Shown here piece by piece: positions 1-38,584 of a DNA stretch of 38,584 nt. The translations under genes and the position numbers were made by a program. The notes below the pieces were generated by a model, which ran no database searches, was not told the DNA's origin, and saw only the letters and a list, made by a program, of their open reading frames with translations. Within the stretch, counting starts at the first letter, position 1. Every line of letters starts with the position of its first letter. The stretch spans positions 1 to 38,584 of the forward strand of contig WQYB01000019.1 in assembly GCA_009781475.1 (NCBI GenBank), written 5' to 3'. The DNA is from Treponema sp. GTDB taxonomy: Bacteria; Spirochaetota; Spirochaetia; Treponematales; Breznakiellaceae.

Positions 1-179
1 TCCTTGATTGGGACACCGTTCTTATACCACTCATAGGCAACTTTGATTGCGGCTGTTTCATCAGTTTGTCGTGTGCTAATTGGTGGTAAATAGGTTCCTG
101 TTTGCTCATTCTTGAATGCAACCAGATACGATGGGCGATTTGCCCTTTTGAAAACAGAAAAAGGAAGTGGTTTCTTCAT
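1..179 (-). CDS. N-terminal part of a tyrosine-recombinase/integrase-like protein (runs off the window)
   Basis: Reading the minus strand from the ATG at 177-179 gives 59 open codons to the window edge. The protein starts MKKPLPFSVFKRANRPSYLV and continues with a KNEQTG turn, a YLPPIST strand and a TAAIKVAYEWYKNG helix. This strand-strand-strand-helix layout is what I know from the N-terminal arm of spirochaete tyrosine recombinases. No catalytic residue lies inside the window, so the family call rests on this arm alone. An AGGG lies about ten bases before the ATG. The gene points away from the initiator tRNA at 430-502 and is about 250 bases from it, a common position for an integrase beside a tRNA attachment site. 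If correct, an integrated element lies to the left. It could instead be an unrelated small DNA-binding protein. Confidence 0.6.
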   Translation of the reverse strand, partial: MKKPLPFSVFKRANRPSYLVAFKNEQTGTYLPPISTRQTDETAAIKVAYEWYKNGVPIK

Positions 180-398
180 TTTTCTAACCCTCGCATGAAA
201 AACATGGAGAACAAATTAAGAGAAGGGAACTTGTTCCCATGTCTCTATGTCGTTCTATATGTCATTCAGTCTTTGCAATGGTTAGGAACGCCCTGTGGAA
301 CTGTCAACGAGCCTGCTGGAGGCAGGCGAAGTTTCAAGACTAGGGGAAGAACCCCACCTAAAATAGTTCAACGAACCTCTTTAGGTGTTCAGAAATGC
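180..398. other. Hairpin-dense non-coding block between recombinase and initiator tRNA
   Basis: I see no convincing gene here. Three inverted repeats follow each other: GCCTGC at 311-316 with GCAGGC at 322-327; GGGG at 343-346 with CCCC at 352-355; and a dyad at 355-387 in which CACCTAAA pairs with TTTAGGTG and an inner GTTC pairs with GAAC, both centred on 371. Two short motifs, GTCAACGAGCCT near 303 and TTCAACGAACCT near 367, are imperfect direct copies. The block could hold recombinase arm or core sites, or be the eroded right end of an IS200/IS605-type element. Neither can be proved from this window. Confidence 0.4.
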
Positions 399-422
399 AA
401 AAAAGCCCTTTTCCGGGGCTTT
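399..422 (-). terminator. Intrinsic terminator downstream of the initiator tRNA
   Basis: On the minus strand AAAGCCC pairs with GGGCTTT around a seven-base loop, and a run of T follows. It sits seven bases past the 3' end of the tRNA, as expected for the end of a single tRNA transcript. Confidence 0.7.
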
Positions 423-429
423 CTGTAAT

Positions 430-502
<73 letters not shown>

Positions 503-548
503 CCGTTTATGTAAACTACTATTTTTTCCTGATATTGTCAACAGGCAA

Positions 549-1271
549 TTATTCGGAATATTTTTCGGTAGTGCGGGCAGTATTGCGTATTGTAATAATT
601 GCTGTAATTAAGGTACAAACGGCGATTAAAAACGCCGCTATTGAAGGGAAACCAAACGGCATTTCAAGCATCATGTTAAATACTCCGTGTATTGCTACAG
701 TGGTAAAAATACGCAGCGCTGCCTGTAAAGGATTTTTACGAAGCATCACTGCCGCAGCTCCAATGCGACAGCCGCAAGCGCCGTGTAATGATGCAGTGAA
801 AAAAATGCGTAATGTCATTACTGCAAAATTCATATCCTGAGCCAGAATTCTCGCTGTTTCAAGAAGAGAAAAACCAAAACCTATAACAAGACCTGTCGTT
901 AATGCTTTTAACATCTTATCGTTATCTAAACTGTCAGAAGAACTGTTAACAGGATTTTCAGATGTTTTTTGTGACAGGCGGCTAGTGATGAAAAAGAAAA
1001 TAAGTAATACCAATAAACGGCTGATTTCTTCGGTAAAAGCAATTCGGATAAAATTATGAAAAAATAAAGCGGCTCTTATGCTTTGAAAAGAAAAATTTAA
1101 CATCTCTTGCAGAATAAGTGCAGGAAAATAAGCGGCGGCTCCTGCAAGTAGAGCCAGAAGAAACCATACAATGGAATAATTATATTTTGCTATACGAAAC
1201 CATAAAAAAACTGCAATTACAGGAATTGAAGAAATAAATATTATTACCAGCAAAACCCATGAACCGTACAT
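549..1271 (-). CDS. PrsW-like intramembrane metalloprotease
   Basis: This 240-aa protein is almost entirely hydrophobic, with about seven or eight likely membrane helices. It carries the ordered polar motifs of the PrsW/CAAX-protease superfamily inside membrane segments: EEISR at 81-85, FSLLE ending at E138, H163 in SLHGACG and HGVFN at 195-199. These are the presumed metal and catalytic residues. In Bacillus PrsW begins the cleavage of an anti-sigma factor; other members have unknown substrates. The gene starts 22 bases after the pyruvate kinase stop and is probably the last gene of that minus-strand operon. A loop around residues 100-120 is rich in S, N and D and probably faces the aqueous side. 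The family is fairly certain; the substrate cannot be read from sequence. Confidence 0.8.
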   Translation of the reverse strand: MYGSWVLLVIIFISSIPVIAVFLWFRIAKYNYSIVWFLLALLAGAAAYFPALILQEMLNFSFQSIRAALFFHNFIRIAFTEEISRLLVLLIFFFITSRLSQKTSENPVNSSSDSLDNDKMLKALTTGLVIGFGFSLLETARILAQDMNFAVMTLRIFFTASLHGACGCRIGAAAVMLRKNPLQAALRIFTTVAIHGVFNMMLEMPFGFPSIAAFLIAVCTLITAIITIRNTARTTEKYSE

Positions 1272-1293
1272 GAAATTATCTTATCATATTTCT

Positions 1294-2799
1294 TTACAAT
1301 ATTATAACCCGAACAGTGTTAACCGGGTTTTGGCTTTGAATTGGAAGACCTGCTACAAGAACAATTTTGTCAGATTCTTTAGCGACTCCCGATTCCAGCG
1401 CCACTCTGATCGAGTTTAGAATTTTACTTTCTGCTTCTTCGGCATTCGGTGTTATACAAGGATATACACCCCAGTACAATTGCATTTCCCGCAGAACTTC
1501 CTCGGCTGGAGTTACGGCGAGGACAGGTCTATCAGGTCTGAATGCGCTGAGTAATCTTGCTGTGTTACCTCTAAGTGTGGGAGTAACGATCGCTTTAGCG
1601 TTTACAGAAGCACAAACTTCAACTCCTGCCCGTGACATGGTTATTCCAAGTGATTCACTCGGTTCAAAATCCTCCACAAGGCATTCGCTTCGAATTATTT
1701 CCATGCGTTCGCGGAAATCATAAGACTGTTCGACTGTGATTGCTATCTTATCCATCATTTGTACAGCTTCAACAGGATACGCTCCGTTGGCGGTTTCACC
1801 GGAAAGCATGACAGCATCTGTTCCGTCAAAAATAGCGTTAGCGACATCGGTAAGTTCTGCTCGTGTCGGGCGCGGATTTACGATCATAGATTCGAGCATT
1901 TGTGTCGCTGTGATAACTGGCTTTCCGACTTTTCTGCATACGCTGATTATATGTTTTTGCACAAGAGGGATTTGCTCTGTAGGAAGCTGTACGCCAAGAT
2001 CTCCGCGAGCTACCATAATTCCGTCGGCGGCTTGAGTTATTTCCCTGATATTTTCAACGCCGTCGCTGCATTCGATTTTTGCAATTATTTTTACCGATGA
2101 TTTTAAATCTTCCAGATATTTTTTTATTTCTGCGATTTCATGGGCAAAACTTACAAAACTAGCTGCGATAAAATCAACATTTATTTTTACTCCGTATGCG
2201 ATATCTTTTTTATCCTGCTCGCTCATGATGGGAAGCCCTGCATGAACGCCAAGGAGATTGACGTTTTTCCTGCTGCCTATTTCTGCGGTGTTATTTGCGC
2301 GGCAGCTGATCATGTCGCCGGAAATTAAAAGGTTCGATTCATCGGCTTGTATGATATTAAGTACTTCTAGATCCAAAAGCCCGTCAGCTACAAGAATATG
2401 ATGACCTGGTTTTAATTTCTGCGCAGCTTCTTTCCATGTAATTGAAATATGCGCTGGCTGACCTGCGTTTGCTGCCGTGGTTAAACAATTGTCTGTAGTT
2501 ACGATAACTAAATCGTCTTTGTTGATTGTTACCTTACCGTCATTTTCCACTAAACCTGTCCTGATTTCAGGTCCCTTTGTGTCCAGTAAAATTGCGACAT
2601 GTTTTCCAAGCTCTGCGGATATCCGCCTGACACGTTCGATATTGATCCCGTGTGTTTCATGTGTTCCGTGCGAGAAATTAAAACGCGCTACATTCATACC
2701 GGCAAGAATTAGTTCCCGTATTGTATCATCATTGGATGATGCAGGACCTATCGAGCAAATAATTTTTGTTTTTCTGTTTTGTATATTATTTTTAATCAT
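1294..2799 (-). CDS. pyk: Pyruvate kinase
   Basis: The enzyme transfers phosphate from phosphoenolpyruvate to ADP, the last step of glycolysis. Family landmarks appear in order: KTKIICSIGPAS at the N-terminus, RFNFSHG, LLDTKGPEIRTG opening the B domain, KIECSDGVENI, the GIMVARGDLGV motif, and the ATQMLESM...PTRAEL...DGTDAVMLSGETA block that binds substrate and metal. A full allosteric C domain follows (VTPTLRGNTARLLSAFRP). The 501-aa length is slightly long for the family. I chose the ATG at 2797-2799 because conservation begins right after it. An upstream in-frame TTG at 2820 would add only seven residues taken from the neighbouring frame. The start overlaps the end of the upstream lipoprotein gene by eight bases, which suggests translational coupling. 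Confidence 0.96.
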   Translation of the reverse strand: MIKNNIQNRKTKIICSIGPASSNDDTIRELILAGMNVARFNFSHGTHETHGINIERVRRISAELGKHVAILLDTKGPEIRTGLVENDGKVTINKDDLVIVTTDNCLTTAANAGQPAHISITWKEAAQKLKPGHHILVADGLLDLEVLNIIQADESNLLISGDMISCRANNTAEIGSRKNVNLLGVHAGLPIMSEQDKKDIAYGVKINVDFIAASFVSFAHEIAEIKKYLEDLKSSVKIIAKIECSDGVENIREITQAADGIMVARGDLGVQLPTEQIPLVQKHIISVCRKVGKPVITATQMLESMIVNPRPTRAELTDVANAIFDGTDAVMLSGETANGAYPVEAVQMMDKIAITVEQSYDFRERMEIIRSECLVEDFEPSESLGITMSRAGVEVCASVNAKAIVTPTLRGNTARLLSAFRPDRPVLAVTPAEEVLREMQLYWGVYPCITPNAEEAESKILNSIRVALESGVAKESDKIVLVAGLPIQSQNPVNTVRVIIL

Positions 2800-3931
2800 C
2801 GATTCTTCGCAATATCGCAAGCAAATCCGTGCCTCGCATGGGTTGAACCGGGCGGAAATTTCTTCCGTCAGGAAGTGAAATAAATTCTGTTTCTACGCAG
2901 CCTAGTATTGAATCAAAAAACGGCGAAAGGACAGGGATGTCGGCAATCGGGCTTCGTGGATTTGAACCTGTAGCGTAACGATTTGAATAACGTGTAAGCA
3001 ATCCCCTGTCCGCTCTTGCTTCCGCATACAAATGCCAAATAAACCATGCAGCTCCGGCTCGTGTAACAACTTCGTCCGCTCTTGGTCTAACCTGCGGCCA
3101 GTTGTTTGCGGTTACATCCTGAATGTACGGAATAAAACCGCGATCAACTAGTCTGTTAAATAACTCTGTATCAGATATTGTTCTTCCGCCTGTAATAAAT
3201 CTTAAAAGCTGAGTTTCATTTTTTGCTATTGTTAAACAATCATTCCAATTGATTGTTTCCCGTCCCAATAAATTAAAAGTTCCTGCAGTTATACCGCTTG
3301 TGTTCCGCAGTTCCCACGCGCGGTTTCTGTCGGTTATATAACTATCACGGTAAATACTGTTTATCCCTGATGAAAAAGCTACATCGAACGCTCCTGCAGC
3401 TTCGGAAAAACGATTCAATTCGATAAGAGCTTTTCCTCTTTCAATATTTAATTCGCCAGCGCCCGAACCTGATTGCGCGCCGCGCCGCCCGACTACCGCC
3501 AATTCCCTTTCAATAATTTCCATTCGTTTTGCAGGATCGCCTTCAAGACGAATGGATAAAATAACAGCAGGAACATTTGCAGGAGAAGTTGCTATAGACT
3601 GACGGTATAAACGCTGCGCTTCACTGTATCTGCCTTCCAAAATCGCAAGCCTGCCTGACCATGCCTGCAGCTTGCCTGTATAATCCGCATCAGCAGATGC
3701 TTCTCTTTCCATTTGAGTTATCATTTGCCTAACAGATCTGATATCGCTTTGCCTTGCGCTTGCGGCGCTTGTGCCGGACGGCGCTCCCGCCGAAGCCTCT
3801 AATGGAATAATAACTGATTCCAGTTCGGCAAGCCTTTGTTCCGAATGACCTCTTTGACTGTTTATAACTATGTCACCTGTAGAAGCACATGCGGAAAAAA
3901 TAACAGCAATAACTATAAAAATATATTTCAT
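2792..3931 (-). CDS. TPR-containing lipoprotein with SLH-like C-terminus
   Basis: The signal peptide ends in a lipobox (IFSAC) with the lipidated Cys near residue 15, so the protein should be anchored to a membrane and face the periplasm or surface. Residues of about 80-210 form helical repeats with TPR spacing (ILEGRYSEAQRLYRQSIATSP; ELNRFSEAAGAFDVAF). The last 120 residues contain two stretches resembling S-layer homology motifs, such as IPVLSPFFDSILGCVE followed by PDGRNFRPVQPMRGTD. SLH motifs usually bind cell-wall polymers, but here the match is weak. GGAGA lies six bases before the ATG. It sits between the beta-propeller gene and pyk, overlapping the latter by eight bases. Its exact role is unknown; scaffolding in the envelope is the best guess. 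Confidence 0.72.
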   Translation of the reverse strand: MKYIFIVIAVIFSACASTGDIVINSQRGHSEQRLAELESVIIPLEASAGAPSGTSAASARQSDIRSVRQMITQMEREASADADYTGKLQAWSGRLAILEGRYSEAQRLYRQSIATSPANVPAVILSIRLEGDPAKRMEIIERELAVVGRRGAQSGSGAGELNIERGKALIELNRFSEAAGAFDVAFSSGINSIYRDSYITDRNRAWELRNTSGITAGTFNLLGRETINWNDCLTIAKNETQLLRFITGGRTISDTELFNRLVDRGFIPYIQDVTANNWPQVRPRADEVVTRAGAAWFIWHLYAEARADRGLLTRYSNRYATGSNPRSPIADIPVLSPFFDSILGCVETEFISLPDGRNFRPVQPMRGTDLLAILRRIDD

Positions 3932-3939
3932 AATCTCTC

Positions 3940-5307
3940 CTATTTAAATTGATAGCGGTATAATCTTGCGCTCATTCCAATTCCGAAAATTTCGGCTTTT
4001 CTGCCGCTGCCTTGCGGCGGTACAAAAAACGGCTTTCCCCATATTGGAAGCGGAAAACCTTCCAGTGAACGGAAGTTACGTGTAAAAGCGTAAAGGGCAT
4101 TACCTTCGCCTGTGATAAATATTTCAGGTGTTTTGTCTCCATTATAATCAAAGACGGTTATATATCCTTCTTCTTTAACAGAAAATCCGCTGATATATTG
4201 AAATAAAACTTCACCGTCAAAACTCACTCTGAAAAAAGCTCCTTCGGCTGATGCAAGCCAAAGATAATCGCCGTCAAAAACAGGCTGCTGGTAAAAAATG
4301 CCGTCAAGTTTAATTGGAAACGGCGGCACTAAAGCTGCGCTTTCATCATAAAGTAAAAGCTGTCCGGATTGATTTACAAAAGCAACAAGTACACGTCCGT
4401 TATGCGCAAATACCAAAGGAGAGCCGAAACCCACACCGGAATCGAAAACAGAATCGTCATCGTCATCTGTACTAACCGATATCGGAACAGGCCAGTTGGG
4501 AAGAGCTTTACCGTTAGCATCCAAAAGCCAAATTTCTCCGAAAAAACTTTTTGGATAAACAGCGGCGTAAGAAGTTGACCTGTTTCTTGATGTAACAGTT
4601 AAAAAAGAAGGCGCAGAACGAAGAGCGGCAATAAACGAAGTTTCCCAATCGCTTTGATGTCCTTTTTCATCAACAACATGAACCTTTCCGTTTTCATCAC
4701 AAAGATAAAGTTTACCTTCGTAAGCGGTTGGCGGCGAAGAAAGACGCATTCCTGTAAGTACGGGAAATCCTTGTGCCGGTTCTAAATCACTGTCCACAAG
4801 TGTTACCCGTCCCCGATCCGTTACTATCCAGGCATTTACAGAATTTTTTCCTCCAGTTCCGTCAGCATGAATAATCCAGTGATTACCCTGGTTTGCAAGA
4901 TCGTTAATGCTGTTATCTGCCATGTTAAGCGAATAAGCTCTGCTGCCGGAAGAAAAGAATATCCAACCTGACGTGCCGCTTCCCGCTCCGTAAATACGGT
5001 TAGAAGGTCTTCCGGCTATATCAATCGGATAATCATTTACAAGAATTACACCGCTTCCGGCTCCCGGCACTAAAGATAAAGACAATTCAACAGTTCCCCT
5101 GTCTATATTGATTCTGGTATAACCCTGACGGTATAAAGATAAAAAACTGCTAAGATTTGTATCCTGCCGCAGGAAAAACGGAATTGAAAGGTCTAGCGAA
5201 TAATAAAGACTGAATGCGCTGGTTGTTGTTTTTCCGCCTGCAATATTGCGCCATTCGGCTGTTCTTGGCAGAATATCATTTCTTTGCATGGAACGCTGCG
5301 CCGACAA
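3940..5307 (-). CDS. C-terminal part of a DUF3352-like/beta-propeller envelope protein, separated by a frameshift
   Basis: The frame is open from about 5463, but between there and 5307 it has no ATG, GTG or TTG; the first possible start is the TTG at 5307 with no good ribosome site. The residues coded before it (for example RIPRIEVPEFLQSLL and YYVVYRDYILISESAEAL) read as the direct continuation of the domain that ends early in the gene at 5451-6650. The rest is beta-rich with repeated blades (YGAGSGTSGWIFFSSG, LYLCDENGKVHVVDEKG, LWLASAEGAFFRVSFDG, ITVFDYNGDKTPEIFITGEG) typical of PQQ or FG-GAP-like propellers. It was probably one protein with an N-terminal anchor and an extracytoplasmic propeller. 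As it stands it needs frameshifting or reinitiation, or it is a decaying gene. Confidence 0.6.
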   Translation of the reverse strand: MSAQRSMQRNDILPRTAEWRNIAGGKTTTSAFSLYYSLDLSIPFFLRQDTNLSSFLSLYRQGYTRINIDRGTVELSLSLVPGAGSGVILVNDYPIDIAGRPSNRIYGAGSGTSGWIFFSSGSRAYSLNMADNSINDLANQGNHWIIHADGTGGKNSVNAWIVTDRGRVTLVDSDLEPAQGFPVLTGMRLSSPPTAYEGKLYLCDENGKVHVVDEKGHQSDWETSFIAALRSAPSFLTVTSRNRSTSYAAVYPKSFFGEIWLLDANGKALPNWPVPISVSTDDDDDSVFDSGVGFGSPLVFAHNGRVLVAFVNQSGQLLLYDESAALVPPFPIKLDGIFYQQPVFDGDYLWLASAEGAFFRVSFDGEVLFQYISGFSVKEEGYITVFDYNGDKTPEIFITGEGNALYAFTRNFRSLEGFPLPIWGKPFFVPPQGSGRKAEIFGIGMSARLYRYQFK

Positions 5308-5450
5308 TAATGCTTCTGCGGACTCGCTTATAAGTATGTAATCTCTGTAAACAACATAGTAAGGAGACGGAATAAAAATATTCCACCGCCGTAAAAGAGA
5401 TTGAAGGAATTCGGGAACTTCGATACGGGGAATTCTTGTTCCGTCAAGAT

Positions 5451-6650
5451 TTAACCTACATTTTCATTTAACACAATCGATCTGAATGCTTTGTCAAAAA
5501 CTTCCTGCCTCTTTCGCTCATCATTAATTTGAATTGCATAAATCGGATGAGGTCTTCCTTCAATTCCAAAAGCTGCAAATTCATTTCCCGACCAGGAAAA
5601 AAGAAGATCGTTAAGTGTTAATCCCAAAAGAAAACGTGATGTATTATCCGCCGTCTTTAAAGTTTCGTCCATGTCGGGAGCAAAAATAAGCGTAGTTTGA
5701 TAAAGTTCATTTAATGTACCTGCGGACATAATCGTAGCGTATTGAGCGTCCGCCGGAATCAGTTCTGCCATATTCGGCGTTCTGGAACGCTGCGCCAATA
5801 TCCTGCTTAAACTGTCCTGGCGTGATGTAAGCGGCGCAGTTAGGTGAAATTCAAACTTTTTGGCAGATACAGAAATACCTGCTTCTACTTTTGATTCAAA
5901 TTCGACATTTTTAAGAATTTCGGAAATACTGGGAGCCTGATCGGATAATAAATTGATAATGAAATTATTCGAGAGAACCAAAGCCGCATCGTAAACTGAC
6001 GGTTTGATTTTTTCAAACGCCTGGGCGTGATCTTGCATTATCCCTCTGGATTCAAAAACTTTCGGACAATTTGTTATAAATAAAAGGTTGCGGTACGGAG
6101 CTATGAAAAATGTCATATCTTCCGTGCGGATTTCATAACGGGAACTGCTTCCCGATTGAACATAATACAAATTGGGGATATTAACAAAAACAGTTACAAC
6201 CGGAAGAATCCGCAAAAGCGGTGAAAAAAAGCCCATGTCCCATGCGGCAATCAATTTTCCGCTTTCATCTTCAATTTCAGACGGTAAAAGAGCCGCTTCG
6301 ATTTTACCCATTGCAGCCAAACGCACTAGCGGGTTTTTTAAAGCAGCGGCATCATGGAAAGAATTGACTAAAGGCGTTAAAAAGGCAAGAGCAGGTACAT
6401 GGGAAAACTCATGTAAGGATTCATGAGATGACAAATTATCAATAAAACGCATTGGATTAGAAATACTGATACGAAAATCTGCCGAGCCGGGAATTACAGA
6501 TGCTGCATCAATTCGTCCGACCATGGAAAAAATAACCCATGCAAGGGATAGAACTACAAGAACACAGGTAAAAATGATTATAAACTTTTTTAAACGTTTT
6601 GGTTTTTTAGCTGCAGTTTTTTCGCTTTCGTTTTCGTTTTCCATAGACAT
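5451..6650 (-). CDS. N-terminal part of a DUF3352-like membrane-anchored protein, ending at a frameshift
   Basis: The 399-aa product has a lysine-rich cytoplasmic start, one membrane helix at about residues 24-46, and an extracytoplasmic domain that opens with VIPGSADFRISISNP, in the style of DUF3352 proteins. Late in the domain comes LIPADAQYATIMSAG and then IYAIQINDERKRQEVFDKAF. In DUF3352 proteins this last piece is followed by a strand pair and a YxVxxxYLxISxSxxAL block. Here that block lies in the next frame downstream (codons around 5320-5370). Adding one A between 5456 and 5457 would turn the VG-stop into V-R-L-N-L-D-G-T and join both parts. The ATG at 6650 has no clear ribosome site; a second ATG lies two codons in. 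Function is unknown. Confidence 0.68.
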   Translation of the reverse strand: MSMENENESEKTAAKKPKRLKKFIIIFTCVLVVLSLAWVIFSMVGRIDAASVIPGSADFRISISNPMRFIDNLSSHESLHEFSHVPALAFLTPLVNSFHDAAALKNPLVRLAAMGKIEAALLPSEIEDESGKLIAAWDMGFFSPLLRILPVVTVFVNIPNLYYVQSGSSSRYEIRTEDMTFFIAPYRNLLFITNCPKVFESRGIMQDHAQAFEKIKPSVYDAALVLSNNFIINLLSDQAPSISEILKNVEFESKVEAGISVSAKKFEFHLTAPLTSRQDSLSRILAQRSRTPNMAELIPADAQYATIMSAGTLNELYQTTLIFAPDMDETLKTADNTSRFLLGLTLNDLLFSWSGNEFAAFGIEGRPHPIYAIQINDERKRQEVFDKAFRSIVLNENVG

Positions 6651-6663
6651 ATTGTAGATTATT

Positions 6664-6708
6664 AAAATAAAAAAATGAAGAACCTTAAGCCGGCAGCGGC
6701 TTAAGGTT
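6664..6708 (-). terminator. Strong intrinsic terminator after the 52-aa gene
   Basis: A perfect 12-bp stem (6681-6692 with 6697-6708) closes a four-base loop. On the minus strand a T-rich tract follows. It ends the transcript of the small gene at 6719-6877 just before the next minus-strand operon begins. Confidence 0.8.
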
Positions 6709-6718
6709 AAAATTGAAG

Positions 6719-6877
6719 TTAGTCACTTGATTCAAGTTTTGTTCCAACTGATTCGCTGCAACCTGTAGTTTTAGCAAAAACAAGCGCCTGGAGAATACCG
6801 AGTATATAGTCCTGCTGCTCATCATTTAGTTTTGAAAATTCGTTGCACACTTTTTCAAGTTTTTCATCTTGATTCAT
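6719..6877 (-). CDS. 52-aa protein divergent from an XRE repressor
   Basis: An ATG at 6875-6877, seven bases after a GGGGGAT ribosome site, opens 52 codons ending in TAA. The product begins MNQDEKLEKVCNEFSKLNDE and is a mostly helical soluble peptide with two Cys. Its middle, KLNDEQQDYILGILQALV, resembles the last helix of the repressor coded on the other side (ELPPKFQDYAMQQIEQLL). Many XRE regulators end in such a helix, where it serves in oligomerisation. The gene has its own promoter (-35 TGGACT, 17-base spacer, -10 TAATAT on the minus strand) and terminator, so it is a transcription unit of its own. I recognise no family. A partner or antagonist of the neighbouring repressor is an inference from this similarity. 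Confidence 0.65.
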   Translation of the reverse strand: MNQDEKLEKVCNEFSKLNDEQQDYILGILQALVFAKTTGCSESVGTKLESSD

Positions 6878-6903
6878 CCAATCCCCCATAAAATCACTCT
6901 ATA

Positions 6904-6939
6904 TGTGAGAATATTATGCTATTTTGTGAGAAAAGTCCA
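6904..6939 (-). promoter_or_regulatory. Promoter of the 52-aa gene with two operator-like repeats
   Basis: On the minus strand -35 TGGACT (6934-6939) and -10 TAATAT (6911-6916) are 17 bases apart. TTCTCACA occurs twice, once in the spacer and once at the start of transcription, exactly 21 bases apart (two helical turns). This fits a site where a dimeric repressor, probably the adjacent XRE protein, would block the promoter. Confidence 0.55.
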
Positions 6940-6988
6940 GCACTCAATTGCCGCATTAGACGCTAATTTCGAATTGTTAATAAAAACA

Positions 6989-7018
6989 TTGCATAGTGAG
7001 TGTTTTTCATTGTATGAT
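6989..7018 (+). promoter_or_regulatory. Promoter of the XRE gene, placed for a leaderless transcript
   Basis: TTGCAT at 6989-6994 and TATGAT at 7013-7018 have an 18-base spacer. Only six bases separate the -10 box from the ATG at 7025, so transcription should begin at the start codon itself. No ribosome site precedes that ATG. Confidence 0.55.
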
Positions 7019-7024
7019 ATTAAT

Positions 7025-7351
7025 ATGACAATAAGCAAACGCATAAGACAATTACGGCGGACGCTCAACATGTCGCAAGTTGAATTTGCAAAAGCAATCT
7101 ATATAAGTAACGGGTATATTGCGGAGTTGGAATGTGAACATCGAAAAGTAAACGACCGTATTATTCACCTAATATCCCTTACATTTGGGGTGAATGAAAA
7201 ATGGCTGAAAAACGGGGATGGTGATATGTTTATAAAAACCCCGGGCGAGAAATTACAGCGAATGGTAAGCCTTTTTAACGAATTGCCGCCAAAGTTTCAG
7301 GACTACGCAATGCAGCAAATCGAGCAGCTTTTAAAAGTAAGTAACGTATAA
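7025..7351 (+). CDS. XRE-family (phage-repressor-like) transcriptional regulator
   Basis: The 108-aa protein begins MTISKRIRQLRRTLNMSQVE and has a Cro/C1-type helix-turn-helix over about residues 5-62 (MSQVEFAKAIYISNGYIAELE, then VNEKWLKNGDGDMF). A short helical tail (ELPPKFQDYAMQQIEQLLK) probably drives dimerisation. I start it at ATG 7025 because similarity to the family begins there and the promoter geometry fits; an in-frame ATG at 6869 lies upstream of the promoter. It is divergent from the 52-aa gene, and the TTCTCACA repeats between them are likely operators. The trmH gene begins ten bases after its stop, so both may be co-transcribed. Confidence 0.82.
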   Translation: MTISKRIRQLRRTLNMSQVEFAKAIYISNGYIAELECEHRKVNDRIIHLISLTFGVNEKWLKNGDGDMFIKTPGEKLQRMVSLFNELPPKFQDYAMQQIEQLLKVSNV

Positions 7352-7361
7352 TGAGCGGCAA

Positions 7362-8183
7362 ATGATTCCTCTTTACAAGCTGGAAAAACTGCCTCGTATT
7401 CAAAAACTGCGCAAAATAGCGAAGTACTTTTCCTTTGCGGATAACAGGCTCTGTACAGCATCTGTAAAAAGTATAACGATATTTTCAAATAACGAACTTA
7501 TATTTTTCGCAGATGCCGCAAAACTGTTATCAAAAGATGATTTTTTTTCTTCACAAGCTAAAAAAGTTTTTACTGATGCTGTAAAAACCTTTTCAACCGA
7601 AGATATTACGCTTTTTCACAGGTCGTTAAATGATATAAAGCATATTTTACTGGCAGAAACAGGTAAAGATCAGGCTGATTGGGATTTTACAGACAGCTCG
7701 GGTTGCCTTGATATAAGTAAACGCCGGATTTTTGACGGAATGTGGGTTTATATGGAAGATATTCGCTCTCCTTTTAATGTTGGAGCCATGTTTCGCAGCG
7801 CAGAAAGTTTCGGTGTAGAAAAAATCCTTTTATCACCATTTTGCGCCGATCCAAAACACCCAAGGGCTCAACGTACAGCTATGGGTTGTATTGATATTAT
7901 TCCCTGGGAAAAATGCGATTTATTTTCTAACGAAAATAAACCTGATATTCCTGTTTTTGCATTAGAAACAGGAGGTATTCCAATAAATGAGTTTCCTTTT
8001 CCCCGCCGGGCTTTAATGATTGCAGGTTCGGAGGAACTGGGAGTAAGCCCCCGTGCCTTGGCTTGCGCAGATGTCTCTTTGGGCAGAGTTTCAATACCCT
8101 GCTTCGGAGTAAAAGCCTCGCTTAATGTTTCTGTGGCTTTTGGGATTGCCTTGCAAGCCTGGGCGCAAGCTGTTTTGAAATAA
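7362..8183 (+). CDS. TrmH/SpoU-family RNA 2'-O-ribose methyltransferase
   Basis: The protein should transfer a methyl group from S-adenosylmethionine to a ribose 2'-OH of tRNA or rRNA. The C-terminal half is a SPOUT knot with its three motifs: NVGAMFRSAESFG (N139 and R145), ALMIAGSEELGVSPRAL at 217-233, and SIPCFGVKASLNVSVAFGIAL at 244-264, which forms the cofactor knot. The N-terminal 120 residues are less conserved and probably bind RNA. The length of 273 aa is normal. It follows the XRE gene by ten bases. A 33-base copy of its 3' end (8130-8162) recurs without the rest of the gene at 11092-11124. The RNA target cannot be assigned. Confidence 0.88.
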   Translation: MIPLYKLEKLPRIQKLRKIAKYFSFADNRLCTASVKSITIFSNNELIFFADAAKLLSKDDFFSSQAKKVFTDAVKTFSTEDITLFHRSLNDIKHILLAETGKDQADWDFTDSSGCLDISKRRIFDGMWVYMEDIRSPFNVGAMFRSAESFGVEKILLSPFCADPKHPRAQRTAMGCIDIIPWEKCDLFSNENKPDIPVFALETGGIPINEFPFPRRALMIAGSEELGVSPRALACADVSLGRVSIPCFGVKASLNVSVAFGIALQAWAQAVLK

Positions 8184-8202
8184 ATTTTTCGAAAAAGACT
8201 TC

Positions 8203-8220
8203 ACACGGAGGACACGGAGG
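8203..8220. repeat. Tandem 9-base repeat between convergent genes
   Basis: ACACGGAGG occurs twice in direct succession in the gap between trmH and the convergent XRE gene. No hairpin or terminator is evident there. Confidence 0.6.
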
Positions 8221-8227
8221 CACAAAG

Positions 8228-8551
8228 CTATTGTTTGATATATTTCTTTGAAATGTTATCTACAGCTGCTTTTTGAGCAGCAAGTACTTCATTAATCAAC
8301 ATACTAGCATAATCACGCTCTTTTTCTGTTATAGAAATTTCCCGAAAAAGCTCATGAATTTGTACATTAAATGCTTTTGCTATTTTTCCCAAAGTATCTG
8401 GATATGGCCATTTATTACCGCGTTCTATTTCACTTAGAAATGGTATTGAAATGTCGGAATTTGAAGCTAAATCAGCTTGAGACCATAAACGGTGCTCTCG
8501 AAAGGATTTAATATTATGAGCTAAAATTTCCCTTATTTTTAATCCATCCAT
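8228..8551 (-). CDS. XRE-family transcriptional regulator
   Basis: This 107-aa protein has a classic helix-turn-helix at about residues 8-62 (SQADLASNSDISIPFLSEIE, then LGKIAKAFNVQIHELF) and a lysine-containing helical tail that may form a short coiled coil. I chose the ATG at 8549-8551 because an AAGGAAA ribosome site precedes it. The upstream in-frame extension to 8650 runs through promoter DNA of the divergent gene and looks non-coding. It faces away from the GYF_2 beta-barrel gene at 8683. The 130-base space between them holds dyads that overlap that gene's promoter, so it is a good candidate for the regulator of the surface operon. It may also control itself. Confidence 0.82.
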   Translation of the reverse strand: MDGLKIREILAHNIKSFREHRLWSQADLASNSDISIPFLSEIERGNKWPYPDTLGKIAKAFNVQIHELFREISITEKERDYASMLINEVLAAQKAAVDNISKKYIKQ

Positions 8552-8591
8552 TATTATTTCCTTGTAGATATAAACAAATCTACCTGATAGA

Positions 8592-8620
8592 TTGACAGAT
8601 CTGCAAATATCGTATAGGAT
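8592..8620 (+). promoter_or_regulatory. Promoter of the GYF_2 barrel/lipoprotein operon with overlapping dyads
   Basis: A perfect -35 TTGACA (8592-8597) and -10 TAGGAT (8615-8620) are 17 bases apart, about 60 bases before the TTG start. Nearby dyads are TAGAT...ATCTA at 8565-8582 and AGATTGACAGATCT, which covers the -35 box. These are possible sites for the divergent XRE protein. Confidence 0.55.
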
Positions 8621-8682
8621 GTATATACTAATTCTATTAGAAAATACCAATTATTTTTAATTTTTGGATTAAGGAGAATATT

Positions 8683-9540
8683 TTGAAAAAAAAGGGACTA
8701 ATTATATCGATTATCAGCTTGATATTGATATTTTGCACAGGTAATTTTGCATTTGCTCAAAATTTAACCGGTTATTATGTAGGTGTAGGCGGAAGTACAA
8801 TTGGACCTCTTGATACAGCCGGTCTTAGACAATTGGTTAATCAGGGACAGTTAACAAGAAACTCACTTGTTTGGAAAGAAGGAATGGCAACATGGGCAGC
8901 TGCCGGAACAATCGAAGAACTATCTCCTTTGTTCCCTCCTTCAGCTCCTCCATCTTTACCCGCATCTCACAGTCCGCCTCCAATGCCAAATCAATCTGCG
9001 CAAGAAGTTAGCCATACAGGCAACCTTTGGTTTAATAGTTTTGCACCCGGATTTGAAAATAATAAATTTTTTATTAATACCGGTATTGGTCTTGGACCTA
9101 CCGGAAATTATAACATGGGAATTCCGCCTATATCGGCAAGTATAGATTTTAAAGTAACAGACGTTTTACCCATTACAGTCGGAGCTATTGTAGTTTTTAA
9201 CACATGGAACTGGAAATCAGGTAATCCGCCTCTTGATGTAAGCGTAACATATAGGAATATCGGAATTGGCGCTCGAGCAATGTATCATTTTAATTTTTTG
9301 GAAAATCTTGATATTTATGCAGGAATTACTTTAGGTTATGTTATTCAAAGCGCAAGTATTACTTACGGAACAGGATATCCTCCGGGTTATTCTGCTTCAG
9401 GAATTAACAGTAAATCATTTTTCCTTTGGGGCAGTAATATTGGAGCCAGATATTTTTTTACAGACCTCATTGGTGTATACGCAGAAGTAGGCTACAGCGG
9501 ATTACAATATCTAAACGCCGGTTTGTCGCTAAAATTTTAA
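8683..9540 (+). CDS. Secreted GYF_2-domain protein with outer-membrane beta-barrel
   Basis: The start is TTG, placed correctly after AAGGAG at 8671-8676; the signal peptide follows and ends FAFAQ near residue 26. Residues of about 29-85 form a GYF_2 domain (YYVGVGGSTIGPLD, then LVNQGQLTRNSLVWKEGMATW), a module thought to bind peptides. A proline/serine linker follows, and the last 170 residues are alternating amphipathic strands ending in LSLKF, the typical closing strand of an outer-membrane barrel. A GYF_2 module ahead of a barrel would lie in the periplasm. It is followed after 13 bases by a lipoprotein gene. The substrate or partner is unknown; it could be a surface adhesin or a porin-like protein. 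Confidence 0.78.
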   Translation: MKKKGLIISIISLILIFCTGNFAFAQNLTGYYVGVGGSTIGPLDTAGLRQLVNQGQLTRNSLVWKEGMATWAAAGTIEELSPLFPPSAPPSLPASHSPPPMPNQSAQEVSHTGNLWFNSFAPGFENNKFFINTGIGLGPTGNYNMGIPPISASIDFKVTDVLPITVGAIVVFNTWNWKSGNPPLDVSVTYRNIGIGARAMYHFNFLENLDIYAGITLGYVIQSASITYGTGYPPGYSASGINSKSFFLWGSNIGARYFFTDLIGVYAEVGYSGLQYLNAGLSLKF

Positions 9541-9553
9541 CAAGGAGATTGAA

Positions 9554-10213
9554 ATGAAACAAGTTTTTAAAACATTTAAGATGTTTTTTTTCGTTATAAT
9601 GATCGGATTATTTTTTACTACTTGCGATGATGTTGTATACAGCGGTGCAGGCGGTAATAATTTTGTGTACCTTGGAAATACGCTTACGCTTTCAGGACAG
9701 GTGTATCATGAATATACATATCAGCCCTTTACCGGAAATTTAAGTATTTTTTGCGAATATGGCGGACAGGGGCAAATTATTAATGGTGTTTTAAATTATA
9801 GTATTGGAGTACCTACGAATTTAGATCCAATTTATTATTATTTTAATGGAGAGGCAAATGATGATTTCCTTATTATAACACCTAGTAGGAATGTTAATGT
9901 TGTTATTCTTGAAGGGTTAACTGATTATTATTATTATAAGTTGGCAAAAGTTCGCAATACTGAAAGCACTGAAGAAGAATTAGTACATATTTATGTTGAT
10001 AATGATGTTACATTAAATGTAGTTGGGTATACAGATAACTTTTTTTATGAAGGTATTTATTGGACTTATATAGGTTATGATAATACTCTTCCTTTAAAAA
10101 AAGGATGGAATGCGTTATATTTGAAAAGAGAAATATTTGGAACATCTACTCATAAAACAGCAATATTTTCATTAGAACTTAAAAATCCTTCGATACCATG
10201 GATAATATGGTAA
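9554..10213 (+). CDS. Lipoprotein of unknown function
   Basis: AAGGAG precedes the ATG. The signal peptide ends in a lipobox, LFFTTC, with the lipidated Cys near residue 24 followed by DD. The 219-aa mature part is rich in Y, N and beta-strand patterns and has no motif that I recognise. It lies in one operon with the GYF_2 barrel upstream and another lipoprotein downstream, so it is probably displayed on or under the same surface. Confidence 0.72.
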   Translation: MKQVFKTFKMFFFVIMIGLFFTTCDDVVYSGAGGNNFVYLGNTLTLSGQVYHEYTYQPFTGNLSIFCEYGGQGQIINGVLNYSIGVPTNLDPIYYYFNGEANDDFLIITPSRNVNVVILEGLTDYYYYKLAKVRNTESTEEELVHIYVDNDVTLNVVGYTDNFFYEGIYWTYIGYDNTLPLKKGWNALYLKREIFGTSTHKTAIFSLELKNPSIPWIIW

Positions 10214-10241
10214 TAAATTAGTTATTTATTGGAAATGTTTT

Positions 10242-10739
10242 ATGAAAATAATTATTAAAATCTTTGGAAAAATTATATTTTTCTCAATTATTTTATTAGT
10301 AATTACCGCATGTGATGACGAAGTAACTTACAGCAATAATAACGGGAATAGTCAAATTGGAGGAAGTAATAATAATAATTCTATATTTACTTTGACTAAT
10401 ATTCCTTCAAAATACAATGGTAAATTTGCAAAACTTGATGGAGCTTCTTTGACTGGTTCAGTCAAAGTTATTTATGGATATTATTTAGATTCATATGTTA
10501 TTTCATATGTTCCTATTTCAAATGGAAGCGTTAGTATTCCTATTTGGGAAAGATGGGGTCATAATTACTTACCTTTTAACGATACTCGCCCTTATGTTAT
10601 TTTAATCAAGATTTATGAGAAAGAATCACTTAATAGTAATGAAAACTTGCTTGCTGAAATCATATTTTCTCCGGTTAATTTTACAAATAATAGTGTTACT
10701 AAATCCTGGAATGATCCTGCAAATATTTATGAATATTAA
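10242..10739 (+). CDS. Small lipoprotein of unknown function
   Basis: The signal peptide ends VITAC with Cys near residue 24 and DDE after it, matching the style of the preceding lipoprotein. An Asn-rich linker (SNNNGNSQIGGSNNNN) leads to a beta-rich domain that opens FTLTNIPSKYNGKFAKLDG. I remember that phrase from families of treponemal lipoproteins with unassigned function. The ribosome site is weak (GGAAATG). It is the last gene of the operon; a hairpin with a 9/10-bp stem begins 17 bases downstream, without a T run. Confidence 0.7.
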   Translation: MKIIIKIFGKIIFFSIILLVITACDDEVTYSNNNGNSQIGGSNNNNSIFTLTNIPSKYNGKFAKLDGASLTGSVKVIYGYYLDSYVISYVPISNGSVSIPIWERWGHNYLPFNDTRPYVILIKIYEKESLNSNENLLAEIIFSPVNFTNNSVTKSWNDPANIYEY

Positions 10740-10850
10740 CTTTTTTGTCTCTGAAAGGTGTCATTCACTGACTTTAATGTCACCTAACAGCTATATGTGG
10801 TGTAGTTCTTTGGAAATTCATATGTAACAGATAGCATTTATAATATAAAT

Positions 10851-10933
10851 ATTAAGACGAGTGGCGAAAAGACTTACAGGCGACATATGGCTGCTTTTCA
10901 CAGCAGTTGTGTAAGACAATCCATCGTTCTTAA
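10851..10933 (+). ncRNA. Candidate structured small RNA
   Basis: Three nested stems lie on one axis: TTAAGACGA (10852-10860) with TCGTTCTTAA (10924-10933), CTTACA (10873-10878) with TGTAAG (10910-10915), and CTGC (10891-10894) with GCAG (10903-10906). A TATAAT box ends seven bases before the outer stem, so a transcript would begin at the base of the fold. The -35 region is poor and no terminator is visible. An eroded repeat is an equally possible reading. Confidence 0.3.
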
Positions 10934-11091
10934 CTTTAAAAAATTTAAACACCTTGTAGTAAACACTAAACCATAACGTGAGCGATGAACGAGCTGTAAA
11001 GAATTATATCCAATTCTGCCATCCGGAGCCGAAAGGATTTTCGCAGCTCGCTTTTAAGAATTTATATGAATTTAAACGCAGAGGTACTATA

Positions 11092-11124
11092 TCTGTGGCT
11101 TTTGGGATTGCCTTGCAAGCCTGG
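11092..11124 (+). repeat. 33-base exact copy of the 3' part of trmH
   Basis: Positions 11092-11124 are identical to 8130-8162, in the same orientation and same reading frame (codons for SVAFGIALQAW). The frame then diverges and stops at 11151. It is the only piece of trmH here, so it marks a partial duplication or what remains of a second copy. Confidence 0.8.
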
Positions 11125-11268
11125 ACAGAAAAACTATCGGATGGGGAGTAGAAACTATGGTTTTTTATGCATTTATGATAGTATGGTTAAAATTAGGTTA
11201 ATCTTCAGTTTTATTTAAATAAATAGTCTTATTTTTGGACATTATTATTAATAAAAACAATTATTTTC

Positions 11269-11297
11269 TTGCTATTTTGACAAATATACGATAAAAT
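11269..11297 (+). promoter_or_regulatory. Promoter of the four-helix membrane protein
   Basis: TTGCTA (11269-11274) and TAAAAT (11292-11297) have a 17-base spacer. The leader of about 67 bases begins with a small hairpin (AGCTC/GAGCT) and ends with AAAGGGG. Confidence 0.5.
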
Positions 11298-11370
11298 GTA
11301 AAAAGCTCGTTGAGCTGGGTAGGTGTATTTTATGCATCTTATTTATTGTCCTTATTAAAGGGGTTTTTTT

Positions 11371-11745
11371 ATGTCAGGATTGGGAGCTTTTATTTGGAAG
11401 ATCGCTGTTGCATTGTATCTTTTTGCAACCGGCGTTATGGGAATGACCAAAGGTGGTGACTTAAGTGTTATTTTTGGAGTAATTGGACAAGGTAACAGCA
11501 TACTTGTAGTAATTGCAGGCGTTATTGCGCTGATAGCAGGTGTATGTATAATATTAGAAATGTTAAATGTTTCGATTTCTTTCCTTGACACATTAATTTT
11601 AATCATTGCGATTATTTGGGTTGTCTTTACTATCCTCATGGTTATTGTCTTGATTGGAAACTTTGATTGGGCTCCATTAGCTAATGTTGCAGTTTATGTA
11701 ATGGTTTCTGCTTCTCTGTTGATTGCAAGCAAGAAATTCGGCTAA
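11371..11745 (+). CDS. Small integral membrane protein with about four helices
   Basis: The 124-aa protein is nearly all hydrophobic. Likely helices lie at about residues 8-25, 42-63, 70-95 and 103-118, with short loops such as TKGGD and NFDWAP. An AAAGGGG ribosome site precedes the ATG. I recognise no catalytic motif and no named family. It has its own promoter, and a strong terminator follows it at 11768, so it forms a single-gene unit. Confidence 0.7.
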   Translation: MSGLGAFIWKIAVALYLFATGVMGMTKGGDLSVIFGVIGQGNSILVVIAGVIALIAGVCIILEMLNVSISFLDTLILIIAIIWVVFTILMVIVLIGNFDWAPLANVAVYVMVSASLLIASKKFG

Positions 11746-11767
11746 GATAGTCATAATTGACTGATTT

Positions 11768-11803
11768 AAAGGTGACTGCCAATGGTGACAGTCACCTTTT
11801 TTT
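11768..11803 (+). terminator. Intrinsic terminator after the membrane protein
   Basis: An 11-bp stem (AAAGGTGACTG with CAGTCACCTTT) around a ten-base loop is followed by a T run. The right arm overlaps the promoter of the next gene. The same GGTGACTG/CAGTCACC stem recurs at 13510-13536. Confidence 0.85.
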
Positions 11804-11813
11804 ATGCTATATT
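11785..11813 (+). promoter_or_regulatory. Promoter of the NIF3 gene, placed for a leaderless transcript
   Basis: GTGACA (11785-11790) and TATATT (11808-11813) have a 17-base spacer. Six bases separate the -10 box from the GTG start at 11820, so the transcript should start at the codon. The -35 box lies inside the upstream terminator hairpin. Confidence 0.55.
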
Positions 11814-11819
11814 CAAATC

Positions 11820-12593
11820 GTGAGTACAAACCTAACAACAGCAAAACTTGACGCTTTTTTCAAAGGTTTTCTTGAAATAGACGGTTTTGCTTCCATAGAT
11901 AAATCCATGAACGGAATCCAGGTTGACAATGACGGTTCTCCGGTAAAAAAAATAGCTTTCGCTGTAGATGCTGCAATGGAAACTTTTGAACGCTCTGCCG
12001 TTATGGGCGCTGGAATGCTCTTTGTCCATCACGGGCTTTTTTTTGGAGCACCTTCAAAATTAACAGGAAACTTAAGACAGCGGATAAAATTCCTTTTAGA
12101 TCACAATATCTGCCTTTACGCAGCGCACTTACCCCTTGATCAGCATCCAAAATTTGGAAATAATGCGGTACTGGCAGAATTACTGGGTTTGGAAAATATC
12201 GAACCGTTTGGTTTATACAATGGAAGAAAAATCGGTTACAAGGGTACTTTTCCAAAACCCATCACAGTTGACCAAGCAGTAAAAAAAATCAATTTTATGG
12301 ATAGACCTGCGGCAGGTGTTTTACAGTTTGGCAAAAAAGAGTGCTCAAGCGCGGCAGTTGTATCCGGCGGTTCGCCTGCACATGCGAGAGACGCAATCGA
12401 AGAAGGCATTGATTTGTTTGTTACAGGCGAAAGCTCGCATCAGATTTATCATGATTGTCTTGAAGGAAAACTTAACATGATCGCAGGCGGTCATTACAGC
12501 ACCGAGGTTTGGGGGCTTCAGGCTATTAAACGTCACTGCTGCGCAGAATTGAGAATCGAAACTGAATTTTTAGATATACCTACAGGATTATAA
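11820..12593 (+). CDS. NIF3/YbgI-family dinuclear metal-centre protein
   Basis: NIF3-like proteins form toroidal hexamers with two metal ions per subunit; some have GTP cyclohydrolase or nucleotide hydrolase activity, but their role is poorly understood. Metal ligands are visible in FVHHGLFF and LYAAHLPLDQHP in the N-terminal half, and in LFVTGESSHQIYHD and AGGHYSTE in the C-terminal half. SMNGIQV near the start is also characteristic. I choose the GTG at 11820 because the frame upstream runs through the terminator hairpin and the promoter ends six bases before it. No ribosome site is present. The TAA stop overlaps an ATG of the lspA frame (TAATG), so the next two genes are coupled to it. Confidence 0.9.
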   Translation: MSTNLTTAKLDAFFKGFLEIDGFASIDKSMNGIQVDNDGSPVKKIAFAVDAAMETFERSAVMGAGMLFVHHGLFFGAPSKLTGNLRQRIKFLLDHNICLYAAHLPLDQHPKFGNNAVLAELLGLENIEPFGLYNGRKIGYKGTFPKPITVDQAVKKINFMDRPAAGVLQFGKKECSSAAVVSGGSPAHARDAIEEGIDLFVTGESSHQIYHDCLEGKLNMIAGGHYSTEVWGLQAIKRHCCAELRIETEFLDIPTGL

Positions 12594-12604
12594 TGGAGAA
12601 AACA

Positions 12605-13165
12605 ATGAAATTAAGTTTAAAAGAATGTTTTACAAAAGATAAAATTTTACCGTTATCGCTTACAGCATTTATTATATTGCTCGATCAGATAACAAAAGCG
12701 ATTATTGCAATTAATTATCCTATTGACCGCTTTAATATTATCGCTCAGGTTTTTAATAATGATTTTTTACAGATCATTCATGTGCGAAACCCGGCAATAG
12801 CGTTTAGCCTTGGGCATAATCTGCCGGATTTTTTAAAACCTGTAATTTTTGTTATTGTCCCTATTTTGGTTTTAATTTTTTTGGTATGGTACTATTTAAA
12901 AACCGACGAGTTTACCAAACTGCAGCGCTGGGCGGCGGCGGGCATCATTGGCGGCGGTTTTGGAAATATCATCGACCGTATTTTTAGACCCGAAGGTGTT
13001 GTCGATTTTATCGATGTTAAGTTCTACGGTCTTTTTGGCTGGGAACGCTGGCCTACATTTAATTTCGCCGATGCTTCTGTAGTGGTGTGCTGTTTATTAT
13101 TGCTTGTTACCATGTTTTTTACACCGTCAAAAACAGAAAAGAAAGATAATAAAAAGGCAGACTAA
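12605..13165 (+). CDS. lspA: Lipoprotein signal peptidase (signal peptidase II)
   Basis: LspA is an inner-membrane aspartyl protease that removes the signal peptide from lipid-modified prolipoproteins, which fits the many lipoproteins in this window. Four membrane helices are clear. Catalytic residues are D134 in the GVVDFIDV motif and D156 in NFADASV. NIIDR (D124) and VRNPAIAFSL are the usual conserved boxes. I choose ATG 12605 over the overlapping ATG at 12593 because GGAG sits eight bases before it. The C-terminus is lysine-rich (KTEKKDNKKAD). A small membrane protein gene follows at once. Confidence 0.95.
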   Translation: MKLSLKECFTKDKILPLSLTAFIILLDQITKAIIAINYPIDRFNIIAQVFNNDFLQIIHVRNPAIAFSLGHNLPDFLKPVIFVIVPILVLIFLVWYYLKTDEFTKLQRWAAAGIIGGGFGNIIDRIFRPEGVVDFIDVKFYGLFGWERWPTFNFADASVVVCCLLLLVTMFFTPSKTEKKDNKKAD

Positions 13166-13166
13166 A

Positions 13167-13445
13167 ATGAATAAAAAATTAAACACACTGTTGTTTGTTC
13201 TGGGAGCAACGTTATTTAATATTATTGTAACAATTATATGCTTCGCTGTTTTGCTGCTTATATTTATTTACCTGATACTGCCGTATTTATCCGGTAATTT
13301 TTCCTGGGTATTTACTTTCATCTTTTTAACGGCAATAGTACTGTCTATCGTTATTTACAGAGTCGTATTAAAATTCCTGATAAAAAAAATTGATTTGGAA
13401 AAATATTTTGATCCGGTGTTTGTGAGAAAATACAAGAAGAAGTAA
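13167..13445 (+). CDS. Small membrane protein following lspA
   Basis: The 92-aa product has two strong membrane helices at about residues 8-35 and 46-68 and a basic C-terminus (KIDLEKYFDPVFVRKYKKK). AAGGCAG precedes the ATG, which lies one base after the lspA stop, so the two are certainly co-transcribed. I recall similar small genes beside lspA in treponemes, but without an assigned function. Confidence 0.72.
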   Translation: MNKKLNTLLFVLGATLFNIIVTIICFAVLLLIFIYLILPYLSGNFSWVFTFIFLTAIVLSIVIYRVVLKFLIKKIDLEKYFDPVFVRKYKKK

Positions 13446-13509
13446 ATAATAAATACAGGCGGCAGAAATCCGGGATTTATTAAAAATACTGGAAAACGAA
13501 GACGATGAA

Positions 13510-13536
13510 GGTGACTGACACCATGTGCCAGTCACC
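13510..13536. repeat. Hairpin between convergent genes, same stem as the terminator at 11768
   Basis: GGTGACTG (13510-13517) pairs with CAGTCACC (13529-13536), and CAC/GTG pair inside after one mismatch. It lacks a clean T run, so termination is possible but not certain. The same outer stem sequence occurs at 11771-11796. Confidence 0.6.
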
Positions 13537-13541
13537 CTTGT

Positions 13542-14042
13542 TTAAAACGAATAACCAATTCTTGCGTTTAATTTGATTAAAGTACCGCCAAAATCATCAT
13601 TACTTTTTGAACCGGCAAAATAGTTAAATTGTATACTTGGAACAAAAACCCAAGCATTAGGCTGCCCGATATCTATCCTCCAGCCAACTCCCGGTGAAAT
13701 AATAAATGCAGAAGCTGTTCCAAATCCATAAAATAATGATCCGTATCCAAATCCAATATCCGCATAAAACATATTTGACCAAGGATACCATCGTGCACGT
13801 ACATCTGCGTTAAAAATCGGAAAAATTAATACCGTTGTATATCCGGCTTCAATAGAAGCGGCTAATGTACCCATAGGCAGGAGTCCCGGAAAAGTACGTT
13901 CAAACTCAACGTCTGCTCCAAAGGTTAAAAAACCAATATTGATGCCGCCTAAAACAGTATTCGGCGCTCTGTCTTCTTGTGCAAACACCCCACTTGCAGC
14001 AAATAAAACAAACAGTAAACAAACTAAAAAATATCTTTTCAT
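13542..14042 (-). CDS. Outer-membrane beta-barrel protein
   Basis: A signal peptide ending GVFAQ near residue 22 is followed by about 145 residues of alternating amphipathic strands and a terminal aromatic strand, LNARIGYSF, the usual signal for outer-membrane barrel assembly. By size an eight-stranded barrel is likely. AGGGG precedes the ATG by eight bases. It stands alone and is convergent with the lspA unit. Its function is unknown. Confidence 0.75.
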   Translation of the reverse strand: MKRYFLVCLLFVLFAASGVFAQEDRAPNTVLGGINIGFLTFGADVEFERTFPGLLPMGTLAASIEAGYTTVLIFPIFNADVRARWYPWSNMFYADIGFGYGSLFYGFGTASAFIISPGVGWRIDIGQPNAWVFVPSIQFNYFAGSKSNDDFGGTLIKLNARIGYSF

Positions 14043-14071
14043 AAATTGACCCCTATTGCTGCAAATAAACC

Positions 14072-14235
14072 ACCGTTTAAATGTAGCAAATTACAAAAAA
14101 TTGACAGGGTTAAAAACATGAAAAAATGGGGCTTTTTATCTTGCATATATTGAAGGAAATAAGCTAAAATCATCTATCACAGGATTATCCTGAAAACAAC
14201 AAACTGCTACATTTAAACGGTCGTATAAATGTAGC
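14072..14235. repeat. Three copies of one sequence able to form alternative hairpins
   Basis: ACCGTTTAAATGTAGCA (14072-14088) is the exact reverse complement of 14205-14221. Part of the latter, GCTACATTTA (14206-14215), can instead pair with TAAATGTAGC (14226-14235), which is followed by GGTTTTTC. The middle copy cannot pair with both at once. Confidence 0.75.
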
Positions 14236-14283
14236 GGTTTTTCTATAAATACTTTTCGTGTCCATACCACAGGTATGGGCTTG

Positions 14284-14310
14284 TCCAGCACCTAAATTTT
14301 AGGTGCTGGA
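14284..14310. repeat. 27-base near-perfect palindrome
   Basis: The palindrome TCCAGCACCTAAA/TTTAGGTGCTGGA has a single central base. Its core CACCTAAA...TTTAGGTG is the same as the arms of the dyad at 355-387. No T run follows. Confidence 0.75.
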
Positions 14311-14373
14311 TGAATGTGGTTCGTGGTAAAAATTCTTACATCCGGAGCTGGCATACATTTCTGTATTGCATTA

Positions 14374-14402
14374 TTGCAAGTCATGCCAAAATACGCTAAA
14401 AT
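14374..14402 (+). promoter_or_regulatory. Promoter of the M23 peptidase gene, placed for a leaderless transcript
   Basis: TTGCAA (14374-14379) and TAAAAT (14397-14402) are 17 bases apart. Six bases separate the -10 box from the ATG at 14409, as in two other genes here. Confidence 0.5.
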
Positions 14403-14408
14403 TAAGGT

Positions 14409-15416
14409 ATGTTGTCTTTAGGCAAGAAGGAGCTGATTGCCGCCTATAAACGTGTTTTTGGCGGTGTAACAGGTAAAGACGTTTTCAGGCTCATAGCAGC
14501 TTTGTATCTGGTTATATTGTTAAAACCGGGTCAGTTTATTATGCAGCAAGTCCCTTCAGGTTCAGAACATGGCATTGGCGGAGGATATTTTTCCGAAGAA
14601 GCTATTACAGAATCAGAAGATGGAATATTGTTAATTTCAGCGTCTTTAGAACCTGTAGTATCAGAACTTGAATCTCTTTCAAAGTTCAGTTTACTCTTTT
14701 ATGATTCCCATATCGTTCAAAGCGGCGAAAATATATCGGGGCTTGCAGTCAATTTCGGCTTAAATCAAGACACAATAATATCGGTAAACAAAATTACAAA
14801 CTCTCGTCTGCTTCAAGCCGGAAGGGTAATAAGAATCGCTAATCAGGATGGCATTTTTCATAATGTAAAAAACGACGATACCCTGGAAGCCCTGGCGGAA
14901 AGATACAATGTTGAACAGGATACAATTAAAATTGCCAATGAGCTTTTTTCCGAAAATTTAGTAGCCGGAACTGATTTATTTATCCCGGGAGCAAGGCTTT
15001 CAAGAGAGGCTCTCCAGGAAATAAACGGCGATTTATTTATCTGGCCTGTAAACGGAGCTGTAACATCATCCTTTGGCTGGAGAAGAAATCCGTTTAACAG
15101 AAGCCAAAGGCAATTTCATAATGGTATTGATATAAGAGGAAACATTGGAACTCCTGTAAGAGCCGCTATGGCAGGACGCGTCAGCGCAGCCGGTTGGGAT
15201 AATGTATTTGGAAATTATATAATAATAAACCATCATTCCGGTTACCGTACCCTTTACGGACATTTAAATGTTATCAGAACAAGAACAGGAGCTTATGTCG
15301 CACAGGGAGAAAGAATCGGCGATGTTGGCAATTCAGGTGTAAGCACAGGCGCTCATCTTCATTTTTCAGTATTCAGAAACGGAGTGGCTATAAATCCGCG
15401 CCCGTTAATGCGTTAA
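14409..15416 (+). CDS. LysM-M23 peptidoglycan endopeptidase
   Basis: The 335-aa protein has a membrane segment near residues 25-45, then two LysM repeats (about 98-140, SHIVQSGENISGLAVNFGL; and 147-190, FHNVKNDDTLEALAERYNV) that bind peptidoglycan. The C-terminal half is an M23 metallopeptidase. The zinc ligands and catalytic residues are all present: H237 and D241 in FHNGIDIRG, H285 in LYGHLN, and H316/H318 in AHLHF. It should act in the periplasm, cutting cross-link peptides during growth or division, and appears active. No ribosome site is seen before the ATG; the promoter geometry suggests a leaderless message. Confidence 0.93.
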   Translation: MLSLGKKELIAAYKRVFGGVTGKDVFRLIAALYLVILLKPGQFIMQQVPSGSEHGIGGGYFSEEAITESEDGILLISASLEPVVSELESLSKFSLLFYDSHIVQSGENISGLAVNFGLNQDTIISVNKITNSRLLQAGRVIRIANQDGIFHNVKNDDTLEALAERYNVEQDTIKIANELFSENLVAGTDLFIPGARLSREALQEINGDLFIWPVNGAVTSSFGWRRNPFNRSQRQFHNGIDIRGNIGTPVRAAMAGRVSAAGWDNVFGNYIIINHHSGYRTLYGHLNVIRTRTGAYVAQGERIGDVGNSGVSTGAHLHFSVFRNGVAINPRPLMR

Positions 15417-15425
15417 ATAATTATC

Positions 15426-17738
15426 TCATTTACCGGGATTTTTTCTTGGTCTGCCTCTTTTGGCTTTTGGTTTTTCTGCCGGTTTTTCTTCAACGATTTC
15501 TGTATTACTATCTTTGTCATTATCAAGAGAGGAAAACATTGATGAAAACGGCGAAACAATATCTAAAGCGCCATGCAGCTGCTCTTCACTTTCCTGAACA
15601 CTGACAGGATATTCACGGCTAAACTCTATTTCACTTGCCAGAGCCATCAATCCTTTTCGTAAAAGCCCTTTTGGAACAGAATCGATAGATTCTTCGCTGG
15701 TAAGTATAAGATCGCTTACAGCTTTTGGTTTTTTTATTACCCATGCTTCTTCTTTATCAACATCCGCTACAAGGTCTTGCGCCGCTTCTTTTTGTTCTTC
15801 ATGTTCAAGATCTTCATCATCTTCCAGTTCAATATCAATATAATCAACAATATCCTGAATTTCAAAAATATCAAATCCTTCTGGTTCATCTATTTCATCG
15901 GCTGTATCGGTGTCTTTAGTTTCATCAGTTGTAACATCGATAGCTTGTGCTTCTTCAACTTCTTCTATCTCTTCTTCGATATCTTCAATAATATCTTTCT
16001 CTGTTTCATCTTCTACTATATCAAGCTCTTCGGCGTCTTCCACTTCTTCAATTTCTTCAACATCTTCAATTTCAACTATTTCGTCAAGTCTTTCAGTTTT
16101 TTCTTCTACTACTGCCTCTACTGCTTCTTCTGCTGTCTCTTCTGCTTCTGCATCATCTAGCTCTTCAGTATCTTCTAGCGCTTCAGCGTCTTCTGCTTCA
16201 TCGCTTTCATTTATTTCGTCTACTTCTTCTACTTCATCGATCTCATCTATTTCATCACCATCTTCTATTTCTTCTATTTCATCAAGCGCTTCAACATCTT
16301 CTGCATCATCGAACTCTTCAGCCTCATTGGCTTCTTCTGCCTCTTCGATTTCACCAATCTCTTCGATTTCACCGATTTCTTCAACTTCATCTATTTCATC
16401 AATTTCGTCCGCTTCTTCTACATCGTCAATTTCTTCTACATCTTCAATTTCTTCCAATTCTTCTTCATCTGTAATTTGATCTGCTTTAGCATCGCTATCT
16501 TCCTTAACAGGTCTATGTTTTGCCTGTTTTACATTTGCAAAAGCAGTACCGCTGCCGGATTTAATAACAGCCAAGAGTTCATCCCAGGAGCTGTCTATAA
16601 TACCGTTAATATTGGTTTCCAGGCGGCGGCTTAATTTTAATCCGCGTTTTAATTCTGAATGAATTCCATCACGTCTTTGTTCCAGTTCCAATATCCATTT
16701 AGCTCTTTCCTGGCTGGTTTTATTGACATACAACTGTTCAAAAAGAGTATCACGCAAATTTTTAATTCTGTTTTTAACAAGCGAAACAGGATTGGGTTTT
16801 AGATTAATAATAAAGAAAAGTGAAAGGAAAAAAGTCAGGAATAATGCCAGTTTTAAAATGATTTTCATTGAATCAGAAATTGAAAACATTAAATCATTTA
16901 TCAGACGGCCAAGAAAAATCCCGTTATTTGTTCTTGAAGTAATTAATGAAAAAGAAACTTCCGAATCTGCCGAATCAAAAACAACACGATCCTGTATGCC
17001 TTCGCTCCAGATTTCAGAAATTTTTGTATGTATTTCTGTTTTTGATGTTTGCGGACTGCCTAAAAGTATTCCGGGTGGATTTTCGATAATCGAAATACTG
17101 TCGCTTACTTTAAAACGCCCCTGTATTATAAGTTTTTCAGCTAACGACATTACAGAAACGGAAAAAAGCGCCGTTCCGCGGTAGACATCCATTGCATCGT
17201 AAAATGGAAATGAAAAAATCACCCTGTCGCTTCTTTCGTCCATGGTCAGTTTAACGCTGCCTCCGGCAGGAACACTTACTGTTTCGTAGGGAAGAGCATA
17301 AACATCTTCGTTATAATTTCGATATGATGCAGAACTTGAACCTTGACTTATAATGTCACGGGCTAAAGTGGAATAATGGAGCCTGATTCCGTTATTGTCA
17401 ACAAATTGTACAGATTGAAGACCCCCGGTAGATTCCAGCAATGTTCCGAAAATCCTGGATCGCTCATAGATATCTGAAGCGGTTTGATTATATAAAAAAC
17501 TGCTTCTGACAGCCGGACGGGTCAGAGTTTCCTCAAATTTACTCTGAAGATCAGTTATATGGCTCTGGATAAATTCGGCATCAATATTATTTTCTTTGAC
17601 ATAGGAGTTTACTACTGAAGGATTGTAAAACCGTGTCTGGATAAAGTCCAATAATTGCGTATCCGCCAGATAAATATATCCAGCAAACACGAGTATAGAG
17701 ACTACTATCGCCAGTACCGGTTTTAGATAATTTGACAA
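15426..17738 (-). CDS. Membrane protein with sensor-like loop, long acidic repeat tail and C-terminal AT-hook
   Basis: The 770-aa protein starts at TTG, after GAGAAG. Helix 1 spans about residues 6-25. An extracytoplasmic domain of about 260 residues with Cache-like strand order follows (SVQFVDNNGIRLHYST; DRVIFSFPFYD; GTALFSVSVMSL). Helix 2 spans 290-312. Next are a basic helical segment (315-410) and then about 230 residues (420-650) made mainly of D, E and I in irregular repeats of the type DEIEEVEE. After a mixed stretch the protein ends in KRGRPRKNPGK, a canonical AT-hook core (RGRP) that in other proteins binds the minor groove of AT-rich DNA. I recognise no family for the whole. A link between envelope and nucleoid is an inference. 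Confidence 0.75.
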   Translation of the reverse strand: MSNYLKPVLAIVVSILVFAGYIYLADTQLLDFIQTRFYNPSVVNSYVKENNIDAEFIQSHITDLQSKFEETLTRPAVRSSFLYNQTASDIYERSRIFGTLLESTGGLQSVQFVDNNGIRLHYSTLARDIISQGSSSASYRNYNEDVYALPYETVSVPAGGSVKLTMDERSDRVIFSFPFYDAMDVYRGTALFSVSVMSLAEKLIIQGRFKVSDSISIIENPPGILLGSPQTSKTEIHTKISEIWSEGIQDRVVFDSADSEVSFSLITSRTNNGIFLGRLINDLMFSISDSMKIILKLALFLTFFLSLFFIINLKPNPVSLVKNRIKNLRDTLFEQLYVNKTSQERAKWILELEQRRDGIHSELKRGLKLSRRLETNINGIIDSSWDELLAVIKSGSGTAFANVKQAKHRPVKEDSDAKADQITDEEELEEIEDVEEIDDVEEADEIDEIDEVEEIGEIEEIGEIEEAEEANEAEEFDDAEDVEALDEIEEIEDGDEIDEIDEVEEVDEINESDEAEDAEALEDTEELDDAEAEETAEEAVEAVVEEKTERLDEIVEIEDVEEIEEVEDAEELDIVEDETEKDIIEDIEEEIEEVEEAQAIDVTTDETKDTDTADEIDEPEGFDIFEIQDIVDYIDIELEDDEDLEHEEQKEAAQDLVADVDKEEAWVIKKPKAVSDLILTSEESIDSVPKGLLRKGLMALASEIEFSREYPVSVQESEEQLHGALDIVSPFSSMFSSLDNDKDSNTEIVEEKPAEKPKAKRGRPRKNPGK

Positions 17739-17792
17739 ATTTTACTTCTCGCTTATCTACAATATCGGCAAATATTATGGTAAAAAGTTAAA

Positions 17793-17833
17793 AAAAAGTG
17801 AGGTTTAGGGACTTTAGGCTTGTTTTTAAACCT
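17793..17833 (-). terminator. Possible terminator after the 470-aa gene
   Basis: On the minus strand AGGTTTA (17827-17833) pairs with TAAACCT (17801-17807) around a 19-base loop, and after three bases a run of eight T follows. The stem begins just past the stop codon. Confidence 0.5.
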
Positions 17834-17835
17834 AT

Positions 17836-19248
17836 TTATTCGTGGTGTTCCTGGGCTTTGGCAGGGTTTAAACCAAGGTTTTTCATCTGTTCTTCTTCTT
17901 CTTTTTGAGCGCTGTATTCATACCGAACTTGGTTTGCTTTTACATAAGTGTTTTTCAAGGCGGATAATTCAGGTTTTATACCCTTAATTTTATCCCTGTC
18001 TGACGTAATAACATTCGTTTTAAAAAACTCATCCAGCGCGGTCAAAGTTTTATGAAGGTTTTGAACATCCTTTATATTTCTTTCCAGATAACCGATTATT
18101 TGGTCTTCTGCCATTGCTGCCAGCTTGTTATAAGCCGGTCCTCTGACAAAACTGCTTAAAATTTTGTTCTTTTTGTCCATTTCGCTCATAAATTGGTAAA
18201 AATAAACCTTTTCCTTGACAGGGATGCCCTTGGTAGCGTCTAAAACCTCTACACTATAGATAACTTCTTCAGGTTCGGCATTGGTAATTTGCCTGATCAA
18301 CTCTTTTATCATTTCTAAAAAACTTTTTTTACGGCTTTCCATCACAGTCTGGTTTTCTGTAAGTTTAGCGCTGATTTCGGTAAGTGAATTTGAAGCGCCT
18401 CCGATAACCTGAATGCCGTCTAAAAGGATTTTCTTAAAATCTATGACTTGTTTTACGGATTTTGATTTTTCTTCTTTTACCATTAAGGTATTTAAGACCA
18501 TGTCTCTTAAATCTGTGCTGTTACCGGAATAATCCTCTTTAATGATTTCTTCGATTAATTCCTTATAAAAAGGCGAACCGGGCATCACTGAGGGCATTTT
18601 TTTCCTGATATTTTCCAGTGTAGCGTCAGCAGCCGACATGGTTTGAGTTATATTTTGACGTACTGTAAGTTTATAATTTTCTCTGTAGTATAAATTAAGC
18701 TCTTTTAATATACCCATAGAAGATGCTGTTGTTTTTGATAACCTGGTCAAACTCTCCCCAATAATGCTTAGAGTAAGGGTATCAACACCGACTTTTGCGT
18801 GAGTAGTCATATCAGAAACCGCTTTTGTCATAAGTGAAGGCGAATCTACAGAGAAACTTAACCAATCAATATATCGTAAAAGCCCGACAATGCGTTTTAT
18901 TCGGTCAATATTAAGAAAATCCACACCTAATTGGTAAAAGTTAACTAAAAAGTCCAGTTGGCTGTCAAAATTGGATAAACGTACAGAAAGCTGTTCAAGA
19001 CGCTTTGCTTCATTAAAACTCTCGGTTTCAGGTACTTCCAGTTCACTTATTTTAGTTTCCTGTTTGTATGGGTCTTCATTTATCAGCTTTTTCTTTAAAT
19101 AAATACCATATAAAGAAGCAAAAGAAACCTGATAAGTGCGGAGATTTTCTTTTAATTTTACCAATTCCACCCTTTCAAGCCAATCTTTGCGTGCCATAAG
19201 TACCTGCTGAAGTGTGTTGATGTAGTTAGTAATATCCATTTCTGCCAT
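17836..19248 (-). CDS. Conserved-looking cytoplasmic protein of unknown function
   Basis: This 470-aa protein has no signal peptide or membrane helix. It is largely alpha-helical and charged, with coiled-coil-prone stretches (residues 60-115 and 280-330) and an acidic, Glu-rich end (AQKEEEEQMKNLGLNPAKAQEHHE). No motif I know is present. It lies upstream of the acidic membrane protein on the same strand, but a probable terminator separates them. The ATG at 19248 has only AAAGAA just before it. A structural or adaptor role would fit the composition; this is a guess. Confidence 0.65.
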   Translation of the reverse strand: MAEMDITNYINTLQQVLMARKDWLERVELVKLKENLRTYQVSFASLYGIYLKKKLINEDPYKQETKISELEVPETESFNEAKRLEQLSVRLSNFDSQLDFLVNFYQLGVDFLNIDRIKRIVGLLRYIDWLSFSVDSPSLMTKAVSDMTTHAKVGVDTLTLSIIGESLTRLSKTTASSMGILKELNLYYRENYKLTVRQNITQTMSAADATLENIRKKMPSVMPGSPFYKELIEEIIKEDYSGNSTDLRDMVLNTLMVKEEKSKSVKQVIDFKKILLDGIQVIGGASNSLTEISAKLTENQTVMESRKKSFLEMIKELIRQITNAEPEEVIYSVEVLDATKGIPVKEKVYFYQFMSEMDKKNKILSSFVRGPAYNKLAAMAEDQIIGYLERNIKDVQNLHKTLTALDEFFKTNVITSDRDKIKGIKPELSALKNTYVKANQVRYEYSAQKEEEEQMKNLGLNPAKAQEHHE

Positions 19249-19289
19249 TTCTTTAAATTATGACGTATTTTACCGAAAAATGCAAATAT

Positions 19290-19342
19290 TATAGGGGAGT
19301 GACACCCTATATATTGAAAAACTGCCAATTATATGTTATTAA
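19290..19342 (+). promoter_or_regulatory. Hairpin and promoter ahead of the tandem-domain secreted protein
   Basis: TATAGGG (19290-19296) and CCCTATA (19305-19311) form a dyad between two divergent genes. Right after it come TTGAAA (19314-19319), a 17-base spacer and TATTAA (19337-19342), followed by a leader with a GAGGAG ribosome site. The dyad may be an operator. Confidence 0.45.
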
Positions 19343-19374
19343 TACATTAATAATCCATTTTACGAGGAGTTTAA

Positions 19375-20232
19375 ATGAAATTTAATCGTTTATTAGTTCT
19401 GACAGCTATATTTGCCGTTTTTGCAGTTATAACTGTATCAGCGCAAGCGCCTGCAAGCGGCACTTATACTTTTAACCCAAGACCTCAGGCTTCGATGGGC
19501 GGAATGCCGCAGGAAATTTATATTGATAGAATTGTAGTACACGGCAATTTTATGAACATTTTTCTTTCAAACAGAGCAGTAGGTCCAAGCACAGGACATG
19601 GCGGTGTGCCTTATTTTATGAGCAATTCTTATATACAAGATGCCTCTTTACCTCAAAGAACATACGCTCCTGTCCGTGAAGCCGAACAACGGGAAGGTCA
19701 GGCGGTTTTATGGGTTGTCACTTTTGAAAATGTTCAATCTACAAGTTTTTCGCTTGTTAATACAAGCAGAAATCCAAACCTTACATTTGAAGGAATTGTT
19801 TTAAATCAACCAGAAGCAGGATCGCAGCCTGTTCCTTCCAATGCCGTAATCCCGTCCGGTCCAATTGTAAACGGCACTTATAGCTTTTTTCCAAGACCTC
19901 AAGCCTTACAAGGCGGAATGCCGCAAGGAGTTTACATTGACAGGATTGTAGTACACGGCAATTTTATGAATATTTTTCTTTCAAACAGGGAAACAGGTCC
20001 AAGTACAGGGCATAGCGGAGTGCCTTATTATATGAATAATTCATTTATTCAAGATCTTGATCGGCCTCAAGTTACCTATAGACCTGTCCGTGAAGCCGAA
20101 CACAGGGAAGGTCAGGCAGTTTTCTGGGTGATTACATTTGAAAATGTACAATCAAGAAGGTTTGCGCTTTCAAACACCAGCAGAAACCCAAACTTTGTTT
20201 TCGAAGAAATAATCATTGGCAATCCTGATTAA
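19375..20232 (+). CDS. Secreted protein made of two copies of one unknown domain
   Basis: A signal peptide ending TVSAQA near residue 24 precedes two repeats of about 115 residues (roughly 28-142 and 165-281). Each begins GTYxFxPRPQA, contains GGMPQxxYIDRIVVHGNFMN and a GPSTGHxGVPYxM motif, and ends TSRNPNxxFE. The copies are so alike at DNA level (long identical runs, for example around 19545 and 19959) that duplication was recent or gene conversion maintains them. GAGGAG precedes the ATG, and the gene is closed by a good terminator. I do not recognise the domain. The conserved H, D and R residues could mean ligand binding, but no catalytic set is obvious. Confidence 0.78.
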   Translation: MKFNRLLVLTAIFAVFAVITVSAQAPASGTYTFNPRPQASMGGMPQEIYIDRIVVHGNFMNIFLSNRAVGPSTGHGGVPYFMSNSYIQDASLPQRTYAPVREAEQREGQAVLWVVTFENVQSTSFSLVNTSRNPNLTFEGIVLNQPEAGSQPVPSNAVIPSGPIVNGTYSFFPRPQALQGGMPQGVYIDRIVVHGNFMNIFLSNRETGPSTGHSGVPYYMNNSFIQDLDRPQVTYRPVREAEHREGQAVFWVITFENVQSRRFALSNTSRNPNFVFEEIIIGNPD

Positions 20233-20251
20233 ACAATCCTGATTTTTTAAT

Positions 20252-20305
20252 AAACGCAATAGAAAGCTTTAAAATCTTTAACGAGCAATCTATTGCGTTT
20301 TTTTT
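20252..20305 (+). terminator. Intrinsic terminator
   Basis: AAACGCAATAGA (20252-20263) pairs with TCTATTGCGTTT (20289-20300), and the T run continues to 20305. It follows the tandem-domain gene by 20 bases. Confidence 0.85.
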
Positions 20306-20380
20306 ATGTGCTGAAAATAAATATTATAAAATTTTTTCAATTTCAGTCATGCGCTATGCATATTCACGCCATATATATGT

Positions 20381-21175
20381 ATGAAAAACTTCATCTTAAA
20401 ATCATTTTTCGCTCTTGTTATTTGCGCGCAGTTAATCTGCTGTGCGGACAGGTTCTCTTCCAAATTTACTTTGGAATTGCCGCCAATACCCGATTCCTGG
20501 GAATACCTATTAGGTGAGCCGAAATGGCGGGTGGAATGGATCGATCAAAACGGTCACAAACAAATTATAGACATAACCAGGGGTAATCAGGAAATTGAAC
20601 TGCCTTCTACCTGGACAAATCCTGTTACAGCCTGGCCTTACTGGTCCCAGCATAATCTTATCCCGGGGTTATTTAAACCTGCAGGAGCGTTATTTCCGTA
20701 CGATGTAAGAGGCGGCAAAATATATTTAACCTGGGAAGCCGGCTTTGACACGGTTTTTTACTGGGAGCTTATTCATGCTCAACGCCAAATTTATATGGAT
20801 ACAGGATATAACAACTCCAGAATGCCGGCAAATTTTGACTGGCTGCGTTTCAGGGAACTTTTTGAAACAGATTTATTAAACGAAGCTGTCCGGGAAGACC
20901 CCTGGTTAATCGATTGGCGCTTTGTCGCCGAAAGAACCGTTATAAGCGGTTTTGACAGACGCCGCCTTGTTCCGCAAGAAACCGAATTGAAAACTTTCAA
21001 TGTACCTTCAGATCTTTGGTATGGCTGCTCTCTTTTTGAAAAACCGCTTTATTTTACAGAAGGTGAAACCCCTGTTTTCTCTGTTCGCCCGGGTATGAAT
21101 GTTTGGGTTTCAGCCAAAGGAATACTTCGTGTAAACGGTAATGCCTGGGTGTTTACCGGCAGAGAAAATCACTAA
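20381..21175 (+). CDS. Treponeme-type lipoprotein of unknown function
   Basis: The signal peptide ends AQLICC, with the probable lipidated Cys at residue 21. The 244-residue mature domain is rich in Trp and aromatic residues (WEYLLGEPKWRVEWIDQNG; WTNPVTAWPYWSQHNLIPG) and ends with beta strands. No motif is recognised. No clear ribosome site lies before the ATG, although AT-rich DNA (TATATA) is just upstream. Two tiny membrane-protein genes follow directly. Confidence 0.7.
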   Translation: MKNFILKSFFALVICAQLICCADRFSSKFTLELPPIPDSWEYLLGEPKWRVEWIDQNGHKQIIDITRGNQEIELPSTWTNPVTAWPYWSQHNLIPGLFKPAGALFPYDVRGGKIYLTWEAGFDTVFYWELIHAQRQIYMDTGYNNSRMPANFDWLRFRELFETDLLNEAVREDPWLIDWRFVAERTVISGFDRRRLVPQETELKTFNVPSDLWYGCSLFEKPLYFTEGETPVFSVRPGMNVWVSAKGILRVNGNAWVFTGRENH

Positions 21176-21191
21176 ATAAGGAGACAAATGT

Positions 21192-21377
21192 ATGGTAAAA
21201 ATTGAAGAAAAACTGGATAATATAAACAAGACACTGGAAAAAATGCTGGATGTAATGGATAAGCCAGAACATAATCTTATTAAGGCTTTAATAATAGGTG
21301 GAATGATTGTCAGTATTTTTGGTATAATAGGTGAAATAGATACAATAATTAAATGGATTAAGGAGTTTTTATGGTAA
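21192..21377 (+). CDS. 61-aa membrane protein with coiled-coil start
   Basis: AAGGAG lies eight bases before the ATG. Residues 1-25 form an amphipathic heptad-like helix (IEEKLDNINKTLEKMLDVM), residues 29-47 a membrane helix (LIKALIIGGMIVSIFGIIG), and the end is an amphipathic KWIKEFLW. It starts 16 bases after the lipoprotein stop and overlaps the next tiny gene. Holin-like and assembly-factor roles are both possible; nothing decides between them. Confidence 0.6.
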   Translation: MVKIEEKLDNINKTLEKMLDVMDKPEHNLIKALIIGGMIVSIFGIIGEIDTIIKWIKEFLW

Positions 21378-21454
21378 ACACTATTATTCAACTTACAGCA
21401 AATATAATTCTTTTAACCCTCTGTATAACACTTTTATTAAGGCGGCGGTATTAA
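21371..21454 (+). CDS. 27-aa membrane micropeptide
   Basis: An AGGAG five bases before the ATG opens 27 codons that overlap the end of the preceding gene by seven bases. The peptide (MVNTIIQLTANIILLTLCIT then LLLRRRY) is one membrane helix capped by three arginines, the pattern of single-span small proteins. The good ribosome site and the overlap favour real translation. Confidence 0.5.
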   Translation: MVNTIIQLTANIILLTLCITLLLRRRY

Positions 21455-21466
21455 CCATTATCTGAC

Positions 21467-21931
21467 ATGAAAAAAACATATCTTTTGCCATTACTATTTT
21501 TTCTCGCCATTGCTGTATGGGCGCAAAATAGACCGATATACACAGGACTCAGTGATGAGGAGCAGCTTGCTTTTGTCGGCATGATGATGGTTGATCTTTT
21601 AGAACAATACGGTCCGCCAAGAACAGTTATCGTTGAAAGAGGCGAAGAAGCATGGCAGGACGATGTTGTTTTCCAATATAACGGAGCGGATTTTTATATT
21701 TACAGGGATCGTGTCTGGCAGGTAAAGTTTGCGTCAACGCTTGGTGTTTCAAACGGAGACAGAAAAACAAATGTTATAAGGGTACTTGGAATGACAGCAG
21801 AGGATTTTGGAGATCATGTATTGCTGTCTATAACAGGCAAAGACTGGCCTTTAATGTTAAGGGTTAACTTTAATAATACAAGCAATTCAGGACAAGTTAC
21901 CGCAATATATTTATACCGTCCGGATTTTTAA
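21467..21931 (+). CDS. Secreted protein of unknown function
   Basis: The signal peptide ends AVWAQ near residue 20. The 134-residue mature domain begins with a helix (GLSDEEQLAFVGMMMVDLLEQYGPP) and continues with strands (DDVVFQYNGADFYIYRDRVWQVKF), which recalls small periplasmic SmpA/BamE-like folds where a helix pair precedes a sheet, though I cannot confirm this. No good ribosome site is seen. aroDE starts 26 bases downstream. Confidence 0.65.
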   Translation: MKKTYLLPLLFFLAIAVWAQNRPIYTGLSDEEQLAFVGMMMVDLLEQYGPPRTVIVERGEEAWQDDVVFQYNGADFYIYRDRVWQVKFASTLGVSNGDRKTNVIRVLGMTAEDFGDHVLLSITGKDWPLMLRVNFNNTSNSGQVTAIYLYRPDF

Positions 21932-21957
21932 TTCATAGGTTTCATAAGGTTTAAAAA

Positions 21958-23538
21958 ATGGCAAAGATTTGTTTATGCCTAACCGCAAAAACAATAAAAC
22001 GAAATCTGGAAATCCTGAATAAATACCGTAAGTATGCGGATTTGGCAGAACTGCGTGTTGATTATTTAAATTCAGATGAATGTTTATATATCCGCCGCTT
22101 CCCTGAACTTGCAGGACTTCCTGTTATTCTGACAATCAGGCGTGACATTGACGGAGGAAATTTTAAAAGCGGCGAAGGAGCAAGGGTTAGATTACTTGCT
22201 AACGGGCTTGCTTTTGCGAATGCCGATTCAAGGCATAATTTTGCTTATGTTGATATAGAAGATGATTTGGAAGTATCAAGCCTTGAAGAAGCCGCTCGTA
22301 CTTTCGGAACAAGAATAATCCGCTCGTATCATAATGTTAACAGCATTATTGATGATATACCCGGAAAAATAAAATCCATGAGGCGCGCCGGAGATGAAAT
22401 TATAAAGATTGCGCTTGCGGTAAAATCTACAAATGATGTTTTAAAAGTATACCAAGCTTCAAAAACCAGTTCTGCAAACCAAACTTTTGAAGGTCATGAT
22501 AAAATATTGGTTTGCATGGGGCATTACGGCATTTGTTCAAGAATCCTGGCGGAAAAATTCGATTCATTTTTAACTTACGCAAGTGCGTTATCTGAAAATG
22601 AAATGCCGGGAGCTCCGGGGCAAATGGATGCAAAAGAACTTGCAGAATTGTACCGGTTTAGAAAAATCAAGAATGATACAAAAATATTCGGTATTGCAGG
22701 ATATCCGCTTAAAGCCAGTATAAGCCCGTGGCTTTTTAATACAGTATTTAATCTAGAAAATACAAATGCTGTTTATGTGCCTTTCCCTGTTGATTCTGTC
22801 ACAGATTTATTAAAACTTGCCAATGAACTTGATGTACAGGGGTTATCTGTAACAGTGCCTTACAAAGAAGCTGTTCTTCATGGACTTGCAAGAAGTTCGG
22901 TCGCTGTACAATCAATCGGAGCATGCAATACAGTATACCGAAGCGGCGGCGAATGGTTTGGAGACAATACTGATTGCGCAGGTTTTTCGGCTTCTTTATT
23001 GGATTTTTTGAATAGAAAAAATTTAAAAAATAAAAAAATAACAATTATAGGAGCCGGAGGAGTCGCAAGAGCTGTAGCAGGCGAAATAAACCGTCTGGGA
23101 GGAAAAGCATTAATATTAAATCGTACAGTTCACAGAGCAAGAAATATCGCATCACAGTATAATTTCCGATGGGGAGGACTGGACAGTCAGGGAATTGAAA
23201 TAATGGCAAAGTATAATGAAATAATAATTCAAACCAGTTCTGTCGGAATGGAAGGATACTCATTACCTGGTAATCCGGATTTTTTAGAAGATCCATTGGA
23301 ACTTTATACTTTTACAGGAAAAGAAATGGTAATGGATTTAATTTACACTCCGCCTTTAACGCCTTTTTTAAAAAGAGCAGCAAGCGCCGGATGCAAAACC
23401 ATAAACGGTTATGATATGGTTATACGTCAAGCGTGTCTTCAATACGCAAATTTTATGGGAACGGAGTTTCCTCAGCAGCTTTTATCCCGGATAAATACAA
23501 TGGGAGCAAATACATGGAACATGATTCGATCAAGTTGA
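21958..23538 (+). CDS. aroDE: Bifunctional 3-dehydroquinate dehydratase (type I) / shikimate dehydrogenase
   Basis: The fusion carries out steps three and four of the shikimate pathway: dehydroquinate to dehydroshikimate, then NADPH-dependent reduction to shikimate. Residues of about 1-225 are the class I dehydratase: ELRVDY, active-site H125 in SYHNV and the Schiff-base K150 in IIKIALAV. Residues of about 238-526 are the dehydrogenase: GYPLKASISP, K303 in VPYKEAV, N324 in GACNTV, D339 in DNTDCAGF and the nucleotide loop GAGGVA at 365-370. The family His after the SxSP motif is replaced by Phe (SPWLFN). Such fusions are known in plants and some bacteria, including spirochaetes and chlamydiae. 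rpiA overlaps its end by 25 bases. Confidence 0.95.
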   Translation: MAKICLCLTAKTIKRNLEILNKYRKYADLAELRVDYLNSDECLYIRRFPELAGLPVILTIRRDIDGGNFKSGEGARVRLLANGLAFANADSRHNFAYVDIEDDLEVSSLEEAARTFGTRIIRSYHNVNSIIDDIPGKIKSMRRAGDEIIKIALAVKSTNDVLKVYQASKTSSANQTFEGHDKILVCMGHYGICSRILAEKFDSFLTYASALSENEMPGAPGQMDAKELAELYRFRKIKNDTKIFGIAGYPLKASISPWLFNTVFNLENTNAVYVPFPVDSVTDLLKLANELDVQGLSVTVPYKEAVLHGLARSSVAVQSIGACNTVYRSGGEWFGDNTDCAGFSASLLDFLNRKNLKNKKITIIGAGGVARAVAGEINRLGGKALILNRTVHRARNIASQYNFRWGGLDSQGIEIMAKYNEIIIQTSSVGMEGYSLPGNPDFLEDPLELYTFTGKEMVMDLIYTPPLTPFLKRAASAGCKTINGYDMVIRQACLQYANFMGTEFPQQLLSRINTMGANTWNMIRSS

Positions 23539-24248
23539 TGAAGGAAGCCGCAGGCAAAGCCGCTGTAGACAATATGGTAAAAAGCGGCATGAAACTCGGT
23601 CTTGGTACGGGTTCTACAGCCATTCATGCGGTACGAAGAGTAGGTGAATTAATAACACAAGGCGCATTACGTGACATTTGCGCGTTCGCTACAAGTTTCC
23701 AAACAGAGATTGAATGTGAAAAACTTAATATCCCCTATTTTTCATTAAATTCCAAAGAGCTTTCGTCGGGATTGGATCTGACAATAGACGGCGCTGACGA
23801 AGTTGATCCGCATAACTGTCTTATCAAAGGAGGCGGAGGCGCGTTATTAATCGAAAAAATTGCAGCTTACGCTTCTTCAGAATATGTAATAACAGTAGAC
23901 GAATCAAAATTAACACAGCAGCTTGGAACAGGATTTCCTGTCCCTATAGAAGTAATACCGGCAGCCAGAATGCAAGTCACAAGGGTACTTGAAAAAATCG
24001 GAGCAAATGTTATACTAAGAGAGGCAATTAAAAAAGCCGGGCCTGTTATTACTGAACATGGAAATATAATTTTGGATGTCCGCTTTGTACTTAATGGTTC
24101 GCAAAGCGAACACATTAACCCTTCTTTAATGGAAACAGAATTAAATCAAATCCCCGGCGTTGTAGAAAACGGATTTTTTTGCGTGAAAAAACCGTCTGTA
24201 TACATTGCCCGTTCCGATGGAACTGTAGAAACAAGACCGGCATCTTAA
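23514..24248 (+). CDS. rpiA: Ribose-5-phosphate isomerase A
   Basis: The enzyme interconverts ribose-5-phosphate and ribulose-5-phosphate in the pentose phosphate pathway. It has the substrate-binding GLGTGSTA, the catalytic DLTIDGADEVD, the KGGGGALLIEKI loop, and VDESKL with the active-site lysine. The length of 244 aa is usual. I choose ATG 23514 because GGGAG lies seven bases before it and family similarity begins after it; an in-frame upstream extension to 23433 lies inside aroDE. The 25-base overlap suggests translation coupled to aroDE, joining aromatic and pentose metabolism in one unit. Confidence 0.94.
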   Translation: MEHDSIKLMKEAAGKAAVDNMVKSGMKLGLGTGSTAIHAVRRVGELITQGALRDICAFATSFQTEIECEKLNIPYFSLNSKELSSGLDLTIDGADEVDPHNCLIKGGGGALLIEKIAAYASSEYVITVDESKLTQQLGTGFPVPIEVIPAARMQVTRVLEKIGANVILREAIKKAGPVITEHGNIILDVRFVLNGSQSEHINPSLMETELNQIPGVVENGFFCVKKPSVYIARSDGTVETRPAS

Positions 24249-24291
24249 TCTGAAAGCAAAAAAAATCAGAACGCCGGTTAAGGGGGAAAAA

Positions 24292-24846
24292 ATGAAAGAA
24301 GATGTAAAAGAAATCGCAGCTCGCGTAAAAGAACTGCGGGAAATCTCGGAAATCAGCGCTGAAGCTCTATCACAAGAACTCGGATTTAAACCAACAGAAT
24401 ATATATCATGGGAAAACGGAGAGAAAGATTTTTCTGTAGGTGCTCTTGTAGAAATAGCAGCCCGCTTTAAAGTTGATTTATCAGAATTAATAAGCGGCAA
24501 AGCATCAAAACTAAAAACATTTTGCGTTACGCGATCAGGACAGGCTCCTGAAGTAAGCCGCCGCCCGATGTACGGCTACTGGAACCTTGCATACAATTTT
24601 CACGGTAAAAAAGCGGAACCTTTTTTAGTTGAAGCCGCCGCTGAAACAGGAGAAAAACCTGTTAATTTAAATACACATCCGGGTCAAGAATTTAACTATG
24701 TATTGGAGGGGCGGCTGCTGATATCGATCAGCGGCCATGATATTGAACTCAATCCCGGCGACTGCGTTTATTACAATTCCACCGAGCCGCATGGCATGAA
24801 AGCATTGGATGGAAAAGCAGCTCGTTTTTTAGCCATAGTCTTTTAA
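24292..24846 (+). CDS. XRE-cupin transcriptional regulator
   Basis: The 184-aa protein has an N-terminal helix-turn-helix (about residues 8-62; SAEALSQELGFKPTEYISWE) and a C-terminal cupin (about 110-184; HPGQEFNYVLEGRL, then LNPGDCVYYNSTEPHGM). Such regulators sense a small molecule or its metal complex through the cupin. GGGGG precedes the ATG. It lies 26 bases ahead of the acyl-CoA synthetase and probably controls that operon; this pairing is common in anaerobes. The ligand could be the acid, or the CoA ester, that the next enzyme handles. Confidence 0.87.
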   Translation: MKEDVKEIAARVKELREISEISAEALSQELGFKPTEYISWENGEKDFSVGALVEIAARFKVDLSELISGKASKLKTFCVTRSGQAPEVSRRPMYGYWNLAYNFHGKKAEPFLVEAAAETGEKPVNLNTHPGQEFNYVLEGRLLISISGHDIELNPGDCVYYNSTEPHGMKALDGKAARFLAIVF

Positions 24847-24871
24847 ATACTTAACATTAGGAGAGTTATTT

Positions 24872-26581
24872 ATGTCACTGCTTGACAAATATTTGCCAAG
24901 AAAAGAATTTGAATCCTACGAGGATTTTTATAAAAATTATAAAGTTAATATCCCTGAAAATTTTAATTTCGCATACGATGTAATCGATGTGCTCGCAAAA
25001 GAAAAACCAAACGAGCGCTCATTACAATGGTGCGATGAAAAGGGAGCGGATGCGGCTTTTACTTTTGCACAAATGAAAGATTTATCCGACAAAGCCGCCA
25101 ATGTTTTGCGTGATGCCGGAATCGGCAAGGGCGACCCTGTTATGCTGGTGTTAAAACGCCGCTGGGAATACTGGCCTTTACTGCTTGCCCTGCACAAACT
25201 TGGAGCCATTGCAATTCCTGCAACTCATCTTTTAACAACCAAAGATATTGTTTACAGGTGCAATGCCGCAGACATAAAAGGAATTATTTGTGTAGACGAT
25301 CCAGACCTTATGCAGCGCATCGACGAAGCAAAAGCAATGATGGAACAAAGTGATGAATCATGCGGAATTATGTCATTAAAATACAAAGCGTATGTACGTT
25401 CAGTTCATAATCCGGCAAATCAAATGTTAGTATCAGAGCAATGGGTTGATTTTAAACCGCTGATGGAAAAAGCATCAAGTGATTTTTCAAAACCATCCAA
25501 TACAAACTCTAATACGGATATAATGCTTTTGTATTTTACATCCGGCACGACAGGAATGCCGAAAATGGTACGGCTCGATTATACATATCCGCTTGGGCAT
25601 ATCGCAACCGCAAGATACTGGCATCAAGTTATACAAAACGGATTACATCTTACAGTCGCCGATACCGGTTGGGCAAAAGCAGCCTGGGGATGTATTTACG
25701 GGCAATGGCTATGTGAAGCCGGCATTTTTATTTACGATTACGACCGTTTTGTGCCTACGACAATGCTGGAAATAATGAGTAAATATAAACTGACAAGTTT
25801 TTGCGCTCCGCCTACGATATATCGTTTTTTTATTAAAGAAGATTTAAAGAAATACGATTTTTCAGCTTTAAAACATTGCTGTGTTGCAGGTGAACCTTTA
25901 AACCCAGAAATTTTCGAAAAGTTTCTTGCAGGCACTGGAATAAAATTGAGGGAATGCTACGGACAAACAGAATTAACTGTCTCTTTGTGCACATGGCCGT
26001 GGCTGGAACCCAAACCCGGGTCGATGGGTAAACCTGCGCCGGGTTATGATATCGATCTTTTGCGTGAAGACGGTTCATCCTGCAATATGGGTGAAGAAGG
26101 TCAAATCGTTGTCAGAACAGATAAGCAAAAACCTTATGGAATGTTCGGCGGCTATTACCGTGATAAAACCCTGACAGACAGTGTATGGAAAAATGATATA
26201 TACTATACAGGTGATGTTGCATGGAAAGACGAAGACGGTTATTATTGGTTTGTAGGGCGAAATGATGATGTTATTAAAAGTTCGGGCTACAGAATCGGAC
26301 CGTTTGAAGTAGAAAGCGCACTTATGGAACATCAGGCTGTACTTGAATGCGCCATCACAGGCGTTCCCGATCCAGATCGAGGCACTGTAGTTAAAGCAAC
26401 TGTCGTATTGGCGAAAGGATATACAGCATCAGAGGAATTAAAACTGGAATTACAGGAGCATGTAAAGAAAACTACAGCCCCGTACAAATATCCGCGAATT
26501 GTGGAATTTGTCAGCGAGCTTCCAAAAACAATCAGCGGTAAAATTCGCCGTGTGCAGATACGTGAAGAAGACAACAATTAA
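24872..26581 (+). CDS. AMP-forming acyl-CoA synthetase (acetyl/medium-chain type)
   Basis: The enzyme activates a carboxylic acid with ATP through an acyl-adenylate and passes it to CoA. Signature motifs are YFTSGTTGMPKM (about 221-232, phosphate loop), GECYGQTE-like RECYGQTE, YTGDVAWKDEDGYYWFVGR (about 445-463), SSGYRIGPFEVE, and the C-terminal catalytic lysine K557 in SGKIRR. The length of 569 aa and the hinge match ANL-family synthetases, closer to the acetyl/medium-chain branch than to long-chain FadD. AGGAGAG precedes the ATG. It lies between the XRE-cupin regulator and citrate synthase, which suggests that the product is acetyl- or propionyl-CoA. Confidence 0.9.
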   Translation: MSLLDKYLPRKEFESYEDFYKNYKVNIPENFNFAYDVIDVLAKEKPNERSLQWCDEKGADAAFTFAQMKDLSDKAANVLRDAGIGKGDPVMLVLKRRWEYWPLLLALHKLGAIAIPATHLLTTKDIVYRCNAADIKGIICVDDPDLMQRIDEAKAMMEQSDESCGIMSLKYKAYVRSVHNPANQMLVSEQWVDFKPLMEKASSDFSKPSNTNSNTDIMLLYFTSGTTGMPKMVRLDYTYPLGHIATARYWHQVIQNGLHLTVADTGWAKAAWGCIYGQWLCEAGIFIYDYDRFVPTTMLEIMSKYKLTSFCAPPTIYRFFIKEDLKKYDFSALKHCCVAGEPLNPEIFEKFLAGTGIKLRECYGQTELTVSLCTWPWLEPKPGSMGKPAPGYDIDLLREDGSSCNMGEEGQIVVRTDKQKPYGMFGGYYRDKTLTDSVWKNDIYYTGDVAWKDEDGYYWFVGRNDDVIKSSGYRIGPFEVESALMEHQAVLECAITGVPDPDRGTVVKATVVLAKGYTASEELKLELQEHVKKTTAPYKYPRIVEFVSELPKTISGKIRRVQIREEDNN

Positions 26582-26595
26582 AGGAGAGGTTAATT

Positions 26596-27930
26596 ATGGA
26601 TTTAAAGGAACATTTAAAAGAGATATCCGGCAACGATTATATCGATTCGGAATTATTCACAAAGTTCAGCGTAAAAAGGGGTTTGCGCAATGATGATGGT
26701 ACTGGCGTACTTGTCGGTCTTACACGTGTAGGTGATGTACACGGCTACGATGTAAAAGACGGCAAAAAAACTGCGGTTCCCGGCAAACTTTTTTACAGAG
26801 GAATTGATGTTGAAGAAATCGCTGCAGAAGCATCAAGCAAAAATCAATTTTGTTTTGAAGAAACAATTTATCTTCTTCTCTTTGGAAAACAGCCTAACAA
26901 AAAACAGTTAGAAGACTTTAACAAATTAATCGGCGAAAATCGCGCGCTTCCCAAAAACTTTATCGAAGATGTTATTTTAAGAGCGCCTTCCCGTGATATT
27001 ATGAATAAATTAGCATCCTCAGTTCTGGCATTATATCCGTACGATGAAGACCCCGAAGGTCAGACACCGGAAAACGTACTTCGCCAGTGTATCGAACTTA
27101 TCGCACGTTTTCCAAGCATCGCAGCGTATTCCTATATGTCAAAAAAACATAATTTTGACAGAGAAAGTTTGATCATTCACCAGGTTGATCCTTCATTGTC
27201 CGCGGCTGAAACATTACTTTCGTTAATCAGACCCGATAAAAAATACACGCAATATGAAGCGCAGCTTTTAGATCTCGCTTTGGTTCTGCACGCTGAACAC
27301 GGCGGCGGTAACAATTCAACATTTACTGTACACGTTGTTACATCATCTGACACAGATACTTTCTCTGCAATCGCAGCGGGTATCGGTTCTCTTAAAGGTT
27401 ATAAACACGGCGGAGCAAACTCCAAAGTTATCGAAATGATGGACGACATCAAGAAAAATGTTAAAAACTGGGAAAGCGAAGAAGAAGTTTCCGCATATCT
27501 TGAAAAGATTTTAAAAGGTCAGGCTTACGACGGAACAAAACTTATATACGGTCAAGGTCACGCCGTTTACACAATCACTGACCCAAGAGCAAGCCTTTTA
27601 CGTGACAAAGCAAAAGCACTTGCAGAAGAAAAAGGCATGATCAAAGAATTTAATCTTCACTGCCTGATTGAACAGCTTGTCCCTGTAGTCTTCAAAAAAG
27701 TAAAAGGTTCGGACAAAGATATTTGTACAAACGTAGATTTCTACTCAGGTTTTGTTTACAAAATGCTTGGTATCCCGGAAGATTTGAACACACCGATTTT
27801 CGCTGCAAGCCGTATCGCAGGCTGGTGCGCTCATCGCCTTGAAGAAATAATCGCAGGCGGCAGAATTATCCGCCCTGCTTACAAGTGCGTACAGCCTCAG
27901 CTGCAGTACACAAGTGTAGACAAGAGATAA
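26596..27930 (+). CDS. Citrate synthase (type I fold; possibly methylcitrate synthase)
   Basis: The enzyme condenses an acyl-CoA with oxaloacetate. Family residues are complete: H235 in LHAEHGGGNN, H271 in KHGGANSK, H322 in GQGHAVYTITDPRA and catalytic D381 in NVDFYSG. The length of 444 aa with a long N-terminal part is within the family range. It begins 15 bases after the acyl-CoA synthetase stop, with AAGGAGAGG as ribosome site, so one operon feeds activated acid straight into it. Sequence alone does not separate citrate from 2-methylcitrate synthesis. A hairpin after the stop is shared with the convergent peptidase gene. Confidence 0.93.
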   Translation: MDLKEHLKEISGNDYIDSELFTKFSVKRGLRNDDGTGVLVGLTRVGDVHGYDVKDGKKTAVPGKLFYRGIDVEEIAAEASSKNQFCFEETIYLLLFGKQPNKKQLEDFNKLIGENRALPKNFIEDVILRAPSRDIMNKLASSVLALYPYDEDPEGQTPENVLRQCIELIARFPSIAAYSYMSKKHNFDRESLIIHQVDPSLSAAETLLSLIRPDKKYTQYEAQLLDLALVLHAEHGGGNNSTFTVHVVTSSDTDTFSAIAAGIGSLKGYKHGGANSKVIEMMDDIKKNVKNWESEEEVSAYLEKILKGQAYDGTKLIYGQGHAVYTITDPRASLLRDKAKALAEEKGMIKEFNLHCLIEQLVPVVFKKVKGSDKDICTNVDFYSGFVYKMLGIPEDLNTPIFAASRIAGWCAHRLEEIIAGGRIIRPAYKCVQPQLQYTSVDKR

Positions 27931-27939
27931 ATAAAGAGT

Positions 27940-27998
27940 GTCCGCGGATTTTCACGGATTAAAATTAATAAAATTTAATTCAGCGTTAATCTGCGGAC
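27940..27998. terminator. Imperfect inverted repeat between convergent genes
   Basis: GTCCGCGGATT (27940-27950) pairs with AATCTGCGGAC (27988-27998) with one mismatch. AT-rich tracts lie in the loop and on the right side (TAATTTTTATTT). It probably ends transcription of citrate synthase and perhaps also of the M15 gene. Confidence 0.45.
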
Positions 27999-28004
27999 TA
28001 ATTT

Positions 28005-28895
28005 TTATTTAACATCATACCCATTTAATATTAATATTTCCGGTCTGTATTCAAAATGCATTGTATCAATCAACGCCCAATTACCGCCCCAGATAAAACC
28101 GTATTCTTCAAAAATATCTATAACTGCTTGCGGCGGCATATAATAAGTTTGACGATTTATCGCTATATTTCTCCTGGGGTTACTGTCATTCCATCTCCAA
28201 TAAGTAAGGCGGCCTCTTAAATCCCTTGGTAAAAGATCAACGGCAATTCCGTAAGAATGATTGCTTCGCCGGCTTGTACCTGCTATTACACGCCATGTCC
28301 ATCCATAAGTCGGAGAGCCGGTTACAAGTTCTTCTATCCATTCATTAATTGAATTATCAGAAAGAGCGGCAACACCTATACGTGCAGATATATGATCCAA
28401 TTTGGAAATTATATCAGAGTGAACCAGCATTTTTACGCCGAAAAAAGAATACTTTTCCTGCCATTCCCAGCTATTATCTTCTGTTTGTGAATTATATATA
28501 GTGTCAAACAAATAAGACGAACCTACAGAGTAAACAGGATTGTTTAAAAATATACGCCTTTGCGCTTCTGTTCCGGCAAAAGGATAAACATAAAAATCAT
28601 AAGGAAGATAATCCTGCCATTGATCACGTAAATGCTCAGGCAAAAACCTGCCTTGCGCATAATAAAAACGGCTGCCGTTAATTACCATCGTCCAGTCATC
28701 GTTAAGAAATTCAACATCGCTTATTTTATCAGGATACGCAAAATAAAAAGCCAGCATTATTCTGTATTGCGCTTCCAGATCATCTTCTATAAGTACTGTC
28801 GAAGGTACGGGTATTTGATCGTTAGCCTGCGCATAATTGAAACTAAAAAATAAAAATATAAAAACAAAGAAAACTCTTTGATTTTTATTTGTCAC
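28005..28895 (-). CDS. Secreted M15 (VanY/D-Ala-D-Ala carboxypeptidase-like) peptidase
   Basis: A signal peptide ending NYAQAN near residue 25 leads into a 270-residue exported protein. The metal-binding motif SNHSYGIAVD gives H213 and D220, and a C-terminal IDTMHFE supplies D277 and H280, completing the zinc site of the M15 family. The preceding RVIAGTSRRSNHS and the GGNW turn are also typical. It should trim peptidoglycan stem peptides in the periplasm. The start is GTG, and the sequence GTGA overlaps the stop of the EF-G paralogue by four bases, so it is translated by coupling. The N-terminal 120 residues are of unknown fold. Confidence 0.88.
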   Translation of the reverse strand: MTNKNQRVFFVFIFLFFSFNYAQANDQIPVPSTVLIEDDLEAQYRIMLAFYFAYPDKISDVEFLNDDWTMVINGSRFYYAQGRFLPEHLRDQWQDYLPYDFYVYPFAGTEAQRRIFLNNPVYSVGSSYLFDTIYNSQTEDNSWEWQEKYSFFGVKMLVHSDIISKLDHISARIGVAALSDNSINEWIEELVTGSPTYGWTWRVIAGTSRRSNHSYGIAVDLLPRDLRGRLTYWRWNDSNPRRNIAINRQTYYMPPQAVIDIFEEYGFIWGGNWALIDTMHFEYRPEILILNGYDVK

Positions 28896-30970
28896 TCATC
28901 CGCTTCCTGTACTTTAAACTCGGCGCGTGCTTTGATTACATCATCGGCTATACGTCCTGATATCGGAGCGTAATGACTGAACGCTACACTAAATGATCCT
29001 GTTCCCGATGTAATCGAACGCAGGTCTATCGAATAACGAAGAAGCTCAACATGAGGAACTTCGGCTCTTATTTCGGCAATACCGCCAGTAGAATCCTGAC
29101 CTAAAATTTTACCTCTCTTTCCTGAAAGGTCGCTCATAACATCGCCAAGATATTTTTCTTCGACAAATACAGTAAGGTTCATAACCGGTTCTAAAAGTGT
29201 AGGAGCAGCTTGCTTCATCGCTTCACGGAATGCTCCGCGGGATGCAATTCTAAATGATAATTCGTTTGAATCAACCGGATGGTACTTGCCGTCAACAACT
29301 TTTACTTCAACATCAACAACAGGATAACTTGCCATTGAACCGTGCAGCATTCCTTCGACAACACCTTTTTCTACACCGGGTATATAGTTCTTTGGAATAG
29401 CTCCGCCGAAAATCGCGTTAACAAACTGATAACCTTCACCCCGTACAAGAGGAGAGACTTCGAGCATAACCTTGCCGTACTGACCATGCCCTCCTGACTG
29501 TTTTTTGTGAGTATATTCAGCGCCTGCTTTTTTTGTAATTGTTTCCCGATACGCAATACGCGGGACTCGGGTTTCAACTTCGATCTTTTGGTTGGCTTTA
29601 ATTTTATCTAAAATAATATTTAACTGAAGCTCACCCATTCCGGAAATAACAGCTTCTTTGGTTTCGGCATTATAATTAAAACGGAATGTTTTGTCTTCTT
29701 CAGTGGCACGTACAAGGAACTCTCCCAGTTTGTCTTCGTCTTTTTTCGCAAGAGCATTTACCGCTACAGAGTGTACAGGTTCAGGTAATGCCAATGGAGC
29801 AAAACACTGACCGTCAGAAGCAGCCAAAGTATCGTTGGTTTTAAGCGTGGTTGCTTTGGTAATAATGCCAACATCACCTGCAAACAATTCCCTGACTTCT
29901 TCAAGTTTTTTACCCTGACAGGTATAAAGTTTACTAATACGCTCTTTTTTATTTTCCGAAACATTGATTGTTTCCGAATCCGCCGAAAGTTTGCCTGTAA
30001 TAATTTTTAACCACGAAAGTTTACCGGAGAACTGATCATAATTGGTTCTGATAACAAGAGCGGACAATGGTTTGTCAGGATCGATAGCTACAGGAGTTTC
30101 TTTGCCTTCACCGTCAATTGTCGCGTCTTTTGCCGTACGGGGATTAGGAGCGGCGTCAACAATAAAATCCATTAAAGGAACAATACCCGCGTTTTTTATC
30201 GGAGAGCCTGCAAATGCAGGTACATATTTATTTTCTGCCAATGCTTTTACAAGACCTATTTTCATTTCATCGATGGAAAGGGAGCCGTTTTCGATGTATT
30301 TTTCCATCAAGCTGTCATCGCCTTCGGCTGCCGCCTCAACTAATTTTTCACGGGCTGCCGCAACTGCATCTTTAAAATCTGCAGGGATAGCTTCTTCTTT
30401 TTCCACTGCATCGCCTTGCTGTATGTAGGCTTTTTCATGCAGTACATCGATAACACCTTTAAAACTGCCGCCGCCTCCCATAGGAATAGTAATAGGTACG
30501 CAGTCAACTTTTAACTTTTCTTTAATGTCAGCAAGTGTTTTATTAAAGTCGGCTTGATCGTTATCAAGTTTGGTAATGAAAACCCCTCTTGGTTTTCCGC
30601 AGTTGTCCAGATTACGCCAAAGTTTTACAGTTTCGATTTGAACACCGGATTTTCCATCAACCATCAATAAAGCAAATTCTGCCGCACGGAAACTGAGTAT
30701 TACAGCGCCGTTAAAGTCGGACGAACCGGGTGTATCAAAAAAGTTGATTTTTGTTCCATTTCTTTCGACATGACCCATAGCGGCATGTATCGATATTTTT
30801 CTCTCTATTTCTTCAGGACTGTAATCGCTGGTTGTCTTCCCCGAATCCAGGGTTTCCGCTCTTTGAATTACACCTCCTGCAAACAATAAATGTTCAAAAA
30901 GGGTAGATTTTCCGGTTTGACCGTGACCGGCAATGGCGACATTTCTAATTTTATCTGTTGAATGACTCAC
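28892..30970 (-). CDS. EF-G paralogue (EFG-II type translational GTPase)
   Basis: The 692-aa protein has all EF-G domains: GTPase 1-270, then domains II-V, including the QSGGHGQYGKV stretch of domain IV. It departs from canonical EF-G in its P loop (GHGQTGKS at 15-22 instead of GHVDAGKT) and in G4 (TKLD instead of NKMD), while G3 is DTPG. The switch I analogue is TTSDYSPEEIERKISI. These are marks of the EFG-II subgroup, which translocates weakly or has unknown function. It starts at GTG after AGGAG. A good promoter lies about 40 bases upstream, and the M15 peptidase gene follows with a GTGA overlap. Confidence 0.92.
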   Translation of the reverse strand: MSHSTDKIRNVAIAGHGQTGKSTLFEHLLFAGGVIQRAETLDSGKTTSDYSPEEIERKISIHAAMGHVERNGTKINFFDTPGSSDFNGAVILSFRAAEFALLMVDGKSGVQIETVKLWRNLDNCGKPRGVFITKLDNDQADFNKTLADIKEKLKVDCVPITIPMGGGGSFKGVIDVLHEKAYIQQGDAVEKEEAIPADFKDAVAAAREKLVEAAAEGDDSLMEKYIENGSLSIDEMKIGLVKALAENKYVPAFAGSPIKNAGIVPLMDFIVDAAPNPRTAKDATIDGEGKETPVAIDPDKPLSALVIRTNYDQFSGKLSWLKIITGKLSADSETINVSENKKERISKLYTCQGKKLEEVRELFAGDVGIITKATTLKTNDTLAASDGQCFAPLALPEPVHSVAVNALAKKDEDKLGEFLVRATEEDKTFRFNYNAETKEAVISGMGELQLNIILDKIKANQKIEVETRVPRIAYRETITKKAGAEYTHKKQSGGHGQYGKVMLEVSPLVRGEGYQFVNAIFGGAIPKNYIPGVEKGVVEGMLHGSMASYPVVDVEVKVVDGKYHPVDSNELSFRIASRGAFREAMKQAAPTLLEPVMNLTVFVEEKYLGDVMSDLSGKRGKILGQDSTGGIAEIRAEVPHVELLRYSIDLRSITSGTGSFSVAFSHYAPISGRIADDVIKARAEFKVQEADE

Positions 30971-31006
30971 AAAGGACTCCTTTGGAAATAGATTTCTATT
31001 TCTTAT

Positions 31007-31034
31007 ATTGTACTAATTGACAGTTTGATGTCAA
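31007..31034 (-). promoter_or_regulatory. Promoter of the EF-G paralogue/M15 unit
   Basis: On the minus strand a perfect -35 TTGACA (31029-31034), a 16-base spacer and -10 TACAAT (31007-31012) stand about 37 bases ahead of the GTG start. Confidence 0.6.
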
Positions 31035-31060
31035 GGCATGATTTTATACCGGCAAACAGA

Positions 31061-32884
31061 TTATTCAACCTTAAACCGTAAAACTTCTTTAACCAATTGG
31101 TCGATATTTTCCCGGTTTTTAATGCTAATATCACTGACCCGGCTTACAGCAACAGTAATTTGATCCGCTCCTGCGGTCATTTCGTTCATTCCGCCAGTAA
31201 TTTCCTGAGTTAGTCTTTCAAGATTTGTGCTTTCTTTTATTACTTCTTTGCTGCCGTTAAGCATTTCTGAAGAACCGCTTTGTACCTTCCGGGTTATTTC
31301 AGTTACATTACCGATACCATCAAGAACCTGCTTGCTTCCCGCTTCCTGCTCTTCCATTGCGTTACGGATAACTTCTTCCTGTTCCGTAACTTTTTTTACA
31401 TTTGTATCAATAGTTTCAAATCTGTCCATAACATTTACAGTTGAACGGGTTATCTTGTCGATAGAACTTTTTATCTTTTTCAAAACTATGCTGATTGTTT
31501 TGGATTGATCACTTGAACTTTCTGCAAGTTTTCTGATTTCACCGGCAACTACGGCAAACCCTTTCCCTGATTCACCTGCATGAGCCGCTTCTATCGCGGC
31601 ATTCATCGAAAGAAGATTTGTCTGACTTGCGATATTTTCCATAACAGTATTAATCGCCAAAAGCCCTTCTGATTCACGGGCAATTTCTTTTATATCAGCG
31701 GCTACTTCCTGTAACCCTGTATGACCTGCTTCTGAGGCTTCTTTAAGATCGATTACATTGCCGGCATTTTTTACAAGCGTATCTGTAACAGAGCGTGTAT
31801 TTGCAACCATTTGTTCAATCGCCGATGAAGCCTGAGAAACATAATGCCACTGGTCTCCTACCTGTTCATTGAGCTTGTTAATATTGCCAACGACCTGTTC
31901 CATAGTTGCGTGAGTTTCGCTTACGCTGGCGCTCTGGTTCATCATTCGATTTTGAATACTGCGGATATTTGCGGTTATTTCATTTATCGCCGCTGCGGTT
32001 TCATCCATGTTTGTCGCCAATTCTGTACCAGTATCGGCTAATATTCCGGTTCCTCTTTTAATGCTGATAATTAAATTACTTATTTTATTCAAAGTTAAAT
32101 TAAATGATTTGGCAAGCTCTCCTATCTCGTTTTGTTTTACATTCGTTATCCGCTTTGTTAAATCGCCATCCCCTTGAGAAATCTCTTTTAATATAAAATT
32201 GATTTCTTTTATCGGTTTAAAAATCATTCTTATAATGAACATTAACAGAACAATTCCAACGGCAATTGCAATTAAACCGGTGAATATCTGCTGCATTTCG
32301 ATTTCTAAAATTGCATGATGAAGTTCCTCTCCGTCAAAATCACAGGATACAAGCCCTACTATTGTCCCTGCAGAATTTTTGATCGGCGTATATATGGAAA
32401 TCAGCATACCCCATTCACCCTGATCCACAAGACCTGAAACTTCAGTGTTACCGCTAATCCATGCTTTTTTTAACGCATCATCATGACCGCTAACATCTTC
32501 TTCGTCTCCAAGAGCGGAAAAATGTTCTTCGTCATCGGGAGGAGCAGAGCCATCAATAATATACAGCCAAATATCCCCGTCTTTGGGTGCAATGGTATAC
32601 AAATAAAGACAGTTGGAAAACTCTTTTAATCCGAGCATAAAAAGCCTGGTTTCTTCATAAAAAGGATCATCTTCATCCAGTGATTTAACCAAGGCTTCAA
32701 AAGAGTCACCGTCTATATTAGCTGCCACTTTTTCTACCAGCGTTATTCCCTGCATAGCATAAACATCAACTACTGTCTTTGATAATTCGCGCACACCCAA
32801 TAATAACAGTACAGCAGTAAGAGCAACAATTAAAATAACAAAAAAGGCAACTAATCTGAATTTTAAGGAATTAAATAATTTCAT
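31061..32884 (-). CDS. Methyl-accepting chemotaxis protein
   Basis: The receptor signals through CheW/CheA to the flagellar motor. Two membrane helices (about 10-33 and 203-225) enclose a periplasmic sensor of about 170 residues with Cache-like features ([33 protein letters not shown]). A HAMP domain follows ([19 protein letters not shown]) and then the signalling coiled coil with the conserved tip ([20 protein letters not shown], then [15 protein letters not shown]). No C-terminal NWETF-type tether for CheR is present. I start at the ATG at 32882-32884 because GGAG precedes it; the frame extends eight codons further to an ATG without a ribosome site. It lies 30 bases after the YjbQ gene and is probably co-transcribed. 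The ligand is unknown. Confidence 0.94.
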
Positions 32885-32914
32885 TTTTTCTCCATCATAC
32901 GCACACATATTTTA

Positions 32915-33331
32915 CTATTCGCCGATAATCTTTACAAGCAGCCGTTTTTTTCTCTGACCATCAAACTCGCCGTAAAAAATTTGCTCCCACGGTCCAAAGT
33001 GAAGTTTACCGCCTGTAACAGCAACAACAACTTCCCTACCCATAATTTGCCGTTTAAGGTGAGCGTCGGCGTTTATTTCTCCTGTGTTGTGTCTGTAAAA
33101 GGAGACAGGTTCATGAGGGGCAAGTTTTTCAAGCCAAACATCAAAATCGTGATGCAGCCCCGACTCATCATCATTTATAAAAACGCTTGCGGTAATGTGC
33201 ATGGCGTTAACAAGACAAAGTCCTTCCTGAATGCCGGACTCCCTTAACAGGGATTCAACTTCACCTGTAATATTGATAAATTCACGGATTTTTTTTGTAT
33301 TTACCCATAGTTCTTTCGTAATTGACTTCAT
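32915..33331 (-). CDS. YjbQ/UPF0047-family protein
   Basis: The 138-aa protein has the family's conserved His/Asp/Glu cluster: [38 protein letters not shown], and [19 protein letters not shown], a metal- and phosphate-binding pocket. Some members show weak thiamin-phosphate synthase activity, but the physiological role is uncertain. The length is normal. The ATG follows TAAG with no strong ribosome site. It is the first gene before the chemotaxis receptor, a pairing that I would not over-interpret. Confidence 0.9.
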
Positions 33332-33356
33332 ATCTTAGTTTACTATAATTTATAAC

Positions 33357-33386
33357 TTGCCTCAAGTATAAATTTTATGGTAATAT
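33357..33386 (+). promoter_or_regulatory. Promoter of tRNA-Leu
   Basis: TTGCCT (33357-33362) and TAATAT (33381-33386) are 18 bases apart, and the -10 box ends nine bases before the mature 5' end of the tRNA. Confidence 0.5.
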
Positions 33387-33395
33387 AAAAAAACA

Positions 33396-33478
33396 GCCGG
33401 CATGGCGGAATGGCAGACGCAGTAGACTCAAAATCTACCGCACGCGAGTGTGTATGAGTTCAAGTCTCATTGCCGGTA
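33396..33478 (+). tRNA. tRNA-Leu (anticodon CAA)
   Basis: The 83-base class II tRNA has acceptor GCCGGCA/TGCCGGT (first pair G-U), anticodon stem GTAGA/TCTAC around CTCAAAA giving CAA, a long variable arm (CGCACGCGAGTGTG region) and the T arm with TTCAAGT. It reads UUG codons. CCA is not encoded. A small CTTCT/AGAAG hairpin at 33523-33535 may help to end the transcript. Confidence 0.93.
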
Positions 33479-33547
33479 AAAGGTACGTTTATAAAAACAT
33501 TCATGATAAATTCAGCGAACGTCTTCTTTTAGAAGGAATTATTGTTA

Positions 33548-34054
33548 TTATATAATTTTTAATTCCATTTCATTCATGAAACCAGAACTATTAACAATTT
33601 TATTTTCTTCCAGTGCTATATTCTCATAACTTTTGTATAACTTTTTTAATAAAATGATTTTCTCTTTTGCGTCTTGTGCATACGGTGACTGCGGATACTC
33701 GCTGACAACTAAATTAAAATAGTGCTCTGATAAATTAAACGATAAATATATGTTATTTAAAATGGAAATTAATTCATCATAAGGTTTTGTTTCGAATGTG
33801 GTGTCCGGATTTCTTTTGTAAAAATAATTTGGATGAATGTTTTTATAATATTTTACACCGGTTTTATAATATTCATAATCCTGCTCTTTAACATTAATCT
33901 GGTTATTATCATTGGTTTTTAATTCATTTAATTTGTTGACCAACTTTACAGTAATTTCGTTATAAACTGATTCACAGAAACTGTCATTATGTAAATCTGG
34001 ATGATATTTTTTGATGAGTCCTTTTAATTGTTTAATGTATTCAGCTTTGTTCAA
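33548..34054 (-). CDS. J-domain-containing protein
   Basis: The first 25 residues contain LKGLIKKYHPDLHND, with the HPD tripeptide at 18-20 that stimulates Hsp70 ATPase. The J domain appears short, with helix III reduced. After a charged linker, residues of about 115-155 look like one TPR-type hairpin (YFNLVVSEYPQSPYAQDAKEKI). It may direct a DnaK-type chaperone to a specific client. The start is TTG, overlapping the esterase stop as TTGA, so translation is probably coupled to that gene. Strongly AT-rich and Asn/Lys-rich. Confidence 0.7.
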   Translation of the reverse strand: MNKAEYIKQLKGLIKKYHPDLHNDSFCESVYNEITVKLVNKLNELKTNDNNQINVKEQDYEYYKTGVKYYKNIHPNYFYKRNPDTTFETKPYDELISILNNIYLSFNLSEHYFNLVVSEYPQSPYAQDAKEKIILLKKLYKSYENIALEENKIVNSSGFMNEMELKII

Positions 34055-34851
34055 TTATCTAACGCCAGCCATTCAAAACCTTTTGTAAAATATTCATTCC
34101 AATAATCCATGTCATGACCGCCGTTACTTTCGATATATTCGACATTTACATTACGTTCGATTAAAAATTTATGAAAACGCCTGTTAGTTTCCAATAAAAA
34201 ATCATCGATTCCGCAAGCCATATATATTTTTGGAATACTTATCTTTTGCTGAAGCAATTTTTCTACAAGAGTTTCAGGGTTATTATCGCTTTTTATTACT
34301 TTATCAAGATCGCCGAAAAAATTACGGTAGTAATGATAATTTCCTAAACCGTTCCTGTCACTATCACCAGGTTTCATATCAGCAATATCATGTACAATCA
34401 ACGCCGAAGATAATGCGACAATCTTGCCGAAGGTATCAGGGTAGGCAAGCCCTGTACGAATAGCGCCAAAACCACCCATCGAAAGCCCGCTTATATATGT
34501 ATCTTCATTAGTTTTGCAAAGCCCAAAAGTTTTTCTTATGTATTCAATTAACTCTGACCCAACAAATGTTCCGTATTTTCCCGATGTAGCTTCCATGTCA
34601 AGGTAAAAGCTGTTTTCCGCGGAAGGAAATACCAAAGCAAAATTAAATTTTTCGGCAAGTTCATACATAGTAGTCCAGCCTTTCCCCCAACCTGTATAAC
34701 CATGTAATACAAATACTGTTTTTAAATTCCTGTCATAATATGGGTTATGTTCTCTTGGTATATCAGTTCGAAAATCATTTGGTATATACATTTCAAACGC
34801 TACAGTGCGAACCAAAGAATTGGAAAAAAACTCAATTTTGATATTTGCCAT
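34051..34851 (-). CDS. Putative esterase (alpha/beta-hydrolase, esterase D family)
   Basis: The 266-aa protein is a serine hydrolase of the esterase D/tributyrin esterase type: oxyanion loop FVLHGYTGWG (H50-G51), nucleophile S124 in SGLSMGGFGA, acid in ACGIDDFLLE (about 210) and H246 in NGGHDMDYW. No signal peptide is present, so it is cytoplasmic. Related enzymes cleave short-chain acyl esters, such as acetylated sugars or feruloyl groups. AAGGAG precedes the ATG. It is the first gene of a two-gene unit with the J-domain protein. Confidence 0.88.
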   Translation of the reverse strand: MANIKIEFFSNSLVRTVAFEMYIPNDFRTDIPREHNPYYDRNLKTVFVLHGYTGWGKGWTTMYELAEKFNFALVFPSAENSFYLDMEATSGKYGTFVGSELIEYIRKTFGLCKTNEDTYISGLSMGGFGAIRTGLAYPDTFGKIVALSSALIVHDIADMKPGDSDRNGLGNYHYYRNFFGDLDKVIKSDNNPETLVEKLLQQKISIPKIYMACGIDDFLLETNRRFHKFLIERNVNVEYIESNGGHDMDYWNEYFTKGFEWLALDN

Positions 34852-34983
34852 TTGTTAATGCTCCTTAATTAATTATTTCTTTGTATTTAATTTTAGCCTG
34901 TTATAGATAAATATTACAAGTAATATAAAAATGGCTTGATTAATAAAAGTAATTATTTTATTGTTAAAAAACAGGAGCAAAAC

Positions 34984-35620
34984 ATGAAAGTCATAGCTGT
35001 AAACGGAAGTCCCAGAAAAAAATGGAATACGCATATCCTTTTGGAAAAAGCTCTTGAAGGCGCGAAAGAAATGGGAGCCCAAACGGAATTGATAAATCTT
35101 TACGATATAAACTTTAAAGGCTGCACAAGCTGTTTTGCCTGTAAATTAAAAGGTGTTACTATCAGCAAATGCGCCATGAAAGACGAACTGGAACCAATCC
35201 TGCAAAAAATCTGCGAATGTGACGCTCTTTTATTGGGTTCTCCTGTATATTTCAATTGTGTAACAGGAGAGAATGAGGTCATTTTTGGAACGCCTATTTT
35301 TTCCTTATTCTTCATACGAATTAAAACCATCCACCTTCGGAAAAAATATAAAAACAGCATTTATCTACACAATGAATGTACCGTTTTTTGCCCTACCCTT
35401 AATCGGCTACAACAAACTGTTTCGTTATTTTAAAAGAAGAATGAAACATGTATTTGGCAATTCAGAATATTTATTATCAACATCAACGTATCAATTTGAC
35501 GATTACAGTAAATACGCGATGACTATTATTAAGGGAGAAAACAGGGTTAAAAGGCGAAAGAAGATTTTTCCAAAAGACTGTCAAAAAGCGTTTTTACTTG
35601 GCAAGAGATTGTGTAAGTGA
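34984..35620 (+). pseudogene. Flavodoxin-fold NAD(P)H-dependent FMN reductase, frameshifted
   Basis: GGAG precedes the ATG at 34984. The first frame reads MKVIAVNGSPRKKWNTHILL, the FMN phosphate loop of this family, then GCTSCFACKLKG and LLLGSPVYFNCVTGE near codon 96. There the family sequence (MRSFLERLFFP, then TMNVPFF and STSTYQFDDYSKYAM up to FPKDCQKAFLLGKRL) continues in another frame from the ATG at 35273 to a TGA at 35620. Two extra bases at GGAGAGAATG around 35268-35272 explain the shift. The first frame alone runs on for about 55 unrelated residues to 35433. Unless the sequence is wrong the enzyme is lost, although both halves remain well preserved, suggesting a recent event. Confidence 0.82.
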
Positions 35621-36171
35621 TGGAATATAAAAGAAAATATCCATTATTTTCGGCTTGCGGATTAAACTGCGGATTATGCCCTCGTTATTATACCGACGGC
35701 GATTCAAGATGTCCCGGCTGCGGCGGTGAAGGTTTCAGCGAAAAACATTGTTCTTGTTCGATTTTACCTTGCATTCAACGTAAGGGGTTGGAATATTGTT
35801 ATCTTTGCGATGAATTCCCATGCAAGAAATACGATAAATGGGATAAAGATTCATTTATAACACACCAAAATATGATGAAAGATTTTGAAAAAGCAAAAAC
35901 TATTGGTATTAGCGCTTATAAAAAAGAACTCAACGAAAAAATAAAAATCCTGGAAGATTTACTGGCAAACTATAATGACGGCAGACGCAAAAGCTTTTAC
36001 TGTATAACCGTTAATTTATTGGAATTGAGTGATGTAAAATATGTATTAAATCAAATAAAAAAGGAAACAAAATCAGACAATTTAACTATAAAAGAAAAAT
36101 CATCGATTGCGGTAAAATTATTTGAAACGCTTGCAAAAGAAAAAAATATAATATTAAAATTGAGGAAATGA
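35620..36171 (+). CDS. DUF3795 Cys-rich protein
   Basis: The 183-aa protein has an N-terminal zinc or iron-sulfur type cluster of Cys: ACGLNCGLCPRY, RCPGCGG, HCSCSILPC, and YCYLCDEFPC, the pattern of DUF3795. The rest is helical and lysine-rich. Its function is not known. The ATG overlaps the TGA of the broken flavin reductase frame (TGATG), so it was probably translated by coupling; the frameshift could alter its expression. Confidence 0.82.
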   Translation: MEYKRKYPLFSACGLNCGLCPRYYTDGDSRCPGCGGEGFSEKHCSCSILPCIQRKGLEYCYLCDEFPCKKYDKWDKDSFITHQNMMKDFEKAKTIGISAYKKELNEKIKILEDLLANYNDGRRKSFYCITVNLLELSDVKYVLNQIKKETKSDNLTIKEKSSIAVKLFETLAKEKNIILKLRK

Positions 36172-36173
36172 TT

Positions 36174-36296
36174 ATGGAAATAACCAGTGGCATAAAACCT
36201 ATCGGGAAGTTTTTACCTGTTATATTTTTGGTTAGCAATAAAAAGCGAATTAATGACGGGATTAAGATTTTGTTGTATAAACAGGGGTTGAAGTAG
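36174..36296 (+). CDS. Possible 40-aa peptide after DUF3795
   Basis: GAGGA seven bases before the ATG opens 40 codons (start MEITSGIKPIGKFL, end INDGIKILLYKQGLK). A short hydrophobic run (FLPVIFLV) and a basic tail are visible. It may be a real small protein or the trimmed end of a longer gene; I recognise no family. Confidence 0.35.
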   Translation: MEITSGIKPIGKFLPVIFLVSNKKRINDGIKILLYKQGLK

Positions 36297-36307
36297 GATT
36301 GGGGAAG

Positions 36308-36712
36308 TTATTCCAAAACAGGCTGCCAAGTTACGCCAAATTTATCTGTAACCCAGGCTACTTTCCTAAACTGCAAAAAAGGCTCTTCCTTCATCATAAC
36401 AACACCGTCTTTTGCCAAGCCGTCAAAAATAATATCAAACTCCGATTCATCTTTACAATTTAAATAAAATGATGTAGTCCAGCTAAAAGACGGACATTCA
36501 TATTCGGCATTCATATCCATGAACATAATTGTCTGTCCCATAAATGACAGCTTGCCATTCATCACTTTTCCAACATCGCCGCGATCTCCATCTCCAAAAT
36601 AGACGATTGATTCGATCTTTGCGCCGGGCAGAGTTGCAGCGTAAAATTTCATCGCTTCTTCTGCATTCCCGTGAAATGTTAGAAATGGCATGAAGTTATT
36701 GGTTTGGTTCAT
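36308..36712 (-). CDS. PhnB/VOC-superfamily protein
   Basis: The 134-aa protein has the paired beta-alpha-beta-beta-beta layout of the glyoxalase/VOC fold in its PhnB-like form: PFLTFHGNAEEAMKFYA at the start, GQTIMFMDMN in the middle, FYLNCKDESEFDIIFDGLAKDG and the end WVTDKFGVTWQPV. PhnB-like members have no agreed function, and metal ligands are often lacking. GGAG precedes the ATG. It is a single gene, convergent with DUF3795 and divergent from the helicase. Confidence 0.88.
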   Translation of the reverse strand: MNQTNNFMPFLTFHGNAEEAMKFYAATLPGAKIESIVYFGDGDRGDVGKVMNGKLSFMGQTIMFMDMNAEYECPSFSWTTSFYLNCKDESEFDIIFDGLAKDGVVMMKEEPFLQFRKVAWVTDKFGVTWQPVLE

Positions 36713-36837
36713 AGGTGGTCTCCGTTTATTAATAAATTATATAATTCTACTAGAACATACAAGACATTTAATAACCAATTGTACTTAACACAGGGATTTT
36801 TTTGTAATTTTCGCTTTTTATATGGGTGATATTAGGG

Positions 36838-36843
36838 TATAAT
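36838..36843 (+). promoter_or_regulatory. -10 box ahead of the helicase gene
   Basis: A perfect TATAAT lies 53 bases before the ATG; the -35 region is only T-rich. A GGGG ribosome site lies nine bases before the ATG at 36897. Confidence 0.45.
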
Positions 36844-36896
36844 GAAAATTACATGAAAAAGGGTTTAATTAAGAATACTAACAGGGGATCATATAA

Positions 36897-38584
36897 ATGT
36901 CGATGGTGTTTCCAGAAGAAGTGAAATGTCCGCTCTGTAAAGAGAAATTCGAATATATGTCGGAAATTTCACATACTATCTTTGGGCATAACCTAGATTT
37001 TAAGCCTTTTGGAGCTGCCATAATACCGACAAATATACCAAAATGTCCGAAATGTAAGTTTGTATTTATTGATAAGTATTTTAAGAAAAAGGAAATAGAC
37101 AAGTTAAAAGAGATTTTTGAAAAGTATAATTTTTATAAGAAAGAGCCTGATATGCCTGATTATTATTATCTGGCTAGACAATGCGAAACACTTGAAAGAA
37201 AACCTGATGATATAATTTATTATTTTAATTGTGCTATTTGGGAACTATCAACGAACCCGCAGGGTGAAGTTTCTAGAGCAGATGATAAAAAGAAACATTT
37301 TAGACAGATTGCAGAAATTGTTTTTGAATATATAGAAAAAACTGATAAAGAAAATAAAAATTATATTTATAGGCTTATAAAATTAGACTACCTTAGAAGA
37401 TTAAAAGAATTTAGTGATGCAAAAAAACTTATACTTGAACTTGTAGAGGATAAAACATTTCCAGAAAAATATATGCCTGTTTTAGACAAGCAGTATGATT
37501 TGATTAAAAATGAAAATACCAGTGAACATGAAATGCCGGAATTAAAGAAAAAAGAAGATGTAAAAGAGCCAGAAACACAAATAAAGAAAGAAAAACCGTT
37601 TATACCCATTAAACCAGTACTCCCACTCAAAATATTTTTATCAGAAACTTTTGATTATGGAAAAGCTAATGAAAATCAGAAGATGGCAATTTCCACTACC
37701 GAAGGTCCAGTTCTTATTACCGCAGGTCCGGGTACTGGCAAAACTTTTACTCTTGTGCAGAGGGCGTTACTTCTTATACAGGAAAAAGACGTAAAACCAG
37801 AAGAAATTTTAATGGCGACTTTTACAGAGAAAGCCGCTAAAGAACTTGTTACCAGAATTAGTAATACTTTGTTAAAAAAGAATATTCTGCTTAATCTGAA
37901 AGAAATGTATATAGGTACTTTTCACTCAATATGCTTACGATTTATAAAAGAGAACCTTGAATACTCTACGATTAAGAAAAATTATCGTACACTAGATGAT
38001 TTTGACCAGAAGTATACGATAATGCGGAAGATAAAACTATTTGAAAATATTGATAATTTCCATTTGGTTATAGAAGAAAAAATGGGGATATGGGATAAAG
38101 CAGCAAAGATTTGCCAATATGTGAATAATTTGTCGGAGGAATTAGTAGACCCTAATGATTTGAAAAAAGACAGCAGACCAGAAATCAAGGCATTAGGTGA
38201 AATAATGGAAACTTATAATTCCATTCTTGATGAAGGTAATTTGATGGATTTTTCGAAGTTGCAAACAGAAGCGTATAATTTAATATTGAATAACCCTGCT
38301 GTACTGGAAAAATTACAGAGTAAGATAAAGTATTTAATGATTGATGAGTACCAAGATACAAACTATATACAGGAAAGAATAGTATTTTTATTAGGTAATA
38401 AATCAGGGAATATCTGTGTCGTTGGTGATGATGATCAAGGGTTGTATCGTTTTAGAGGGGCTACAATCAGGAATATACTTGAGTTTCCAAGCCGTTTTGA
38501 AACAGGTTGTGTTCAAATACCTTTGATTGTTAATTACCGTTCAAACAGCGATATAGTTGGTTTTTATAATGACTGGATTGAAAA
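36897..38584 (+). CDS. DUF2225-like zinc module fused to a UvrD/Rep superfamily I helicase (3' end outside window)
   Basis: One uninterrupted frame of 562 codons runs off the right edge. Residues 1-60 hold two Cys pairs (C11/C14 in CPLC, C50/C53 in CPKC), as in DUF2225 proteins. Residues of about 60-190 are helical and TPR-like, followed by a Lys/Glu/Pro linker to about 250. The rest is a UvrD-type helicase: motif I GPGTGKT at 277-283, Ia ATFTEKAAKEL, IGTFHSICLRF, Walker B DEYQD at 483-487, motif III VVGDDDQGLYRFRG and motif IV NYRS. All ATPase residues so far are intact. UvrD-type proteins unwind DNA in repair and in several phage-defence systems. I do not know this N-terminal fusion; the missing end may carry a nuclease. 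Confidence 0.88.
   Translation, partial: MSMVFPEEVKCPLCKEKFEYMSEISHTIFGHNLDFKPFGAAIIPTNIPKCPKCKFVFIDKYFKKKEIDKLKEIFEKYNFYKKEPDMPDYYYLARQCETLERKPDDIIYYFNCAIWELSTNPQGEVSRADDKKKHFRQIAEIVFEYIEKTDKENKNYIYRLIKLDYLRRLKEFSDAKKLILELVEDKTFPEKYMPVLDKQYDLIKNENTSEHEMPELKKKEDVKEPETQIKKEKPFIPIKPVLPLKIFLSETFDYGKANENQKMAISTTEGPVLITAGPGTGKTFTLVQRALLLIQEKDVKPEEILMATFTEKAAKELVTRISNTLLKKNILLNLKEMYIGTFHSICLRFIKENLEYSTIKKNYRTLDDFDQKYTIMRKIKLFENIDNFHLVIEEKMGIWDKAAKICQYVNNLSEELVDPNDLKKDSRPEIKALGEIMETYNSILDEGNLMDFSKLQTEAYNLILNNPAVLEKLQSKIKYLMIDEYQDTNYIQERIVFLLGNKSGNICVVGDDDQGLYRFRGATIRNILEFPSRFETGCVQIPLIVNYRSNSDIVGFYNDWIE

Follow-up and report, generated by a model that had tools for sequence, protein, structure and literature searches.

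The window, that is, the whole stretch of 38,584 nucleotides analysed here, ends in a gene that joins a cysteine-knuckle head to the motor of an SF1 helicase. The open frame (36897-38582, forward strand) starts with an ATG immediately preceded by a TAA and runs through 562 codons without a stop. Because it stays open to the end of a contig that is exactly 38,584 bases long (contig C19 of genome G000), the gene is cut and its 5' part is what the assembly holds. The features of the fusion gene are as follows.

36883..36887, forward strand: AGGGG, Shine-Dalgarno-like by eye, 9 nt 5' of the ATG
36897..38584, forward strand: 5' part of the fusion gene (562 codons), truncated where the contig stops
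36897..37541, forward strand: head (about residues 1-215) with cysteine knuckles and predicted helices, at best a distant DUF2225 relative, without a hydrophobic export segment
36927..36938, forward strand: first cysteine knuckle, CPLC (C11 in 10 and C14 in 7 of 10 aligned heads)
37044..37055, forward strand: second cysteine knuckle, CPKC (C50 in 10 and C53 in 8 of 10 aligned heads)
37536..37649, forward strand: Lys/Glu/Pro-rich linker of 38 residues in which no helicase start codon is left
37650..38582, forward strand: N-terminal ATPase part of a helicase assigned by sequence to the UvrD-Cas4 type of SF1, matching residues 2-311 of the protein P0001 of locus L006
37722..37745, forward strand: motif I (Walker A), AGPGTGKT, residue 276
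38343..38360, forward strand: motif II, DEYQDT, residue 483
38421..38462, forward strand: motif III, VGDDDQGLYRFRGA, residue 509
38532..38543, forward strand: motif IV, NYRS, residue 546

A sequence-only reading of this DNA had described a zinc-module head that continues without a break into a complete SF1 motor. The continuity is confirmed, as the CPLC...CPKC head, the linker and motifs I to IV lie in a single frame with no stop. The motor, by contrast, is complete only as far as motif IV, after which the contig ends. The fusion protein stops at the position of residue 311 of its 954-residue relative P0001, and motifs V and VI and the C-terminal domain are therefore not seen. A search of the window's own genome bin with residues 311-954 of the L006 protein did not recover the rest of the helicase, and the last 18 bases of the contig, used to look for the rest of the gene, occurred once. 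Upstream of the fusion gene, the Pfam match of an FMN-reductase-like frame (34936-35433) ends near residue 112, at position 88 of the 152 in the profile, and the gene looks broken or fused.

The Pfam UvrD-helicase domain covers residues 258-534 of the fusion protein (E 3e-74). Besides the motifs listed above, two further stretches lie at residues 308 and 340, and we take the six (276, 308, 340, 483, 509 and 546) to be motifs I, Ia, Ib, II, III and IV. Relatives were drawn from the best 80 of 579 confirmed stretches of a contig scan. The proteins of the best 22 of these 579 (L004-L025) are 45-65% identical to the motor over about 310 residues and mostly about 960 residues long, and the motor reaches up to 66% identity with family members over a similar length. 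A full Pfam scan of the L009 protein gave matches to UvrD-helicase, UvrD_C, PDDEXK_1 and Cas4, and P0001 scores 60.3 for Cas4, near the cut-off of 65. The C-terminal 644 residues of the L006 protein find a match at E 0.001 in 89 of 392 genomes of the phylum, the match being nearly full-length in six only (G105, G261, G091, G237, G189 and G069). A quick IQ-TREE tree built from 97 motors groups the window's motor with 15 UvrD-Cas4 proteins in a set of 16 rows (SH-aLRT 97), separate from the proteins of PcrA type; in this tree, the protein of L024 (Treponema) stands beside that of G237, from the same order, which suggests that the host is a spirochaete. A placement among the housekeeping helicases PcrA, UvrD and Rep, with which the motor shares motifs I to IV, was ruled out, since these lie on a separate side of the tree and the NCBIfam scores are far below the cut-offs, partly because the fusion protein is partial. 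Judged by its sequence, the motor is a member of the UvrD-Cas4 helicase-nuclease clade and not a housekeeping UvrD. Nor is the gene an ordinary housekeeping helicase of all treponemes, the counter-reading considered at the outset: the helicase was found in 2 of 195 genomes of the family (at E <= 1e-60, a limit that we set to exclude PcrA paralogues), and the fusion in the window's genome only.

We sampled 37 UvrD-Cas4 relatives that score 360 bits or more against the L006 protein; L098 (229 bits), which the tree places among the UvrD-Cas4 rows on a long branch, lies outside this sample. In 34 of the 37, at most 28 residues of open frame precede the motor, and in L091 there are 82, but a start codon lies 7 residues before the motor. 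A large head is missing in 35 of the 37, in agreement with the earlier statement that such helicases start at the motor, whereas the window protein has about 250 residues of head and linker, with its presumed nuclease half outside the assembly. A C-terminal cysteine cluster pattern is present in 31 of the 37, and three of the other six run off their contigs.

Paired N-terminal cysteine knuckles are typical of DUF2225, and the head carries such a pair in C11/C14 and C50/C53. All four cysteines are present in 7 of 10 aligned heads; those of G110, Bartonella and Novosphingobium lack one or two. From these cysteines, on which the prediction rests, the head probably binds zinc. The DUF2225 identity proposed earlier was not upheld by a separate profile search: the PF09986 profile gives 11.3 bits (E 0.28) against the whole fusion protein and 16.8 bits (E 0.006, residues 6-87) against the head alone, short of the gathering score of 21. 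E 0.1 is reached by 3 of the 10 aligned heads, and two head relatives cover most of the profile length, likewise below the gathering score. We therefore regard the head as, at best, a distant relative of DUF2225, similar to it through a weak profile match at residues 6-87 and different in being fused and apparently cytosolic, whereas most head relatives look exported. A sub-threshold Pfam match to DUF7479 spans residues 43-75 (E 5e-4). The TPR-like region of the sequence-only reading fared little better, the signs of it being one head relative that matches TPR_8 at E 0.04 and an AlphaFold single-sequence model of residues 1-218 that is helical with a pLDDT of 45. A search of the PDB by sequence with the head profile returned matches at chance level (best E 0.19). 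According to PMC12236494, a DUF2225 member affects motility in Leptospira biflexa, so that the wider family is not specific to defence. A literature search on DUF2225 together with helicases, at listing level, brought up a single plasmid paper.

At E <= 0.001, the head was matched in 3 of 98 relatives, 4 of 392 phylum genomes, 9 of 390 order genomes and 9 of 195 family genomes, four overlapping sets each of which includes the window. These tallies contain two entries that we do not count as heads, G193 (29% over residues 60-218, with no cysteine knuckles in frame) and G521 (a match of 28 residues). A strongly hydrophobic N-terminal segment of export type is present in 8 of the 10 aligned heads, as called by a hydropathy estimate rather than a signal-peptide predictor and with some start codons chosen by us; the two heads without it are those of the window and of G569, its closest relative (50%). 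The G569 protein (L138:94-1197) lies on a contig that ends about 90 bases past the gene. After an EHEMPE stretch that it shares with the window protein, it continues for about 155 residues with 41% identity to a portion of a NucS-type protein. That protein, annotated as 'endonuclease NucS domain-containing protein', is encoded on an Acinetobacter plasmid with type I R-M genes on either side, in the single NucS-type record of its kind that we inspected. No Pfam domain was named in the C-terminal 155 or so residues of the G569 protein, which presumably form a domain of the EVE/PUA-like kind, and a literature search on NucS with an EVE domain and restriction found nothing. In G007 (L084:6765-8783), an export-type head is joined to an LRR_5 tail, a BspA-type leucine-rich repeat region. 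The head genes of G110, G507 and G553 are cut by contig ends. Two pattern-based scans of viral contigs confirmed no head relatives there, and plasmids gave five records with distant heads (28-32% identical), of which the two inspected are stand-alone and of export type. On a Bartonella sp. plasmid, such a distant export-type head (L141:5932-6543) lies near SUKH-3 and barstar-type genes, a setting that resembles that of immunity genes.

The relatives of the helicase have recurrent neighbours. We searched 36 loci with a helicase by tblastn, using the Mod proteins of L006 and L009 and the Res proteins of L006 and L018 as queries; Mod was present in 24 of them, accompanied by Res in 20. In every one of these 20, helicase, Mod and Res follow one another in this order on the same strand, with extra sequence between them in L008, L024, L130, L159 and L162. 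Mod matches N6_N4_Mtase, and Res matches ResIII and a TnsA-like nuclease. Of the 12 loci in which these queries did not find Mod, L005, L017, L023 and L025 are truncated in or just past the helicase gene, L016 and L128 carry Mod/ResIII genes too divergent to be picked up by the queries, L012, L019, L022, L132 and L160 show neither Mod nor Res in the stretch examined, and L011 shows neither within 1.9 kb downstream. Within the window's 16-row clade, helicase-Mod-Res operons occur in L004, L006-L010, L127, L130 and L159. Mod- and Res-type genes also follow the helicase in 5 of 6 plasmid and phage records inspected, the cassette being found on plasmids of Enterococcus, Priestia (with divergent Mod/Res), Phaeobacter and Nitrosomonas and in a phage genome, and not on the Annamia plasmid. 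In the phage (PV036426.1, L130), the helicase, a 246-aa gene without assigned function, Mod and Res lie together near the end of the record. A literature search on TnsA, UvrD and type III found nothing; a paper of 2017 (PMC5704561) already links UvrD-Cas4 fusions to type III Mod/Res.

Mod and Res are both present in the window's own bin, on contigs C57 and C142, with the helicase on C19. The single Res of the bin (C57:1458-4244) is open over 928 aa, 50% identical to that of L006, and matches ResIII and the TnsA-like nuclease. Mod lies in two pieces (L121:1-513 and L122:1-1455) at the ends of C142 and C57, where the two contigs have 43 bases exactly in common. The C142 piece contains an in-frame stop and the C57 piece a frame break; Mod therefore reads as broken in the assembly, and the restriction system of this genome may be decayed. 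On C142, it is not the helicase that precedes the start of Mod: the genes there are one judged by eye to be of XRE type and one that is weakly CHAT-like (E 0.002, below the cut-off), and upstream of Mod there are also an HTH/M78-peptidase gene and a YhcG-type nuclease, the latter accompanied by an antidote-like gene. As the bin is 93.3% complete and 5.0% contaminated, C57 and C142 might be foreign.

G056, the second family genome with the helicase, has helicase, Mod and Res on one contig. Between its helicase and Mod (L159:7035-10264) lie a GmrSD-like gene, an AAA gene weakly similar to MAD3 from the MADS system, and a gene without assigned function; as this interval is occupied, an interrupted order is possible in the window's genome as well. 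Strong Res matches are confined to the same two of 195 family genomes, G000 and G056, two further Res rows being weak local matches. Counting all 195 genomes, this co-occurrence gives a Fisher p of 5e-5, a value to be read with the fact that G000 was chosen for its helicase and supplied the Res query, so that the weight falls on G056; without G000, it is one coincidence in 194 genomes (about 0.005).

We think it likely that the gene encodes a UvrD-Cas4-type helicase-nuclease, an accessory subunit of a type-III-like R-M system, to which a cytosolic cysteine-knuckle head has been added. The earlier proposal of a dedicated, defence-linked helicase is thereby supported, given that the motor belongs with UvrD-Cas4 helicase-nucleases that mostly lie beside type-III-like Mod/Res genes, and the fusion probably represents a rare form of an already known defence of bacteria against foreign DNA. 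We consider it unlikely that the protein is instead a stand-alone helicase of DNA repair or element maintenance with an added head and no restriction link in this organism. Stand-alone UvrD-Cas4 genes and a possible repair-like role are noted in PMC5704561, the six loci described above show no Mod or Res in the stretches examined, and the Mod of the window's genome is broken and does not adjoin the helicase. However, the only other family genome with the helicase is also the only other one with a strong Res match, and several members of the window's 16-row clade have helicase-Mod-Res operons. A Gabija-like helicase (GajB) of a two-gene defence pair is a very improbable identity for the motor: although the PADLOC GajB profiles match it (best E 4e-52), the RTasHel and PcrA profiles outscore them, and both the tree and the Cas4-type C-terminus of the relatives point elsewhere.

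A further question is whether the join is real. The fusion was found only in the window's genome among 98 relatives and 392 phylum, 390 order and 195 family genomes (overlapping sets), and of the records matched by the window protein, 2160 from plasmids and 132 from phages, not one reaches 80% coverage of it at a single site. A fusion seen once, where a contig stops, in a 5% contaminated bin whose Mod is broken, is what an assembly chimera or pseudogene would show, with head and motor derived from different genes or strains. Against such an origin, which we judge quite improbable, stands the seamless frame itself: random DNA with the composition of the upstream intergenic stretch would leave a linker of this length stop-free with a chance of about 0.02, before a one-in-three frame factor is applied. 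Moreover, no ATG, GTG or TTG is left from codon 213 to the motor, a Thr occupies the position of the start Met of P0001, and the closest head relative (G569) is also fused, after the same EHEMPE stretch. For these reasons, chance or misassembly is an unlikely, if possible, source of the join.

If the protein is a restriction-linked helicase-nuclease with an added head, Mod/Res would first mark or cut unmodified DNA, the helicase would then load on the DNA ends and run in the 3'-5' direction, and the C-terminal Cas4-like nuclease, which lies outside the assembly, would degrade the strand as RecB/AddA-type enzymes do. Such degradation from the ends after restriction is suggested by the RecB/AddA-type enzymes and by the prediction in PMC5704561. 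The head would perform no chemistry and might dock the motor on a partner, be it the Mod/Res complex, another defence protein or a DNA feature, as its cysteine knuckles, the low-confidence helical prediction and the second fusion to a restriction-linked domain suggest. Two partners stand behind the head after EHEMPE, the UvrD-Cas4 motor in the window and the NucS-associated domain in G569. It is conceivable, though we hold it rather doubtful, that spirochaetes turned an exported cysteine-knuckle protein into a cytosolic head on at least two restriction-associated proteins, and that restriction systems reuse the head as a module for targeting or for sensing infection.

The UvrD-Cas4/Mod/Res core is already known from 2017, and the system described in PMC5704561 has in common with ours the motor clade, the operon partners of the relatives and a predicted ancillary role in defence; the architecture with the head is new, very rare, seen once and incomplete. 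A literature search on the role of UvrD-Cas4, conducted mostly at listing level, returned that prediction and no experiment that we recognised. UvrD-Cas4 proteins travel with type-III-like restriction genes on chromosomes, on plasmids and in a phage, and the head variant, together with a second protein that has the same head and another restriction-linked domain, offers a handle on docking partners. Large N-terminal heads on UvrD-Cas4 proteins are otherwise found, among the 37 sampled relatives, only in the two Synergistota loci L011 and L012 (genes at L011:6765-10913 and L012:6690-10967), where about 435-444 residues precede the motor. Unlike the window's head, that of L011 matches a DEAD-type helicase, and no Mod or Res was found in the two Synergistota stretches examined. 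Within this sample, the helicase family thus carries two unrelated heads, one in the window and one in Synergistota.
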